From: Clostridia bacterium
GTDB lineage: Bacteria > Bacillota > Clostridia > Christensenellales > Borkfalkiaceae
Reading direction: 5' to 3'
Assembly (NCBI GenBank): GCA_017471785.1
Contig: JAFURP010000023.1
Coordinates: 1-64,000 of the forward strand
DNA: 64,000 bases
Below the pieces are notes generated by a model. It was not told the origin of the DNA and ran no database searches. It saw only the letters and a list, made by a program, of their open reading frames with translations. A program made the translations under genes and the position numbers. Below are positions 1 through 64,000 of the stretch, piece after piece (position 1 is the stretch's first letter; every line of letters starts with the position of its first letter).

Positions 1-31
1 GTCATAAGTTCGAATCTCATCGCCGCTACCA
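1..31 (+). tRNA. tRNA 3' end (partial, identity unknown)
   Basis: The window opens inside a tRNA: the T-loop TTCGAAT, the 3' strand of the T-stem, an acceptor strand CGCCGCT, discriminator A and an encoded CCA ending at 31 are visible. The anticodon lies outside the window, so the amino acid cannot be stated. It lies 35 bp upstream of tRNA-Glu on the same strand, suggesting a small tRNA operon. Confidence 0.8.
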
Positions 32-66
32 CGATAACAAGACGGAAATTTTCGTTTTATATAGAT

Positions 67-141
67 GGCCCCATGGTCAAGCGGTTAAGACACCACCCTT
101 TCACGGTGGTAACATGGGTTCGAGTCCCGTTGGGGTCACCA
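67..141 (+). tRNA. tRNA-Glu (UUC)
   Basis: The acceptor stem GGCCCCA/TGGGGTC closes, the D-arm, the anticodon stem ACCACC/GGTGGT, a 7-nt anticodon loop with TTC (100-102), a T-arm with TTCGAGT and an encoded CCA are all present. The length of 75 nt is normal. An intrinsic terminator follows directly. Confidence 0.97.
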
Positions 142-150
142 GCAAAAAAA

Positions 151-176
151 GGAGAGCATTTGCTCTCCTTTTTTGC
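151..176 (+). terminator. intrinsic terminator of the tRNA operon
   Basis: An 8-bp perfect hairpin GGAGAGCA/TGCTCTCC is followed by a T-run and preceded by an A-run, just after tRNA-Glu. Confidence 0.9.
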
Positions 177-180
177 CGTG

Positions 181-326
181 CCCGTTACGGGTAAAAGCGA
201 ACCCATCGGTTTGCGCGAGGAGTTTTGCCCTGCAAAACGACGACGCCCTGCCGAGGCTCACACCGCAGGTGGGAAACGGCAGCTACCCGTTGGGGATATA
301 GCGCCTTGCGTATATTCCCTTTTTTC
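181..326 (+). ncRNA. possible structured small RNA ending in a terminator
   Basis: About 255 bases separate the tRNA terminator from the next promoter, and I see no convincing protein gene in them. The plus strand can form several stems in series: CCCGT/ACGGG near 181-191, GTTTTGC/GCAAAAC around a 3-nt loop at 222-238, CTGCCG/CGGCAG enclosing a smaller stem at 248-282, and finally GGGGATATA/TATATTCCC (292-319) followed by six T. The last element looks like an intrinsic terminator, which implies a transcript with no coding region in front of it. It does not match SRP, RNase P, tmRNA or the common riboswitch cores I can recall. No clear promoter is visible, so it may be read-through RNA from the tRNA operon. 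Confidence 0.35.
292..325 (+). terminator. intrinsic terminator without an upstream gene
   Basis: The 9-bp stem GGGGATATA/TATATTCCC (one G-U pair) with a 10-nt loop is followed by TTTTTT. Bases 326-435 after it hold only weak local stems and the promoter of the next gene. Confidence 0.6.
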
Positions 327-435
327 GTGTCCCAAACGGGAATTATGATGAAGCCATCAGCTTGCTATAAAAACCCGCCGACTTGTTTTTTGCCGGCACG
401 CCGTAGCGTAGTTTTGCGTTTCGCACGCTAAAGAG

Positions 436-464
436 TTGAAATATTATTATTTCTTTGCTATAAT
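436..464 (+). promoter_or_regulatory. promoter of the MmcQ/YjbR gene
   Basis: TTGAAA (436-441), a 17-bp spacer and TATAAT (459-464) with an extended TG. Because the -35 box begins at 436, an upstream in-frame ATG at that position cannot be the start, which fixes the start at 496. Confidence 0.8.
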
Positions 465-495
465 GATCAGTAGAAATATATACGTCGGGATTATT

Positions 496-1164
496 ATGAA
501 GCATCATTCTATTTTCGAATATAAAACGGTCGATTTTGCAAAGCTGATCCCCTTTGGGTTCACCTTTGACAACGGCGTGTATACGTACACCGTACGTTTA
601 TTGAACGGGCAATTTTCCTTGACGGTCACGATCAACGCCGATAAACGATTGAATACGACGCTGATCGATACGGCTACGCAGGAGGAATATACTCTTCATT
701 TGGTCGATTCCGCTTGCGGCTCGTTCGTCGGCACCGTGCGAGCGGAATACCAAGCCGTCTTACAAAAAATATGCGATCTATGTTATCAAAAAGAAATTTT
801 CAAAAGCGCTTACGCTCATAAAGTAATTGCCTATATAAGAACGACTTTCGGCGACGAGTTGGAATATCTTTGGGCAAAATCCCCCGATAATGCGATCGCG
901 AGAAGAAAAGACAACCAAAAATGGTATATGGCGATCCTTACGGTGTCGCGGCGAAAATTGGGCTTGGATTCGGATGAAGCGGTTGAAATACTCGACCTAC
1001 GCGTCTCTCCCGAAGAATTACCGAGCACCGTGGACGATAAACGGTATTTCCTCGGCTACCATATGAATAAAAAGCATTGGTTTACCGTTTGCTTGGACGG
1101 GTCCGTTCCCCTTGAAGAAATATATCGACGGATCGATAAGAGTTACGAGCTCGCCAAGAAATGA
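496..1164 (+). CDS. MmcQ/YjbR family protein
   Basis: A 222-aa soluble protein. The C-terminal ~120 residues carry the features of the MmcQ/YjbR family (PF04237): conserved KWY near the middle, a DLR/SPEE segment, GYHMNKKHWFTV and a final helix with YRRIDKSYEL. The family has a CyaY-like fold and is suspected to bind DNA, but its role is unknown. The N-terminal ~100 residues are an extension of mixed strands that I do not recognise. The start at 496 is chosen because the promoter occupies 436-464 and the predicted transcript begins near 471. The ribosome binding site is weak (GGGA). The gene is monocistronic between two promoters. Confidence 0.75.
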   Translation: MKHHSIFEYKTVDFAKLIPFGFTFDNGVYTYTVRLLNGQFSLTVTINADKRLNTTLIDTATQEEYTLHLVDSACGSFVGTVRAEYQAVLQKICDLCYQKEIFKSAYAHKVIAYIRTTFGDELEYLWAKSPDNAIARRKDNQKWYMAILTVSRRKLGLDSDEAVEILDLRVSPEELPSTVDDKRYFLGYHMNKKHWFTVCLDGSVPLEEIYRRIDKSYELAKK

Positions 1165-1238
1165 TCCTACGGATAACCGATCATACGGGCTATCTCCGAT
1201 ATTTTCTTAAAATCTTTGATTTTAGGTCGGTTTAGCAC

Positions 1239-1267
1239 TTGCTTTCGCGTGCGATTTGTGTTATAAT
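1239..1267 (+). promoter_or_regulatory. promoter of the SulP gene
   Basis: TTGCTT (1239-1244), a 17-bp spacer, TATAAT (1262-1267). The ~55-nt leader can form a hairpin CACCG/CGGTG (about 1282-1306) ahead of the AAGGAAG ribosome binding site. Confidence 0.8.
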
Positions 1268-1329
1268 TTAACAGTTTTGCGATCACCGCAAAAAATTCGA
1301 CGGTGCAAATCCACTAAGGAAGTACTTTT

Positions 1330-2877
1330 ATGAAACCTCAACTTATCCAATCCCTCAAGGGCTACAAAAAAAGCGACCTGCTACACGACTTGACCGCCGG
1401 CTTGATGGTGGCGATCATCGCGTTGCCGTTATCCATCGCGCTCGGTATTCAATCGGTCCCGTCCGAAGTATCCTCCAACGGTATCCAATTCGGTATCATC
1501 ACCGCGATCGTCGCAGGCTTCTTTATCTCCGCGCTCGGCGGCAGTAAACACCAAATCGGCGGACCGACCGCCGCGTTCGTCGTTATCCTGTACGGCTATC
1601 TCGCCAATCCCGACGTCGGCGTTTTGGGGCTTGCGATCGCCGGCGTTATGGCAGGCGTGCTTCTGATCCTTATGGGCGTATTCCGCGTAGGAAGCGTAAT
1701 GAAGTATTTCCCCTACCCCATTACGATCGGCTTCACCACGGGCATCGGTATCACCCTTTTGATCGGACAGCTCAAAGACCTTTGCGGCTTCCGATCGGGC
1801 GGCACGGAAACGATCGAAAAGCTCGTATCTTACGCGCAAAATATCGCGACCTTTGATTTGGCGACCTTTGGCGTGGGCGTTTTGGGACTGCTTTGCGTGA
1901 TCCTCCTGCCCAAGCTCAACAAAAAGATACCCGCGGCGTTCGTCGCGCTGATCGTTTGTACGGGCGCGACCCTGCTTTTGAACGGCTTTGCCAATACGCA
2001 AATCGCGACGATAGGCTCGAAATACGGCGAAGTAAAGGCAGGCTTCTTCCCCGTTGATCTAGGCGCGATCGGCGAAGTCAAGCTCTCCGCGCTGATCCTC
2101 CCCGCGATCGTGATCGCTTTCCTTTGCGCCATTGAAAGCCTGCTTTCGGCAACGGTAGCCGCAGGTATGACGGGCACGACCTTTGACGCCAACCAAGAGC
2201 TCGTGGGGCAAGGCGCGGCGAATATCTTTTCCTCGCTCCTCGGCGGTTTGCCTGCGACGGGCGCGATCGCAAGAACTGCCGCGAGCATTGAAAACGGCGC
2301 GAAAAGTCCTTTGGCAGGCATCTTTCACGCCCTGTTCGTGCTCGTTATGTATTTTGCGCTTATGAACGTCGTGAAGTACATACCGCTCGCCGTATTCTCG
2401 GCTATTTTGATCTCGGTCGCTATCAATATGAGCCGTTTTCCGCTCTTTATCAAACTTACGCGCTTCGGCGTGCGCGACGGAATTATTTTGCTCGCAACCT
2501 GTGCGTTGACGGTGGTGTTCGACCTCACCTACGGCGTACTCGGCGGCGTGCTCGTAACCCTTATCGCGAACGCAAAAAACATTGCGGTCGGAGTAAAGAT
2601 ATGCAAAGAGGAAACCGCGCCCACCCCTACGCTCGTTGCCAAAGGCACGCTGTTTTTCTTAAACGCCAATAAGCTGATAGACGCGCTTGCCAGGGAATTG
2701 GAAAGCAGCGACACCGTAACGTTGGATATGCGCGAAATCGAACGGATAGACGAAACGGCGACGGAAAAGCTGGCGACCTTTAACCGTAAGATCAAGACGC
2801 AAGGCAAAACGCTCGATTTGATCGGATACAACGACACCGTTCGTCAACGCTTGGATAAATATTTCAAAGTATTTTAA
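1330..2877 (+). CDS. SulP (SLC26) family anion transporter with STAS domain
   Basis: A 515-aa inner-membrane protein of the SLC26/SulP family, which moves sulfate, bicarbonate or organic anions. The membrane part (about residues 20-430) shows the family pattern, including QIGGPTAAFVVI and the TGIG...LIGQ region; the C-terminal ~75 residues are a STAS domain (TVTLDMREIERIDETATEKL), which typically regulates transport. The substrate cannot be told from sequence and no sulfate-assimilation genes lie nearby. Length is slightly short of plant and animal members but normal for bacteria. Start: ATG after AAGGAAG. It has its own promoter and a terminator shared with the converging DMT gene. Confidence 0.92.
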   Translation: MKPQLIQSLKGYKKSDLLHDLTAGLMVAIIALPLSIALGIQSVPSEVSSNGIQFGIITAIVAGFFISALGGSKHQIGGPTAAFVVILYGYLANPDVGVLGLAIAGVMAGVLLILMGVFRVGSVMKYFPYPITIGFTTGIGITLLIGQLKDLCGFRSGGTETIEKLVSYAQNIATFDLATFGVGVLGLLCVILLPKLNKKIPAAFVALIVCTGATLLLNGFANTQIATIGSKYGEVKAGFFPVDLGAIGEVKLSALILPAIVIAFLCAIESLLSATVAAGMTGTTFDANQELVGQGAANIFSSLLGGLPATGAIARTAASIENGAKSPLAGIFHALFVLVMYFALMNVVKYIPLAVFSAILISVAINMSRFPLFIKLTRFGVRDGIILLATCALTVVFDLTYGVLGGVLVTLIANAKNIAVGVKICKEETAPTPTLVAKGTLFFLNANKLIDALARELESSDTVTLDMREIERIDETATEKLATFNRKIKTQGKTLDLIGYNDTVRQRLDKYFKVF

Positions 2878-2885
2878 GAAAAGAA

Positions 2886-2915
2886 AAACGCAAACCATCT
2901 CCGTTTGCGTTTTTT
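2886..2915. terminator. bidirectional terminator between sulP and DMT permease genes
   Basis: Perfect 10-bp stem AAACGCAAAC/GTTTGCGTTT with T-rich flanks on both strands, between two converging genes. Confidence 0.85.
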
Positions 2916-2932
2916 ATTATATTCAGCCAACC

Positions 2933-3844
2933 TTAAAAGATAAAGAGTACCGTAGCCAAGGCGGCGCCGATCACGGCGACGATCTCCCTCGTTTTCATCT
3001 TCTCCTTGAATACGAGCAAAGCGGCGATTGCCGAGAACACGATCGTCGCGCCCGATACGATGGGATACATTACCGATTCGGGTACCTTTCCCGTGGATAC
3101 CAGCAATAAAATGTCCCCTATATTCGCGATACAGCCTATCCCCACGAGGGTCAACAGCGAAAGGGGCTTTACGCACGGCTTTAACAACGCCGCGGAGCCT
3201 TGCTTATCTTTTATCATATACCCGACGACCCCACAGCCGCCGATCGCCGCGGTCAATAAGCAATAGGAAAACGCAAAGGTGTATTCGTGCGCCTGATTGA
3301 CCTCCAGCTCGTGCGTTCTGATAATGCCCAAGCTGCCGTTATCGATAAACGCCAACAGGCACAGGAGGGTGAAAACGATCAGGCTTTTCGCGTCTTTTTT
3401 ATCCGTCGCTTCCCCGTCCTTTTTCTTAAACTGCAACGTTTGCAACGCCATAAACGCGACTAACAAAACCGTTCCCACGATTTGAAAGACGCTCAGGCTT
3501 TCTTTCATAAACAGTACGCCGTGAAGCATAGGTAAGAGCATACCGCCCACCATCATAAACATACTGTATATCGCCAAATTACCGCGCGATAAGATCGCCA
3601 CACCCAACACGTTATACAGCACGAAAACGCCCGACATTACGATCGTCATCCACGGCGAGATATTGGAAAAATCAAGACTGAAGCCGCTACAGCAAAGCGC
3701 AAGCACCGCGCCTACCGCATACCTGATCAACAACATAAAAAAGACGACGAGCAGCTTTTGCTCGGTGGACTTTTGATAATATTTGACCAAAGCGAACTCT
3801 CCCGCGTAGCAAACGGAAGCGATCAAAACCAATACGTAACCCAT
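2933..3844 (-). CDS. EamA/DMT superfamily permease
   Basis: A 303-aa protein with about ten hydrophobic segments in two EamA-like halves, the typical architecture of drug/metabolite transporters (RhaT/EamA group). The second half shows the characteristic IVSGATIVFSAIAALLVFKEK segment ending in the last two helices. The substrate is unknown. A decayed relative lies in the pectin operon at 34318-34641. The start ATG has AGGTG 5 nt upstream; the promoter is at 3873-3901. It is monocistronic. Confidence 0.85.
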   Translation of the reverse strand: MGYVLVLIASVCYAGEFALVKYYQKSTEQKLLVVFFMLLIRYAVGAVLALCCSGFSLDFSNISPWMTIVMSGVFVLYNVLGVAILSRGNLAIYSMFMMVGGMLLPMLHGVLFMKESLSVFQIVGTVLLVAFMALQTLQFKKKDGEATDKKDAKSLIVFTLLCLLAFIDNGSLGIIRTHELEVNQAHEYTFAFSYCLLTAAIGGCGVVGYMIKDKQGSAALLKPCVKPLSLLTLVGIGCIANIGDILLLVSTGKVPESVMYPIVSGATIVFSAIAALLVFKEKMKTREIVAVIGAALATVLFIF

Positions 3845-3872
3845 AGTACACCTCGTTTTTACTATCTATAAC

Positions 3873-3901
3873 ATTATAGCTTTTTACACGATTTTAGTAA
3901 A
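3873..3901 (-). promoter_or_regulatory. promoter of the DMT permease gene
   Basis: Reading leftward: TTTACT (3901-3896), 17-bp spacer, TATAAT (3878-3873). The leader is about 20 nt. Confidence 0.7.
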
Positions 3902-3998
3902 TGCACGGTGGATACATAATCCTGTAAAATATCTACTTTTTATTGCGCGGGTTTCCGTTTTTGGTCTTAATTTTATATCTTAATCTATATTTTTTCCA

Positions 3999-4028
3999 TT
4001 TACACACGCGCCCCGTTTATGTTACAAT
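3999..4028 (+). promoter_or_regulatory. promoter of the 668-aa gene
   Basis: TTTACA (3999-4004), 18-bp spacer, TACAAT (4023-4028). AGGAG ribosome binding site follows before the ATG at 4061. Confidence 0.65.
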
Positions 4029-4060
4029 ATCCGTAACAAAAAAAATAAGCAGGAGTTCTT

Positions 4061-6067
4061 ATGAAAAACAACGTGTTCCATATTCAATTTAATAAAGCGA
4101 CCGGCTCGATCGAAAATCTTTCCCTGGCGTGCGACGAGCACGATATGAATTTCGTCAAAGAGGGCGCGACCTTCGGGGACGTTTACGTCAATTTTATCAT
4201 ACCCGAAGCTTGGACGTACGAGCTTTTGCCCCTCGATTTGGTCGAGTTTTATGAAACGGACGCATACGCGCAAGCCCGCTATGAAAAATTCGGGCTTACG
4301 CTCGAGACTCGTTATTTCTTCGAAGGCGAGGACCTGAAAGCGACCTATAAGCTTACCAATAAAAACCCCTACCCCTACTATTTCAAAAACGCCGACGTGC
4401 GCTTGGGTACGGGCTTCAACGACAGCTTTACGGGTAGCGAGGTCTGTATGAAATACTGCTGTCAGGAACACGTTTGGGCTGCCCATCAAAGCTCGTATAT
4501 CTACGCGGAAAGAATGGGGCTTTCGAAGAATAGCGTCGGCGTTTTTTTCGACGAGGGAAATTTTTCGGGTTACACGCAAAGGCTGCCCAATCTCGCCTAC
4601 TGCAACGGCTCGTACCGCGGCGAGCTCTTAATGAACGTAGCCCCCTTTTCGTTGCTTAAGGACGAAAGCTACTCCTTTTCGTTCGTGATTTTCAAGGCGC
4701 CGACCAGGGAAGAATTTTTCGAACGCTTAAGGACCTTTGATCATTACTTGCACGTGGAATGCGAAAGCGGATATACCTGCGAGCTCGGCAACGATATACG
4801 CTTTAGCGTAACCGCAAAAAACGAAGTTGAAACTGCGGAATGCTATCTCGCAAGCGAAAAGCTCCCCTTTGCGATCAACGGCAAAACCGTATCCGTTCGT
4901 TATAAACCGACTACCGTGGGAGAAAAGAAGATACGCTTTATTATCAACGGGGTGGAGAGCTATGCGAATTTCAACGTGGTCCTGCCGATCGAGGAGCTGA
5001 TCGAAAAACGTATCGATTTTATCGTCGACAAGCAACAATGCTTGGACGAACGCTCCCCCTTATACGGCGCGTATCTCCTCTACGATTTGAAAGAGGAACG
5101 GCAATACTTCCATTACGTATTCCCCGATCACAACGCTTGCCGCGAGCGGTTCGGTATGCCCTCCTTGATCGCGAAATGGTTGCAAACGCACGAAAACGAA
5201 AAATGGCGAAAGAGCTTGGACCTGTTTATACGATTTATGTTCCGTGAATGTGTAAACAAGGAAACGGGTATGGTGACCGACACTATTTTCAACGATCCCG
5301 AGCGTAAACGCTTATACAACGTGCCTTGGGTAATGAATTTATTGGACGAGATGTATAAATTAACGGGCGATATAAGCTACGTGGATATTTTAATCAAGGT
5401 GCTCCGCTTTTATTACACCGACGCCAACGGCGCAGGCGCGAGATTCTACCCCGACGGCTGCCTGTTTGCCAACAGCCTGCAAACGATCGTAGACGCGGGC
5501 AAAAAAGGCGAAGCGCAAGACGTTTTCGAGCATTTTGACCGACACGTTGCAAACATTATCGATATCGGTCTTAACTATCCGCCGCACGAGGTTTTCTACG
5601 AGCAAACCATCGTTTCCCCCGCCGTTACGTTCCTTTTGGATAAATACCGTTTGACCAAGGACGAAAGCTTATTGAAGGAAGCGGAAAAGCACTTGGCGGT
5701 TTTACGGCGCTTCGACGGCTTCCAGCCCGATCATCACCTGCATCATATCGCCGTTCGGTATTGGGACAACTTTTGGTTTGGTAAATCGCATTTCTACGCG
5801 GATACCTTCCCCCATTATTGGAGCGCGTACAGCGGCGTGGCGTTCGCCTATTACGGTAAGCTCGTCGGCGACGAAAAGGCGATCCGATACGGTTTGGAGT
5901 GCGCGAGAAACAATCTATCCCTGTTCGACGAAAACGGCAGAGGCCACGCGGCGTATATTTACCCCGACTTTATCAATGAGCGCGAAGGTAAATTCCTCGA
6001 CGATTTTGCCAACGACCAAGACTTTGCCTTGTATTTCTTGTTGCAGGTTCTCGACCTCGCCAAGTAA
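4061..6067 (+). CDS. unrecognised 668-aa protein, N-terminal beta-sandwich plus alpha/alpha-toroid-like domain
   Basis: I do not recognise a named family. Residues ~1-240 read as a beta-sandwich rich in aromatic residues, ~240-320 as a second small Ig-like beta domain (RYKPTTVGEKKIRFIINGV), and ~330-668 as a chain of helices with repeated W/Y/H pairs (KWLQTHENEKW, YNVPWVMNLLDEMYKLTGD, HHLHHIAVRYWDNFWFGKSHFYADTFPHYWSAYSGVAFAYYGK), the look of a six-hairpin glycosidase or lyase toroid. No signal peptide, so cytoplasmic. A carbohydrate-active enzyme is an inference from fold-like pattern only; the acidic and histidine clusters near residues 570-590 would be the active-site candidates. It stands alone with its own promoter and terminator. 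Confidence 0.6.
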   Translation: MKNNVFHIQFNKATGSIENLSLACDEHDMNFVKEGATFGDVYVNFIIPEAWTYELLPLDLVEFYETDAYAQARYEKFGLTLETRYFFEGEDLKATYKLTNKNPYPYYFKNADVRLGTGFNDSFTGSEVCMKYCCQEHVWAAHQSSYIYAERMGLSKNSVGVFFDEGNFSGYTQRLPNLAYCNGSYRGELLMNVAPFSLLKDESYSFSFVIFKAPTREEFFERLRTFDHYLHVECESGYTCELGNDIRFSVTAKNEVETAECYLASEKLPFAINGKTVSVRYKPTTVGEKKIRFIINGVESYANFNVVLPIEELIEKRIDFIVDKQQCLDERSPLYGAYLLYDLKEERQYFHYVFPDHNACRERFGMPSLIAKWLQTHENEKWRKSLDLFIRFMFRECVNKETGMVTDTIFNDPERKRLYNVPWVMNLLDEMYKLTGDISYVDILIKVLRFYYTDANGAGARFYPDGCLFANSLQTIVDAGKKGEAQDVFEHFDRHVANIIDIGLNYPPHEVFYEQTIVSPAVTFLLDKYRLTKDESLLKEAEKHLAVLRRFDGFQPDHHLHHIAVRYWDNFWFGKSHFYADTFPHYWSAYSGVAFAYYGKLVGDEKAIRYGLECARNNLSLFDENGRGHAAYIYPDFINEREGKFLDDFANDQDFALYFLLQVLDLAK

Positions 6068-6070
6068 AAA

Positions 6071-6105
6071 CGAAAAACGCGAACCGTTGCGGTTCGCGTT
6101 TTTCG
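6071..6105 (+). terminator. intrinsic terminator, usable on both strands
   Basis: 13-bp perfect stem AAAAACGCGAACC/GGTTCGCGTTTTT with a 5-nt loop, after the 668-aa gene. Confidence 0.9.
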
Positions 6106-6106
6106 T

Positions 6107-6236
6107 TTATTCCAAGTTAAGCCAAGCCCGTTCCTCGTTCGTGCGCACGGCTTCGAGCGTGCAATCGTATACGCTCCTGCTCGCTTTTTTATCTATCCAC
6201 TTAAAAAGCGCCGTATTGCATAAACGACTTCGAAGG
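6107..6236 (-). other. possible gene remnant downstream of the MATE gene
   Basis: Between the MATE stop codon and the terminator a leftward frame without any usable ATG encodes a ~40-residue tail that looks protein-like (SVYDCTLEAVRTNEERAWLNLE) before a TAA at 6109-6107. An AAGGAGG motif lies inside the 3' end of the MATE gene. It could be the end of a lost gene; nothing intact is visible. Confidence 0.25.
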
Positions 6237-7688
6237 TTATTCGTCTTGTACCTGCCGTACCTCCTTGATCTCCTCCTCGCCCCTTTCGCAACGCTTTAAC
6301 GAACGGAAAAACATAACGGTAAAGGGTATCGCGAACAGAAAGGAAAAGAAATCGGACACCGATTGACAGCTTTGCACGCCGACGAGCTGCCACACGCGCG
6401 GCAGGATCAAGACCGCGGGGATATAGAACAAGCCTTGTCGGGATACGGAAAGAACGGAAGCGATCGCCTTGTTCCCCACCGTTTGGTAAGTGACGCTCGC
6501 CATAAAGTTAAGGGGCAACAGCGGCATACAAATACATTGCAATCTTAAGGTGAGCGTACCGATCTCCGTCGCCCTATCCGACAAGCTGAACATACGCATA
6601 ATCGCCGGCGCAAGGATCGCGCAAACGGTGGCGAAAAGCACCATTAAAACGGTCGCAAAGCCGAGCGTAAACAAATACGCCGAGCGCACTCTTTCAAAGC
6701 GTTTTGCGCTGTAATTATAGCCCAAAACGGGCTGATAGCCCTGCCCGATACCGAGCGAAAGGGAAAAGGCGAGCATAAACACCTTTTGCACGACCCCGAA
6801 AGAGGCTTGCGCCGCGTCGCCGCCGTAGGTATACGCCGCGCGGTTCAAGAACACCGTGCAAAGGCTGGCGAGGATCTGCCTGCAAAAGGACGGGAAGCCC
6901 GTGGCAACGATCTCGCCGTACACCGCCGCCTTACGGGCGATCGCACGCGGTTTTAAGCGTACGATCGTCTTGCCCGTCAAAAACATAATAAGTAGAATAG
7001 TGAAGCTGGAAATTTGACTGATACAGGTGGCGAGCGCGGCGCCCATAACCCCCATATCCGCCGTAAAAATAAGGATCGGGTCTAATATTACGTTGATGAG
7101 CGCGCCCGCGATCAAGCCGATCATAGAAAGCACCGCCTTCCCCTCCGCGCGCAGGACGTTGTTCATAACGAAGGACATACACATAAAGGGCGCGGCGATC
7201 AAAATAAACACCGCGTATTCCTTGGAATAGCCGAGCACCTCCGCGTCCAACGAACCGAACAGCTTCATCAGCGGCGTTAGGAAGATCGTACCGAACGCCA
7301 AAATGACAAGACCGCTGACGAACGCGATAAAAAAAGCGGACGAAGCGACTTTATTCGCGCCCTCCCTATCGCGCTTACCCAAGAGGCGCGAGATGATGCT
7401 GCCGCTGCCCATACCGTAGGTGAAGCCGATGGCTTGGATAATGGACATCAGCGCGAGCAAATTGCTCACCGCTGCAGTCACCGCGTCGTTGCCTAAAAGG
7501 GACACGAAATAGGTGTCCGCTAGGTTGTAAAGGGAGGTCACCATCATACTGAGCGTAGTGGGAATACCCAACCCCACGATCAGCTTGGGCATAGGCGTTT
7601 GGGTCATTTTAACAAACTGCTTACGCTCTCTTTCGACGACGGCTTGTTCCTCCGCCGATTTTTCTTCCGTTTTTATTTCTTCACACAT
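6237..7688 (-). CDS. MATE family efflux transporter
   Basis: A 483-aa integral membrane protein with about twelve hydrophobic segments and the MATE pattern: KMTQTPMPKLIVGLGIPTT near the N-terminus, YNLADTYFV, MGSGSIISRLLG, and a second half with GIGQGYQPVLGYNYSA. MATE proteins export drugs or metabolites using Na+ or H+; the substrate is unknown. The first ~35 residues are charged and non-membrane. The start is placed at 7688 because the promoter (-35 at 7724-7719) rules out the ATG at 7724; the chosen ATG is only 7 nt past the -10 box, so the mRNA would be leaderless. An alternative is the internal ATG at 7607, but it has no close ribosome binding site. Confidence 0.9.
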   Translation of the reverse strand: MCEEIKTEEKSAEEQAVVERERKQFVKMTQTPMPKLIVGLGIPTTLSMMVTSLYNLADTYFVSLLGNDAVTAAVSNLLALMSIIQAIGFTYGMGSGSIISRLLGKRDREGANKVASSAFFIAFVSGLVILAFGTIFLTPLMKLFGSLDAEVLGYSKEYAVFILIAAPFMCMSFVMNNVLRAEGKAVLSMIGLIAGALINVILDPILIFTADMGVMGAALATCISQISSFTILLIMFLTGKTIVRLKPRAIARKAAVYGEIVATGFPSFCRQILASLCTVFLNRAAYTYGGDAAQASFGVVQKVFMLAFSLSLGIGQGYQPVLGYNYSAKRFERVRSAYLFTLGFATVLMVLFATVCAILAPAIMRMFSLSDRATEIGTLTLRLQCICMPLLPLNFMASVTYQTVGNKAIASVLSVSRQGLFYIPAVLILPRVWQLVGVQSCQSVSDFFSFLFAIPFTVMFFRSLKRCERGEEEIKEVRQVQDE

Positions 7689-7695
7689 ACTATCA

Positions 7696-7724
7696 ATTAT
7701 ACAACGATTTTTTTTATTTTGCAA
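7696..7724 (-). promoter_or_regulatory. promoter of the MATE gene, leaderless spacing
   Basis: TTGCAA (7724-7719), 17-bp spacer, TATAAT (7701-7696), then 7 nt to an ATG at 7688. It is back-to-back with the promoter at 7787-7815. Confidence 0.75.
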
Positions 7725-7786
7725 CTAACGCAACGGGCTATCCGAAATTTTCAAAAATTTTTCACGGACGAAAAGGAAAATTACGG

Positions 7787-7815
7787 TTGCTTTTTTTGGT
7801 AGAGCGTGCTATAAT
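7787..7815 (+). promoter_or_regulatory. promoter of the small membrane protein gene, leaderless spacing
   Basis: TTGCTT (7787-7792), 17-bp spacer, extended TGC and TATAAT (7810-7815), then 6 nt to the ATG at 7822. Confidence 0.8.
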
Positions 7816-7821
7816 GGTGCT

Positions 7822-8316
7822 ATGAAAAATTCCAAACCGAAGATCGAAAAAAGTATTTTTAAGCTCCAATTCTCCAAAAACATCTATTGGCTGTGCGTAG
7901 CCGTGTATTTGCTTTGCGCGGCGGGTACGGCACTTTCCGTTTGGCGTATCGTCAAATTCGGCATACACGGCTTTAACGACGTGATCAAATATCCCTTTTT
8001 GATCGCCGTTTGTTTGCTGTGCATCGTACTCGTTACCGCCATTTTGATACGCTCGCAATATATCGTGGACGATACCCATTTTATCACGCAATACGGCTTG
8101 ATCAAGAGTAAATTCGTGATAAAAGACGTCACTTCCGTCACGCTTGATACGGACGCGAAAAAATTGACGGTCAAATTCGGCGAACAATATATGGTCGTTT
8201 CCGTTTCGCCCGAGTGGAACGAAAAGCTCGTGCGCGCGCTCCTTGCCGTCAATCCCAATATCGATTACGGATTTACCCTTTCGGACAAGCCCGAGGATAC
8301 GCAAGAGGAAAAATAA
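7822..8316 (+). CDS. small membrane protein with a PH-like (bPH) C-terminal domain
   Basis: A 164-aa protein with two hydrophobic segments (about residues 22-46 and 58-75), then a soluble beta-rich domain (YIVDDTHFITQYGLIKSKFVIKDVTSVTLDTDAKKLTVKF) resembling the bacterial PH/YdbT-type domains that follow a pair of membrane helices. Function unknown; membrane-associated. There is no Shine-Dalgarno sequence: the ATG is 6 nt past the -10 box, consistent with a leaderless transcript. It is divergent from the MATE gene and ends in its own terminator. Confidence 0.7.
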   Translation: MKNSKPKIEKSIFKLQFSKNIYWLCVAVYLLCAAGTALSVWRIVKFGIHGFNDVIKYPFLIAVCLLCIVLVTAILIRSQYIVDDTHFITQYGLIKSKFVIKDVTSVTLDTDAKKLTVKFGEQYMVVSVSPEWNEKLVRALLAVNPNIDYGFTLSDKPEDTQEEK

Positions 8317-8329
8317 TTTTCCGTATATT

Positions 8330-8356
8330 AAAAGCCGCTTGTAAAAGCGGCTTTTT
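8330..8356 (+). terminator. bidirectional intrinsic terminator
   Basis: 11-bp stem AAAAGCCGCTT/AAGCGGCTTTT with a 4-nt loop and flanking T-run, between converging genes. Confidence 0.9.
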
Positions 8357-8360
8357 CGTT

Positions 8361-9224
8361 TTATAGGGATGCGCCACGCACTTTATATTCGGTCACGCCG
8401 ACGATCGTTTCACCGTCGATCTGCAAGGGCGCGGGTCTATCGAACTTCACCTCGATCTCCTTACCCGAAATAACCGTTACGAATTTCGTGTGTTTGATAT
8501 GCTCACCCTTGAACAGGGACGGGAATATCATAAGCGTTTTAAGCTTGCCCGAGCCGTGAAACATACACAAGGACACCGTGCCCTCCGCGTTATTACGCTT
8601 TTGCGACGGCGTAGGCATCATGCCGCCACCGTAAAAGCGACCGTGCATAGTGGGCGCGATCCAAACCTTTTTATATTCGGACTTTACGCCGTCCACCGTA
8701 ACCGTTGCGTTCGTCGGTTTATAATGGAACAGCAAGCCTTTGATCGCGATCCCCGTATAGTTTACGGGCTTATCCGATTTTTCGCGCTGTTTATCCCCCT
8801 CCTCGCAGCAATAGCCGTCGATACCGAAGCCTACGCCGTTGAGTACGGGATATTCCACGCCGTTCACGGTGACGACGGGAAGAGCTTTTAAGTATTCGTT
8901 GATCACGACGGGGTCGTCCCCTTTCTTTCTCCCAAGGTCCGTCCAAAAATCGTTGCCGCTGCCCGCCGCGTAATAGTAAACGTCTTTATTCAGCGGCTTG
9001 TTATACACCTCGCGCGCAAAACGGGTGACAGTACCGTCGCCGCCGCAAAGGATACACGTATCCTCCCCATCCAAACCGTTCAAAAAGCCTACGTAATCGC
9101 TGATCGTAACGATATTTACGTATTCCACCTCCGCTTCGGGGTATTTCGCCCCCAAGTCGTGCGCCTGCGCTTCGCCCTGTCCGTTCCCCGCGATCGGATT
9201 ATATAAAATATATAACTTCGCCAT
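8361..9224 (-). CDS. diacylglycerol/lipid kinase family protein (YegS/DagK-like)
   Basis: A 287-aa cytoplasmic or peripheral protein of the DAGK catalytic superfamily (PF00781). The start shows LYILYNPIAGNGQG (the P-loop-like NPxxG motif) and GGDGTVTRFAREV at residues ~60-72, the nucleotide-binding GGDGT motif; a second beta-sandwich domain follows, with GSGNDFW and GVGFGIDGY. Family members phosphorylate diacylglycerol or related lipids for phospholipid recycling. Start: ATG after GGAGAG. It is monocistronic with a consensus promoter. Confidence 0.88.
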   Translation of the reverse strand: MAKLYILYNPIAGNGQGEAQAHDLGAKYPEAEVEYVNIVTISDYVGFLNGLDGEDTCILCGGDGTVTRFAREVYNKPLNKDVYYYAAGSGNDFWTDLGRKKGDDPVVINEYLKALPVVTVNGVEYPVLNGVGFGIDGYCCEEGDKQREKSDKPVNYTGIAIKGLLFHYKPTNATVTVDGVKSEYKKVWIAPTMHGRFYGGGMMPTPSQKRNNAEGTVSLCMFHGSGKLKTLMIFPSLFKGEHIKHTKFVTVISGKEIEVKFDRPAPLQIDGETIVGVTEYKVRGASL

Positions 9225-9274
9225 TTTTTCTCTCCGTATCCATATAATTTGTCATTGTTTTATATGACATTTAT

Positions 9275-9303
9275 ATTGTATAACAAAACGCGCTCGATGT
9301 CAA
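9275..9303 (-). promoter_or_regulatory. promoter of the lipid kinase gene
   Basis: Reading leftward: TTGACA (9303-9298), 17-bp spacer, TACAAT (9280-9275). The ~44-nt leader contains TGTCAT and ATGACA as an inverted pair 8 nt apart, a possible operator. Confidence 0.75.
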
Positions 9304-9335
9304 CTGAATTTCGACGAATTTCGTCTTTTTACGCC

Positions 9336-9374
9336 AAAAAAAATAGATCCCTTGGAGCGTTTCCGAGGGATCTA
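9336..9374 (-). terminator. terminator of the ABC importer/GLUG operon
   Basis: Leftward hairpin TAGATCCCT/AGGGATCTA followed by eight U on the minus strand, just after the stop at 9382. Confidence 0.88.
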
Positions 9375-9381
9375 CGTCTAT

Positions 9382-11388
9382 TTATTCGCACGTTTTATTC
9401 AATTCGTCGCGATACAAGAGCGCAAACAAGCCTCCCTGCACCGTTCGGTTGCGGAAGGTGCTGTACGTACCCTTTTCGCAGGAATACCAATCGGAAAACG
9501 GTACGCGATCGGGCGTTTCGGCAAGGAATTTGCAAAGATAAGCGAATATCTTTTTTTGCTTTTCCCTATCCGAAGTGCTTGCCGCAAGCCAGCCGTGCCA
9601 ATCCGTTTTCGCGCTGTCCGAACGATTGTCCAAGGGTATACCGTACGCGTTCGCACGCGCCAAACAATCGGCAACCTCCTTTTCCGCGATATCCGCAAAC
9701 AGCCCCGTACCGAGGAGCGTATCCGCGGTCAAATTGTATTTCATACTGTAGGAAGCTTCGTTGCCGAGTGCCAAAACGGTATGTCCGTCCGCCGCCGTGT
9801 ATAACCGCTTCCATTCCAAAGCGTACGCTTCCGCCTTTTCACGGTAGAGCTTACCCTCTTCCGTCTTGCCCGAGCTTTCCAATATCTTCGCAAACGCCGC
9901 GATACCGCAGATCGCCTTGATCGCTAAGTTGGCGTTTTTATCAAGATGTCCCGTGAAATCGTCCGTGCAAAGCTGATTTTCGGGGATCAAGCCGTGGGCG
10001 ACGAGATAGTCCGCCCATTTTTTGAAAAGGTCTAAATGCTCGGAAAGCTCCTCGTTGTATACGAGCGCGGAAAGTATCAGCATATTGCCGCACTCTTCCA
10101 CGGGCATTTGCCGTTCGTCGTCGTAGAGCTCGAAGCTCGCAGGGAACGTATAAAAGGGCGCCAAGCTTTCCTGTTGCTTCCATTCGCGAACGTACACCTC
10201 GCCGTTGGGATGCTCTGCCTTGACCGCGTAAAGCTGTCCGCAACAATAGGGATAGATACCTGCGTCGTGCGGCGCAAAATCGTTATTCCACACGGGCATA
10301 CGCGCAAAATCGAAGATGGGTCGAAGCATACCGCGCACCAGCTCGGGGGCGTACAGTAAAAACAAGGGCGCGGACGGATAGGTCACGTCCACCGTCGCGA
10401 TACAGCCGTCCGAATTACACTCCTTCGAGAGCCATAAAAGCCGTTTTTTACTATCCTCCACGAGCTTATGCGCGCCCATGGTCTGACGAAGCGCCGCGCG
10501 GAGAACGAACAAATATTCCTCGCCGTACGCTTCGCAACGTTTGGACAGATCGTCGTCGAACGCCTTGCATTTTGCCAAAGCCTCGTCCTCGCCCAGCCAA
10601 GCCTCTTGCATAGCTTCGAACACCGTCTTGCCGCTGCTGTAATAATAGCCCTTGAGCCACTCGCCGTAATAGTTGATGGAGCAAAGATCGTTGAACGCAA
10701 GCAAAAACTTACCCTGCAGGGCTACGCCTTTCACGGCGTTTTTCGCGCCGTTTTCCGCGTATATCCAACGCCGCGTTTCTTCCTCGTACCAACCCGCGCT
10801 TTCTCCTGCCACGTACCAATACCCCCAATCGGCGCCGAACTCGTCGGAGGAATGGGACATCGGATACTGCCGCAAAAGCCCTACGCTGGCACAGGCAAAG
10901 CCGTTGAGCGAGAAACGGCAAACGTTCACCGTTTCCTTTCGGGCTTCGTCAAAGCAGGTGTTGTACGCGATACGCTCCTCCACGGAGAAACGAACGGTCG
11001 CTTCCTTAATATCCGCTTTGGGCGTAAGCGCATAGCGCAAATAACACACGGGACGGGAAGCAAGCGATAGATCGGTGGGCAAAAGCGGAGAAAGAAAGCT
11101 TACCTTTAATTCAAACCGCTCGCACTCGAAAGTATAATCGGTGGAAAACGCCGAAATACGCACGCTCGTTTGCGGTAAGGGATTTTCCCCTTTCCCCAAA
11201 AAGGTATACGCTTTTCCGTCCACGCATACCTTGCCGAGCATAGGCTTTTCTTCACCGTGCCAAAAAACGGGCGCCGCGCCGTTCAACTCGTCCGCCGCCG
11301 ACCACAACGAAAAATACGGGTCGTTAACGAAAAGCGGATACGCAGGTAATCTGTCCACCCCGCGTTGCGGCTTTTTTTCCATACTACT
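9382..11388 (-). CDS. DUF4964/DUF4965/DUF1793 'glutaminase A-like' protein
   Basis: A 668-aa protein. The N-terminus LPAYPLFVNDPYFSLWSAAD is the hallmark of the DUF4964 family, followed by the DUF5127/4965-like beta region and an alpha/alpha-toroid C-terminal half (DUF1793-like) with the closing motif FRNRTVQGGLFALLY. Relatives are annotated as glutaminase A in fungi, but in bacteria the family is uncharacterised and often sits near glycan genes; the real substrate is uncertain. No signal peptide is visible, so it is probably cytoplasmic. The start at 11388 is chosen for its AGAGG 4 nt upstream; an ATG at 11433 would read through a strong hairpin. It is the last gene of the operon. Confidence 0.78.
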   Translation of the reverse strand, partial: SSMEKKPQRGVDRLPAYPLFVNDPYFSLWSAADELNGAAPVFWHGEEKPMLGKVCVDGKAYTFLGKGENPLPQTSVRISAFSTDYTFECERFELKVSFLSPLLPTDLSLASRPVCYLRYALTPKADIKEATVRFSVEERIAYNTCFDEARKETVNVCRFSLNGFACASVGLLRQYPMSHSSDEFGADWGYWYVAGESAGWYEEETRRWIYAENGAKNAVKGVALQGKFLLAFNDLCSINYYGEWLKGYYYSSGKTVFEAMQEAWLGEDEALAKCKAFDDDLSKRCEAYGEEYLFVLRAALRQTMGAHKLVEDSKKRLLWLSKECNSDGCIATVDVTYPSAPLFLLYAPELVRGMLRPIFDFARMPVWNNDFAPHDAGIYPYCCGQLYAVKAEHPNGEVYVREWKQQESLAPFYTFPASFELYDDERQMPVEECGNMLILSALVYNEELSEHLDLFKKWADYLVAHGLIPENQLCTDDFTGHLDKNANLAIKAICGIAAFAKILESSGKTEEGKLYREKAEAYALEWKRLYTAADGHTVLALGNEASYSMKYNLTADTLLGTGLFADIAEKEVADCLARANAYGIPLDNRSDSAKTDWHGWLAASTSDREKQKKIFAYLCKFLAETPDRVPFSDWYSCEKGTYSTFRNRTVQGGLFALLYRDELNKTCE

Positions 11389-11404
11389 CATAACACCTCT
11401 AACA

Positions 11405-11428
11405 GGGGCGGAGGTGTTTGCCTCCGCC
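11405..11428 (-). other. intercistronic hairpin
   Basis: GGCGGAGG/CCTCCGCC with a 6-nt loop between two co-directional genes, without a T-run. It may stabilise or process the polycistronic mRNA rather than terminate it. Confidence 0.5.
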
Positions 11429-11449
11429 ACCAAACCTTATAATTATTTT

Positions 11450-13996
11450 TTACGCCGCCTTTCTCGTGAGCGCGGGAAGCTCGCCCTCTACGATCGTCCA
11501 AATAGAAGGATCGAAATCCGCCAAGCTTACCGTTTCGGCGTTTACGTCCGTCCACAAATCCGTCGCCGTCTTATAAACGCCGTAGTTCGTAGCTGCATTG
11601 GAAGCGTTAGTACTTTCAAAAGCACCCACGGCAACGTAAGAGCTGGGAGCTACACCACCTACCGTATACGAAGCCAAGGAAAATACGTTTTTCATAGTCG
11701 CACCCGTTCTATTCCAACCGAGTACGGCGCTGTAAACGCTTTCTTGATAATCGCTGCCTTTAAGATCTGCAATACAATTTTCTATTAACCCGCCTTTTTG
11801 GTTATACGCTACAATCGGAGCTGCATTGGAAGCGTTTAATCCACTGCCAACCGAGGTTGAATCTCTATTCAGCGTAAGCGTTACCTTACAATTGCGTACC
11901 GTTCCGTAATTATTGAAAACCAAACCTGCAGCTTTTCTCCAGTTAGCACCCGTTACCGCTACGTCCAAATTTTCGATAACGCCTCCAGCTTCGAGCTTCT
12001 TAAACAAACCGCCTTCATCAAGTTTCGCTATCGTTAAATTTTTAACGGAATAGCCACGACCGTCCAAGGTACCCGAAAATGTTGTAATATATTGAATCGG
12101 CGTTGCCCCTGCACCGTCAACATCGTTCGCAAGGTAAAATTTAGCCGACGTACTCGTATTCATTAACCACCAATCTTCCAAATCGGAGATCTCATTCCAA
12201 TATTCGCTGGTTACGGGAACTTCCACGCTATCCTCGCCCTTGGTCACCGTGACCGTCGCCGTACCGTCGCCCACGGCTTGCACCGTGCCGTTTTCTACGG
12301 TCGCAACGTCCGTCGCGGAGGAAGCCATGCTCAAGCCGTCGGTAATTACGTTGTAATCACGGTCGTACACGGTGAGCGCAAATTGTCCTACGCCCTTATC
12401 GGGGTGGGTATTCAACGCAATAGACGAATCCAACACGATCACGTTGCCGCGGCTTGCGTTCAAGAGCACGGGCGCTCTGCCGGCAGGCTTACCCCAAACG
12501 GCGTTCGCAAAGTCCGAAAGATCGACAGCCGCCGCCATTTCCGCTTCGCTTGCGTAAACGCCGCAGGTCGCGGAAATCGTACCCGAACCGTTTGCATTAA
12601 ACGGAGATACTGCGTAGAGGTTTTTAGTAGTACCAGCGTTATCGCCTATAAGAGCGTTAAAGTATTCTCCCGTGCCAATACTACCCGTCGCCACTACGAT
12701 ACAGTTTTCGATCAAACCGTCGGTCGAATTGGCGCGTGCAATCGCACCCACCGATTGAGCATTATTTATACTACCCGTCGTCATCTCTACCTTAATCTTA
12801 CAGTTGCGGATAGTACCGTAGTTTTGATTAACGAGCAAGCCGAACGATTTTAACGTGCCCGTGGGTGCGTTGATCTCCAAGTTCAAGTTTTCGATCACCC
12901 CTTCGGTCCTATCAAACAAGCCGCCGTTATGATACCAAGGATCGACGTCGATGCCTACGTTCTTAAACGTATAGCCGTTACCGTTTACCGTACCCGTAAA
13001 CGAGGGACGGGAGGTATTGGTATCGTAGCCGCCGATCTGAGGCGCGTTTGCGCCGTTGCCGTCGATATCCGCGGTCAGCTCGTAATAGCCCGTTAAATCG
13101 TCCGAGATCGAGGTCCAATCGGCGTAATCGTCGATCGTTTTCGTGATATACTTAAACGAGGAGGTCTTGGCGTAGTTGCCGTTATCGTCGAACAGGGTAA
13201 GCGTGTAGTCCTTACCAAGCTCCACCGCCGTAGGATCGAGAATGAGCGTCGTACCGCTGACCGTACCTACCTTTTTCGCGTTCGCGTACGCTACCGTATA
13301 CGCGCTGTTTGCCAACGCGCCCGTGCCTTCGCTCGATTGATAGTACGCGCCGTCGTAGGCGATATCCGCGCCGCCCGTGCCGAAGTAGCCGTTGATGACC
13401 TCTTTTTCTTCGGGCTTGTACGTGTCGTATACCTCGGTATTTTCCTTAGCCGCAAGCGCGACCGAGCGAATACTTCTCGCAACGTCGCCCACTTCCGCAT
13501 AGATCGGCTCGTTCTCGCCGATGACCACGTACGAGCGCGCGGTAAGCTCCGCCTTGTACGCGGCGAGCCTTTCCGCTTCCGTCGTCAAATCGTTATACGT
13601 GATCGCGCCGCCAAAGGTGAATACGCCGTCTTGGAACTCGATCTCGCCCGCCTTTTCGGAAGCGGACACGATCGTTTTCACGGGCGCTTCCGCGGTGTTT
13701 TCAAAGCTCGTGTTGGTTGCTTCAGTCACCTGCGTATAGAAGGTGACGGTGGTGTCGGCGGCAACATTTTGCTCCGTCCACCAAGCCTCGGACACGTGGC
13801 TCTTCCAACGGATACCCGAAGCGCCCTGCGTTTTTCTTACGGACGCGCCGTCCTCCATCCAAAAGGTTTTCGTCGTATCCGTAGCCGCGCTCGTTTGCAC
13901 GGTCGGTTGCGAATAATTGGCGATCGCAAAAGCCGCGCAAGCCGTCGCTACGCCTGCGAAAAGAGTTACGAATTTCTTTTGATCTTTTCTTTTCAT
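11450..13996 (-). CDS. secreted GLUG/Big_2 repeat protein
   Basis: An 848-aa protein with a signal peptide (positively charged start, hydrophobic stretch, cleavage likely near QTSAA, about residue 38) and no lipobox. Residues ~45-230 resemble the 'GASVRKTQGASGIRWKS' domain common in secreted Clostridia proteins. Then two rounds of GLUG-type motifs (GLLVNQNYGTIRNC, AGLVFNNYGTVRNC) flank a Big_2 Ig-like domain (about residues 530-600, ATVTVTKGEDSVEV). No sortase signal, SLH or dockerin is visible. Start ATG follows AAGGAGGAGAAG. It shares long near-identical stretches with the next two genes. The likely role is surface adhesion or glycan contact, by inference. Confidence 0.75.
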   Translation of the reverse strand: MKRKDQKKFVTLFAGVATACAAFAIANYSQPTVQTSAATDTTKTFWMEDGASVRKTQGASGIRWKSHVSEAWWTEQNVAADTTVTFYTQVTEATNTSFENTAEAPVKTIVSASEKAGEIEFQDGVFTFGGAITYNDLTTEAERLAAYKAELTARSYVVIGENEPIYAEVGDVARSIRSVALAAKENTEVYDTYKPEEKEVINGYFGTGGADIAYDGAYYQSSEGTGALANSAYTVAYANAKKVGTVSGTTLILDPTAVELGKDYTLTLFDDNGNYAKTSSFKYITKTIDDYADWTSISDDLTGYYELTADIDGNGANAPQIGGYDTNTSRPSFTGTVNGNGYTFKNVGIDVDPWYHNGGLFDRTEGVIENLNLEINAPTGTLKSFGLLVNQNYGTIRNCKIKVEMTTGSINNAQSVGAIARANSTDGLIENCIVVATGSIGTGEYFNALIGDNAGTTKNLYAVSPFNANGSGTISATCGVYASEAEMAAAVDLSDFANAVWGKPAGRAPVLLNASRGNVIVLDSSIALNTHPDKGVGQFALTVYDRDYNVITDGLSMASSATDVATVENGTVQAVGDGTATVTVTKGEDSVEVPVTSEYWNEISDLEDWWLMNTSTSAKFYLANDVDGAGATPIQYITTFSGTLDGRGYSVKNLTIAKLDEGGLFKKLEAGGVIENLDVAVTGANWRKAAGLVFNNYGTVRNCKVTLTLNRDSTSVGSGLNASNAAPIVAYNQKGGLIENCIADLKGSDYQESVYSAVLGWNRTGATMKNVFSLASYTVGGVAPSSYVAVGAFESTNASNAATNYGVYKTATDLWTDVNAETVSLADFDPSIWTIVEGELPALTRKAA
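12830..13050 (-). repeat. near-identical GLUG-coding repeat, copy 1
   Basis: Part of the 848-aa GLUG gene. It matches 14588-14805 with blocks of about 50 identical bases (for example the segment coding for APTGTLKSFGLLVNQN and that coding for IGGYDTNTSRPSFTG). Confidence 0.75.
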
Positions 13997-14009
13997 CTTC
14001 TTCTCCTCC

Positions 14010-14144
14010 TTAACTTGACCACGCCTGATCAAAGGCTTCGGTGCCCTCCGACATAGGTGCGTCGGTCTCCGTTACCGAGGTTCGAACTACGTCGTCTTCG
14101 AAAATCGACCACGTGAGTTCAGGGGTTGCATACGTTCGTTTCAT
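14010..14144 (-). CDS. 44-aa peptide of unknown function
   Basis: A short gene with a very strong ribosome binding site (TAAGGAGG, 6 nt before the ATG) lies between two GLUG genes. It begins MKRTYATPEL, contains FEDDVVRTS, is acidic in its second half and ends AWSS, then TAA. It has no membrane segment or cysteine. Its stop codon overlaps the ribosome binding site of the following gene, so translation is probably coupled. The tyrosine-x-x-proline start and the ED-V-TS core resemble short unannotated proteins of gut Clostridia that I recall loosely; I cannot name a family. It could be a RiPP-like precursor, a leader or a toxin-like peptide; none is proven. Confidence 0.6.
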   Translation of the reverse strand: MKRTYATPELTWSIFEDDVVRTSVTETDAPMSEGTEAFDQAWSS

Positions 14145-14151
14145 ATAAATC

Positions 14152-14190
14152 CTCCTTATTTTTTACGACTATAGCGCAAAGAGTCAACGC
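14152..14190 (-). other. intercistronic hairpin before the 44-aa peptide
   Basis: Leftward GACATAGCG/CGCTATAGTC (one bulge) lies between the GLUG lipoprotein gene and the 44-aa gene; it has no T-run, so it may process or stabilise mRNA. Confidence 0.4.
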
Positions 14191-14205
14191 TATGTCTATA
14201 TTTTT

Positions 14206-16428
14206 TTATTTCTTCAAAGCGGGCAACGCGGTTTCCGATACCGTCCAAAGGGAGCGGTCGAACGTATCGAACGTTACGCTTGCCAATAATTCCGCTTCGG
14301 TTGCGTATACCGCGTAGCTTTGGTTGGCTACCGCGCCTACGTCTTGACCGCAAGCGGCAAACGGAGATACGGCGTATACGTTTCGTATCTTGCCCGTAGC
14401 CGTATTCGCACCTGCGATCGAAGCAAAATATTGCCCTGCTTCGACGCTGCCCGTCGCGACTACGATACAGTTTTCGATCAAGCCGTTATTCGCGCGAACG
14501 AGCGCGCCTGCCGAGCTTACGCCGTTGACGTTGCCCGTCGTGACGGCGACCGTCAGCTTACAGTTGCGAATGATACCGCTGTTTTGATTGACGAGCAAGC
14601 CGAACGATTTTAACGTGCCCGTGGGTGCGTTGATCTCCAAGCTCAGGTTTTCGATCACGCCGCCGAACATATCGAACAAGCCGCCGTTATGCTTCCAAGG
14701 GTCAACGTCGATACCGACGTTTTTCAGCGTATAGCCACGGCCGTCCACCCTACCCGTAAACGAGGGACGGGAGGTATTGGTATCGTAGCCGCCGATCTGC
14801 GGCGCCGTTGCGCCCTCGCCGTCGATATCCGCCGTAAGATAGAAGTTGGACGAATAGTCCTCGTTCGTTGCGATCGCGCACCAATCCGCGTACGAGGAGA
14901 TCGCTTTCCAATGCTCGCAATCCACCGTTACCTCCACGCTATCCGCACCCTTTATGACGGTGATCGTCGCCGTGCCGCTGCCCGTTACGGTGATCTCGCC
15001 GTTATCCGAGACGGTCGCGACCGTCGTATCCGAGGACTCGAAGCTTAAACCGCTCGCGATCAAATTGTAATCCCGATCGTACGCTAAAATTACGTTATTA
15101 CTTTCCGCGTCGGGGTGGTCGTTCAACGAAAGCAGCGTGTCGAACACGACCAGCTCCGCCCTATCCGCGTTCAGCAATACGGGGAGCCTGTTTTGCGGTT
15201 TGCCCCAAGCCGTCGACGGGAACACGGAAACGTCCGCAAGGTTTTGGAAATATTCCATATCGATATACGAGCACACGTTCGTCGAAGCGCCTATATCGCG
15301 GCAGTACGCGCCGTATACCTCGGAAAGCGCGTAGGCGTTGACGACGGCGCCTTGGTTTAAGCCTGCGACGCTTGCAAATCTTTCGCCCGTTGCGCCCGTT
15401 CCGTTTACGGAAGCGATACAGCTCTCGATCGTGCCCGTAATATCGTTTTTACCGACGATCGCGCCTGCGTAATAGCCCGTGGGCGCGCCGTGCGTAAGCG
15501 TTATATCCACGAAGCAGTTGCGTACCGTGCCTTTGTTGATCGCGGCGATACCGCCCCAGCATTTGACCGCCGTTTCGGGCGAAGCTACGGATACGGAAAG
15601 GTTTTCCACCACGCCCGTTGCGCCGATCGTGCCGAAAAGTCCGCCGTTCCAGCCCCACCAATAGTCCGTTACGCTATAGCCGCCGAGCTGATATCCGCAA
15701 CCGTCGAAGCGGCCCGTAAATTCCTCGTTCTCCCCGTCTACGGGCGCGATCATTGCAAACTCGCCCGCGCCCGTGATATTAGAGGTAAGATAGTAGCTGC
15801 CGTCCAAATTTTCACGGACGGTATCCAGCTCCGCTTCGCTTGCGATCGCTTGCCACGAATATACCTCGACGGTCGCGACGTTTTCAAAGCGCACGCCCTG
15901 CCAAACGACGGTCAAGGAGGTCGAGCCGTCCGTTACCGCGGTCAGCGTGTTACCGCCGAGCGTTGCAACGCTCGTATCCGCAACGCCGACGGTGATATCG
16001 GACAGCGCGTTGCCGTCGGTATCCGTAAAGCCGCCGAGCGTATACGTGCTCGATCTATCCGTACGGTTGAGGTGCAATTCGACGGTGTCCATCGTTTGCA
16101 CTTGCAGCCATTTTGCCGTTAACGTCACGTTTTGCGTATACGCGGCAGTTTCCGCGGCCACGAGGGTTTCCCCGTCGTACCACCCGCCGAACACGCCGTT
16201 TGCGTTCGTCGGCGTGGGCAATTCACCGAGCGCCTGCCCTATTTCGAGCTCTTTACTGCTCGCCGCGCCCTCCGCGAGCGCGCCGCCGTTCACGTCGAAC
16301 GTAACGGTATACTTCGCCACGGGCGTTGCGGGCTCTTCTTCCTCCTCATTATCGCACGCGACCAGCGCAAACGCGCCGAACAGGGAAAGCAAAAGGGTAA
16401 GAAGTAGTCTTTTTTTCGTTTTCTTCAT
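14206..16428 (-). CDS. GLUG/Big_2 lipoprotein with an InlB B-type repeat
   Basis: A 740-aa lipoprotein: basic start, hydrophobic core and lipobox ending at the cysteine in FALVAC (about residue 25), followed by an acidic DNEEEEE tether. Residues ~38-108 are a Listeria-Bacteroides (Flg_new/InlB B) repeat, YTVTFDVNGGALAEG ... GGWYDGETLV ... LTAKWL. After this come an Ig-like stretch, GLUG motifs (GGIAAINKGTVRNC, GALVRANNGLIENC), a Big_2 domain (ATITVIKGADSVEV) and another GLUG block. ATG after GGAGGCG. It is probably anchored on the outside of the membrane and binds glycans or proteins; this is inferred from domains only. Confidence 0.78.
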   Translation of the reverse strand: MKKTKKRLLLTLLLSLFGAFALVACDNEEEEEPATPVAKYTVTFDVNGGALAEGAASSKELEIGQALGELPTPTNANGVFGGWYDGETLVAAETAAYTQNVTLTAKWLQVQTMDTVELHLNRTDRSSTYTLGGFTDTDGNALSDITVGVADTSVATLGGNTLTAVTDGSTSLTVVWQGVRFENVATVEVYSWQAIASEAELDTVRENLDGSYYLTSNITGAGEFAMIAPVDGENEEFTGRFDGCGYQLGGYSVTDYWWGWNGGLFGTIGATGVVENLSVSVASPETAVKCWGGIAAINKGTVRNCFVDITLTHGAPTGYYAGAIVGKNDITGTIESCIASVNGTGATGERFASVAGLNQGAVVNAYALSEVYGAYCRDIGASTNVCSYIDMEYFQNLADVSVFPSTAWGKPQNRLPVLLNADRAELVVFDTLLSLNDHPDAESNNVILAYDRDYNLIASGLSFESSDTTVATVSDNGEITVTGSGTATITVIKGADSVEVTVDCEHWKAISSYADWCAIATNEDYSSNFYLTADIDGEGATAPQIGGYDTNTSRPSFTGRVDGRGYTLKNVGIDVDPWKHNGGLFDMFGGVIENLSLEINAPTGTLKSFGLLVNQNSGIIRNCKLTVAVTTGNVNGVSSAGALVRANNGLIENCIVVATGSVEAGQYFASIAGANTATGKIRNVYAVSPFAACGQDVGAVANQSYAVYATEAELLASVTFDTFDRSLWTVSETALPALKK
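14588..14805 (-). repeat. near-identical GLUG-coding repeat, copy 2
   Basis: Partner of 12830-13050, in the 740-aa lipoprotein gene. A more diverged third copy lies in the 913-aa gene near 16840-17070. Direct orientation would allow recombination or gene conversion between neighbours. Confidence 0.75.
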
Positions 16429-16450
16429 TATTTTTCGCCTCCTTGCCGCG

Positions 16451-19192
16451 TTAGCTTTGTTTTTTGAGCGTAGGTACTTGCCCGTCTACGATATTCCAAA
16501 TCGAAGCGTCGAAGGTTTCGAAACGGACGGCTAAGAGCAATTCCTCGACCGTTGCGTACGCCGCGTAGTTTTGGTTGGCTACCACGCCCACGTCGTTCTT
16601 TGCCGCCTCAAACGCGGACACGGCGTATACGTTTTGGATCCTGCCCGTACCGCTGTTTTCCGCGACGATCGCAAAATAATCCTCGTCCGCGCCTACGCTG
16701 CCCGTAGTCACTACGAGACAGTTTTGGACCAAGCCCGAATTGAGCCCGACGAGCGCCGACGCGTTGTTGCCCGTAGGAACGCCTTGCGTAACGTCCGTCG
16801 TTACCTTACAATTTTTGATCGTGCCGCCGTTACTGTATACGAGCAAGCCCCAAGTTCTGATTCTATTGCCAACGCTGTTTTCCACGGTCGGGCTGATCGC
16901 TTCCAAGCTCAGGTTTTCAACGATACCCGACATTTGATCGAACAAGCCGCCCTGATGACCGTACGCGTTCGTGCCGATAACGACGTTTTTGATCGTATGG
17001 CCGCGGCCGTCCACTCTACCCGTAAACGAAGTGCGGTTGGTGCCGTAATAGTCGCCGCCGATCACGGGAGCGCGTTCGCCCTCGCCGTCGATATCCGCAA
17101 CGAGGCAGAAGTTGGAGCTGTAATCTTTATTCGTTTCGATCGCGCACCAATCCGCGTACGAGGATATTTGCTTCCAACCCGTAACGTTGACCGTGAGCAT
17201 ATTTTCAAACAACACGCCGTCGTAGCGAACGGAAACCTTCGCCTTACCTGCGCCGACCGCCGTTACCAGCCCGTTTTCGTCGACCGTCGCGACGTTCCCG
17301 TTATCTACGATATACTCAAGCCCCGTCGTTACCGCTTCGTTCTCCTCGTCGTAGATTTGGATTTGATAGGTATTCGTTAGGTCGGGGTGGTTATGATCGA
17401 GACTGACCTCCGCCGTTTGCGTAAAGATAACGGAGGGCAAGATCATAACGGTAACCGAAGCCGTTTTTCCGTTATAGAAAGTCGCGTTCACGGTAAACGA
17501 GCCTTGCGCCTTGCAGTTAATTTGCAGGCTGTGATCGTCGTTGACGGAAATATCCGCGTATTCTTCGAAACCGCTGATGGAGTATTCCGTGGGCACGCCT
17601 TTAAGATTTGCCAGGTGCAACGCGTACGATTTATCCACCTCGAGATAGTAGGTGCTTTGTTCGCCTGCGCTTATATAGCCGTTAAGGTGCGGTACTTCGC
17701 CGTCCGCTACGTGCCAAATACTCGTATCGAACGTGGAGAAATTCTCGCTCGTAAGCATTTCTTCCGTCGACGTAAACCGATAGCAATCGGTGACCGTGCC
17801 GTCGGGCGTGCTCGCCACGAGCGGAAGCTCCTTATTCGAGGTTACGACGTAGCAATTTTCCACCGTGCCGTAGTTACAGCCGCCGAGCGTGCCCAAAAAT
17901 TCGTATTTTTGCGCCGCCGTCAGCATTACGATACAATTACGGATCGTGCCGTCGTAATAGTTGTTTCCGAACAAGCCGCCGCCCTCGTGATATTTGGACA
18001 CGGCGCCCGTATACACGCTGACTTCCACGTAACAGTTTTCCACGAGTCCGTAGTTGATCGCCACGATCGCGCCGAATTCCTTATTGTCCGTAGCAAAGTG
18101 CGAATCGAGCACGGCTACGTTGCGAATGACGGAATGGGTATTCGTTTGACCGAAAAGCCCGCTGTGCCAGCCGCTCTTATATTGGATACGCTTGAGCGCA
18201 TAGCCGTTGCCGTCGAACTCGCCGCCGAAATACGTTTCGGGAGGAAGTCCGCTGCCCGCCCAAGGGGTGATGCTCGACCAAGTCGCGCCCTCGAAATCGA
18301 TATCGTTCATCAAAAGATAGCGCGCGGTCAGATCGTCGCGTATGCCGTCAAGATCGGAAACGGTACGGACGGATTTATAAATATCCACCTCGCAAACCGC
18401 TCTTTCGCCTCGGTATTCCGCCGCAACGTACGTTTTACCCGTGGCAAGCGCGTTGATATAGCCGTTCCCTACCTGTAAAATTTCGGGATCGCCGCTCGTC
18501 CAAATAATATCCGAAGCGTCCGCCTCTACGCCGTTGATCTTGATATTCGTACCCAGCTTGCACATTTTCAGCTGCGGCTCGTTGACGAACAGCGTCAACG
18601 CGTACGCTTCCAAGCCGAGCTCGACGACGTCCGTAACCGTAACGGTGCATTTTGCCGTCTTACCCTCGCCTTGCGCGGTGATCTCGGCAACGCCCTTTTT
18701 CAGTCCCACGACCACGCCGCCGTCTACCGTAGCCACCGTCGTATCCGAGCTGGACCAAGTAACGCTTACGGGTCGTTCGATCAAGCCCAAACGGTATTCG
18801 GGGATCAGTCTTACGGAAGCGCCGATAGGCACGGACGCCGCCGTTTTATTCAAGCTGAAATACGCTTCCGAAGAAACGGTGAGCGTAAGCTTTGCGCTTG
18901 CGCCGCCGACGGTCGCCGTAATTTCGGCAACGCCGTCCTTGACCGCCGTGATCTTTCCGTTGACAACGGTCGCCACGCTCTCGTCGGAGGTCGACCAAAC
19001 GACTGCTTCCGTCGAGCCCGTGACCGTCGCTTCCGCCGTGAACGATTCGCCCATACACAAGGTCTTTTCGGTATAATTCAACACGACGCTTACGGAGGGC
19101 TCCTCCTCTTTATCGCAAGCAAAACAGCCAAACAGTACAGACAGCAGGAGCAAGGGTAGAAGAATTGCTTTCTTTAAGAAATTTTTCATCAT
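16451..19192 (-). CDS. GLUG/Big_2 lipoprotein with three N-terminal Ig-like domains
   Basis: A 913-aa lipoprotein: lipobox cysteine in FGCFAC near residue 26. Three bacterial Ig-like (Big_2) domains occupy about residues 32-270 (the pattern SWSTSDESVATV / WSSSDTTVATVDGG ... GVAEITA is clear), followed by GLUG-type repeats (GLFGQTNTHSVIRN, GAIVAINYGLVENC, GLFGNNYYDGTIRNC), a further Ig-like domain and a last GLUG block close to that of its two neighbours. The start at 19192 overlaps the stop of the DUF4838 gene by 4 bases (ATGA), so translation is coupled; GGAGGG lies upstream. A second ATG follows immediately at 19189. Confidence 0.78.
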   Translation of the reverse strand: MMKNFLKKAILLPLLLLSVLFGCFACDKEEEPSVSVVLNYTEKTLCMGESFTAEATVTGSTEAVVWSTSDESVATVVNGKITAVKDGVAEITATVGGASAKLTLTVSSEAYFSLNKTAASVPIGASVRLIPEYRLGLIERPVSVTWSSSDTTVATVDGGVVVGLKKGVAEITAQGEGKTAKCTVTVTDVVELGLEAYALTLFVNEPQLKMCKLGTNIKINGVEADASDIIWTSGDPEILQVGNGYINALATGKTYVAAEYRGERAVCEVDIYKSVRTVSDLDGIRDDLTARYLLMNDIDFEGATWSSITPWAGSGLPPETYFGGEFDGNGYALKRIQYKSGWHSGLFGQTNTHSVIRNVAVLDSHFATDNKEFGAIVAINYGLVENCYVEVSVYTGAVSKYHEGGGLFGNNYYDGTIRNCIVMLTAAQKYEFLGTLGGCNYGTVENCYVVTSNKELPLVASTPDGTVTDCYRFTSTEEMLTSENFSTFDTSIWHVADGEVPHLNGYISAGEQSTYYLEVDKSYALHLANLKGVPTEYSISGFEEYADISVNDDHSLQINCKAQGSFTVNATFYNGKTASVTVMILPSVIFTQTAEVSLDHNHPDLTNTYQIQIYDEENEAVTTGLEYIVDNGNVATVDENGLVTAVGAGKAKVSVRYDGVLFENMLTVNVTGWKQISSYADWCAIETNKDYSSNFCLVADIDGEGERAPVIGGDYYGTNRTSFTGRVDGRGHTIKNVVIGTNAYGHQGGLFDQMSGIVENLSLEAISPTVENSVGNRIRTWGLLVYSNGGTIKNCKVTTDVTQGVPTGNNASALVGLNSGLVQNCLVVTTGSVGADEDYFAIVAENSGTGRIQNVYAVSAFEAAKNDVGVVANQNYAAYATVEELLLAVRFETFDASIWNIVDGQVPTLKKQS

Positions 19193-21111
19193 ATCTTTTC
19201 CCTCCAGCCTGCGACCAAATTGGCGATACTGTAGCTTTCCGTCGACGTTTCGCGCCACCACATAATACCGTGCATATTCGCGTATAATTCAAACTCGTCG
19301 ATCATCGTCGTAAGCTGCGCGGTCGTATAGTACGCGGTATATAAATTGAGGATCAAGAAGGTGGTGGACAAGGACTCTATCTTAATTCTCGTATACAGCG
19401 TTTCGTACATAAGAGGGTCGCTGTTTTCGATCGCCGCGTACGCCTTATCGAAGATACGCATGCATTGATCGAGGAAGCCCTTGCTCCAATAATCCGCGTT
19501 GATAACGTCCACGTAGCAATTTGCGTCCATTACCTTGGGATATTTTTGGCGGATACCCTCTTGATAGCTTTTCAGCACGTTATAATACTCGAACATCGCG
19601 TCGCCGGCTTCGTGATAATAATGCTGCATAAATTCAGCGACGAGCTCGTCGTAGGAAAGCGCGGTGTTCCACATAAGCTGCGATTGTACGTACGCTCTCA
19701 TCGCGTCGAACGAAACCGAGGGCGTATTCCACGCGCCTTGATCGAACAACACCGTTGCGCCTGCGGAGTAATATTCGCGGTAATGCGTAGCCATCGTACC
19801 CCATTGCGCGAAGTTCACCGAATAGTTCCAAAAATTAGCGCTATACGACCAAACGGTGATATTGTCCGTAACCGCCGACCAACCGTCCAACGCGTCCGCC
19901 GTTTCCTGATTTTCCGGCGTATGGAATTCGTACGAATAATTGGCGTGCAAGGGTGCGATCTGCACCGCTACGTTCGGCTCGGCTACGACGGAGGGATCGT
20001 TGGGCACCCATTCCCCGTCCTCGTTTTTATGCGCCGGCGGCGTGAGCGTTTGGAAATACGAAAGCGCGACGAACGTCAAATCTCGTCCCGGCTGCGTTTC
20101 GTCCAACCACGCTTTTATATCGCGCGCTACGGCGTTCACGAACCGCATATCCACGGCGCTTGGCGTGCCGTATTGCGCGATCGCCGCCTTGCAGTTATCA
20201 CATTCGCAAAATACGTTGAGGTCCTGCGCGCCAAGCGACATATATTTGATATTGGGCAAGCTCGCAACGAGCTCTTTTACGTTCTCTACGAACTGCTTTC
20301 TCATTTCCTCGTTGGTAAGACAAAGCTGCGTTCCCGCAGGGCTGTACCAATCGGGGTGCTTATCGTAATAGGTTTCTTTAGGCAAGATCTTGAAATGCGA
20401 GTGCGAGCCGAACGCCCATTGCTCGCCGTGCTTATCCACGCGCAAACGGGTCTTATAATCGTAATTTGCCTGCGGCTCGTACAAGCCCAGCATACGCTGT
20501 GCAAAATCGGGGATCTCGCGAATGGCGAACCGTAAATACGGGATCTCCCGTACGTTTTCCCGATAGTAGATCTCGTCTATCGAATAAAACTTATAATCGA
20601 CGAGCTTATTCAAGAAATGGTAGACGGAATAGAGCGTACCGTCCCCCTCGCCGCCCAGCAAAAACACGCTGTCGCCGCGCGATTCGATCTTATAGCCGTC
20701 CGAACCGAACTCCGCATAGGGTACGGTGACACCCGCTTCGCTGACGAGCGACGTTTCGCCGATAGATATGTATTTCGCTTCGTCGGAATGGGAAAGTCCC
20801 GCGTCCGTAACGGTGGAAAGCGTAACCCCCGTCGCTTGCTTGAAGAACTCCACGAGCTCCTCTTTCGCTTCCACTTCTCTATCGCTTGCATTCACGGGCA
20901 AAACGATCTTATAATCGGTCTTGCCGTCTTTCAAAAAATACTTATTCGCAACGGCGATCGAGTCGTCCACGTGGTTGGCGCTGTTATCCTTTCCGACGAA
21001 TTCGGAAATGACCGTGCCCTTGTCGTCGCTCGCCTTTTTGCAAGCGAACAAACACCCCAGCGCCATCGTTATACTCAAAGCGACCGCTACGATCTTTATT
21101 TTACGTTTCAT
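19189..21111 (-). CDS. DUF4838 lipoprotein (glycosidase-like)
   Basis: A 640-aa lipoprotein with lipobox cysteine in CLFAC (residue 24). Residues ~60-180 form a GH20b/alpha-glucuronidase-N-like domain (EAKEELVEFFKQATG, SVYHFLNKLVDYKFYS), and ~190-500 the DUF4838 TIM-barrel region, with HSHFKILPKETYYDKHPDWYS, CLTNEEMRKQFVENVKEL and a Cys-rich VFCECDNCKA motif. DUF4838 proteins resemble GH67/GH20-type enzymes but their activity is not established. It is likely outside the cell, trimming the glycan whose products the importer takes up. Stop overlaps the start of the next gene by 4 bases; ATG after AGGGGGAAG. Confidence 0.82.
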   Translation of the reverse strand: MKRKIKIVAVALSITMALGCLFACKKASDDKGTVISEFVGKDNSANHVDDSIAVANKYFLKDGKTDYKIVLPVNASDREVEAKEELVEFFKQATGVTLSTVTDAGLSHSDEAKYISIGETSLVSEAGVTVPYAEFGSDGYKIESRGDSVFLLGGEGDGTLYSVYHFLNKLVDYKFYSIDEIYYRENVREIPYLRFAIREIPDFAQRMLGLYEPQANYDYKTRLRVDKHGEQWAFGSHSHFKILPKETYYDKHPDWYSPAGTQLCLTNEEMRKQFVENVKELVASLPNIKYMSLGAQDLNVFCECDNCKAAIAQYGTPSAVDMRFVNAVARDIKAWLDETQPGRDLTFVALSYFQTLTPPAHKNEDGEWVPNDPSVVAEPNVAVQIAPLHANYSYEFHTPENQETADALDGWSAVTDNITVWSYSANFWNYSVNFAQWGTMATHYREYYSAGATVLFDQGAWNTPSVSFDAMRAYVQSQLMWNTALSYDELVAEFMQHYYHEAGDAMFEYYNVLKSYQEGIRQKYPKVMDANCYVDVINADYWSKGFLDQCMRIFDKAYAAIENSDPLMYETLYTRIKIESLSTTFLILNLYTAYYTTAQLTTMIDEFELYANMHGIMWWRETSTESYSIANLVAGWREKI

Positions 21112-21126
21112 ACGACTTCCCCCTTG

Positions 21127-24100
21127 TTATTCCACCGTAACGGTCTTATCCAAGAGCGCCACGTTGCCCGTCGCGTCCTCGGCGTAATAACGAACGATAT
21201 ACACGCCTTTGCTCGCAAACGTTACCTTACCCGCCGAGATCGTGGTGATCATACCGTCCGGATCGAGCACGTAGATATAGCTATACAGATCGCCGCTCAT
21301 ATTGTCGGTTACTTTCGCCGCGGGGATCTCCACCGTCTCGCCCACCGTTATTTTCGTGGGTAAGTCCTCCACCTCGATCGTCGGCAATACTCTATCCAAA
21401 ACCGCGACCGATTTGGTCAGCGTAAACGATCTTCCCGCCGCGTCCTTTGCCGTATAGACGATACGGTAGGTGCCGTAAGCCGTCGCTTTCACCGTAAAGC
21501 TTTCCGTCGGAACGATCTCGTTGACGATCTTGGATTTATCGGGAGCGATAACGCTCACGGTCAAGCTCGTGGCAAAGCTCAAAACGTCGTACGCTTGCGC
21601 CGCGTACACGGTAAACTCCTCGTTCATTTCCGCCGTCGTTTGTATGACGCCCGAAAGATTGACCACGGGTTTGATGAGGTCGGACGTGCCGTTGTTCATG
21701 CCTTGGTTGACGATGGAGTACAATTCCAGCTCCGCCGTCGTTTGCACGTCGCCGAATACGAGCTCCATCATTACGCCGCCGCCCGTAAAGCCGCGGAACG
21801 CCTGCCCGTTATCGTATTCTTTGATCTTGCAAACCTCTACGTCCATCGCATTGAAAACGGTGTAGGTCAAGTCGTCGTATTTGACCTCCAACGAATACAC
21901 GGCGTTGCCGTAGAAGGACCCCGGTATCGTATACGTCTTGCCGTTGACCTCCAACGTGGAAACGTTCGTGCCAGAAGCGCCTCTTTTGATCGTCAAGGTT
22001 ACCTGCTCGTTTTTATTCTCCGCGCCCGTCAATACGACGTATACCACGTCCGTCGTAGAGGTTGCGGCAACGTCGAATTTCACCGCAAACTGTCCTGCCG
22101 GCAACGCCTTGATAAATTTCATCGACGCGCCGCTCGTTTGCGTGCGGAATATGATGGATTCGTCCTTTTTCTCAACGGAGGAAACGCCGTTTAACAGGAA
22201 ATACTCGGACATATCCAATTCGCCCGCTTCGTTCACGACGGCGCAAAGCGGAAGCTCCGCTTCGTATTCCGCCTCCCGTCCGTCCTCCGTCGTCGCAAGG
22301 TAGACGATCCTCGCCGTATCCGCCGTTTCCGTTACGGGAACGGTCACTTTATCGTTTTGCGCGGCGTAGAAATTGGAGCCAACCTGTACGCCTGCGCTGA
22401 CCGTCACGCTTTGTCCGCGCTTATAATCGGTCGCGGTCACGCTCGGAAGGGTTATCTCTTGCCCTACGACGATCACTTCGGGCAAGCCGACGATCGCGCC
22501 GAACACGGGCTCCTCCGTCGCCGTAACGATTACGGGATAGCTCGTCTCCGCCGTTCTGCCAAACCAATCGGTCGCTCTATATACGATCGTATAAACGCCC
22601 TCCTCGGTCGGCAAAAACCCGTCCGAAACGTCGTTTTCCTCGTCGTCTTTCACCGCCAAGATCTCTACGCTCGCGGGGAAAGAAGCTTGCGCTTGCGGTA
22701 ATATCTCCGTAAAGCCTACCAACAGCTCGCTCGGTACGTCCGTCGCCCATACGGTAAGATCGACGATATCGTTTTCTACGTAGAGGTTTACCGTTTTGCT
22801 CGTTTGATTGCCCATCGCGTCCGTTGCGGTGTACGTAACGATATATTTGCCCACTTGATCGGGCGTGAATTTATTATCCTCCACCGCGTATTCGCGGCCG
22901 TCCTTATGCACCACGCGTACGGACGTTTCCGCTCGCGAGGCGTTATCGGAAACGATCGCCGGCGGCAAGGGGAACGCCAGCCCTACCTTGCCCGTGGGGA
23001 TCTCCGTCCGTTCGATCGTAAGCGTAGGCGCGGTCGTATCGCAAAGATACTCCCCTCGCGTGCTTTGACCTAAAACGTTGGTGACGATAAAATGCGCTTG
23101 CCCCGAAAGCGCTTCCGCGCTTACGGATAAGCGGAAAGAATCGGAATCGAAGCCGTCCCAAATCTTGGTGAAAAATTCGGCGCTGTCGAAATCCGCCAGC
23201 AAACTGCCGTTGATATAAACGCATTTGGTCGCGTAATCGAAAGCGATCACGACGCCCTCGCCGTCCATCGCCATCGAGCGCATTTCACCCGAAAAGCTAT
23301 GCGCCAACCGCATACCGCCGTTGCTGTCCGTTTCCACGTCGTCGCGATCGAGCCCTGCAAGCTGTTGACCGCTTGCCCCCGCACGGATCAACGCGTCCAT
23401 CGTCGATTCGTCGCAACGAACGACGATCTCTATTTTATTCTCCGCGTTTTCGCCGTCCGTTAAGGTAACGACGAGCTGTCTACATTCCTCGCTCCCTCTT
23501 ACGGTAGGCGCAACGGAAAAGGCGATCAGCGGCGTATCCTTGGTACAGCTTTCCGTCGAAATCTCGCCGACGTATTCCACGCCGCCGCCCTCGGTGACGA
23601 CGCTTGCTTTAACGCCCGTAAGCCCGACGTGCAAATTCGCCGCGCCGTAGGATATCTCCGAATTTACCGCTTTGAAAAGCTCGGTCGATCTTTTCGCCGC
23701 AAAAAATTCTTTTGCGACCGTATACGCTTGCCCCCCCGCTTCAAAGGCGTAATAGGCGGTATATTTACCCGCGTCCGTCAACGTCAGCGTAGCCGCCGTG
23801 GAACGCGTACCGTCGGGAAGTAACACCGAGCGTTCGGTGGTATACTCCACGCCGTCCAATCTCGCTTTCATAACGGGGAGCGCAAGCTCCTTGCCGATCT
23901 CGTACGCCGCTTCAAGCCCGTCGCCTACGAGCGTGATCTTTTCAGCGCTTATCGTAAATCCGAACGAACGAGCCGCGCTGTTGCCTGCGCCGTCGCGCGC
24001 CGTGCAAATCAGCTCGTAATCGCCTGCGTCAAGCCGTACGTAGCACCCCTCCGCATAAACGGAGGCTTCCTCCCCCGAAGGTGCATACACGGGATAGATG

Positions 24101-25113
24101 CGCCCGAACGCGTCTTTCACCTTTACCGCGATCGTTTCCGCGGCGATCGCGCCCTCGGAAAAGTCGAACGCTTTCAAGGTGGGCAAAACCGTCTTTGCGC
24201 CGTCCACGCCCGAGAATTTAGGCGCGTAGATCGTAGGAGCTACGGTATCCGTGATCGTGCCCGCGTACGTGGTTTGTCCGTTGACGGAATAGATAAGGAT
24301 ATTCGCTTCGTCCTCGCGGATATCCGTCGCTTCCAGCTCTACCGTATATTCCTCGAAGCCGCCTAACGTAAAGCCGATATCTCTACCGTCGTTTTCCGAC
24401 ATCGAATAGTCCCAAACGAGGATCTCCTTACCCGCACTTCTCGAATAGCCGTACGACCACGCCGAAATACGCATCGTCGAGGGATCGAAAGCGATCTTAA
24501 CGGGACGGACGTTCGAAGAAGCGTAAGCGCCCCTTGCGACCGCCGTATTCGAATAGCCCGTACCCCAAAGGCAGGTATAGCCGCCCAAGGCGTTCGCGCC
24601 CGTCGTGTTGCCGAGCTCCTCCGTATCGCGGTAATAATAGATACCCGAACGCACGTCGTTGGCTTCCACGGAGGCTTGAACGGTGACGCCGTTGGAATAG
24701 CCGCCGCCCGTCAAACGGATACGAAAACGGTTATTTGCGTCGTTCGCGTCCTGTACGATAATAGACAATTCGTTCAAATCTTGATATTGGTTCGTCGTTT
24801 CCTCGTACGCGGTACCTTCGTAGGAAGTTCTTGACCACGCCGTATATTCAAGCGAAAATTCGCCCGACATCGTTTGCTTGAATTTTGCCTTTTCGCCGTC
24901 CTTGCGCGCCGTCAGCTGTAAGCCCGTACGGTAGTCGGAGCTACCCGCGCTTTGAGGCAGCGTTTCGTTGGCGCTCACCTCCATTTCCGTTTGGAGCAGG
25001 TCGGTAGTCAACGTATACGCGTTTACGTCCAATCCGTCTTCTCGGATCGCCGCGCCGCCAAGCGTTGCAACGCACGCAACGGATAAAACGGCCGCCGCAA
25101 TTTTTTTCTTCAT
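21127..25113 (-). CDS. 1328-aa secreted Ig-like multi-domain protein
   Basis: The largest protein of the window. A signal peptide (MKKKIAAAVLSVACVATLGG) is followed by a jelly-roll-like domain (about residues 50-290; contains SLEYTAWSRTSYEGTAYEETTNQ and NNRFRIRLTGGGYSNGVTV). After this come several Ig/cadherin-type 'bacterial surface' domains with the recurring pattern 'YELICTARDGAGN', 'YIVTYTATDAMGNQTSKTV', 'YRIVYTAKDAAGRS', 'YIVRYYAEDATGN', and a second jelly-roll near residues 980-1130. No LPXTG, SLH or dockerin is seen. Possible roles are glycan binding or bridging. The start at 25113 overlaps the permease stop by 4 bases (ATGA); GGAGG lies upstream. Confidence 0.75.
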   Translation of the reverse strand: MKKKIAAAVLSVACVATLGGAAIREDGLDVNAYTLTTDLLQTEMEVSANETLPQSAGSSDYRTGLQLTARKDGEKAKFKQTMSGEFSLEYTAWSRTSYEGTAYEETTNQYQDLNELSIIVQDANDANNRFRIRLTGGGYSNGVTVQASVEANDVRSGIYYYRDTEELGNTTGANALGGYTCLWGTGYSNTAVARGAYASSNVRPVKIAFDPSTMRISAWSYGYSRSAGKEILVWDYSMSENDGRDIGFTLGGFEEYTVELEATDIREDEANILIYSVNGQTTYAGTITDTVAPTIYAPKFSGVDGAKTVLPTLKAFDFSEGAIAAETIAVKVKDAFGRIYPVYAPSGEEASVYAEGCYVRLDAGDYELICTARDGAGNSAARSFGFTISAEKITLVGDGLEAAYEIGKELALPVMKARLDGVEYTTERSVLLPDGTRSTAATLTLTDAGKYTAYYAFEAGGQAYTVAKEFFAAKRSTELFKAVNSEISYGAANLHVGLTGVKASVVTEGGGVEYVGEISTESCTKDTPLIAFSVAPTVRGSEECRQLVVTLTDGENAENKIEIVVRCDESTMDALIRAGASGQQLAGLDRDDVETDSNGGMRLAHSFSGEMRSMAMDGEGVVIAFDYATKCVYINGSLLADFDSAEFFTKIWDGFDSDSFRLSVSAEALSGQAHFIVTNVLGQSTRGEYLCDTTAPTLTIERTEIPTGKVGLAFPLPPAIVSDNASRAETSVRVVHKDGREYAVEDNKFTPDQVGKYIVTYTATDAMGNQTSKTVNLYVENDIVDLTVWATDVPSELLVGFTEILPQAQASFPASVEILAVKDDEENDVSDGFLPTEEGVYTIVYRATDWFGRTAETSYPVIVTATEEPVFGAIVGLPEVIVVGQEITLPSVTATDYKRGQSVTVSAGVQVGSNFYAAQNDKVTVPVTETADTARIVYLATTEDGREAEYEAELPLCAVVNEAGELDMSEYFLLNGVSSVEKKDESIIFRTQTSGASMKFIKALPAGQFAVKFDVAATSTTDVVYVVLTGAENKNEQVTLTIKRGASGTNVSTLEVNGKTYTIPGSFYGNAVYSLEVKYDDLTYTVFNAMDVEVCKIKEYDNGQAFRGFTGGGVMMELVFGDVQTTAELELYSIVNQGMNNGTSDLIKPVVNLSGVIQTTAEMNEEFTVYAAQAYDVLSFATSLTVSVIAPDKSKIVNEIVPTESFTVKATAYGTYRIVYTAKDAAGRSFTLTKSVAVLDRVLPTIEVEDLPTKITVGETVEIPAAKVTDNMSGDLYSYIYVLDPDGMITTISAGKVTFASKGVYIVRYYAEDATGNVALLDKTVTVE

Positions 25114-25991
25114 CCTTTCAAACCTCCTACCGTGAGATTGCCGATCATCTTGTCCTTCGCCAACATAAAGATAATGAAAATGGGAATACACAAGATGAAG
25201 CAACCCGCCAATTTTCTAGGCACCGTCGCTACGGCGTTTTCCGTGTTTTGTTGAAAATAGTAAAGACCGTAAGCCGCTACGGGATGGCTGGGCAAATAGA
25301 TCATGGGCGTACCGAAATCGTTCCAATAGGATATGAACGCAAGTACGCAAACGATCAGGATCGTCGGCAACGCCAAGGGAAGCATGATTTGAAAATACAA
25401 ACGGAAATGCCCCGCGCCGTCGATAAACGCCGCTTCCGCGTACCCCCAAGACATCGTCTTGAACATAGCGTAAAAGATCATAAAGTTCGTCCCCAAAAAG
25501 GACATTTTCATAAAGAATACGCCCAAAAAGGAGTCGCGAAGCCCCAACGCTTCGGCTATTTGGATCTCGGAAGCCAAGCTGCCGACGATAGGAATGATCA
25601 TCGTTACGATAACGATACCGTAAATGATCTTGTTAAATTTGAAATTATATTTTGCCGCACAATACGCCATCGTACAAAGCGTAAATACGTTTACGAGCGT
25701 ACAGCCGATCGCATACACCAAGGAATTGAGCAACATTTCCACGAAATTCGCGTTGCCGCCCTTGCCCGTCAGAATGGGCACGTTCAAGCCCTCCAACGCG
25801 ATCGTGTAATTTTCAAACGCCCAAGTTTTCGGTAAACCGAATACGTTGTTTCTAAAATCAAGCTTGGTCTTAAACGTAGTGATAAACGCCCATATAAACG
25901 GAACGATCAAAGATACCGTATAGAGCAACAGTACGACGAGCATGATAGTAAACATAACGCTTCCGCCGCCCTTTTTTTTCTTCGCACGCAT
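25110..25991 (-). CDS. CUT1 ABC sugar importer permease (MalG-like)
   Basis: A 293-aa permease with six hydrophobic segments and the EAA loop EAAFIDGAGHFRLYFQIMLPLALP (about residues 185-210) that docks the ATPase. It belongs to the binding-protein-dependent carbohydrate transporters. ATG follows AAGGAGGAAGG. It pairs with the permease just upstream. No ATPase gene occurs in the operon; such importers commonly borrow a shared MsmX/UgpC-type ATPase. Confidence 0.93.
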   Translation of the reverse strand: MRAKKKKGGGSVMFTIMLVVLLLYTVSLIVPFIWAFITTFKTKLDFRNNVFGLPKTWAFENYTIALEGLNVPILTGKGGNANFVEMLLNSLVYAIGCTLVNVFTLCTMAYCAAKYNFKFNKIIYGIVIVTMIIPIVGSLASEIQIAEALGLRDSFLGVFFMKMSFLGTNFMIFYAMFKTMSWGYAEAAFIDGAGHFRLYFQIMLPLALPTILIVCVLAFISYWNDFGTPMIYLPSHPVAAYGLYYFQQNTENAVATVPRKLAGCFILCIPIFIIFMLAKDKMIGNLTVGGLKG

Positions 25992-26002
25992 AACCTTCCT
26001 CC

Positions 26003-26923
26003 TTAATATTCCGTCGTAGGACCGTATTTTTCAAGCGCCCATCTCACAAGCAGCGTAATAGGCGCCGCTATCAACGTAAAGAGCAAGCCGCCCGCCGCCG
26101 CGTAAGGATAGTCGGCTGCGCCCGCGCCGTTTACGGTAACCGTAAAGAAATAGTAGCCGTACGTCCACAAGCTCGCATCCGCCCGAGGTCCGAAGAAGGT
26201 ATACAGCGCGCCGCTGTTGGTGAAGAAGCCCGCGATACCCGTGATAATAAAGATGGAAACGGTCGGATAGATCAAGGGCAACGTGATGTATAAAAGCTCC
26301 TTTAAGGGCGTGATACCGTCCAATTGCGCGGCTTCCACGCACTCGATAGGAATTCTCGCCATTGCGCCCGTATATAGCAGCATACCGCCGCCAAAGCCCG
26401 TCCAAACGCTAAAGACGATGAGCATGGAAAAAGCCGTGTCGGGATTGGACAGCAAGCCCAATTCGATCTCTACGCCCACGAGCCCCAAGACCTCGGGCAC
26501 GACCTGCTCGACAAAGTATTGGAACGTGAGCGTCATAACGATACCGGAGATGATGGACGGTAAAAAGAGAATGACCTTAAACACGCCCGAGCCCATTTTC
26601 TTTTTATAAAGATAATTGGAAATGATAATGCTTACCGGCATCATACAAAGGGAGCAAAGATAAAATTTCAAGGAATTCAAAAACGCCGGTCGCAAAGACG
26701 TTTTCATATCGATAAACAAGGTGCGGAAATTCGTAAAACCCGTCCACAAATAATCGCCCGTTTGGTAATCGTATTTGCGAAACGCCAATAATACGGAATT
26801 GAAGTTTACGCCGAGATACATAATACAAAACTGCATGATCGGCAACGCGATCATCGTTACGTAAAAAATCAATTCCGCGCGGCGCGATTGCGCCATTTTC
26901 CGCGTCTTACTCTTTTGCGTCAT
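26003..26923 (-). CDS. CUT1 ABC sugar importer permease (MalF/LplB-like)
   Basis: A 306-aa permease with six hydrophobic segments and the EAA-type loop ECVEAAQLDGITPLKELLYITLPLIYP. It forms the heterodimeric channel with the MalG-like protein. The start is placed at 26923 (MTQKSKTRK), 3 nt past the stop of the binding-protein gene; an ATG 12 nt upstream would overlap that gene. The ribosome binding site is weak, so coupling to the upstream gene is likely. Confidence 0.92.
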   Translation of the reverse strand: MTQKSKTRKMAQSRRAELIFYVTMIALPIMQFCIMYLGVNFNSVLLAFRKYDYQTGDYLWTGFTNFRTLFIDMKTSLRPAFLNSLKFYLCSLCMMPVSIIISNYLYKKKMGSGVFKVILFLPSIISGIVMTLTFQYFVEQVVPEVLGLVGVEIELGLLSNPDTAFSMLIVFSVWTGFGGGMLLYTGAMARIPIECVEAAQLDGITPLKELLYITLPLIYPTVSIFIITGIAGFFTNSGALYTFFGPRADASLWTYGYYFFTVTVNGAGAADYPYAAAGGLLFTLIAAPITLLVRWALEKYGPTTEY

Positions 26924-26925
26924 GC

Positions 26926-28515
26926 TTACCACCATCCTTGCGCGTCAAAACGGCTCCATCTGGTATAATGATAATCGTACAACCCGTCGAAATACTGCTT
27001 CGCCGTCATATCTTTATGCAAAAGAAACGCCGTGAACGGATAGCTGTACGAAGTGCCGTTTACGTCCGAAGACCAAACCATAGATTTGTAATACGTATTG
27101 TTTTGGTCCATCATATCGTTCAAGCTTATCGAATAATAGATCTTCGTATCGTTGTCTTGATAGAAATCGAATCTACTTTGTTGGAAATAGGTAAGCTCCG
27201 CTCTTTGTTCGGGCGTCAAGTCGTAATCGTACGGGCGCGTAACGCCGGTGTACTGCGTAAAGATCCGCAACGCTTCTTCCGTATGGAGGTATTGGAAAAA
27301 TCTCTTGGCTACTTCCATTTTCGTCGTGTTCGCGTTGATGAAGATCATCGTGGAGCTACCGCTGTTCAACGCGGTACGTCCGCTTGCGGAGGATCCGTCG
27401 TTCGCCTTGGGAATGGGCATCATCGCAAAGCGTCTGGTGCCGTAAGCCCACGTTTCGTCGTTCTCTACGACCAAATCGTCGAAGTCGCTACGCGCCTCCG
27501 TTTCCCACCAATCGCCGTCGAGAAGCATAGCGATACGCTTTTCGTCCGTTCGGGAAGCGAGGAAATCCAACTGCGCGGAACGGTGCGTGTACGTAACGTC
27601 GCCGACGCTACCCAAATAGTTGGCGTTGTTGGAGAGCAATTCCCTTGCAAACTGCAACGCGTATTCCTTGCCCTTTACCTTTTGGAGCAAATATCCGTTG
27701 CTGTTATCGATAGGCGTATCCACGCCGTCGATATTCAACGTACCCGAAAGGGTGGATTGCACCAGCATATTGTCGTAGCCCTCGTAATCGGCTACCATAT
27801 TATATAAGAACGTATTACTGTAGCTTTGATCCAAGCCCATCCACGTAAGAGGTATCAACGAGTAATCGCGCATTCTCTTAAGCAACGCAAAGAAGTCGTC
27901 GTAGGTCACGGGCAAACCGTCGTCCTGCGTATTCGCTTCGCCGTCCTGACCGACCGTACGGTTTTCCGTCGCCGTCCAGCCGCCGCCCTCTTTCATATAC
28001 AGCTCGTTTTCTTCAAACAGATCCACGTCGTAAATAAAGCCTGCCTGCGCGAGATAGGTGGGCATAGCGTAATATTTGTCCTCTATGTTGAAATACTCCT
28101 TCGCTTGCCCTTCCCCGAGCTTGTCGAGAATGGAAACCTCCTCGCCGTATTTGGTCAATTTTTCGGTAACGACGTCCGTTACGTCCGCGATCATATCCTT
28201 ACTGACCAATTCGATATAGGGAACGCTTTCCACTACGTAAACGTCCTGTCTTGCCGTAGCCATAGTAGCGGGAAGATTTTTATACTCGGTCTTGGAATTA
28301 TCGATCTTGAAATTCATCGTAACGTCGGGATTCGCCGCCTTAAAACCGTCGATGGCTTTATACAGCCATTCGTCGCCCAAACCGCCGTAATAGTTGGCGA
28401 TATAAACGGTATTCGCGCTATCCTCGTTGCCGCCCGCGCCACACGCCGCGAGAGAGCCGAGCGTCATCAATCCAGCCAGCGCCGTTACCATAATCCTTGT
28501 GCTTCTTTTAATCAT
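26926..28515 (-). CDS. extracellular solute-binding lipoprotein (CUT1 family)
   Basis: A 529-aa lipoprotein: signal MIKRSTRIMVTALAGL and lipobox LAAC (about residue 25), then the two-lobe family 1 binding-protein fold (VYIANYYGGLGDEWLYKAIDGFKAANPDV; RIAMLLDGDWWETEARSD; NSGSSTMIFINANTTK). It captures a sugar or oligosaccharide and hands it to the two permeases. The size matches the larger LplA-type binding proteins, which in Bacillus are linked to galacturonate oligomers, but the ligand is not determined here. ATG at 28515 after AAGGAGG. First gene of the operon. Confidence 0.92.
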   Translation of the reverse strand: MIKRSTRIMVTALAGLMTLGSLAACGAGGNEDSANTVYIANYYGGLGDEWLYKAIDGFKAANPDVTMNFKIDNSKTEYKNLPATMATARQDVYVVESVPYIELVSKDMIADVTDVVTEKLTKYGEEVSILDKLGEGQAKEYFNIEDKYYAMPTYLAQAGFIYDVDLFEENELYMKEGGGWTATENRTVGQDGEANTQDDGLPVTYDDFFALLKRMRDYSLIPLTWMGLDQSYSNTFLYNMVADYEGYDNMLVQSTLSGTLNIDGVDTPIDNSNGYLLQKVKGKEYALQFARELLSNNANYLGSVGDVTYTHRSAQLDFLASRTDEKRIAMLLDGDWWETEARSDFDDLVVENDETWAYGTRRFAMMPIPKANDGSSASGRTALNSGSSTMIFINANTTKMEVAKRFFQYLHTEEALRIFTQYTGVTRPYDYDLTPEQRAELTYFQQSRFDFYQDNDTKIYYSISLNDMMDQNNTYYKSMVWSSDVNGTSYSYPFTAFLLHKDMTAKQYFDGLYDYHYTRWSRFDAQGWW

Positions 28516-28594
28516 ATTTGCCTCCTTAAAAATGAGTTTCGTTATACTACCCGAAGCGTTACTGCGCTTACGGTTTATTGCCGTTAAATCTTTA

Positions 28595-28636
28595 TTTGTT
28601 GCTTGTGGTACAAGCAACAAACAGGACGTCCTGTTT
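28595..28636. promoter_or_regulatory. two overlapping perfect palindromes in the operon leader
   Basis: Palindrome 1: TTTGTTGCTTGT (28595-28606), 3-nt spacer, ACAAGCAACAAA (28610-28621). Palindrome 2: AAACAGGACGTCCTGTTT (28619-28636). They share three bases and lie about 22-63 nt downstream of the predicted start of the leftward transcript. Likely repressor sites (the divergent ArsR-type gene is the obvious candidate) or, as RNA, alternative hairpins. Confidence 0.65.
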
Positions 28637-28664
28637 CACGCCTTTTGCATCGTTCGACAAGTTT

Positions 28665-28694
28665 ATTATATCACACCTATTTTTTACGTGTCAA
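28665..28694 (-). promoter_or_regulatory. promoter of the ABC importer/GLUG operon
   Basis: Fully consensus boxes reading leftward: TTGACA (28694-28689), 18-bp spacer, TATAAT (28670-28665). The leader is about 140 nt and holds the two palindromes. Confidence 0.82.
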
Positions 28695-28837
28695 TACCGA
28701 AAAGCCAAATAATCGCTTCCGATTTTTGACAAAATACCCCCTGCACAGCTTCAGAAAACCTGAAACACAAACTTTTTTATCCAAATTTTGGCTACCGATT
28801 TTAGGTTTTAATTTTTTGAAGCACCGCGCTTTTACTC

Positions 28838-28866
28838 TTGATTTTTTGAAACGCTTGTGCTATAAT
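28838..28866 (+). promoter_or_regulatory. promoter of the ArsR-type regulator gene
   Basis: TTGATT (28838-28843), 17-bp spacer, TATAAT (28861-28866). The decamer ATTTTTTGAA occurs at 28811-28820 and again at 28841-28850, exactly 30 bp apart and covering the -35 region, a possible autoregulatory site. Confidence 0.8.
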
Positions 28867-28914
28867 AAAGAAAAAAATACGCATACCGAGCGCATGCGTA
28901 AGAAGAGGTTTTAT

Positions 28915-29862
28915 ATGAGCGATTATATAAACGAGAACAAAGAATTATACTTTCATCTTCACAGTAAGGCGGAACAGCCGTATATTGCCAAGATCGGCAA
29001 GGCGTTCTCCTCGCCCGACAGGCTGCGGATCCTCGATTTCATATCGAGTACGCCTGCGAACATACAGGAGATATCCAAGCAGTTGAATATTCCCCTCTCT
29101 ACGGTATCCTCGCACGTGGAGGTATTGAGCGACGCACAGCTTATACTCACCGCCTATCAGCCGGGGCTGAAGGGGCATATGAAGGTATGCTATCGGGTCG
29201 CCAATCTCGTCAGCGTCAATTTCAATACGCCGGCGCCGAAAAAGAAAGAGGAACGCAGCTTTGAAATCCCCGTCGGGCACTTCTCGGAGATCGACGTCAC
29301 CGCGCCCTGCGGTATGATAGACGGAAAGGCGCGGTGGATCGGAAAGATAGACTCCCCCAAGCACCTCTACTTACCCGAGCGCGTCAACGCGGAGCTGTTG
29401 TGGTTTAACGAAGGGTTTATTACGTACCTCGTACCCAATTTGGATAAGCATATCGGCTACAGCGAGATCTCCCTTTCGATGGAGGTATGCTCGGAGGCGG
29501 TATATTATCGCGACGTTTGGCCGAGCGATATCACCATCTTCCTCAACGACGTGGAGATCGCTACCTTTACCTCCCCCGGGGATTTCGGGGGAAAGCGCGG
29601 TAAATACACGCCGACCGAGTGGAGCCTTGAGAGCACGCAATTCGGGATATTGAAAACCTTTACGATCAATGAAAGCGGCGTGTTTATCGATTTTGCGCCT
29701 TATAGCGATAAAATCACGATCAAAGACCTGCAATTGGAAACGCGGAATTGTATTTCGCTGAAGATCGGCATCAAAGCGGACGCGGTGCATAAGGGAGGCG
29801 TAAACCTCTTTGGCAAAAACTTCGGCAATCATCCGCAAGCCATCGTCATCACGACGAAATAA
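28915..29862 (+). CDS. ArsR-type winged-helix regulator with a C-terminal beta domain
   Basis: A 315-aa protein. Residues ~15-95 form an ArsR-like winged helix (IGKAFSSPDRLRILDFISS ... NIQEISKQLNIPLSTVSSHVEVLSDAQLI). Residues ~110-315 are an unrecognised, mostly beta domain (SLSMEVCSEAVYYRDVWPSDITIFLNDVEI, KIGIKADAVHKGGVNLFGKNFG) that could sense a sugar; similar two-part regulators occur beside carbohydrate genes in Clostridia. No ArsR metal-site cysteines are evident. ATG at 28915 follows GAAGAGG at good spacing; a start 21 nt upstream lacks one. It is divergent from the importer operon, its likely target. Confidence 0.78.
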   Translation: MSDYINENKELYFHLHSKAEQPYIAKIGKAFSSPDRLRILDFISSTPANIQEISKQLNIPLSTVSSHVEVLSDAQLILTAYQPGLKGHMKVCYRVANLVSVNFNTPAPKKKEERSFEIPVGHFSEIDVTAPCGMIDGKARWIGKIDSPKHLYLPERVNAELLWFNEGFITYLVPNLDKHIGYSEISLSMEVCSEAVYYRDVWPSDITIFLNDVEIATFTSPGDFGGKRGKYTPTEWSLESTQFGILKTFTINESGVFIDFAPYSDKITIKDLQLETRNCISLKIGIKADAVHKGGVNLFGKNFGNHPQAIVITTK

Positions 29863-29872
29863 GACGCACGAA

Positions 29873-29902
29873 AAAAAAGACGGACTCGTTCCGTCTTTTT
29901 TC
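29873..29902 (+). terminator. terminator of the ArsR-type gene
   Basis: 12-bp stem AAAAAAGACGGA/TCCGTCTTTTTT with a 5-nt loop. Confidence 0.9.
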
Positions 29903-29903
29903 G

Positions 29904-29993
29904 TGGCGCGGAGAAAGGGATTTGAAGCGAATACGCTATACTTGAAAGCCCTTATATTTCAAAAGGATTTCGTATATGCTGCCCCAACTCCGC
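29904..29993 (-). pseudogene. degraded tRNA-Ser-like sequence
   Basis: Leftward, 90 nt begin GCGGAGT and end CTCCGC-G-CCA, closing an acceptor-like stem of 6 bp with the G discriminator typical of serine tRNAs. TTCAAATCCC resembles a T-loop and 3' T-stem, AGCG/CGCT a variable arm, and TTTTGAAA an anticodon loop for UGA. The 5' T-stem and anticodon stem do not pair, so it is not a working tRNA. It sits at the edge of the A+T-rich pectin operon and could be an integration scar. Confidence 0.4.
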
Positions 29994-30280
29994 CCCATAA
30001 ACCAGAAGCTTGCCTTATTTATCAAAAACCCGTCGCGCGATAGCTTATCTTATTTACATACTATCCATTTATCTTTCTCTTCTAACCCCAAATTTTCTAT
30101 CGCTCTTTCAAAATTTTTGACCATATTAAAATCCGTAGGATGATGCTCGCTACCGCAATAAAATTTACAGCTACGATCCTTTGCGATACGATACGGGCGT
30201 AAAACAATTTCCATATAAATATATTTCAAATAAAGAAATTTAGTCGTTAAAAAATAAAAATCGTCCAAGATGAAGCCCCA
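29994..30280. other. non-coding or decayed stretch downstream of the pectin operon
   Basis: An A+T-rich stretch with no gene I can support. A leftward frame (30289-30050) ends in a protein-like segment (CKFYCGSEHHPTDFNMVKNFERAIENL) but has no ribosome binding site and its ATGs lie in or near the terminator. This suggests the remnant of a lost gene. Confidence 0.4.
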
Positions 30281-30325
30281 AAAAAACATAAAACCCGTGG
30301 TGTTATAGCTTACACAACGGGCTTT
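30281..30325 (-). terminator. terminator of the pectin operon
   Basis: Leftward stem of CCCGTTGTGT and ACACCACGGG with a loop of ~8 nt, followed by a U-rich run. Confidence 0.75.
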
Positions 30326-30348
30326 ACTTTTTATACTTTCTTAAACAA

Positions 30349-31671
30349 TTATATCAACTCCACTTTCGTTAAAACCGCATACTCTCCGTCTTGCCGTGCG
30401 CTTGTAGCAAACACCACGCTCTGCTCGCCGTCTCCGCCTATCCCGACTTGCAATTCGTATTCCCCGCTTTGCATTTCTTCGGGAATAGATATTTCTATAA
30501 TTTCTTCGTATTTGCCCTCAATCCATTTGCGGATATCCACGCCCGTTTGGAAGCTCTTTGCATAGGTATCGTTTTTTAACCGAAGATAAAGCGGTAATTT
30601 ATGATATATCGGCGCAACCCCGACGTTGTCTACCACAAGACGCACCGTCAGTTTTTCACCGCGTTTTACGCTCGTTTGCGTTTCCACTTCGTCGATTACA
30701 AAATGATAACCCATTTTCGCCGTCCACTCGTCGATTTTATCCTTCCATTCAAACGGTATCGGCAACGATTTTGCGTTAAACGTACTCACGTGCCAAGAAA
30801 GTAAAGTTTCTATGATTTTATCCAAACCCCAACCCTTTCTTTGCCATTCGCCAAGCCACCAGTAAGACTCAAACGATATATGTCCTTTCTTCCAAATATC
30901 CCCCATTCTTTCTACATTTGGCGGTAAGCTTATATACGTTGAATGCGGATGACCGATACAATCCGCGCGCCAGCCTATGGGCGCTTTTTCGTTGGAATAA
31001 TAAACAAGCCAAGGAACGTCTACTTGTCCGATTAAATGCGTGTTTCTAAATACTTCCGTATATACATCCACAGATTTTTCAAGCTCTTCTTTGGTAAATA
31101 AATCAATGTGACTGCCTTCGCCCCACGAACCAGGGAGCGAGATATCTATAAACGCAAGCGTAGGGTCGCTATCAAACCGCTTGCCAAAGGCACGAACCGC
31201 GTTCCCAAAATACTCTAAAAATCTGGGGTCTGACGGACATTCTTTTACCCGTTTCCCTTTGGGTCTTGCAGGACATTCAATTTTCGTTTTTAACCAGTCG
31301 GGCACGTCGTCGCTTTCACGAGTACTATGTTGCATTAAACGGAACATTACCGTTTGGTCGTTCTCTCTCGCTTTTTGCAATATATCTTCAATAAAGGCGT
31401 AATTATATTCCCCTTCGACAGGCTCAAATTCTTTCCATAAAATACGGATATATACGACGGAGCAATCGGGATAATAGCCCTGCGCTCTACCCTTTTCTTC
31501 TACGTAATCGGGTACGGGATAACATTCTACGTATTCCGTTTCCGTCATATTATTTTCAGGCTTTACGATTAAATCGGAATACAATTCGTCGTTTCTAAAA
31601 TGCTGAAAGCTTGTAAAACCGATATACGGATTTTGTTTTCTTTCTCTTTGATAATTATATTTTTTTATCAT
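30349..31671 (-). CDS. DUF4832-type TIM-barrel protein (glycosidase-like)
   Basis: A 440-aa cytoplasmic protein. The start NPYIGFTSFQHFR and the barrel-like region with VVYIRILWKEFEPVEGEYNY, MFRLMQHS and DISLPGSWGEGSHID (about residues 50-270) resemble retaining glycosidases of the GH-A type. The acidic residue in GSWGEG is a candidate catalytic one. The C-terminal ~110 residues form an Ig-like beta domain typical of DUF4832 (VETQTSVKRGEKLTVRLVVDNVGVAPIYHKLPLYLRL). Activity is unproven; context suggests a pectic or related glycan. ATG after AAAGGAA. Last gene of the operon. Confidence 0.7.
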   Translation of the reverse strand: MIKKYNYQRERKQNPYIGFTSFQHFRNDELYSDLIVKPENNMTETEYVECYPVPDYVEEKGRAQGYYPDCSVVYIRILWKEFEPVEGEYNYAFIEDILQKARENDQTVMFRLMQHSTRESDDVPDWLKTKIECPARPKGKRVKECPSDPRFLEYFGNAVRAFGKRFDSDPTLAFIDISLPGSWGEGSHIDLFTKEELEKSVDVYTEVFRNTHLIGQVDVPWLVYYSNEKAPIGWRADCIGHPHSTYISLPPNVERMGDIWKKGHISFESYWWLGEWQRKGWGLDKIIETLLSWHVSTFNAKSLPIPFEWKDKIDEWTAKMGYHFVIDEVETQTSVKRGEKLTVRLVVDNVGVAPIYHKLPLYLRLKNDTYAKSFQTGVDIRKWIEGKYEEIIEISIPEEMQSGEYELQVGIGGDGEQSVVFATSARQDGEYAVLTKVELI

Positions 31672-31697
31672 ATTATTTCCTTTACCGAACCATTGAA

Positions 31698-33080
31698 TTA
31701 AAGATATTCTGTTAAATATTTTGCAGTATTTGCCACCATTTCGTCAAACAGCGTTTTTGCATCTTTTACGGGAATATTCATCTGCGGGTCTTCAATAAAC
31801 GCAAGGAACACTTTGTCTAAATCCCTTTCAGTCGCCCCGTCGCTAACCGTTTCTTGTATACCTACGATACGAGAAATCAAAGAATACAGCTCGTTAGGGA
31901 TATTCCCCGCGTAAACAGGCATTACTTCGTTTGCTCGGAAAGTTGCGTTCGTTTCCACAACCGCGCCGAGCGGTAAGTTTGGAATTTGCCCTTGGTTAGG
32001 TATATTTACGTTCGTGATCATATTTTCCAAGCCAAGCAACGCACGCATTTGGTTTACGCCGTCTTCGCCCGTACGCTTTATCGTGATAGGCATTTCGCCC
32101 GACAACATTGCCTCGCTTTTTCCTAAACGTTCTTTTAAGTTTTGTCTACGCCACTCCACGGACGTAAGCGCATATTTCCAACTATCTACCGTTTGCGGGT
32201 CTTTTAAGTACCAGCTTGACGGGCAAAACTCCGCAAGATGTCTATCGCCTGCGGCGGCAATATAACCAAATCTCTTAAATAAATCCATTTTGACGAGTTG
32301 ATATTCCATAAACGCCTTATTCGCCCAGTTTTTCTTAGTCGAATAACCCGTTTCGGCGTATTTATCGCAAAAGCTATCGTAAACGCCAAACACGTCGTGA
32401 TTATTGCAAGACGCGTCCGTAATCCAAGTAAAATGATTAACGCCTATAACGTTCGTTCTTATATCGTCCCTTGCATATACGTCCGTATTGTAATAATCGT
32501 TTAAGGCAATAGAAAGCAATCTTTGCGTACCGAATACTTCATGACAACAACCGAACGCCTTAATCTTCGGGAACGTACGGTAGAGCGTTTTTACACAAAG
32601 GGTCATAGGGTTGGTATAATTGATAACCCACGCGTTTGGACAACACTTCTCAACCGCCTTTGCAATCACTTCAAACATGGGAATAGTGCGAAGGGCACGA
32701 ATAATACCACCAGGTCCCGTCGTATCGCCCACCGATTGATAAATCCCGTATTTTTCAGGAGTATGTACGTCCGATTCCATTTCGTCAAACGTTCCTGGCA
32801 AAATGGAAATCACGACGAAATCCGCACCGCTTAACGCATCTTCTAACGTATCCGCCACGGTATAATGCCATTCCGATTTTGCACCTTCCGCTTGATTATA
32901 TTGTTCGCCGATAATGCGGTTTTTTTCCGCCGCCACTTTATCGATATCGTATAAGCACACCGTACCGCTCATATCGGGCGCGGAAATAAGGTCGCTCATA
33001 AAACCCCACGCCCAACCGCGCGAGCCACCGCCGATATAACCGATTTTTACGTCTTTTGCACATTTATTTTCGTAATACAT
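31698..33080 (-). CDS. GH4 alpha-galacturonidase (LplD-like)
   Basis: A 460-aa cytoplasmic enzyme of glycoside hydrolase family 4, which uses NAD+ and a divalent metal in an oxidation-elimination mechanism. The Rossmann start VKIGYIGGGSRGW (residues 11-23), the segment INYTNPMT (153-160) and the metal-site motif CHEV (179-182) are visible. CHEV, rather than CHS or CNV/CNI, is the signature I know for galacturonidases such as Bacillus LplD, and it fits the kdu genes in the same operon. It would release galacturonate from imported oligomers. ATG at 33080 after AAAGGAGAG, 14 nt behind the CBM9-like gene. Confidence 0.87.
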   Translation of the reverse strand: MYYENKCAKDVKIGYIGGGSRGWAWGFMSDLISAPDMSGTVCLYDIDKVAAEKNRIIGEQYNQAEGAKSEWHYTVADTLEDALSGADFVVISILPGTFDEMESDVHTPEKYGIYQSVGDTTGPGGIIRALRTIPMFEVIAKAVEKCCPNAWVINYTNPMTLCVKTLYRTFPKIKAFGCCHEVFGTQRLLSIALNDYYNTDVYARDDIRTNVIGVNHFTWITDASCNNHDVFGVYDSFCDKYAETGYSTKKNWANKAFMEYQLVKMDLFKRFGYIAAAGDRHLAEFCPSSWYLKDPQTVDSWKYALTSVEWRRQNLKERLGKSEAMLSGEMPITIKRTGEDGVNQMRALLGLENMITNVNIPNQGQIPNLPLGAVVETNATFRANEVMPVYAGNIPNELYSLISRIVGIQETVSDGATERDLDKVFLAFIEDPQMNIPVKDAKTLFDEMVANTAKYLTEYL

Positions 33081-33094
33081 CTTCTTTCTCTCCT

Positions 33095-33646
33095 TTATAA
33101 ATAATCTTTCAACCAAATGTAGCGCGCAGGCGTATGGAATTTACCACGCATCGTCGGATTAAGGGCGTATAATAAAAATTCCCCGTGTCCATATTTTCCT
33201 CCGTCCGTATCAATACGGTATGCGTTAAAATATATTTCGCCTTCGCCCGTACGAATTTTATCTTTGGGGATTTTTACTGTTGCGACGTATCCGCCGTTTC
33301 GTAAAAGCACCTGCGTTTCTACGAACGGCTTATCTACAAAATCAATCGCAAGGACAGGCTCGCCGTTGTCTTCTCCCTGATAGGTCATTTTCGCAAGCAT
33401 CAATCCGTTATAAGGGCTAAGCTCGATTTCGTAATATACCTTTCTATCAGGGTCTGTTCCGATTAAAATTTCACATATATCCCCGTCCGAATGTAATTGA
33501 TTATATTCTTTATACGGACAATGGTATTTACAATTTTCCGCCGTAAAAACAAAGGTCAAAATACCCTTTTCTTCGGTAATTTCCACCGTCGTTTTCCGCT
33601 CCGTTTCTTCCGCACCCGTCCGACAATTTCTCAACTCGTAAACCAT
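33095..33646 (-). CDS. CBM9-like carbohydrate-binding protein
   Basis: A 183-aa single-domain protein resembling family 9-type carbohydrate-binding modules: DGDICEILIGTDPDRKVYYEIELSPYNGLMLAKM, VKIPKDKI, and the closing YALNPTMRGKFHTPARYIWL. There is no signal peptide, so it acts inside the cell, unlike most CBMs. It could assist GH4 or GH88, or be a stand-alone enzyme subunit. ATG follows AAGGAG; the next gene upstream ends 3 nt before it. Confidence 0.72.
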   Translation of the reverse strand: MVYELRNCRTGAEETERKTTVEITEEKGILTFVFTAENCKYHCPYKEYNQLHSDGDICEILIGTDPDRKVYYEIELSPYNGLMLAKMTYQGEDNGEPVLAIDFVDKPFVETQVLLRNGGYVATVKIPKDKIRTGEGEIYFNAYRIDTDGGKYGHGEFLLYALNPTMRGKFHTPARYIWLKDYL

Positions 33647-33649
33647 CTC

Positions 33650-34282
33650 TCACTCCTTGCGCATTTCTTCATAGGACGTTCTAAACGGCTTGGTATACGG
33701 TCTATACACCTTCAAATCCCTAAACTGAATTTTACTTGCATACACGCCAAGCCCTACGCGACCATACTTGATAAGCGGATTATTATCCAAAAGCTCTACG
33801 GCAAGCTCGCCGTCGATAAACAAAAACAAACGCTTACCTACTCTTCCCGTTTGGATATGATATTCTTTATTCGGGTCAAAGCGATGCATACCCGTCAACG
33901 CTTCTACGTTGCTGTCCAAAGGATATTTTTCAATACCCGTTTTGCCTATCCACCAGCCTTGCATACCGCCGACGTACCCGTCGTAAGGCTCACCTTTTTC
34001 ATAATTCCAGCCGTTCGCGCAAAAGGTGAAATTCAAATCGTTTTCATAGGGAGCAACCGTTTTACCGTAAAAATCCAATAAAATATCCCCTTCAAAGGAT
34101 TTATGGGAATAAATTAAACCGCCACCGTCTTCTTCCATAAACCCAACAAGAACACCGTCTTTTGCCGTCCACTCTCCGCCTGCTATTTCAAAATCACGCT
34201 CCAAAAGCTCTTGCGTAAAATGTGCGTGATACAATAATTCGCTTTTTTCTTCTATAATATCTATTTCTTTAATTCTTAACAT
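33650..34282 (-). CDS. YesU/DUF1961-like jelly-roll protein
   Basis: A 210-aa cytoplasmic protein with a concanavalin-like beta-sandwich pattern (GGEWTAKDGVLVGFMEEDGGGLIYSHKSFEGDILLDFYGK, YHIQTGRVGKRLFLFIDGELAVELLDNNPL, GRVGLGVYASKIQFRDLKVYRP). Size and pattern resemble YesU (DUF1961) of the Bacillus rhamnogalacturonan cluster and DUF1080-type sugar-active domains. The function is unknown. The start at 34282 (MLRIKEID) is chosen for AGGAG upstream; an ATG at 34384 would overlap the permease remnant. Confidence 0.68.
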   Translation of the reverse strand: MLRIKEIDIIEEKSELLYHAHFTQELLERDFEIAGGEWTAKDGVLVGFMEEDGGGLIYSHKSFEGDILLDFYGKTVAPYENDLNFTFCANGWNYEKGEPYDGYVGGMQGWWIGKTGIEKYPLDSNVEALTGMHRFDPNKEYHIQTGRVGKRLFLFIDGELAVELLDNNPLIKYGRVGLGVYASKIQFRDLKVYRPYTKPFRTSYEEMRKE

Positions 34283-34317
34283 TTTTTTTGCTCCTATTTT
34301 TAATCCTAAAAATTTTT

Positions 34318-34641
34318 TTATACAAGCATAGCGCCGATACCGATAAAGACAATACCAAGTATCCCCATCCATAAAGACAACCACTGTTTATTCGTAATTT
34401 TTTCTTTAAGAATAATCATGGATAAAACGCTTGTAGCTATAATTCCACCGCCGCGGAAAATTTTTTGCCATATCCCCATTGCTCCGCCAAACAAGAAACC
34501 GCCAAACGACGCTACCGCCCATAATGCGCTCATTTTCTTTTCTTCCTTTTTTACGGAAAAAACAAAGGAAACGATAATCAATAAAATACCTATGATATGT
34601 AATGCATTGTAAAAAATAATAATAAGTATTCCATATCGCAA
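34318..34641 (-). pseudogene. decayed DMT-type permease
   Basis: A 107-aa frame that aligns by eye with two separated parts of DMT permeases: a central piece (LWAVASFGGFLFGGAMGIWQKIF) joined directly to the C-terminal helices (RGGGIIATSVLSMIILKEKITNKQWLSLWMGILGIVFIGIG). The first ~130 residues and an internal stretch of roughly 90 are missing compared with the intact 303-aa relative at 2933-3844. It is most likely an in-frame deletion remnant; a functional four-helix protein is a less likely alternative. It lies in the operon between the kduD and YesU-like genes. Confidence 0.6.
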
Positions 34642-34646
34642 CAGCG

Positions 34647-35441
34647 TTACGGCTGTTTACCTATATACGCTAAAATACCGCCGTCTACGTACAAAATATG
34701 TCCGTTTACAAAGTTCGACGCTTCGCTTGCCAAGAATACCGCAGGTCCTGCCAAATCTTCCGCTTCACCCCAACGCGCCGCCGGCGTTTTTGCAATAATA
34801 AAGCTATCGAAGGGGTGACGAGAACCGTCCGCCTGCCGTTCACGAAGGGGGGCGGTTTGCGGTGTTGCGATATAACCCGGTCCGATACCGTTGCATTGAA
34901 CGTTATATTCGCCGTATTCGCTCGCGATATTTTTCGTGAGCATTTTTAATCCGCCCTTTGCTGCGGCGTATGCCGATACCGTTTCCCTACCAAGCTCGCT
35001 CATCATGGAACAAATGTTGATAATTTTCCCGTGTCCTTTCTTTATCATAGACGGAATAACCGCTTTGGACATAATAAACGGCGCGTTTAAGTCTACGTCG
35101 ATAACTTGTCTAAATTCCTGCGCGCTCATTTCACACATAGGAATACGCTTGATGATCCCTGCGTTATTGACGAGAATATCCACGACGCCTACTTCCTTTT
35201 CTACCTTTGCAATATATTCGTTTACGGCGTTTTCGTCCGTTACGTCGCATACGTAGCCGTGCGCTTTGATACCTTCCTTCTCGTATGCCGATAAGCCTTT
35301 ATCGACGAATTCTTGCTTGATATCGTTAAAAACGATAGTCGCACCTGCGTTTGCAAACGCCTTTGCGATCGCAAAGCCGATACCGTAGCTTGCGCCCGTT
35401 ACAAGCGCAACCTTTCCTTTCAAACTAAACATATTTTCCAT
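34647..35441 (-). CDS. kduD: 2-dehydro-3-deoxy-D-gluconate 5-dehydrogenase (SDR)
   Basis: A 264-aa short-chain dehydrogenase: TGASYGIG (15-22) binds NAD(P), NNAG (92-95), catalytic Tyr158 and Lys162 in YAAAK, and the segment RHPFDSFIIAKTPAARWG found in gluconate/DKI dehydrogenases of this subgroup. In this operon, with KduI, it is expected to reduce 3-deoxy-D-glycero-2,5-hexodiulosonate (DKII) to 2-keto-3-deoxygluconate. A gluconate 5-dehydrogenase role is the alternative. KDG kinase and aldolase are not in the window. ATG after AAGGAAGG. Confidence 0.87.
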   Translation of the reverse strand: MENMFSLKGKVALVTGASYGIGFAIAKAFANAGATIVFNDIKQEFVDKGLSAYEKEGIKAHGYVCDVTDENAVNEYIAKVEKEVGVVDILVNNAGIIKRIPMCEMSAQEFRQVIDVDLNAPFIMSKAVIPSMIKKGHGKIINICSMMSELGRETVSAYAAAKGGLKMLTKNIASEYGEYNVQCNGIGPGYIATPQTAPLRERQADGSRHPFDSFIIAKTPAARWGEAEDLAGPAVFLASEASNFVNGHILYVDGGILAYIGKQP

Positions 35442-35464
35442 ACTATTTTTACCTTCCTTTATAT

Positions 35465-37198
35465 TTATTTGTTTAAGGGATATATCTTTATCTTAAGCTC
35501 TACGCTTGATTTTCCCGTCGCCACATAGCCCTTATATATACCGTTGCGGTTTGCGAAATACGTTTCCAAATCGGTGATATTTTGCGAAGAATATTCGCAA
35601 ACCCAGTTCTCGTATTCTACTTCGATTTTATTTTTCGTATAAGAACTATGCGTCTTTTTCTCGCCGTCAAAGTCAAACGCAGGCAAGGTAATCCCGATTT
35701 CTTTATCCGTTGCGCTATCGGCATGCAGTATAACGCCGTTTTCACCCACAAAGCAGGAAAACTTCACTTCCGCTCCGTTTACAAGAATACATTGAAAAAC
35801 AACACCTGCTCCACCGTCTTTGATTTGATTTTCAATAAGCGTATACTGCGTTCGACTATCTGCACCGTATACCCATTCGCCCTTTTCATTCTTTATAGCG
35901 GGACAAATAGAAAATTGTGACGCGTTCACCTGTCGTCCGGCAGGCGGAATGGTAATTTCCGTAGAATTTATCCAGTTCCCGCAGTAATAATAAGGCGCTT
36001 TTGTAAACGGCATGGAAAGACAAAGCACACTCGGCGCGCCTTTTTTATGGATACGACCAAGCCCGCTCGCGTCGTAATGCGGGTCGGCGTTCGTATCAAA
36101 CTCCAAGGAATATTCGTCCGTTTTTACGAATGTTTTATGAAAATATTTCGAAGTACTCCAAATAATCGGATCTTCGTGTTCTTCTATCGGCTGAATGGTA
36201 TCGTCGCAAAACAAGCTTGCCGAATAGAAGAAGGACGCCGCGGTAATCATATATTTATCAAAATACGCGTACGTTTCACAACCGTATTTGGAATCTATCG
36301 AAAATCGATTTTTTACATGCGTAATCGGATTTTTTGCAAGCCAAAGCTTCGCAAGCTGTAAGGCGCGTAAAGCCCCTGCCTTGAATTTACCGGCAAGCGT
36401 ATAATCCCCTTCTTTTTGATAACGAGTCGCTTCATATTCTAAAATCATAGCAAGCCATGCTTCGTTATGCAAAAACTGATTACTTCTACCGCCAAAAGCC
36501 ATTTCACCCGTCGTCGATTGCATTTTTAAGGTCATAAGCCCCGACTTTTTTAATAGACCGTCAATAGCGGTATAGTATTTTCCACGATACCCTGCGTACA
36601 ATAATAACGAAAATAATCCACGCGCTACAATATCGTACATTATTGGCTGGCGCATCTCTTCTTCGTCGTTATCCATATACATTCCGTTTTCGTCAATCCA
36701 TTGCAGCTGCGCCGCAATTTGGATATCGATAAATTCAGCGGAATCGCAAAGACCTATGCTTTGTCTAAAATATTCGCTAACTCCCGTAAATAACGCCCAG
36801 TTCCTAACGGCGTCCGTCGGTTTTTCCGCAAAGCGGTTATAGCAGGTTTTAGGTTCAATCGTCGATAGATATCCTTTCCAACGAGTAACGTCCTTTTCAT
36901 CTACTATATCGTTCTTTTCTATTTCTATAAGACAACAAATAATTTCTCTTACCGAAAAATCGTTCGCGGCTTTTACGTTTGGAATGGTCTTGCAACAAAG
37001 CTCCATCATTTCGCAAAACAAAGGGAGCAAATCGCGCCGTCTACCGTTTGCAATCAGAATACCGATATTCGCAGTCAAGCGTGGAAAACCGTGCTCCTTC
37101 AAGCCGTCCTTTTTTACGTCGTTAAAGTAGCGGATAATATGCTCGTCCGTATAGGCGGATAGCGTTTTTTCCATTAAATCGAGATATTGTGTATTCAT
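35465..37198 (-). CDS. unrecognised 577-aa protein, alpha/alpha toroid plus beta-sandwich
   Basis: I do not recognise a family by name. Residues ~1-330 are helical with conserved aromatic clusters (WALFTGVSEYFRQS, GGRSNQFLHNEAWLAMILEYEA, CETYAYFDKYMITAASFFYSASLF), and ~340-577 are beta-rich (ADPHYDASGLGRIHKKGAPSVLCLSMPF, VNASQFSICPAI, GVVFQCILVNGAEVKFSCFV). This is the two-domain plan of heparinase II/III-like lyases and some toroid hydrolases. Its place between GH88 and kduD suggests it acts on a pectic oligosaccharide. No signal peptide. ATG follows AAAGGAGCG; 15 nt after the GH88 gene. Confidence 0.6.
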   Translation of the reverse strand: MNTQYLDLMEKTLSAYTDEHIIRYFNDVKKDGLKEHGFPRLTANIGILIANGRRRDLLPLFCEMMELCCKTIPNVKAANDFSVREIICCLIEIEKNDIVDEKDVTRWKGYLSTIEPKTCYNRFAEKPTDAVRNWALFTGVSEYFRQSIGLCDSAEFIDIQIAAQLQWIDENGMYMDNDEEEMRQPIMYDIVARGLFSLLLYAGYRGKYYTAIDGLLKKSGLMTLKMQSTTGEMAFGGRSNQFLHNEAWLAMILEYEATRYQKEGDYTLAGKFKAGALRALQLAKLWLAKNPITHVKNRFSIDSKYGCETYAYFDKYMITAASFFYSASLFCDDTIQPIEEHEDPIIWSTSKYFHKTFVKTDEYSLEFDTNADPHYDASGLGRIHKKGAPSVLCLSMPFTKAPYYYCGNWINSTEITIPPAGRQVNASQFSICPAIKNEKGEWVYGADSRTQYTLIENQIKDGGAGVVFQCILVNGAEVKFSCFVGENGVILHADSATDKEIGITLPAFDFDGEKKTHSSYTKNKIEVEYENWVCEYSSQNITDLETYFANRNGIYKGYVATGKSSVELKIKIYPLNK

Positions 37199-37213
37199 CT
37201 CACTTCGCTCCTT

Positions 37214-38368
37214 TTACCACGCCAAGAAATCCGTTCCCTTTAATTTCAAAATCGCTTCCGCAAAGAAATAATCGCCGTAAATAATCGGCATATGCTGTTC
37301 TTTATCGTATTTCAAGCTACCCATTTGTAAAATGGAGTCTTCGTTTTCCGACCAATCACACCAGTTCTTTTCCATTGCACGCAAAATATGGATAGCGGAA
37401 GATAAATATTTTTCTTTTTCTTCTTCGCTTTCAACGTGTTTCGCAAGCTCAATGAGTCCGCAAGCGGCACAAGCGCCCGCCGTCGAATCGTAATATACAG
37501 GCGTTTCGGGCTGGCAAAAATCCAACCGCGGAAGCCACCCCGTTTTTTCCGTTTCTTTGATGAAATACTTCGCAACTTTTTTCGCCGTATCTAAATACCG
37601 CATTTCTTGGGTATGTATATACGAAAGCATAAAACCGTACAACGCCCAAGACGCCCCACGCGACCAGCAAGACGTTTCCGAATACCCTTGTCCTGCCTTT
37701 ACCTCCAAAACGGTATCAGCCTTTTTTGTGTCGTGTACGACGATATGATTTACCGAGCCGTCCGCTCTCACGTGGTCACGCATACTCATATCCGCGTGGC
37801 GCATTGCTATTTTCGCAAAACGCGAATCGCCTATTTCGTTACTTGCCCAGTATAAAAGCGGAATATTCATCATACAATCAATAATCGTCCAGCCCGCTAC
37901 GCTTTCACCGTCACGAAAACCGTTCCAACAACGAATAAAATTCCCGTCCACGTTATAACGGCTTGCAAGCGTCATAGCCGCGAGTAAATTTCGGTTTTTT
38001 GAAACAGGATTACCCGTTAAACGGTAATTGACACCGCTCGTCAAATTCCACATAAAACCAACGTCATGATGTAAACCGTCTGCGTAATGAAATGCTCCGT
38101 CCAACAGCTTTTCGCTTTCTTCGGCGGTAAGCTTATAACATTCTTTCCCCGTACCTACGTACATTTGCCACATAAGTCCGCCCCAAAATCCGTTCGTCCA
38201 CATCAAAATAGCTTTCCCTTTTGAGCAGTCGTCGTGTACGCCGTTTTTCGTTGTGTAAGGAATTTTATAACGGCTCTTTACGGCTACGCGAGAAAGTTTT
38301 TCGTCTAATTTGTTCCACGTATCGTCAATCCACGCTTGATTTTGCCCGATAATACTCTGATAGCTCAT
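37214..38368 (-). CDS. GH88 family unsaturated uronyl hydrolase
   Basis: A 384-aa cytoplasmic enzyme with the (alpha/alpha)6 barrel of GH88/GH105. Visible motifs are HHDVGFMW (about residues 100-107, with the acidic residue of the active site), GWTIIDCMMNIPLLYWAS with a second aspartate, and SCWSRGASWALYGFML (about 233-248). It removes the 4,5-unsaturated uronic acid left at the non-reducing end by polysaccharide lyases, giving the substrate for KduI. Whether the partner sugar is rhamnose (pectin) or an amino sugar (glycosaminoglycan) is not clear; GH4 and kdu genes favour pectin. Confidence 0.85.
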   Translation of the reverse strand: MSYQSIIGQNQAWIDDTWNKLDEKLSRVAVKSRYKIPYTTKNGVHDDCSKGKAILMWTNGFWGGLMWQMYVGTGKECYKLTAEESEKLLDGAFHYADGLHHDVGFMWNLTSGVNYRLTGNPVSKNRNLLAAMTLASRYNVDGNFIRCWNGFRDGESVAGWTIIDCMMNIPLLYWASNEIGDSRFAKIAMRHADMSMRDHVRADGSVNHIVVHDTKKADTVLEVKAGQGYSETSCWSRGASWALYGFMLSYIHTQEMRYLDTAKKVAKYFIKETEKTGWLPRLDFCQPETPVYYDSTAGACAACGLIELAKHVESEEEKEKYLSSAIHILRAMEKNWCDWSENEDSILQMGSLKYDKEQHMPIIYGDYFFAEAILKLKGTDFLAW

Positions 38369-38384
38369 TTTTTCCTACTCTCCC

Positions 38385-40061
38385 TTACAACAAATCTTTT
38401 GTTTCGATATGGTCCATATCCGTAAATTCTTGATTTTCACCGCACATTGCCCAAATAAACGAATAGTTCTTCGTGCCAACGCCAGAGTGGATAGACCAAG
38501 ACGGCGAGATAACCGCTTCTTCGTTGTGCATAATAATATGTCTGGTTTCCGTCGGCTCGCCCATCATGTGGAATACGACGTCGTTTTCGCCCATATCCAA
38601 ATACATATACACTTCCATTCTTCTATCGTGCGTATGGCAGGGCATCGTGTTCCAATTAGAACCGCTTGTGAGCTGCGTCAAACCCATCGAAAGCTGACAG
38701 CTTTTCATCACTTCGGGGTGTATGTACTGATTGATCACGCGTTTATTACATTCCTCTACGCTACCGCAGGGTACCTTTTTTGCTTTCGTAATGTCGATCT
38801 TGACGATCGGATAACTCGTATGCGCGGGACAGGAGCTTACGTAAAATTTCGCAGGCGCGTTTTCGTCGACGCTCTTAAAGGTGATTTCTTTATTCCCCAT
38901 ACCGATATAAATACCGTCGCGGGGATTCATTTCATATTCTTTGCCGTCTACCGTAATAATACCTTTACCGCCGATATTGATACAGCCCATTTCACGTCTT
39001 TGCAGAAAATATTCCGCCGCAAGCTCTTTGCCCGCTTCCAATTTCAACGTTTGACGAACGGGCATAAGCCCTGCCGTGATGATACGGTCGATATGGCTAT
39101 ATACCATTCTTACGTTGTCTTTCGTGAAAAGATTGGCGATATGAAATTCCTCGCGTAATCTTTCCGTCGTGTAATGCTTTACGTCTTTTGCGTTTACCGC
39201 TTGCCTTACTTCCATTCTACTTAAGTCCTCCTTACTATATCGTCCGTAAACTTCTATTTGCGAAAGCGCCGCAAATCCCAAAATCTCCGTGACTTGCTTA
39301 AAATTGGATAATTTGATCGTTTTCGTTATCTTTTTATCAAAAACGATTTCTTGCCCTTTTTCATTTTCGGGATTTAGGTCGCTATTATCCAAAACGAATT
39401 CTCCGCGTACCGTTTCCCCGTCCGAAAATCGTATATCTATATTCTTCCAATAAGAATCGTGCGGCTTGCCCGTGATCCTATCGTGCTCGAAGTCCGCACG
39501 CAAGAAAAATACGATCTTATCGATCTCTACTTCTCGACCGAAATCCAACGTATATTCCAAATCGTTTCTCGCGCCACCTGCCCACGAATGGTAGGGATAC
39601 GCACCGTGCCCTTGATTTTGTTTTACGCCGTCTATGGCGTTACGCTCGTAAAAACAGGGCTCTTCTCGCGTTACGAAATTCGCGCTTGCGTGCGGATAAC
39701 CGTCCGTCTTTTTTCTTAAATCGTGAGAATTCAGCGCAATATTCCGCGTCCCGTAAAACTCCTCGTCCCCTACCTCTCGCGCGGCTATTATATGCCTTTC
39801 GCCTTGAAACGCTTCGGGCGCGTAACCCATTTTCAATTCTTTGGCGCTCGGTATGGTGAACGTAAAGCTCTTATTCGGTAAGTACAGCAAGCTTTCTTTC
39901 AGCGTTTGATCGAGCTTAACCGCGACCGTTTTCGTACCGTCCGCGGAGATTTGAATTTTATCGCCCTCGGCAAACGTACCTACGTACTCGGCGCTGATTT
40001 CGAACCCCTCTACGGAAAATTTTTTATTCCCGTTTTTATCCGTGATCTTTATAAATAACAT
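38385..40061 (-). CDS. kduI: fusion: carbohydrate-binding beta domain plus KduI
   Basis: A single 558-aa frame with two parts. Residues 1-282 form a beta-rich, probably F5/8C-like sugar-binding region (ALNSHDLRKKTDGYPHASANFVTREEPCFYERNAIDGV, LEYTLDFGREVEIDKIVFFLRADF). Residues 283-558 are a complete 4-deoxy-L-threo-5-hexosulose-uronate ketol-isomerase with the metal ligands CHTHDRRMEVYMY and the later SIHSGVG histidine. KduI turns the released 4-deoxy uronate into DKII for KduD. The junction keeps an AAGGAGG ribosome binding site and an ATG at 39215 in frame, so free KduI (276 aa) may also be made. AGGAAG precedes the first ATG. First gene of the operon. Confidence 0.88.
   Translation of the reverse strand: MLFIKITDKNGNKKFSVEGFEISAEYVGTFAEGDKIQISADGTKTVAVKLDQTLKESLLYLPNKSFTFTIPSAKELKMGYAPEAFQGERHIIAAREVGDEEFYGTRNIALNSHDLRKKTDGYPHASANFVTREEPCFYERNAIDGVKQNQGHGAYPYHSWAGGARNDLEYTLDFGREVEIDKIVFFLRADFEHDRITGKPHDSYWKNIDIRFSDGETVRGEFVLDNSDLNPENEKGQEIVFDKKITKTIKLSNFKQVTEILGFAALSQIEVYGRYSKEDLSRMEVRQAVNAKDVKHYTTERLREEFHIANLFTKDNVRMVYSHIDRIITAGLMPVRQTLKLEAGKELAAEYFLQRREMGCINIGGKGIITVDGKEYEMNPRDGIYIGMGNKEITFKSVDENAPAKFYVSSCPAHTSYPIVKIDITKAKKVPCGSVEECNKRVINQYIHPEVMKSCQLSMGLTQLTSGSNWNTMPCHTHDRRMEVYMYLDMGENDVVFHMMGEPTETRHIIMHNEEAVISPSWSIHSGVGTKNYSFIWAMCGENQEFTDMDHIETKDLL
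39213..39233 (-). promoter_or_regulatory. internal ribosome binding site and start inside the KduI fusion
   Basis: AAGGAGG (39233-39227) lies 11 nt before an in-frame ATG (39215-39213). A protein started there has exactly the length of stand-alone KduI. In another frame TAG TAA sits just before the AAGGAGG, as if an indel had removed the old stop codon. Confidence 0.6.
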
Positions 40062-40107
40062 TCTTCCTGTCGCAAATTTCCCCTATTATTATTTTTATTG
40101 TAAAAAA

Positions 40108-40136
40108 ATTATAAAACATATTTCGGCAAATTGCAA
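40108..40136 (-). promoter_or_regulatory. promoter of the pectin operon
   Basis: Reading leftward: TTGCAA (40136-40131), 17-bp spacer, TATAAT (40113-40108). The leader is about 40 nt. Confidence 0.78.
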
Positions 40137-40156
40137 TACACAAAATAGTTTTTATC

Positions 40157-40244
40157 TTGGACTTTTTAGTGAATTTGAAAGCAATTTCTTCCAATTTTTT
40201 AATTAAGGGAAAAAAAATAGCGTTTCTTTTGGACTTTTTAGAGA
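40157..40244. promoter_or_regulatory. direct repeats between the divergent kduI and araC promoters
   Basis: TTGGACTTTTTAG followed by TGA or AGA occurs at 40157-40172 and 40229-40244, same orientation, 72 bp apart (about seven helical turns). The second copy ends 16 bp before the araC -35 box and the first lies 20 bp upstream of the kduI -35 box. This is the placement expected of AraC operators. Confidence 0.6.
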
Positions 40245-40260
40245 TTTTTCGAAAAACCGA

Positions 40261-40290
40261 TTGCAAAACCCGTCTTTTTTGTGTTATACT
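40261..40290 (+). promoter_or_regulatory. promoter of the first araC-type gene
   Basis: TTGCAA (40261-40266), 18-bp spacer, TATACT (40285-40290); AGAGGA ribosome binding site before the ATG at 40341. Confidence 0.7.
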
Positions 40291-40340
40291 CTTTATAGAG
40301 AAAGTCGTAACGAGTAACGCGAAAAGTAAGAGGAACGATT

Positions 40341-41144
40341 ATGGCAATCATCAATTATATTGAAAAGCACTTAAAAACCTTCACCGTTAAAAAGCATAAA
40401 CACAACTATTGGGAAATCATCTACGTTACCGACGGCGTCGGTACGATCGAAACGGAAGATAATCACGTTATCGAATATAAAAAAGGAGAAACCATTTGTA
40501 TTCCACCTAACGTGCAACACATCAACAGTTCCTCCATCGGATTCAAAAATATTCACTTAACTATCGAAGATTGGGATCCGCAGCTGCAAAAGACTACCTT
40601 GATCCCTGCGTCGGATACGAGTAAAGATCTATATACGCTCCTCAATCTTGCCTACCGCTTTTTTCATCAAGTATCGCCGGAAAACGCGATCAATTTGTCG
40701 TTGACGAACGTGATCGTTGCCTTTTTGAACCATTTGTTAAAGCAGTCGGCTTCCTATAAAATTACGCAAGTGATCGTGAACGAGATCATAAATCACTATA
40801 CCGATTGTGATTTCGATTTGGAGCAAGCGTACGCCTTGATACCTTTATCTAAAGAACACATTCGGAAGCTGTTTATCAAAGAACACGGCGTAAGCCCCGT
40901 ACAATATTTGAAGCGCCGTCGTTTAGAGCTTGCAAAACAGCTTTTGGCGCAAAAGGAGGACGGGTATTTGCGCATCAACGAGATCGCCGCCACCTGTGGC
41001 TTTGCCGATTCCGCCTATTTCTCACGCATCTTCAAAAAAGAAACGGGCGTCTCCCCCAACGAATACCAATTCAAATTATTGGCAACCAATAAAATATACC
41101 CCCTTCTCGAATTTGAAGATAGAAACAATCCGTTCAAAAACTAA
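40341..41144 (+). CDS. AraC family regulator, likely of the pectin operon
   Basis: A 267-aa regulator. Residues ~1-110 form a cupin-like sensor (KHKHNYWEIIYVTDGVGTIETEDNHVIEYKKGETICIPPNVQH); residues ~165-260 carry the two helix-turn-helix motifs of the AraC family (IPLSKEHIRKLFIKEHGVSPVQYLKRRRLELAKQLL ... INEIAATCGFADSAYFSRIFKKETGVSPNEY). It is divergent from the kduI operon with paired direct repeats between them, so it probably activates that operon in response to a uronate. ATG after AGAGGA. Ends at a terminator shared with tRNA-Thr. Confidence 0.9.
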   Translation: MAIINYIEKHLKTFTVKKHKHNYWEIIYVTDGVGTIETEDNHVIEYKKGETICIPPNVQHINSSSIGFKNIHLTIEDWDPQLQKTTLIPASDTSKDLYTLLNLAYRFFHQVSPENAINLSLTNVIVAFLNHLLKQSASYKITQVIVNEIINHYTDCDFDLEQAYALIPLSKEHIRKLFIKEHGVSPVQYLKRRRLELAKQLLAQKEDGYLRINEIAATCGFADSAYFSRIFKKETGVSPNEYQFKLLATNKIYPLLEFEDRNNPFKN

Positions 41145-41164
41145 TGAACTCATTTTTATATAAT

Positions 41165-41194
41165 AAAAAGACCCTTGATTTTCAAGGGTCTTTT

Positions 41195-41195
<1 letters not shown>
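41165..41195. terminator. bidirectional terminator between araC and tRNA-Thr
   Basis: 14-bp perfect stem AAAAAGACCCTTGA/TCAAGGGTCTTTTT with a 3-nt loop, serving converging araC and tRNA-Thr. Confidence 0.92.
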
Positions 41196-41270
<75 letters not shown>

Positions 41271-41374
41271 GTAGATCATTTTCGATCGTTACTATGACAT
41301 TATAGTTAAATTTCAAAGAAATGTCAAGCCAAAAGATAGCGTTTTACCAAAAATTTTTAACTTTTCCAAAATAA

Positions 41375-41406
41375 AAAAATCCCTTTCCGATCGAAAGGGA
41401 TTTTTC
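41375..41406 (-). terminator. terminator of rny
   Basis: 13-bp stem AAAAATCCCTTTC/GAAAGGGATTTTT with a 5-nt loop, directly after the rny stop codon. Confidence 0.92.
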
Positions 41407-41414
41407 ATCGTTTT

Positions 41415-43037
41415 TTATTTTGCGTATTCTACGCCGCGGAATTCTCGGATAACGTTTACTTTGATCTGACCGGGGTATTCCAACTCCGCTTCGATCTTCT
41501 TCGCGATATCCTTCGCAAGGAAAAGCGCCTGCGCGTCGTCCACCTGTTCGGGCTTCACGATAACGCGTACCTCTCTACCCGCTTGGATCGCATAGCTCTT
41601 ATCCACGCCGTTGAAGCCGGACGCGATCGCCTCAAGCTTTTCAAGACGCTTCACGTAGTTCGTACCCGTTTCTCTTCTTGCCCCGGGGCGTGCGCCCGAA
41701 ATCGCGTCGGCGGCTTGGATAAGCACCGCTTCGATCGTTTTAGGCTCTACGTCGCCGTGGTGCGCCATAATTGCGTTGACGATATTTGCGTTTTCCTTAT
41801 ATTTTTTCGCAAGATCGGCGCCGATTTGAATATGCGTGCCCTCTTGTTCTTGGTCGACCGCCTTACCGATATCGTGCAAAAGACCTGCGCGTTTGGCAAA
41901 GTTTACGTCCAAGCCGAGCTCAGCCGCCATTTGTCCAGCAAGCGTAGCCACTTCGATCGAGTGCTTATATACGTTTTGACCGTAGCTCGTTCTGAATTTC
42001 AAACGACCGATAAGCTTAATAAGCTCGGGATGCAAGCCAAAGATACCTGCTTCGAACACGGCCGCTTCGCCCGCCTCCTTGATTTGAAGATCCATTTCAC
42101 GGGAAACCTTTTCCACCGTTTCCTCAATTCTTGCAGGGTGGATACGGCCGTCGTTGATCAGCTTTTCAAGCGATAAACGCGCAATTTCACGACGAACGGG
42201 ATCAAAACCCGAAAGAATGACCACTTCGGGCGTATCGTCAATGATCAATTCGATACCCGTAGCATTCTCAAGCGCACGGATATTTCTACCCTCGCGCCCG
42301 ATAATACGCGCCTTCATATCGTCGCTGGGCAGGGGAACTACGGAAACGGTAATTTCCGAAGCCTGATCCGCCGCACATTTTTGAATGGCAAGCGCGATGA
42401 TCTTTTTGGCGTTCATATCCGCCTCGTCTTTCGCCTGCTGTTCGAGGTTACGAACCTGCATAGCTACGTCGTGGCGAGTGCTGTCCAAAATCGCTTCCGT
42501 GAGCAATTTTTTCGCTTCTTCTCTCGTGAGCTGCGAAACCTTTTCAAGCTCTTGGATCATCAATTCGTGTTGGGAATCGAGTTTTTCCTGTAAAGCCTGC
42601 ACCTCGCTCTCTTTTTGCATAAGGTGCGCTTTTTGTTGTTCCAAAGCCTCCGTCTTTTTGTCGAGCGCGTCCTCTTTTTGCGTCATTCTTTGTTCCATAC
42701 GCTGAATTTCCGCTTTTTTCTCTTTGGTTTCACGCTCAAACTCGTTTCTTAATTTTAAATCCTGTTCCTTTGCTTCAAGAAGCGCCTCTTTTAAGGCTCT
42801 CTTGCTTTCTTCTTTTCCTTGGGCTTTGATCCGTTCCGCTTCCGCTTCCGCCGCGCTGACGATCTTGCGTACCTGCTCATTTGCCGAGCCAACCTTTTTT
42901 TCGGTTTGCTTTTTGCTAATGATGATACCTACAACGATACCGCCGATAAGCGCCACGGCAGCGACTGCGATCATAACGATCCAACCCCACGTGGGCATAA
43001 CACCGAGAAACAGGACGCTCAAATTAACGTTGTGCAT
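41415..43037 (-). CDS. rny: ribonuclease Y
   Basis: A 540-aa membrane-anchored endoribonuclease that starts mRNA decay. A short N-terminal transmembrane helix ([22 protein letters not shown], about residues 17-40) is followed by a long coiled coil (to ~200), a KH domain with [15 protein letters not shown], and an HD domain with [10 protein letters not shown] and MAHHGDVEP. Length is slightly over the usual ~520. The ATG at 43037 follows AGGAGG; an upstream ATG at 43130 coincides with the predicted transcription start. It has its own promoter although it sits behind recA. Confidence 0.96.
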
Positions 43038-43135
43038 TTTTTGTGCCTCCTGTATTAAAATTAGTCGTCGATAAAAGCTATTATACAATCGAATTTTTCT
43101 ACAAATCCGATCTTCAATTTTTTCTATCAATTACT

Positions 43136-43164
43136 ATTTTACAATATATTTACGAAAATGTCAA
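43136..43164 (-). promoter_or_regulatory. promoter of rny
   Basis: Reading leftward: TTGACA (43164-43159), 17-bp spacer, TAAAAT (43141-43136). The leader is about 90 nt and A+T-rich. Confidence 0.7.
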
Positions 43165-43267
43165 TTGTTTGGCTTAAAATACTTTTCGATATTGAAAAAT
43201 TATTTCATATATTTTCCAAGAACGCGTACCTGCCCCGCTCATTTTCCCTTTTTTACCCATTGTACGC

Positions 43268-43303
43268 AAAAAAAGAAGTCGATAATGGAATATATCAACT
43301 TCT
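43268..43303 (-). terminator. terminator of recA
   Basis: 11-bp stem AGAAGTTGATA/TATCGACTTCT (minus-strand reading, one U-G pair) followed by seven U. Confidence 0.8.
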
Positions 43304-43320
43304 CTTTCATAATCTCAATA

Positions 43321-44364
43321 TTAAGCGTCGTCCTCGTCGGAATTTTCTTCGCCGTCCCCGACCTTACCCTTTGCCGCGTCGCGGATCTTTTGTTCTATCT
43401 CCGCGCGGACCTCGGGGTTTTCTTTCAAGAAAATACGCATCTTTTCTCTACCTTGCGCCACTTTATTCCCGTTATAACTGTAAAACGCGCCGCTCTTACC
43501 GATAATATCGTACTGGACGCCCATATCGATAATACAGCCCTCCTGCGAAATACCTTCGCCGAATACGATATCGAACTCCGCCTGCTTGAACGGGGGCGCG
43601 AGCTTATTTTTAACGACCTTTGCTTTCGTCCTGTTACCCATTGCGCCGTCGGCGTCTTTGAGAACGTCCATCTTTCTGATATCCAAGCGCATACTTGCGT
43701 AAAATTTAAGCGCTTTACCACCGGGGGTCGTTTCGGGATTACCGAACATAATGCCCACCTTTTCACGCAATTGATTGATAAAAATAACGCAGGTTTTCGA
43801 TTTATTGACGATCGCCGTAAGCTTACGGAGCGCTTGCGACATCAAACGCGCCTGCAAACCGACGTGCGTATCGCCCATATCCCCCTCGATCTCCGCTTTC
43901 GGCGTCAATGCCGCAACCGAGTCGATAACGATAATATCGACTGCCGAACTACGCACGAGTGCGTCGGCGATATCAAGCGCCTGTTCGCCCGTATCCGGTT
44001 GAGATACGTACAAATCGTCGAGGTTTACGCCTAATTTTTTTGCGTAAACGGGATCGAGCGCGTGTTCCGCGTCGATAAACGCCGCCACGCCCCCCATTTT
44101 TTGCGCCTCCGCGATCGCGTGCAACGCCACCGTCGTTTTACCCGAGGATTCGGGTCCGTAGATCTCGATGATCCTACCGCGAGGGAAGCCGCCGATACCA
44201 AGCGCCAAATCCAAGGTCAAACAGCCGGAGGGTATCACCTCTATCTCCGTCTTGCCTGCCTCGTCGCCAAGACGCATGATCGAACCTTTACCGTATTGTT
44301 TTTCGATTTGCAAAAGTACGGCGTCCAACGCTTTCATCTTATCCGTGTTCTTTTCAGTTGCCAT
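43321..44364 (-). CDS. recA: recombinase RecA
   Basis: A 347-aa RecA: Walker A GPESSGKT (70-77), the DNA-binding loop and ATP-cap regions ([23 protein letters not shown]), and an acidic C-terminal tail ([10 protein letters not shown]). It catalyses homologous pairing and strand exchange and triggers the SOS response. No LexA-type box is obvious nearby. ATG follows AGGAG; the cinA stop is 36 nt upstream, so it is probably co-transcribed with cinA, and it ends in a strong terminator. Confidence 0.99.
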
Positions 44365-44400
44365 AATATATCTCCTGTTTTTATTTTCAATATTATTATT

Positions 44401-45492
44401 TTACATATTTTTCAATTGTTTATACGCCAAATACAGCGCGTAATTGATCGCCGTTTCCGTGATATCTTCGCGCGTACCGTCGAATTTATATCGGTAAACG
44501 AACACCCGCTCTTTTACGCCCACGGCGATATAGCAAAGCCCTACGGGAAGCATAGATCTATCCGTATTCGGACCTGCAAGCCCCGTCGTGGCTATGGAAA
44601 TATCGCAATCGCCCGTCGCGATAAGCCCTGCCGCCATTTCGTACGCCGTTTGATCGGACACCGCACCCACCGTTTTCAGCGTATATTCCGACACGCCCAA
44701 ACGCTTCATTTTGGATATTTCGTTATAGGTATTCAAGCCCTCGAAATATACCGCACTCGCACCCGAAACGGCGGTGATACGCTTGGCGATCCCACCGCCC
44801 GTAAACGATTCCGCAACGCTGATCTTACGACCGCGCAGCTTCAATAACGCCACGAGCTGTTCCGCGAGGGAAATATCCTCCAACGCGTACAAAGTATCTC
44901 CCAAGCCGTCCGCGAATACCCGCAAAATATCGTCGATCAAAAACTTGGATACGCTTTCTCCGTATACGATCTCTATAATATCCTCGTCGTATTTACGCGT
45001 ATGCGAAAAAGCGATTTTGCCCTGTGCCAAACGTTCCGCTTGCGCTAATAATCCCGCAACACGCGATCCGTTCGCTCCTACGCTACGCACCACCGTTTTC
45101 GCAAGCCGTACGCCCGATTTCCTTTGTAAAAAAGGAACGCAAACTTCCTTAGCATACTTTATATCGGTGCTTTCCAAAAGCAAAAGCGCTTTGTTTTCCT
45201 CGGCAAAGACGCCCGTACCGCTTACGTTGCCTTGGAACGAGGCTTCGGAAAAAATCCCCGAAAGTGCGTTTTTTATCGTCGAAGCCGCTACGCCGCACGT
45301 TATCAGAAGAATATTGTCGACCTCCGCTTTCAACTGCGTAACGCTCGCTTTTAATTTGGTTTCTTCCGCAAAAAACAGTACGCGCAATTCCTCGAAAAAA
45401 TAACCGCTTGCCGTGAAATAGTCGGGAATAGTAAAATCCGACTTGGAAAGCACGCTCTTTTCCGTTTTTATGATAATGCACGCGTTTCTCAT
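44401..45492 (-). CDS. cinA: CinA-family protein (NMN deamidase domain)
   Basis: A 363-aa protein. The C-terminal ~150 residues are a clear CinA/PncC domain (KISVAESFTGGGIAKRITAVSGASAVYFEGLNTYNEISKMKRLGV ... SIATTGLAGPNTDRSMLPVGLCYIAVG), which deamidates nicotinamide mononucleotide. The N-terminal ~200 residues are at the place of the MoCF/COG1058 domain but are poorly conserved and shorter, without the usual GDEL start, so that half may be degenerate. The position before recA is typical of Bacillota. ATG has only a distant GAGGGG. Confidence 0.82.
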   Translation of the reverse strand: MRNACIIIKTEKSVLSKSDFTIPDYFTASGYFFEELRVLFFAEETKLKASVTQLKAEVDNILLITCGVAASTIKNALSGIFSEASFQGNVSGTGVFAEENKALLLLESTDIKYAKEVCVPFLQRKSGVRLAKTVVRSVGANGSRVAGLLAQAERLAQGKIAFSHTRKYDEDIIEIVYGESVSKFLIDDILRVFADGLGDTLYALEDISLAEQLVALLKLRGRKISVAESFTGGGIAKRITAVSGASAVYFEGLNTYNEISKMKRLGVSEYTLKTVGAVSDQTAYEMAAGLIATGDCDISIATTGLAGPNTDRSMLPVGLCYIAVGVKERVFVYRYKFDGTREDITETAINYALYLAYKQLKNM

Positions 45493-45512
45493 TTGCTTTT
45501 GCGCCCCTCGAT

Positions 45513-46112
45513 TTATTGGTCTTTGAGTACTTGCTTATTCTTCACGACGTAGGAAATACCCGACCATACGGTCAAAACCGTAGCGATCGCAAACAATCCC
45601 ATACCTACCCAAGCGACGATCTCACCTGCCGCTTCGGGAATATCAGCAGCCAAGATTAATACGAAAATGGCAACGTCTTGAAAAGTCGTTTTATATTTGC
45701 CGAGCCTTTCAGCCGCCATAACGACGCCGTTTGCCGCCGCGATCTGACGGAAAGCGCTGATGATCAGCTCGCGCGCTAAGATCACGCAAATCGCCACCGC
45801 CGTCGCGATATAGATCGCCTCGCTCGCGTTTCCGAATTTTGCAAAAAGGCTTTCTTGCATCGTCAAAAGCAAGATCATTGCCGTTGCGACGAGCACCTTA
45901 TCCGCGATCGGATCGAGAAATTTTCCAAGATTGGTAACGAGTCCGCGCGAACGGGCGATATGCCCGTCGATAAAATCGGTACAAGCGGCTACCGCAAAGA
46001 TGATCGCGGCAATGCCGAAATTGAAGGGCACGACGCCGTGAAGGAAAAAGATAAGCACGAATACGGGTATCATGCAAATTCTCGTCAGCGAAATTTTGTT
46101 GGGTAAATTCAT
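45513..46112 (-). CDS. pgsA: CDP-diacylglycerol-glycerol-3-phosphate 3-phosphatidyltransferase
   Basis: A 199-aa membrane enzyme of the CDP-alcohol phosphatidyltransferase family, making phosphatidylglycerol phosphate. The family motif appears as DFIDGHIARSRGLVTNLGKFLDPIADK (about residues 46-72), with the conserved DG-AR-G-D-D spacing, and there are about five hydrophobic segments. The start overlaps the rimO stop by 4 bases (ATGA) and has GGAGG upstream. Confidence 0.95.
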   Translation of the reverse strand: MNLPNKISLTRICMIPVFVLIFFLHGVVPFNFGIAAIIFAVAACTDFIDGHIARSRGLVTNLGKFLDPIADKVLVATAMILLLTMQESLFAKFGNASEAIYIATAVAICVILARELIISAFRQIAAANGVVMAAERLGKYKTTFQDVAIFVLILAADIPEAAGEIVAWVGMGLFAIATVLTVWSGISYVVKNKQVLKDQ

Positions 46113-47440
46113 TCTAAATAATCCTCCGTTTTTCCGTATAGATCATAGCTGTCGGCGCGCTCAACCCAAACGGGATAGCGTTCGCCCTGTACGGCTTCTC
46201 TTGCGTTAAAATATACCTTTCCGTCAATGTCGGGAGCGTTAAAATACGCTCTTCCCACGAAACAGTTTTTCTCGTAGTCGATACCGTCGCAAAGCACCTC
46301 GATCTGCTTGCCGACAAGCCCTAAAAGCCGTTTTCGGGAAATCTTTTCTTGCACGGCGTACAAGGCTTTTACGCGCCGTTTTTTGGTTGCGTGATGTACC
46401 TGCGGCTTCATTTTGTACGCGCCCGTATCCGGCTCGCGCGAGTAGGCGAAAAAGCCGCAATTGAACAGCTGCGCCTCCTCTAAAAACGCTTTCATTTGCT
46501 CGAAATCCTCTTCCGTTTCCGTAGGAAAACCGCTGATAAACGTGGAGCGGATCGCGATCTCGGGAATACGCGCTCTCAGCTTTTCGAGCAGAGCGAGATA
46601 GCTTTCCCTCGTGCCCTTCCTATTCATCAATTTCAGCACCCTGTTCTCCGAATGTTGCAACGGGATATCCAAATATTTCAAGATCTTTGCGTTGCGTGCG
46701 ATCTCGTCGATAAGCGCGTCGGTGATCACCTCGGGGTAGCAATACAAAAGACGTATGGTTTGAATGTTTTCAAGCGCGGACAGCTTTTGCAACAGCTCCA
46801 CCAGCTTATTTTCACCGTATAGATCTTCGCCGTATCGGGTGGTATCCTGTGCGACGACGATCAATTCGGCGATCTCTCCGAGCTCCTCCGCTTCCTTAAG
46901 GAGCGCTTCCATAGGATAGGAACGGTATTTACCGCGGATCTTCGGAATAAGACAATAGGTACAATGGTTATAACATCCATCCGCTATTTTCAAGTAGGCG
47001 TAATGCTCGTCCGTCGTTAAAATACGCGAGGAGCGGTATTGGTCTTGCCCTTTCCCGACGAAATCGACGCGTCGTCCCGTCGCATAGGCGAGCTCCAACG
47101 CTTCGAATATCCTATCGTAATCGGAAATACCCAAAAACACGTCCGCTTCCTGCAAGGGCGAAAACAATTCGCCGATAAATTTTTGCGGTAAGCACCCCGT
47201 AACGACTATTTTTTCCAAGTTGCCACGTTTGTAGTCCGCACATTCCAAAACCGTTTCAATGGCTTCCGCCCTCGACGAGAGTAAAAACGCGCAGGTATTA
47301 ACGATAACGATTTGCGCTTTGGATAAATCGTCCGTCAGGGTGCAACCTCTTTCCTTTAACAGTCCGAGAAGCTTTTCCGTATCCACTCGATTTTTATCGC
47401 AACCGAGCGAAATCATTCCAAACAGCTTTTCCGTCAACAT
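46109..47440 (-). CDS. rimO: ribosomal protein S12 methylthiotransferase RimO
   Basis: A 443-aa radical SAM enzyme that methylthiolates the conserved aspartate of ribosomal protein S12. Domains in order: UPF0004 with three cluster cysteines (LGCDKNRVDTE, VNTCAFL, VTGCLPQK), radical SAM CYNHCTYC (CxxxCxxC, about residue 155), and a C-terminal TRAM domain. Length matches the family. The gene precedes pgsA in the common Bacillota order. ATG with AAGGAAAAAG upstream. Confidence 0.96.
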   Translation of the reverse strand: MLTEKLFGMISLGCDKNRVDTEKLLGLLKERGCTLTDDLSKAQIVIVNTCAFLLSSRAEAIETVLECADYKRGNLEKIVVTGCLPQKFIGELFSPLQEADVFLGISDYDRIFEALELAYATGRRVDFVGKGQDQYRSSRILTTDEHYAYLKIADGCYNHCTYCLIPKIRGKYRSYPMEALLKEAEELGEIAELIVVAQDTTRYGEDLYGENKLVELLQKLSALENIQTIRLLYCYPEVITDALIDEIARNAKILKYLDIPLQHSENRVLKLMNRKGTRESYLALLEKLRARIPEIAIRSTFISGFPTETEEDFEQMKAFLEEAQLFNCGFFAYSREPDTGAYKMKPQVHHATKKRRVKALYAVQEKISRKRLLGLVGKQIEVLCDGIDYEKNCFVGRAYFNAPDIDGKVYFNAREAVQGERYPVWVERADSYDLYGKTEDYLE

Positions 47441-47525
47441 CTTTTTCCTTACGCGTATAGTATATCACGTAAAATATGACAACCGTACGCCTGTTTTCTA
47501 AAATATTTGGTTTATTTTCAAAGAA

Positions 47526-50500
47526 TTACAACGAGCCGTATTTGCTTTCGAATTCTTCCTTTGTGATTAAGACCTTTCTCGCTTTTGCGCCGTCGAAGCT
47601 GGAAATATAGCCCATATCCTCCATCCATTCGACGATCTTGCCTGCTTTATTATATCCGACCGAGCATTTGCGTTGGATCATAGAGATAGACGCGCTACCG
47701 CTCAAAATAACGAACCGTAAGGCTTCGATATATACCGCCTCCACTTCGTCTCCACCGCCCATCGAACCGCCTCCGTCGCCGCTACGCGTATTATTGATAT
47801 ACGCCGTCGCGCTTTCGTCGTAGTAGGCTTCGTTGTTTTGTTTGATAAAGTTGACGACGCGTTGTGAATCGCCGGCGGAAATAAAGGCGCTTTGTACGCG
47901 CACGGGCGTATTGATACCTTGCATAGTATACAGGAAATCACCCTTACCGAGCAGCTTTTGCGCGCCCGATTGATCGAGAATAACGCGCGAATCGACGTCG
48001 GTCGCTACCGCAAACGCGATACGGGTGGGCAGGTTGCTCTTGATAACGCCCGTAATAACGTCGATAGAGGGACGTTGAGTGGCTACGATCAAGTGTATAC
48101 CTGCGGCACGCGCCTTTTGCGTAAGGTTTTGGATCCTGTCCTCGATATCCTTTTTGGCGGCAAGCATCAAATCGGCAAGCTCGTCGATAATGATAACGAT
48201 CTTGGGCAGTCTTTCCGCCTTATCTAAATGGGAATTGTAATCGTCGAGATTAACGACGTAGGTACCGGAACGGCTCATTTGTTCGAACAAACCGTAACGG
48301 CGGTTCATTTCCCCGATCGCCCAATTCAAGCTTTGCACCGCTTTATTTACGTCCGTTATGATCTCGTTGATCATAAGGTGCGGCAAATTGTTATACAAAA
48401 CGAATTCCGTCTTTTTCGGGTCGATCAAGATCAACCGTAATTCTTCGGGCGAATATTTATAGATCAAGCTGATGATGAGCGAGCCCAAGAATACGCTTTT
48501 ACCCGAACCGGACGAGCCGGCAACGAGCAGGTGGATCATCTTGGAAATATCGCCGTATACCTTGCGGTTGCCTACGTCCTTACCCATCGTGAACATGATC
48601 GACGAGGATTTTGCGTTGACGTAGGTGTCTCCCGTCAGCATACAGCCGAGCTGTACGAATTGCCTTTCTTTATTGGGTACTTCGATACTCACTACGCCGT
48701 CCTCGTAGTTGGGATAAATATTTACCCCTGCGGAATGCAAGCTGATAGCGATCGATTGATCGAGCGCAACGACCTTTCTCGGAGAAATGTTACGGGGAAT
48801 GGTCACGTTGTATCTCGTAACCGTCGGACCGAAGGTAACGGAAGAGATGGACGCGCCCGTAACCTTGAAATCGTCGAGCGTAGCGATAATATTCGCTTTC
48901 GTTTCCTCTACTTCTTGCATATTCGAAGTTGGTTCCACGTCGCGACAATCGAAATCGTCCAACGGCACGCGCACGTACGGACGAATTACGCGCGGCTTGG
49001 GAGGAGGCGGAGGCGTAGGCTCGGGATCGGGCTCTTTCACCGCTTCCCGTTCCACGCGCAGTTCGTCAAAATCGCGGCCTCTATCCATCGGCAAAGCCTC
49101 GGAGGCAAAGCGGCTTGCGCCTTCCTCTTCCTCCGTATTCCTGTCAAAGGTACGCGTATCGAAGTCGGAACGGAGAGAATAGGGATCCTCCTCTTTTTCG
49201 TCGAAAATATCGATACCGCGTCCGCGCCCGTCGTCTTCTTCGACGTCTCTTTCGGAAACGAAATCCCGACGGTTTTCGAAAACGGTTTCGTTGCGTAAAG
49301 CGGACTCGTCCGCAGAACCGCGCGCAAAGGTTTCCGAGGCAAAATCTCTATCCGCCTGCTCGTTCCCGAATACGTTGGGATTGGAGGGCGAAAACAAATC
49401 CATATAATCGTGCCGCCTATATTCCTCCTCCGCTCCTTTCTCCTCTTGCGGAAGCGGCTCTACGACCTCTTCAACGGGCGAATAAGCGGACCGTTGCTCT
49501 ACGACGGGCGTTTCCTCCATCGGATGCATTGGCTCGATCGTCGGCTCGGTAGAAAGTGAATAGGGATCGTCGCGACGACTTTCGTGCGCGCTTCCGCGCG
49601 TTTCATTGGAATAATCGGTAAAGATCTTGGTCGGGCGTTCCACCACCGTATCGTTGACGGACGATTGATACGCGTCCGAATAGGAGGGCGCGTAACCGCT
49701 CGTAACGGACGGATTGGCGCTCGGATCGACGGACGGACGCTTGTTGACGTTTGCGTTCGGATCGAAGATCAAATTGCGGCGGTAATTTTCCGCAGGCGTA
49801 CCGCCAAACAAAAATTCGCGCGCGTTTTCGTAAGTACGCGTTTCTTCTTCCGTACGCATATTTTCCGCCCTGCCGAAAGGCGAAAACGCATTGCCCGTCG
49901 TTTGTTGCCGATCGGTTGCCGCGCTTTGCGCCACCTCGTCCGACAAAAGCACTTCGGGGCGTTGCTGCACCGTTACTTCGCCGTATGCGTTATACGCGTT
50001 TTGCACGGGAGGCTGCGCCGTTTGTACGGGCTGCGTAGCTTGGGGCGCTGCGGCTTGACTCAAAGGAATTTCCACGGGTTGCGCCGGATATACGGTAGCC
50101 GAATTATCCAATTCCTTCTGCGCCGACGTAGTATTTTTACTCCTTTTCAAAAGGGTAAACGCGAGGTATCCGAAGAAAAGCGTAAGTATCGAAAAGATAA
50201 TGATCGCACCGACTTTGGTGGTAAGCGCGAATACGGGATAAGCGATCAACGCGCCCAACCAACCCGTCGCCGTGGCAGCGGGAAAGCTCGCGCCCGCCGT
50301 AAAGCAGCTTGCGATATAGCCCGACTTGTCCCACGAATAGGTGGCGGCAATATGTACGGTGAGCGCAAGTGAAAGCACGGTCAAGGCGATCCAAAGCCCT
50401 GCCCGTCTGTTCTTTACGAACCGTTTGCCGATAAGCCCCGTTACGGAAAGATATAACGCGCCCAAAAACACGGGATACGCCATATAACCGAACAAGCCCG

Positions 50501-50678
50501 TCAAAAACGAGTGTACGCCGACGCCGATCGCCCCGAATATAAGCGAACGCGTAAACAGTATTAAAAGCGCTATCAGCGAAAACAACGCGCAAACGGCGCA
50601 AAGACTCTCTTTTGTTACGAGTTCCGATTCCTTTTTATTCGTTTTTACTTTCTCTTTGTTTTCCCTATTCTTTCTCAA
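47526..50678 (-). CDS. ftsK: FtsK/SpoIIIE DNA translocase
   Basis: A 1050-aa DNA pump for chromosome segregation at division or sporulation. It has about four N-terminal membrane segments, a long Pro/Gln/Glu-rich linker (roughly residues 200-560; long for SpoIIIE), a motor domain with Walker A GSSGSGKS and LILIDPKKTEFVLYN, and a C-terminal gamma winged helix (SISMIQRKCSVGYNKAGKIVEWMED) that reads orienting DNA sites. Start: a TTG at 50678 with AGGAGG 8 nt upstream; the ATG at 50759 lies upstream of the promoter and cannot be used. Confidence 0.95.
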   Translation of the reverse strand: MRKNRENKEKVKTNKKESELVTKESLCAVCALFSLIALLILFTRSLIFGAIGVGVHSFLTGLFGYMAYPVFLGALYLSVTGLIGKRFVKNRRAGLWIALTVLSLALTVHIAATYSWDKSGYIASCFTAGASFPAATATGWLGALIAYPVFALTTKVGAIIIFSILTLFFGYLAFTLLKRSKNTTSAQKELDNSATVYPAQPVEIPLSQAAAPQATQPVQTAQPPVQNAYNAYGEVTVQQRPEVLLSDEVAQSAATDRQQTTGNAFSPFGRAENMRTEEETRTYENAREFLFGGTPAENYRRNLIFDPNANVNKRPSVDPSANPSVTSGYAPSYSDAYQSSVNDTVVERPTKIFTDYSNETRGSAHESRRDDPYSLSTEPTIEPMHPMEETPVVEQRSAYSPVEEVVEPLPQEEKGAEEEYRRHDYMDLFSPSNPNVFGNEQADRDFASETFARGSADESALRNETVFENRRDFVSERDVEEDDGRGRGIDIFDEKEEDPYSLRSDFDTRTFDRNTEEEEGASRFASEALPMDRGRDFDELRVEREAVKEPDPEPTPPPPPKPRVIRPYVRVPLDDFDCRDVEPTSNMQEVEETKANIIATLDDFKVTGASISSVTFGPTVTRYNVTIPRNISPRKVVALDQSIAISLHSAGVNIYPNYEDGVVSIEVPNKERQFVQLGCMLTGDTYVNAKSSSIMFTMGKDVGNRKVYGDISKMIHLLVAGSSGSGKSVFLGSLIISLIYKYSPEELRLILIDPKKTEFVLYNNLPHLMINEIITDVNKAVQSLNWAIGEMNRRYGLFEQMSRSGTYVVNLDDYNSHLDKAERLPKIVIIIDELADLMLAAKKDIEDRIQNLTQKARAAGIHLIVATQRPSIDVITGVIKSNLPTRIAFAVATDVDSRVILDQSGAQKLLGKGDFLYTMQGINTPVRVQSAFISAGDSQRVVNFIKQNNEAYYDESATAYINNTRSGDGGGSMGGGDEVEAVYIEALRFVILSGSASISMIQRKCSVGYNKAGKIVEWMEDMGYISSFDGAKARKVLITKEEFESKYGSL

Positions 50679-50706
50679 AGGAACCACCTCCTGACTATAC
50701 ACTATA

Positions 50707-50735
50707 ATTATAACATTTTTTTTTACATTTATCAA
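50707..50735 (-). promoter_or_regulatory. promoter of ftsK
   Basis: Reading leftward: TTGATA (50735-50730), 17-bp spacer, TATAAT (50712-50707). It rules out the upstream ATG and supports a TTG start for ftsK. Confidence 0.82.
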
Positions 50736-50745
50736 CAGTTTCAAA

Positions 50746-50804
50746 GAAAAAAACGCCAAAAGCAGGAGAAATTTTTTCGTTTTTCCCTACTTTTGACGCT
50801 CGTT
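50746..50804 (-). terminator. terminator of murC
   Basis: Leftward stem CGTCAAAAGTAGG/CCTGCTTTTGGCG with a ~20-nt A/T-rich loop, followed by TTTTTTT. Confidence 0.75.
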
Positions 50805-50820
50805 TAAGCTTTTTATTTTA

Positions 50821-52164
50821 TCACAGCTCTTTGATGAGATATTGCGCGGCGTAATAAATATCCCCCGCACCCAAGAACAATACCATATCCTTTTCGTTTA
50901 CCGTCTTTTTCAACCAAGTTTTCAAAACGTACGCGTTCTCCGAATACAGGCACCCGACCTGCATGGCAAGCCGCTCCGCGCTCCCCTCCTCGTCGTACCG
51001 CTCTCTCGCGGGATAGGTCTTATAGATCATCAAATTTTTTACGGGTCGAAGCACGCGCACGAATTCCTCCAAAAGCAGCTTCGTTCGCGAATAGGTATGC
51101 GGCTGAAAAACGACGTACAGCCGCCCTTTGCAAATTCCCTCCGCCGTTGCGATCGTCGCGGCGATCTCCCTCGGATGGTGCGCGTAATCGCATACGAAGC
51201 TCGCGCCGTGAAAGGTTCCGATCTTTTCAAACCGACGCTTGACCGCCACGAACGATTCCACGCCCCTTTTGATCTCCTTTTCGTCAAACCCGAACGAACG
51301 GGTCACGGCAAACGCCGCCAGCGCATTGTAAACGTTGCATTTTCCTATCGCTTTAAGCCGCACGCGACACAGCGCCTTGCCGTATTCCTCCACCGTGAAC
51401 GAATACCGTTCGTCGATCGCGCGCAAATCGGTCGCACGGTAATCCGCTAAGGTATTTTCAATACCGAAAGTAGCAAAATCCCCCAGCGTTTGACACTTCT
51501 TATCGTCCGCGCAAACGAACGCCGTTTTTGCGTTCTCGCAATAGGTACGGAAGCAATCTTTTAGAGCCTCCTCCGTTTGATAGCACTCCATATGATCGCG
51601 GTCGATATTTAACAAAACCGCCGCTTCCGCTTTGAGTTTCAATATATTTTGCTTATATTCACAGGCTTCAGTCACGAAATATTCGTCGCCTGTGGAATAG
51701 AAATTCCCAAACACGGAATCCTCGCCGCCGATATGCGCCGTAAACGGCACGCGTACCGATTTCAAAATATGCGTGCACATAGAGGTACAGGTCGTTTTGC
51801 CGTGACTGCCTGCGATCGCTATGGAATGGGGAAAATTTTCGCAAACCAATTGTAACAAATCGCCGCGCGCAAGCACCCGTTTGCCGCTTTTTCGAGCAAA
51901 AGACAGCTCGTCGTGCGTTTCGGCTATCGCGTCCGTATATACGACGAGATCGGCTTCCGCAAGCGCCGACCTGCTTCCGTCCACGCCGATATATACCTTG
52001 ACTCCGTAAAACGCGAGATTTTCCGTTTCCTCGCCGCGCGAGCCGTCGCTACCGCTCACGGTATATCCGCAGGTGGATAAAAACTTGGCGAGCGCGCTCA
52101 TACTGATACCGCCGATTCCGATAAAATATATCCTATCTATATTCTTCAAACCCTTCAAACGCAT
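50821..52164 (-). CDS. murC: UDP-N-acetylmuramate-L-alanine ligase
   Basis: A 447-aa cytoplasmic ligase that adds L-alanine to UDP-MurNAc in peptidoglycan synthesis. Visible are the Rossmann start YFIGIGGISMSALA (residues 13-26), the Mur-ligase P-loop GSHGKTT (119-125), the carbamylated-Lys/central region, and the C-terminal DYAHHPREI motif. Normal length. It is the last gene before the terminator at 50746-50804. Confidence 0.97.
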   Translation of the reverse strand: MRLKGLKNIDRIYFIGIGGISMSALAKFLSTCGYTVSGSDGSRGEETENLAFYGVKVYIGVDGSRSALAEADLVVYTDAIAETHDELSFARKSGKRVLARGDLLQLVCENFPHSIAIAGSHGKTTCTSMCTHILKSVRVPFTAHIGGEDSVFGNFYSTGDEYFVTEACEYKQNILKLKAEAAVLLNIDRDHMECYQTEEALKDCFRTYCENAKTAFVCADDKKCQTLGDFATFGIENTLADYRATDLRAIDERYSFTVEEYGKALCRVRLKAIGKCNVYNALAAFAVTRSFGFDEKEIKRGVESFVAVKRRFEKIGTFHGASFVCDYAHHPREIAATIATAEGICKGRLYVVFQPHTYSRTKLLLEEFVRVLRPVKNLMIYKTYPARERYDEEGSAERLAMQVGCLYSENAYVLKTWLKKTVNEKDMVLFLGAGDIYYAAQYLIKEL

Positions 52165-52172
52165 AGAATATC

Positions 52173-52205
52173 ATACGCGCCATAACCGAAGATTATGACG
52201 CGTAT
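52173..52205 (-). terminator. hairpin between the ABC-2 permease gene and murC
   Basis: 13-bp stem ATACGCG-x-CATAA/TTATG-x-CGCGTAT (x pairs as U-G on the minus strand) with a UCUUCGG loop, but without a clear T-run. It may attenuate rather than fully stop transcription. Confidence 0.55.
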
Positions 52206-52209
52206 ACGA

Positions 52210-53106
52210 TCATTTTTTCTTATCCGAGAGCTTATGCACGAGAATATACGCGCCTAACAGCACGAGAACGGATACGGCAAGCACGGCGTACATCGCACCG
52301 ACGGAAACCTCGTTTCCGAAAAAGTATAAATTACAATCAATGGAATTTTTGATACTCTCCACCACCTCTACGGGAAAGCCCTGCGCCGCCATCTCTTCAA
52401 ACGCGCCTGCGAGCGCGTGATTGCGTATGAGCGAGGTGCCGTAGGTCCCTGGGAGTAAGGATATCGCTTTTTGCAAGCCGTCGCTAAACTGTGAAATGGG
52501 CATATAAGCGCCGCATATAAACCCGTAGCCCGCGCTGACGATCGTACCAACCGCGGACATTTGCCCCTGCGTGGATAGAAAGCAGTTGATCATAGACGAG
52601 AGCGCCGTGCCGAACATACTCAATAAAAAGATATCGAGGAACAGAAGGCACACGTCGGCAAAGCTCAAATACCAGCCTACGCACGCCAAATAGATAAAGC
52701 TTGCAAGCGCGGCTACGAAGCATACGATCAGCGTGGTTATCGCCGTTGCTATATAATAGCCGAACGCCAAGGTCGATTTTTTTACGGGCGCGATCAACAA
52801 ATCGTTTCGCGCACCCGTCATTTTATCCTGCACCATAAGCATATTCGAACAAAAAGCGACCGTAACGCAACACACGGCAAGGAGCGAGGAAAAGAGCTGA
52901 CCGCCCACGCAAGCCTCAATCAGCCTCTCGGGTATTTCCATACCCTGCGGCAAGCTCATCTTAAAGCTGTCGCGATATACCTCGCCGAGAAAGGTGGTAT
53001 ACAGCACCAGCAATATCAGCGGCGTTATGAGCGAAGTAAAAAACAATCCTTTGTCCTTAAAGAACATTTTGCAATTCCGTTTTATCAAAAGCGAAAGGGC
53101 TTTCAT
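52210..53106 (-). CDS. ABC-2 type exporter permease
   Basis: A 298-aa permease with six hydrophobic segments in the ABC-2 layout: one N-terminal helix (FFTSLITPLILLVLYTTFLG), an extracellular loop, then five helices (MLMVQDKMTGARNDLLIAPVKKSTLAFGYYIATAITTLIV). It pairs with the ATPase whose gene overlaps its start by 4 bases. The substrate is unknown: drug, peptide or polysaccharide. Confidence 0.9.
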   Translation of the reverse strand: MKALSLLIKRNCKMFFKDKGLFFTSLITPLILLVLYTTFLGEVYRDSFKMSLPQGMEIPERLIEACVGGQLFSSLLAVCCVTVAFCSNMLMVQDKMTGARNDLLIAPVKKSTLAFGYYIATAITTLIVCFVAALASFIYLACVGWYLSFADVCLLFLDIFLLSMFGTALSSMINCFLSTQGQMSAVGTIVSAGYGFICGAYMPISQFSDGLQKAISLLPGTYGTSLIRNHALAGAFEEMAAQGFPVEVVESIKNSIDCNLYFFGNEVSVGAMYAVLAVSVLVLLGAYILVHKLSDKKK

Positions 53107-54017
53107 TTTTCTTCACCTCCCATGAGCGATTTACCCGTTACGGCAAGAAATACGTCGTCCATCTTTCCTTTCACGATCTCGTAATCGGTGAAAACCTCGG
53201 GGTTTTTAAGGATCATATCCGTCGCCGTTGCCGTATTTTGTATGGAAATGCGATATCCGTTCGTCGTACGCTCGTACGGCGCGCCCAGTAAAGCCGCTTG
53301 CTTTTCCTCTATACCGTACAAGGTTATAAAATCGCCCGTATATTCGTTTTTTAATTGTAGAGGCGTACCCTCCGCAACGATCCTGCCGCCGTCGAGTATC
53401 ACCACGTAATCGGCTTCCGCCGCTTCCTCCATATAATGGGTCGTTAAAAAGACGGTCATATCCTCCGTTCGTCGAAGCTCGCTTACCACGCCCCACAAGA
53501 GCTTACGCGTTTGCGGATCGAGCCCCGTCGTAGGCTCGTCTAAAATAAGGATCTTCGGCTTATGCAACAGCGCGCGCGCAATATCCACCCTGCGCCGTTG
53601 TCCCCCCGACAGCTTCCCGACCGTCCTCGACAACAGAGCCTTGAAATCCAGCAAATCGGCAAGCTCGTCAAGCCGCCTTTCAAATTCTTTACCGTATATT
53701 CCGTACAAAGCCGCGCGGCTTTCGAGATTGTCCCGTACGGTAAGCGCCTTATCCAACACGGAATTTTGAAATACCACGCCCAAATCGCGCTTGATCTTGT
53801 CCTCGTCCGTATCCAAATCCACGCCGTCGATCTTCACGCGCCCCGCGTCCTTTTTCAGCTGACCGCATAAAATCGAGATCGTCGTACTTTTCCCCGCTCC
53901 GTTTACACCCAAAAACGCAAATAACTCTCCTCGCTTTACGCGAAAGCTTATATTTTGGACGGCTTTCACTTCCTTAAAGCTTTTATATAAACCGTCGATC
54001 TCGATGATATTTTCCAT
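53103..54017 (-). CDS. ABC exporter ATPase (DrrA/CcmA type)
   Basis: A 304-aa ATPase: Walker A GVNGAGKSTT (about residues 38-47), signature LSGGQRRRVDIAR, Walker B ILILDEPTTGLD, H-loop TTHYMEEAAEAD, and a C-terminal ~80-residue extension as in DrrA/YhaQ-type exporters. ATG after AGGAGGAG. First gene of a two-gene operon; a palindrome covers the promoter -10 box. Confidence 0.93.
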   Translation of the reverse strand: MENIIEIDGLYKSFKEVKAVQNISFRVKRGELFAFLGVNGAGKSTTISILCGQLKKDAGRVKIDGVDLDTDEDKIKRDLGVVFQNSVLDKALTVRDNLESRAALYGIYGKEFERRLDELADLLDFKALLSRTVGKLSGGQRRRVDIARALLHKPKILILDEPTTGLDPQTRKLLWGVVSELRRTEDMTVFLTTHYMEEAAEADYVVILDGGRIVAEGTPLQLKNEYTGDFITLYGIEEKQAALLGAPYERTTNGYRISIQNTATATDMILKNPEVFTDYEIVKGKMDDVFLAVTGKSLMGGEEK

Positions 54018-54041
54018 AGCTCCTCCTTTGATGATATTAAT

Positions 54042-54070
54042 ATGATATCATAATCATAGCAGGTTGTCAA
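54042..54070 (-). promoter_or_regulatory. promoter and palindromic operator of the ABC-2 exporter
   Basis: Reading leftward: TTGACA (54070-54065), 17-bp spacer, TATCAT (54047-54042). The -10 box lies within the palindrome ATGATATCAT (54042-54051), and ATATTAATAT lies just downstream (54034-54043). No regulator gene is adjacent. Confidence 0.65.
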
Positions 54071-54080
54071 GCGTTTTGAT

Positions 54081-54112
54081 AAAAAAAAAGCGGCTTTCAC
54101 AGCCGCTTTTTC
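54081..54112 (-). terminator. terminator of nahK
   Basis: 11-bp stem AAAAAGCGGCT/AGCCGCTTTTT with a 5-nt loop and a U-run. Confidence 0.92.
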
Positions 54113-54121
54113 TAAAAATTT

Positions 54122-55276
<1,155 letters not shown>

Positions 55277-55309
55277 TCACCGTTCTTTGGGATTCTTTCG
55301 CTGTTTATT

Positions 55310-55340
55310 TTTATTGAAAAATTAAATAATTTATTGAAAA
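55310..55340. promoter_or_regulatory. 20-bp-spaced direct repeats between nahK and araC
   Basis: TTTATTGAAAA at 55310-55320 and 55330-55340, same orientation, 20 bp apart, ending 5 bp before the araC -35 box. This matches AraC-family half-site spacing. Confidence 0.55.
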
Positions 55341-55344
55341 TCGG

Positions 55345-55373
55345 TTTACAAAACAAAAGGTATTTGTTATAAT
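55345..55373 (+). promoter_or_regulatory. promoter of the second araC-type gene, leaderless spacing
   Basis: TTTACA (55345-55350), 17-bp spacer, extended TG and TATAAT (55368-55373), then 6 nt to the ATG at 55380. Confidence 0.78.
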
Positions 55374-55379
55374 ATTGGT

Positions 55380-56261
55380 ATGGAAACGCAAAAGAAAAAA
55401 TTTTATATGCATAAGATTTCCAATTTGCTCAACATCCAAAAGATCGTTACCATACATTATCAGGCGTTGGAACGGAACTACGTATTTCCCGAGGAAGAAC
55501 ACGATTTTTGGGAGATCAATTACGCGGATAAGGAAAACGTTTTTATCGGTTTGGGGGATAGGAAGATCGAGCTGAAACAGGGCGAGATCCTTTTCATCAA
55601 GCCCAATCAACCGCATTTCGTCGAAAGCGGCGATAAGGAGCCAAACCTTTTTATCGCTTCCTTTCTTTGCCACTCCCCCTCTATGAATTTCTTTTGCGAT
55701 AAGAAATACGCCGTACCCGAAAAATTCCGCTATCTTTTACAAAACGTTATGTCGGAGGCGGCGGAAACCTTTAATTTGCCCGATTTCGACCCCAATTTAA
55801 CCGAATTGAAGCTGCAGGATAACCCCAACCTCGGCGGTGAGCAAATCATAAAAAATTCTTTGGAGATCTTGCTGATCTATCTTTTACGCCACGCGCAAAA
55901 CCGCGAGCGTTCACAAGAGTTTTTTGTTTCCAAAATCGCCGATTCCACCGAGCTCCAGGACGAGATCGTTCGCATTTTGCGCTCGAAGATCTACGATAAA
56001 TTCCGCTTGGAGGATCTACGCGACAAGCTGCACTACGGCACGACCCAGCTTTGTACCTTCTTCCGTAAAAAAACGGGTATGACCATTTACCAAACGTACT
56101 TAAAACTGAAAATCGACGAGGCGAAAAAGCTGATCCGCAAAAACTGTACTTTTGCGGAGGTTGCCGATAAGCTTTGCTTCGATTCCGTTTCCACTTTCAC
56201 TTTCGTATTCAAAAAGCACGTCGGAATGACCCCCAACGAATATCGAAACAGTATAAAATAA
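55380..56261 (+). CDS. AraC family regulator, likely of nahK
   Basis: A 293-aa regulator: N-terminal cupin-type sensor (ALERNYVFPEEEHDFWEINYADKENVFIGLGDRKIELKQGEILFIKPNQPH, about residues 25-85) and C-terminal AraC helix-turn-helix pair (LEDLRDKLHYGTTQLCTFFRKKTGMTIYQTYLKLKIDEAKKLI ... FAEVADKLCFDSVSTFTFVFKKHVGMTPNEY). The ATG is 6 nt past the -10 box with no ribosome binding site, so the mRNA would be leaderless; an internal ATG at 55407 is the alternative. Direct repeats lie upstream. It probably controls nahK and itself. Confidence 0.88.
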   Translation: METQKKKFYMHKISNLLNIQKIVTIHYQALERNYVFPEEEHDFWEINYADKENVFIGLGDRKIELKQGEILFIKPNQPHFVESGDKEPNLFIASFLCHSPSMNFFCDKKYAVPEKFRYLLQNVMSEAAETFNLPDFDPNLTELKLQDNPNLGGEQIIKNSLEILLIYLLRHAQNRERSQEFFVSKIADSTELQDEIVRILRSKIYDKFRLEDLRDKLHYGTTQLCTFFRKKTGMTIYQTYLKLKIDEAKKLIRKNCTFAEVADKLCFDSVSTFTFVFKKHVGMTPNEYRNSIK

Positions 56262-56266
56262 TATGC

Positions 56267-56295
56267 AAAAAAAACCGAGCAAACGCTCGGTTTTC
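56267..56295. terminator. bidirectional terminator between araC and the ABC exporter
   Basis: Perfect stem AAAACCGAGC/GCTCGGTTTT with a 4-nt loop and flanking A and T runs. Confidence 0.92.
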
Positions 56296-56296
56296 T

Positions 56297-57985
56297 TTAT
56301 GCGTTATCTACGGTGATCTTACCGTTTTCCACACGCAAAATCTTATCGGCGATATCGAGCGCCGCAGGTCGGTGGGTGACGATCAAACAGGTTTTATCCC
56401 GTAAATTCTTAATATTTTCCAAAAGCTTGCGCTCCGTTTCTCCGTCGAGCGCCGAAGTCGCTTCGTCGAGTAAAAGCACGGGGCGATCGGACAAGATGGC
56501 GCGCGCTACGGCAAGCCGTTGCATTTGTCCCTCGGAAAGCCCTGCGCCCCCCTCGGAAAGGGGCGTTTGTAGACCTTGCGGCAACTCCCAAACGAATTCC
56601 GCACAAGCGGTTTTTAAGGCTTTTTCCACCTTTTCATCCAAGCGCGCCCGATCGGTTTCCTCCGCGAAGAACGTCAAATTTTCGTAAATCGTGCCCGAAA
56701 AAAGGAATTTTCCCTGCGGCACGTATGCAAACAAGCCGCGATCCTTTGCCGTCAGCTCTACGCGCTCCGTTTCGCCGCGCAAGTAGATACCTCCCTCCGT
56801 CGGCGTAAATACGTGCAATAAAAGCTTGAACAGCGTGCTTTTACCCGCTCCCGAGGCACCCGTTACGCACACGATCTCTCCCTTTTCTACGCTTGCGTTC
56901 GCGTCCGTCAACACGGTTTCTCGACCGTAGGTAAAAGCCACTTTTTCAAAAGAAATATCGCGCAGCGTTTCATACGCGGCTTTCGCTTTGTCCTTTTCCA
57001 CGGAAACCGTTTCGCTGGGCAACGCGTCAATTTCTTGCAACCGTTCCCCGCTCGTCAATCGCGCGTAATACGCAGGGATCACCGAGGAGAACGCCGAGAA
57101 GGGATGTTGTAACTGCATCAACAATAAAATCACGGATAAGATGGAGCCGTAATCGGTCGTTTCACCGATAAGCACGCTGACGCTGCACCAAACCACCGCA
57201 AAGATCAAACCGAAATTACTAAGCAGCGTAAAAACGGCGTTCATAGACGAACGCACGACGTTGCGCTTCATACGCTTTTGATAATATACCTCGTCCAGCC
57301 CTTTCGCTTTGTCCGTGGTCTTGTCCTCCGCACCGTACGCTTTAAGCGTCAAAACGGAGGAGATACCCTCCTGCATAAACGAACGGGTCGCGCCGTCCGC
57401 TTGCAACGTTTCCTTTTGTCTTTTTTTGATCTCCTTACGGAAGATCGCCGTAATACCACCGAAAATACCGCCGCAAAGCACGTAGATAGCCGTGAACAAC
57501 GGATCGATAGTAAGCAACGCCGCAACCGCGCCCAAGCATTGAACGACCATTCCCACGATCGCGGGAAGCAAGCCGACCGTATCGACGGAAACCTCGTAGA
57601 TATCCGTCGTTAAACGGGTGATCCACTCGCCGCTGTGATACCCCTGCAACTGCCCGTAATCGGAGCGCAAAAGCTTGGAAAAGGTTTTCGTTCGAAGCTC
57701 TGCGACGATTTTTGCGCGCAGCTTCTCGGATAAAAATCCCGAAACCGTTTGGAGGGCAATTCGAAGCAATAATATTCCCAATAAAACGCCGGCAAATATC
57801 CATAAGCCGCTCGCATTCTTCGCCGTAGCGCTATTGATAAGATACTTTACCATATATGCAAAGGCAAGCGAAAGCGCCGTGCCAAGCACGGTCATCACGG
57901 TCAAAAACAAAATGCGCGCGCGATAAGGGCGCATTTCTTTTTTCAACCAACGCCTTCCGTTTGTAGAGGTCTTTTCTTGCGACAT
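56297..57985 (-). CDS. ABC exporter, fused membrane and ATPase domains
   Basis: A 562-aa type-IV ABC half-transporter: six transmembrane segments (about residues 20-310), then an ATPase with Walker A GASGAGKST, signature LSEGQMQRLAVAR and Walker B VLLLDEATSALD. There is no N-terminal C39 peptidase, so any leader removal must be done by another enzyme; the S26 peptidase encoded just upstream is the obvious candidate. It probably exports a peptide made by the kinase/PqqD module. ATG at 57985 follows AAGGGGAGAG; 23 nt after the peptidase gene. Last gene of the operon. Confidence 0.92.
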   Translation of the reverse strand: MSQEKTSTNGRRWLKKEMRPYRARILFLTVMTVLGTALSLAFAYMVKYLINSATAKNASGLWIFAGVLLGILLLRIALQTVSGFLSEKLRAKIVAELRTKTFSKLLRSDYGQLQGYHSGEWITRLTTDIYEVSVDTVGLLPAIVGMVVQCLGAVAALLTIDPLFTAIYVLCGGIFGGITAIFRKEIKKRQKETLQADGATRSFMQEGISSVLTLKAYGAEDKTTDKAKGLDEVYYQKRMKRNVVRSSMNAVFTLLSNFGLIFAVVWCSVSVLIGETTDYGSILSVILLLMQLQHPFSAFSSVIPAYYARLTSGERLQEIDALPSETVSVEKDKAKAAYETLRDISFEKVAFTYGRETVLTDANASVEKGEIVCVTGASGAGKSTLFKLLLHVFTPTEGGIYLRGETERVELTAKDRGLFAYVPQGKFLFSGTIYENLTFFAEETDRARLDEKVEKALKTACAEFVWELPQGLQTPLSEGGAGLSEGQMQRLAVARAILSDRPVLLLDEATSALDGETERKLLENIKNLRDKTCLIVTHRPAALDIADKILRVENGKITVDNA

Positions 57986-58008
57986 ACTCTCCCCTTTGCC
58001 AAAGTAAA

Positions 58009-58467
58009 TTATTTTCTCCAACCGAACGCGCGCAAGATCTTTTTACACGCGCCCTTTATCTTCCATTTGATCCGCACGAAAAACCGACGGAATTTATACG
58101 TTTTCAAGCGCTTATTTGCGTAGCGGATATATTTTTCGTCCGTGCATACGATATGCTTATTTTTGCGGTAAAACTCCGTCAAAACGCCGAATACCGCGTC
58201 TTCGGGCACCTTTTCATCCACGTAACAATTATCGCCGCGAATGATATAACCGCCCTCCACCGCTTCCAAAACGCGGTGCAAAACGTAAGCGTCGCCCCGT
58301 TTATAGAGCGCGACGTCCAGTCTTTTCAAGCGCTCCGTCTTGGGTACCACGATGATCGTATCCCGACGGTTTTTCAGCATGGGAAGCATACTCACGCCCA
58401 CCGTCGGTCCGACGTATTTACCCTGCAAACGCAGTACGTCCTCGATTTTCAGCCTTTCCGTTTCCAT
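58009..58467 (-). CDS. S24/S26 family peptidase (signal peptidase-like)
   Basis: A 152-aa protein with the S26 box GVSMLPML (nucleophile Ser26), VALYKRGDAYVLHRV (His64, at the place used by the SipW/ER-type Ser-His group), and IIRGDNCYVDE. There is no clear transmembrane segment, which is unusual for a signal peptidase; the C-terminal third is very basic (KFRRFFVRIKWKIKGACKKILRAFGWRK) and could bind membrane. It lies between pqqD and the exporter. It may cleave an exported modified peptide. Confidence 0.78.
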   Translation of the reverse strand: METERLKIEDVLRLQGKYVGPTVGVSMLPMLKNRRDTIIVVPKTERLKRLDVALYKRGDAYVLHRVLEAVEGGYIIRGDNCYVDEKVPEDAVFGVLTEFYRKNKHIVCTDEKYIRYANKRLKTYKFRRFFVRIKWKIKGACKKILRAFGWRK

Positions 58468-58476
58468 GAACCTATC

Positions 58477-58740
58477 TTACTCCGCAAAACCGTTCGCGAC
58501 GATCGTTTTGACAAATTGCTCTACGTCCGCGCGCGCAAGCTGCTCGTCCACGTCGTACTCGGCAAGCAGCGCGGCAACGCCCTCGTCAACGGTGTGCTCC
58601 GCGGAAAAGAACGTCCATAAAAACGCCCCCGTTTCATTGAGGTTGATCATACCGTGAAATTGTTTGCTCATCTCGCCGACGGGCACGACGACGCTTTCGC
58701 CGCCCACCTTACGAAGCACGAATCCTTTTTTGATTTTCAT
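58477..58740 (-). CDS. PqqD-like protein (RiPP recognition element)
   Basis: An 87-aa PqqD-family protein: N-terminal three-stranded pattern GFVLRKVGGESVVVPVGEMSKQFHGMINLNETGAFLWTFF and a helical second half. PqqD-like RREs bind the leader of ribosomal precursor peptides and present it to modifying enzymes. ATG follows GGAGGA. It is placed between an HprK-like kinase and an S26 peptidase; no radical SAM, cyclase or precursor gene is adjacent. Confidence 0.85.
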   Translation of the reverse strand: MKIKKGFVLRKVGGESVVVPVGEMSKQFHGMINLNETGAFLWTFFSAEHTVDEGVAALLAEYDVDEQLARADVEQFVKTIVANGFAE

Positions 58741-58754
58741 ATTTGTTTCCTCCG

Positions 58755-59474
58755 TTATCTTTTCGAATATTCTTTACCCGTCATAGCCTCGTACGAAGCC
58801 TTGACCGCGTCCTCCGAAATGGTACATTTCAAAAGATACGCGGGGGTTTTTGCGATCAATTCGTCGGCAAGCTCCAAGGTTTTCGCCGCGTTTTCCTCGT
58901 CCGTCGGCAATAAAATTTGCGAAAACAGTCGCGTTGCCGCTTCCGACGGCGAGAGCCGAACGATCTCGTTCGTTTTCGCCTGCTCTAAAAAGCAAAGTCC
59001 TTTGAGCGGCACGGACGAATTACAGCCAAGCCCCTCCTTGCCCATCCACGGCGTACCGTAGGCGATAAAATGCTCCTTCGCAGCCTGCAAAATGGGTTTA
59101 TCTCCGTTGACGATCTTCGAGCCGTCCAAATATTTGAGCCAAAGCCCCGTATGCGTGGATTTCCCCGTTCCGCTCTTACCCAAAAACGCATAGCCGTTTC
59201 CGTCGTATTCGAGTACGGCGGCGTGCAACAACATCCTATTCAACGACGGAAGCTGACGGCAAATGCCGCGATACAGGCAAATATTTTCGATATAACCGTC
59301 CGAGAAATCTTGTACGCTGGCGTTTTTTTCCTCGTAAAATTCCTCGTTGGTCACCTTGGCGGACAAATGGACGGGCGAGGTTTGGTCGGCGGATAAATAC
59401 GCCGCGCAAAAGCGCTCCGTGTATTTGCATCTATTTTCTATTAAAATACGCAAGCCTGCGATATCGTAGATCAT
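58755..59474 (-). CDS. HprK-like P-loop kinase
   Basis: A 239-aa protein related to the C-terminal domain of HPr kinase: RMLLHAAVLEYDGNGYAFLGKSGTGKSTHTGLW with Walker A GKSGTGKST (99-107), and VNGDKPIL and GTPWMGKEGLGC as the HprK-type acidic and phosphate-binding loops. It lacks the HprK N-terminal domain. Related stand-alone kinases occur in lasso-peptide clusters of Bacillales, where they phosphorylate a C-terminal serine of the precursor. ATG after GGGGGAAAGGA, 21 nt behind purB, so it is co-transcribed with that housekeeping gene. Confidence 0.82.
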   Translation of the reverse strand: MIYDIAGLRILIENRCKYTERFCAAYLSADQTSPVHLSAKVTNEEFYEEKNASVQDFSDGYIENICLYRGICRQLPSLNRMLLHAAVLEYDGNGYAFLGKSGTGKSTHTGLWLKYLDGSKIVNGDKPILQAAKEHFIAYGTPWMGKEGLGCNSSVPLKGLCFLEQAKTNEIVRLSPSEAATRLFSQILLPTDEENAAKTLELADELIAKTPAYLLKCTISEDAVKASYEAMTGKEYSKR

Positions 59475-59495
59475 TTCCTTTCCCCCAAACGGACG

Positions 59496-60935
59496 TTAAA
59501 CGCGTACGTCGCCCTTTTCACCCAACCAATCGGCGTATTTTTCTAAGATCGGGTCGATCTCGTTTTCGATAAATTCCACCGTTTGCGAAGGGGCGCGACC
59601 GATAAATTTCTTCGCGTCGAGGATATCGTCGATATGATCCCAAACGGGCTTGAACGTTTCGTCCCTTTTGATCAAATCGATCAGGTTGTTTTCACCGCCC
59701 TCGACCTTGACGTTTTTACCCGCTTCCATAGAAAGCACGCGGATCCGTTCGTGTAATTCCTGACGGTTGCCGCCCGCTTTCACACATTCCATCATGATAT
59801 TTTCCGTTGCCATAAACGGTAATTCCGCGCGAATATGCTTGGCAATAACCTTATCGTACACGACGAGGTTTTCCGCTACGTTCATATAAATATTCAAGAT
59901 CGCGTCCACGGACAAAAACGCCTGCGCGTTGACGATACGCCGATTCGCCGAATCGTCGAGCGTTCTTTCAAACCATTGCGTGGAAGCGGTGAGCGCGCTG
60001 TTCATAGGCAAGGAGATCACGTAACGGGCAAGCGCGCCGATACGCTCCGAGCGCATGGGATTGCGCTTATACGCCATCGCCGACGAACCGATTTGATTTT
60101 TCTCAAACGGCTCCTCGATCTCTTTCATATTTTGCAAAATGCGGATATCGTTCGAAAATTTGTACGCGCTTTGCGCGATTTGGGAAAGCACGCAAAGAAC
60201 GTTGTAATCGAGCTTTCTGGGATACGTTTGTCCCGTCACCCCGTACACCTTTTCGTAGCCCATTTTCGCCACGACGCGCTTTTGCAATTCCTTGACCCTT
60301 TCCTCGTCGCCGTTGAAAAGCTCCATAAAGCTTGCTTGCGTACCCGTCGTGCCCTTTACGCCGCGAAGCTTGATGTTCGCCTTGGCGTTTATCAGGTTTT
60401 CGTAGTCCATTTCCAAGTCCTGCAACCAAAGAGTAGCGCGTTTGCCTACCGTCGTAAGCTGCGCAGGCTGCAAATGGGTAAAGCCAAGCGTAGGCATATC
60501 TTTATACTTCAAAGCAAAACGCTTTAATTTATCCATTACGTTGACGAGCTTTTTAAGAATGATATCCAGCGCCTCGTCGAGCATGATCGCTTCGGCGTTG
60601 CAATTGACGAAGCAGCTCGTCGCGCCAAGGTGAATGATAGGCATAGCCTTTTTCGCGTACGCACCGTACGCTTTTACGTGCGCCATTACGTCGTGGCGCA
60701 CCTCTCTTTCGAATTTTGCCGCAAGCTCGTAATCGATATCGTCCGCATACGCCTTCAAATCGTCCACCTGCTCTTGCGTAACGTTCAAGCCAAGCTCCAT
60801 TTCCGATTCCGCCAACGCGATCCAAAGCTTTCTCCAAAGCTTGAAACGCTTCTCGTCCGAAAACGCGTGCTGCATTTCCTTGCTCGCGTATCTCGTGATC
60901 AACGGGTTATTGTAAATGCTATTGTCCGTCATCAT
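59496..60935 (-). CDS. purB: adenylosuccinate lyase
   Basis: A 479-aa fumarase/aspartase-fold lyase acting at two steps of purine synthesis (SAICAR to AICAR, adenylosuccinate to AMP). The family signature GSSAMAYKRNP occupies 283-293; THLQPAQLTTVGKRA (153-167) holds the catalytic His. ATG pair follows GAGGTGAG, 6 nt behind the cyclophilin stop. Confidence 0.96.
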   Translation of the reverse strand: MMTDNSIYNNPLITRYASKEMQHAFSDEKRFKLWRKLWIALAESEMELGLNVTQEQVDDLKAYADDIDYELAAKFEREVRHDVMAHVKAYGAYAKKAMPIIHLGATSCFVNCNAEAIMLDEALDIILKKLVNVMDKLKRFALKYKDMPTLGFTHLQPAQLTTVGKRATLWLQDLEMDYENLINAKANIKLRGVKGTTGTQASFMELFNGDEERVKELQKRVVAKMGYEKVYGVTGQTYPRKLDYNVLCVLSQIAQSAYKFSNDIRILQNMKEIEEPFEKNQIGSSAMAYKRNPMRSERIGALARYVISLPMNSALTASTQWFERTLDDSANRRIVNAQAFLSVDAILNIYMNVAENLVVYDKVIAKHIRAELPFMATENIMMECVKAGGNRQELHERIRVLSMEAGKNVKVEGGENNLIDLIKRDETFKPVWDHIDDILDAKKFIGRAPSQTVEFIENEIDPILEKYADWLGEKGDVRV

Positions 60936-60941
60936 CTCACC

Positions 60942-61463
60942 TCACGCCTTTTTAGGCTCGTCGTAGGCTATCCCGAAGGTTTCCGCCGTGACCTTTTTCA
61001 TCTTTTGTTCTTCGTACGGTCTATCGCTCCAATCGGTCTTACAATTCGCGATCTCGTCCACCGTTTCCATACCCTCGATCACCTTACCGAACGCCGCGTA
61101 CTGTCCGTCGAGGTAGTCCGCGTTCTCGTGCATTACGAAAAATTGCGAGCCTGCGGAATCGGGGTGCTGTGCGCGCGCCATCGACAATACGCCGCGAACG
61201 TGTTCGATATCGTTTTGCGTAAAGCCGTTTGCGAAAAATTCACCCTTGATATGATATCCCGGGCCGCCCGTGCCCGTACCGTTGGGGTCGCCGCCTTGGA
61301 TCATAAAGCCGGCGATAACGCGGTGAAAGATCAGTCCGTCGTAATACCCTTTATTGACAAGGGATAAAAAGTTATTGACGGTGTTGGGCGCTTTGTCGGG
61401 ATACAGCTCCGCTTTGAAGCTTTTGCCGTTTTGCATTTCAAAAGTAATAATTGGATTGCTCAT
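60942..61463 (-). CDS. peptidyl-prolyl cis-trans isomerase (cyclophilin)
   Basis: A 173-aa cyclophilin (PpiB-like), cytoplasmic, without signal peptide. Motifs: FHRVIAGFMIQGGDPNGTGTGGPGYHIKGEF (about residues 47-77) and GVLSMARAQHPDSAGSQFFV, the active-site segments. It assists protein folding. The unusual setting is a nucleotide-metabolism operon (dCMP deaminase before it, purB after it). Confidence 0.94.
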   Translation of the reverse strand: MSNPIITFEMQNGKSFKAELYPDKAPNTVNNFLSLVNKGYYDGLIFHRVIAGFMIQGGDPNGTGTGGPGYHIKGEFFANGFTQNDIEHVRGVLSMARAQHPDSAGSQFFVMHENADYLDGQYAAFGKVIEGMETVDEIANCKTDWSDRPYEEQKMKKVTAETFGIAYDEPKKA

Positions 61464-61487
61464 ATTTCGTTCTTCCTAATATATATT

Positions 61488-61946
61488 TTATTCTTCAAAT
61501 TTGATCACTTCGACGTTGGCTTCTTTGAAAAGCTGCATAGAAAAATCGTCGGGATACCCCTCTTTATAAATGACGCGCTTGATGCCTGCGTTGATGATGA
61601 TCTTCGCGCAGATCACGCAGGGCTGGTGCGTACAATACAGGGTGGCACCGTTGATATTGATACCGAATTTCGCCGCTTGAATGACCGCGTTTTGCTCGGC
61701 GTGTACGGCAAAGCAAAGCTCGTGCTGGGTGCCGCTGGGAATGTTCAGCTTACGGCGCAAGCACTCCCCCTTTTCCTCGCAGCTTTTGATTCCCGACGGC
61801 GCACCGTTATACCCCGTCGTCATCACGCGGTTGTCCTTCACGATCACCGCGCCGACGTGGCGGTTTTTTTGATAACAGCTCGACCAATTGGCTACCGTTT
61901 CGGTGAGCTCCATAAAACGGCGGTCCCACTTATCGAATTTTGGCAT
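61488..61946 (-). CDS. dCMP deaminase family protein
   Basis: A 152-aa zinc deaminase of the ComEB/deoxycytidylate deaminase type: HAEQNAVIQAAK (zinc His and catalytic Glu) and PCVICAKIIINAGIKRVIY (two zinc Cys). It turns dCMP into dUMP for thymidylate synthesis. ATG with AAGGAG upstream; first gene of the operon. Confidence 0.92.
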   Translation of the reverse strand: MPKFDKWDRRFMELTETVANWSSCYQKNRHVGAVIVKDNRVMTTGYNGAPSGIKSCEEKGECLRRKLNIPSGTQHELCFAVHAEQNAVIQAAKFGININGATLYCTHQPCVICAKIIINAGIKRVIYKEGYPDDFSMQLFKEANVEVIKFEE

Positions 61947-61979
61947 AAATATTCTCCTTATCCTTTGTATCCATCATTG

Positions 61980-62008
61980 ATTATACCATATTTTTTCTTG
62001 AAAATCAA
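61980..62008 (-). promoter_or_regulatory. promoter of the dCMP deaminase-purB-kinase-exporter operon
   Basis: Reading leftward: TTGATT (62008-62003), 17-bp spacer, TATAAT (61985-61980). No other promoter is obvious before 56.3 kb, so the peptide-export genes are probably expressed from here. Confidence 0.78.
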
Positions 62009-62081
62009 TCCTTTGAAACGCGTTTTTTTACGCAACTTCATAACCTCGAAAAATTTTCCGTTAAATTTTCCCATTTTTTTG

Positions 62082-62115
62082 TTTGAGTAGCCCTTAAAGG
62101 TGTTTATAATATAAT
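62082..62115 (+). promoter_or_regulatory. promoter of groESL
   Basis: TTTGAG (62082-62087), 17-bp spacer, TATAAT (62105-62110), with a second overlapping TATAAT at 62110-62115. Confidence 0.65.
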
Positions 62116-62126
62116 CGTCAAAAATT

Positions 62127-62147
62127 TTAGCGCGAATGAAGCGCGAA
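62127..62147. promoter_or_regulatory. inverted repeat in the groES leader
   Basis: TTAGCGC, 7-nt spacer, GCGCGAA: 6 of 7 positions symmetrical, between the -10 box and the GGAGG of groES. It is where a CIRCE element would sit, but it is shorter and lacks the TTAGCACTC / GAGTGCTAA arms. Confidence 0.4.
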
Positions 62148-62165
62148 CATTCGGAGGATATTTTT

Positions 62166-62453
62166 ATGAACATCAAACCTTTATTCGACAAAGTCGTCGT
62201 AGAAAGCGTAACGCAAGAGGAAAAGACGAAAAGCGGCTTCTTTCTCCCCTCGTCCGCACAGGAAAAACCCCAAACCTGCCAAGTGGTAGCAGTCGGCCCC
62301 GGCGGCGTGATCGACGGTAAGGAGATCGTTATGCAAGTGAAGGTCGGCGACAAGGTGCTTTGCTCCAAGTACGCAGGCTCCGATTTCAAGGTAGACGGCA
62401 AAGAATTTACGATCATTAAGCAAAGCGATATTCTCGCGATCGTAGAAGACTAA
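62166..62453 (+). CDS. groES: co-chaperonin GroES
   Basis: A 95-aa GroES: start NIKPLFDKVVVESVTQEEKTKSGFFLPSSAQEKPQ with the mobile loop, then VVAVGPGGVIDGKEIVMQVKVGDKVLCSKYAGSDFKVDGKEFTIIKQSDILAIVED. It caps the GroEL cavity. ATG at 62166 follows GGAGG. Confidence 0.97.
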   Translation: MNIKPLFDKVVVESVTQEEKTKSGFFLPSSAQEKPQTCQVVAVGPGGVIDGKEIVMQVKVGDKVLCSKYAGSDFKVDGKEFTIIKQSDILAIVED

Positions 62454-62465
62454 ATCAGGCAATAA

Positions 62466-64000
<1,535 letters not shown>

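Follow-up and report, generated by a model that had tools for sequence, protein, structure and literature searches.

We have analyzed four consecutive genes in a 64,000-nucleotide stretch of DNA from a Clostridia bacterium (the window), encoding an HprK/PEPCK-like kinase, a PqqD-like protein, a soluble S26-type peptidase and an ABC exporter. We consider it probable that these genes provide a trans-acting machine for the maturation and export of short precursor peptides whose genes are dispersed. The relation between the module and the precursors is well supported by sequence, whereas their role at the cell surface is hypothetical, though the statistics are suggestive. With a genetically encoded precursor linked to its enzymes, the module is by sequence RiPP-like.

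The four-gene set

The genes lie in tandem on the minus strand at 56297-59474, in the order kinase (58755-59474), PqqD (58477-58740), S26 peptidase (58009-58467) and exporter (open reading frame 56297-58021). The reading frames are real and tightly packed. The gaps are 14 nt between kinase and PqqD, 9 nt between PqqD and S26, and 23 nt between S26 and the exporter ATG at 57985, in agreement with the gene order, direction and spacings of 9-23 nt given in an earlier note on this DNA. That ATG, picked from sequence with AAAGGGGA in front, is the best exporter start; the TTG at 58021 chosen by the ORF tool is less likely, and overlaps the S26 gene. An intrinsic-terminator-like hairpin with a T run (56266-56299, minus strand) ends the operon behind the exporter. 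At the other end purB (59496-60935, minus strand; mentioned as context only) precedes the kinase gene by 21 nt, and the two probably share transcription. The earlier note had the set driven from a housekeeping nucleotide operon, but purB, cyclophilin and dCMP deaminase adjoin it in the closest relatives only and are absent beside the others. Their neighborhood is a lineage-specific location, and carries no functional clue.

The kinase (239 aa) is a putative peptide kinase of the HprK/PEPCK superfamily. No Pfam model scored over its cut-off, the HprK domain PF07475 included, and the likely assignment to a P-loop kinase fold of this superfamily comes from profiles and a predicted structure. The AF2 model (pLDDT 96.9) matches PEPCK in the PDB with Z 13.0, and Foldseek leads to HprK/P. 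Conserved residues are H84, the sequence G99-x-x-G-x-G-K-S-T-H and D125; H84, S101, G104, K105, T107, H108 and D125, with others, are kept in all 59 aligned relatives. Going by printed positions with no alignment, the spacing H84-(15)-G99-x-x-G102-x-G104-K105-S106 is identical to that of H148-G163-G166-G168-K169-S170 in the lasso kinase BsfK (PMC10368454). A separate canonical HprK (PF07475) is encoded on the same contig (C44:77165-77665). This copy, together with the lasso-kinase motif pattern, argues that the kinase of the set is not the canonical HPr kinase, action on HPr being the finding that the earlier note had said would tell against its proposal.

The PqqD-like protein (87 aa; PF05402, 6e-17) finds its best matches in the NCBIfam lasso_PqqD models (lasso_PqqD_Bac 8e-9, under the curated cut-off). 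A profile of its family matched the solved RREs TbiB1 (9e-11) and TfuB1 (2.5e-8). On this sequence evidence it is a stand-alone lasso-type (B1) RRE, in keeping with its earlier reading as a PqqD-type leader-binding protein.

The S26 protein (152 aa) also lies under every Pfam cut-off, and profiles and a predicted fold make it likely that it has the signal-peptidase-I/LexA fold with the Ser box present. Its AF2 model (pLDDT 95) matches type I signal peptidases with Z 9.9, and the sequence contains S26-M27-x-P29, H64-R65 and G78-D79. All 55 aligned members keep S26, M27, P29, H64, R65, G78, D79 and E85. The C-terminal helix is basic. No transmembrane helix was found in sequence or model, so the suggestion that this peptidase has no membrane anchor stands.

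The exporter (56297-57985) is a fused permease/ATPase (PF00664, 8e-32; PF00005, 4e-26). A Pfam search found no C39 peptidase domain, as had been noted before. Models of defence systems matched only the exporter, through generic ATPase similarity.

Recurrence of the set

Scanning one genome per species yielded at least 595 kinase relatives. We analyzed the 66 loci with enough flanking sequence among the best 80 of these, counting same-strand partners up to 3 kb away. PqqD was found at 55 loci, S26 at 49 and the ABC exporter at 33, and all four genes occurred together at 27; the co-occurrence in other genomes on which the earlier proposal depended is thus observed. The commonest order is kinase-PqqD-S26-ABC. 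The cyclase-free set recurs with intact frames across a broad range of Firmicutes, named carriers including Ruminococcus flavefaciens Y1, Kandleria vitulina DSM 20405 and Streptococcus merionis DSM 19192. Among the NCBIfam models ScmC is the commonest match (51/59 kinases), the window proteins scoring far under the curated cut-offs.

A recurrent neighbor, at 27 loci, is a nucleotidyltransferase cluster (NTP_transf_5), with 26 of 27 genes on the same strand; the five members checked were all PF14907. The nucleotidyltransferase of the present genome (C3:1638-2348) was rejected as part of the system. Its neighbor is glycosyltransferase-like, and several close relatives have the gene in sugar or polysaccharide loci.

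A family of precursors that tracks the kinase

Listing the short genes that co-occur with the set, a check proposed in the earlier note, brought out a family of peptides sharing a leader. This was first recognized in genes beside the module as MKKxYxxPExEVIEFExEDVITTSG. The family now comprises about 110 short peptides, with consensus MKxxYxxPxhEhhxFxxEDVITTS (h, hydrophobic) followed by a mostly acidic core of 6-39 residues; no Pfam or NCBIfam family scored over its cut-off. An example is a precursor of R. flavefaciens Y1 (..TTSNTHSNSSNEPIELPLVPLR). Precursors adjoin the module in many relatives, and stand in tandem in L086 and L072.

Co-occurrence was tested in a sample of 151 genomes of the order, a phylum-wide sample being too thin. 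The leader profile was positive in 11 genomes, comprising 10 of the 14 with the kinase and 1 of the 137 lacking it (Fisher p = 9e-12; p = 9e-10 on removal of two genomes that had lent rows to the profile). The earlier idea of a ribosomal peptide encoded elsewhere is borne out to the extent that such a family exists and tracks the kinase, though in place of a single precursor there are many, dispersed and tied to genes for surface proteins. The one kinase-negative genome with precursor matches, G010, may carry a divergent kinase. Of the genomes with kinase loci, 48 of 50 contain precursors, spread over many contigs and numbering as many as nine in one genome, a count to be read as description since many of these genomes lent profile rows and some are related. 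No precursor was found in 2/50 of the kinase genomes and in 4/14 in the order sample, which tells against the relation, though metagenome-assembled genomes are incomplete.

The conserved part ends in a junction, (E/D)DV(I/V)xxS. Taking its invariant Ser as anchor (it is also invariant in a free alignment), 100 of 105 precursors have Asp at -5 and 102 have Val or Ile at -4; Tyr stands at -19 in 90 of them and Pro at -16 in 61. The spacing of the lasso leader motif YxxPxL is kept, with Tyr in 90/105, Pro three residues later in 61/105, and Leu, Met, Ile or Val at Y+5 in 93/105. Gly directly follows the Ser in 26 of the 105. The 100 cores have a median length of 16 residues, with 373 Asp or Glu against 55 Lys or Arg, and Cys in four. 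As 21 of the 100 contain neither Ser nor Thr, a conserved phosphorylation site within the core is unlikely. The junction Ser is the sole residue of Ser/Thr type present in all precursors, and would thus be the common target if the kinase has one. Three members (L090:3408-3761, L118:3662-4063 and L113:6360-6791) have cores of about 90-110 residues, so the leader may have small proteins among its substrates as well.

Precursors in the genome under study

The earlier note had found neither precursor nor cyclase. This holds for the four-gene locus itself, but a precursor gene lies in the same window, 44.6 kb away, at 14010-14144 (minus strand). It encodes 44 aa, MKRTYATPELTWSIFEDDVVRTS followed by VTETDAPMSEGTEAFDQAWSS, the division marking the end of the conserved part and implying no cleavage site. 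A Shine-Dalgarno sequence AAGGAGGATTTAT precedes the ATG, and the leader motif is YATPEL. The first seed profile gave only E 1.3. Support came with a broader profile from which the rows of this genome had been removed, giving 23.5 bits (E 2.7e-6), against 8.5 bits for the best of 17,692 shuffled ORFs. There is a faint match to a lasso-precursor model (E 0.05). The junction in this lineage is VRTS, which conforms only loosely to the small residues that signal peptidases require at -3 and -1, a point against the mechanism proposed below.

The genome contains about six or seven dispersed precursor candidates, at least four of them well supported besides the window copy. With the same profile these are C53 (E 1.8e-7), C54 (1.6e-5), C7 (2.2e-4) and C24 (9.6e-4), all well over shuffled ORFs. 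C61 is marginal at 10.0 bits, and C6, at 5.5 bits, is unsupported alone.

Directly upstream of the window precursor lies the gene for a lipoprotein-like surface protein of 740 aa (14206-16428, minus strand), and from this position the two likely form a partner operon. The gene directly downstream (11450-13996, minus strand; ATG 13996), again going by position, would encode a secreted protein. The wider region on this strand (9382-21111) contains genes for large secreted proteins and lipoproteins, with GLUG/Big_2-like domains and a Listeria-Bacteroides repeat. Three secreted proteins near the precursor end in FDxS(I/L)W, resembling AFDQAW of its core. This seems to be a feature of the domain type, and we give it no weight.

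Association with surface proteins

The precursors lie preferentially behind genes for large proteins: 56 of 101 are within 150 bp downstream, on the same strand, of a protein of at least 450 aa, whereas of the 1171 other genes at these loci 103 are so placed. Signal peptides, where used, were called by a crude ad hoc rule. A domain is common to 28 of 60 of the upstream large proteins, mostly at the C terminus and internal in a few, and has no Pfam match; its sequence is of the form ..LSYxxxVL...LVKALYLYNxAAxAYF (e.g., L117:5843-6187 and L135:9600-9946).

Next in order there is often a small lipoprotein, whose C-terminal residues reproduce the core of the neighboring precursor, as in the core/tail pairs PIELPLVPLR/PIELPLVPLR and DEDELPPVVIG/DDDELPPVPVG. 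For 24 pairs the mean match within the locus was 22.75, against 14.04 (sd 1.33) on permutation, giving p <= 1e-4; this is approximate, as one of the 24 cores (L115) is overlong by motif and some loci are related. No significant effect was obtained with an internal segment as control (p 0.07), and a slight one with large secreted proteins (p 0.006). An earlier, stricter test on 12 lipoprotein pairs gave p 0.00035. Many precursor loci have no small lipoprotein. In this genome C53 is the one locus that shows both tail copy and C-terminal domain; there a protein ending SENELPFVKF and a large protein with the shared domain are followed by a precursor containing DENELPFVSF.

Discussion

Lasso clusters that include a kinase, such as those of paeninodin, pseudomycoidin and bsf (PMC9266682, PMC10368454), resemble the set in a stand-alone PqqD-type RRE, the YxxPxL leader, an ABC exporter, an HprK-like kinase with the H..G..GxGKS..D pattern and, in relatives of the set, a nearby NTP_transf_5. 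The set differs in that it has no B2 transglutaminase-like protease or asparagine-synthetase-like cyclase, and a soluble S26 peptidase instead. Its leader is about three residues longer from YxxP to the junction, its substrates are dispersed, and the acidic cores have no evident lasso ring pattern. A search for the B2 peptidase (PF13471) gave no match in this genome, which is 83% complete, and none in 19 of the 20 genomes with the module that it covered. No cyclase (Asn_synthase) is encoded in the set, and the genome has only a 32-residue match (1.3e-4). As these two defining features of lasso clusters were sought and not found, the set is not a lasso cluster; by sequence it resembles the early part of a pathway to phosphorylated lasso peptides, with lasso-type recognition parts and neither cyclase nor B2.

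Other systems offer partial likenesses. The SynChlorMet (ScmC/ScmD) and HPr-rel-A systems of NCBIfam also pair an HprK-like kinase with a PqqD protein, but their other partner genes differ, and we found no paper on either in the open-access literature. Type I signal peptidases share the fold and the SMxP Ser box; the peptidase of the set differs in having no membrane anchor, in being encoded with an RRE, and in carrying an HR motif where the bacterial enzymes have Lys, a trait of the ER and archaeal types. In prochlorosin-type RiPPs a single enzyme set acts in trans on many scattered precursors with a conserved leader and diverse cores; those enzymes, LanM and a C39 peptidase-transporter, are unrelated to the present ones. 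Nor was any description of the four-gene set found in that literature, whose silence is no proof of absence.

In the mechanism that we propose, the RRE would bind the leader through Y-x-x-P-x-[LMIV], and the kinase would phosphorylate the bound precursor, its most likely target being the invariant junction Ser or a residue adjoining it. In the bsf system BsfK phosphorylates its precursor and the RRE BsfB1 speeds the reaction, effects of the YxxPxL residues having been tested (PMC10368454). The known lasso kinases target a core Ser (PMC10368454), and the role of phosphorylation in lasso peptides is still open (PMC9266682). With cores lacking Ser and Thr in the family, a common site would have to be at the junction, or else the kinase does something else. 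The S26 peptidase would stand in for B2 and cut near the junction, the ABC protein would export the acidic core, and the peptide would act outside the cell with surface proteins from its own operon.

The last step can be extended. The peptide and the lipoprotein tail may bind one and the same site of the large secreted protein. The lipoprotein would then hold the large protein at the membrane, and the exported, modified peptide would compete with the tail or cap the site. The core-tail match, the position of the precursors and the shared domain are consistent with this; the binding is putative, the combination of tail copy and domain is confined to C53 in this genome, and many loci lack the lipoprotein, so that we hold it as a tentative idea that may well be wrong. 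A fuller scheme, in which one cytoplasmic module supplies many modified exported peptides, at least some copying the lipoprotein tail of their operon, and competition between peptide and tail docks or releases the surface protein, we think rather unlikely. The products might instead be signaling peptides or bacteriocins, linked to surface genes by shared regulation, with the lipoprotein tail serving as a decoy or for immunity. Their small size, the linkage to an exporter, up to nine precursors per genome and strong variation of the core would all suit this. Among the recurrent neighbors in the kinase-centered loci (the ones clustered, as distinct from the dispersed precursor loci) there is no family of regulators, receptors or immunity proteins, and such acidic cores would be unusual for membrane-active bacteriocins; we are doubtful of this alternative.

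Could the set be a degenerate lasso cluster that has lost its cyclase? The lasso-type RRE, leader and kinase, and the NTP_transf_5 (the lasso N gene) beside the set in many relatives, might suggest so. Yet Gly directly follows the invariant Ser in only 26 of 105 precursors, and the broad recurrence of intact frames with B2 replaced by a different protease looks like an established separate branch and not decay, making loss of a cyclase improbable. That the kinase is a metabolic enzyme or an HPr kinase, in a cluster unrelated to peptides, would be in keeping with its weak similarity to HprK and PEPCK, but is hardly credible given the canonical HprK elsewhere and the conserved linkage to RRE and precursors. 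The trans-acting machine that we favor would belong to a large, apparently undescribed lasso-related branch, having the same recognition and kinase parts with another protease and no ring-forming enzyme. It is common in rumen and gut Firmicutes, its substrates scattered beside surface-protein genes. It supplies targets for phosphopeptide searches, and points to the cell surface as a possible site of peptide action.

Kinase relatives occur in radical SAM loci also (L036, L038 and L040, of the same order), so the kinase is not exclusive to the four-gene set. There kinase and PqqD relatives accompany a SPASM-like radical SAM protein, joined in L038 and L040 by a short gene for a Cys-containing peptide, and we read these loci as a possible sister system with another modifying enzyme. 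At L035:3461-6930 PqqD, kinase, S26 and ABC genes are found with a radical-SAM-like gene, two Cys-rich precursors and one longer precursor.
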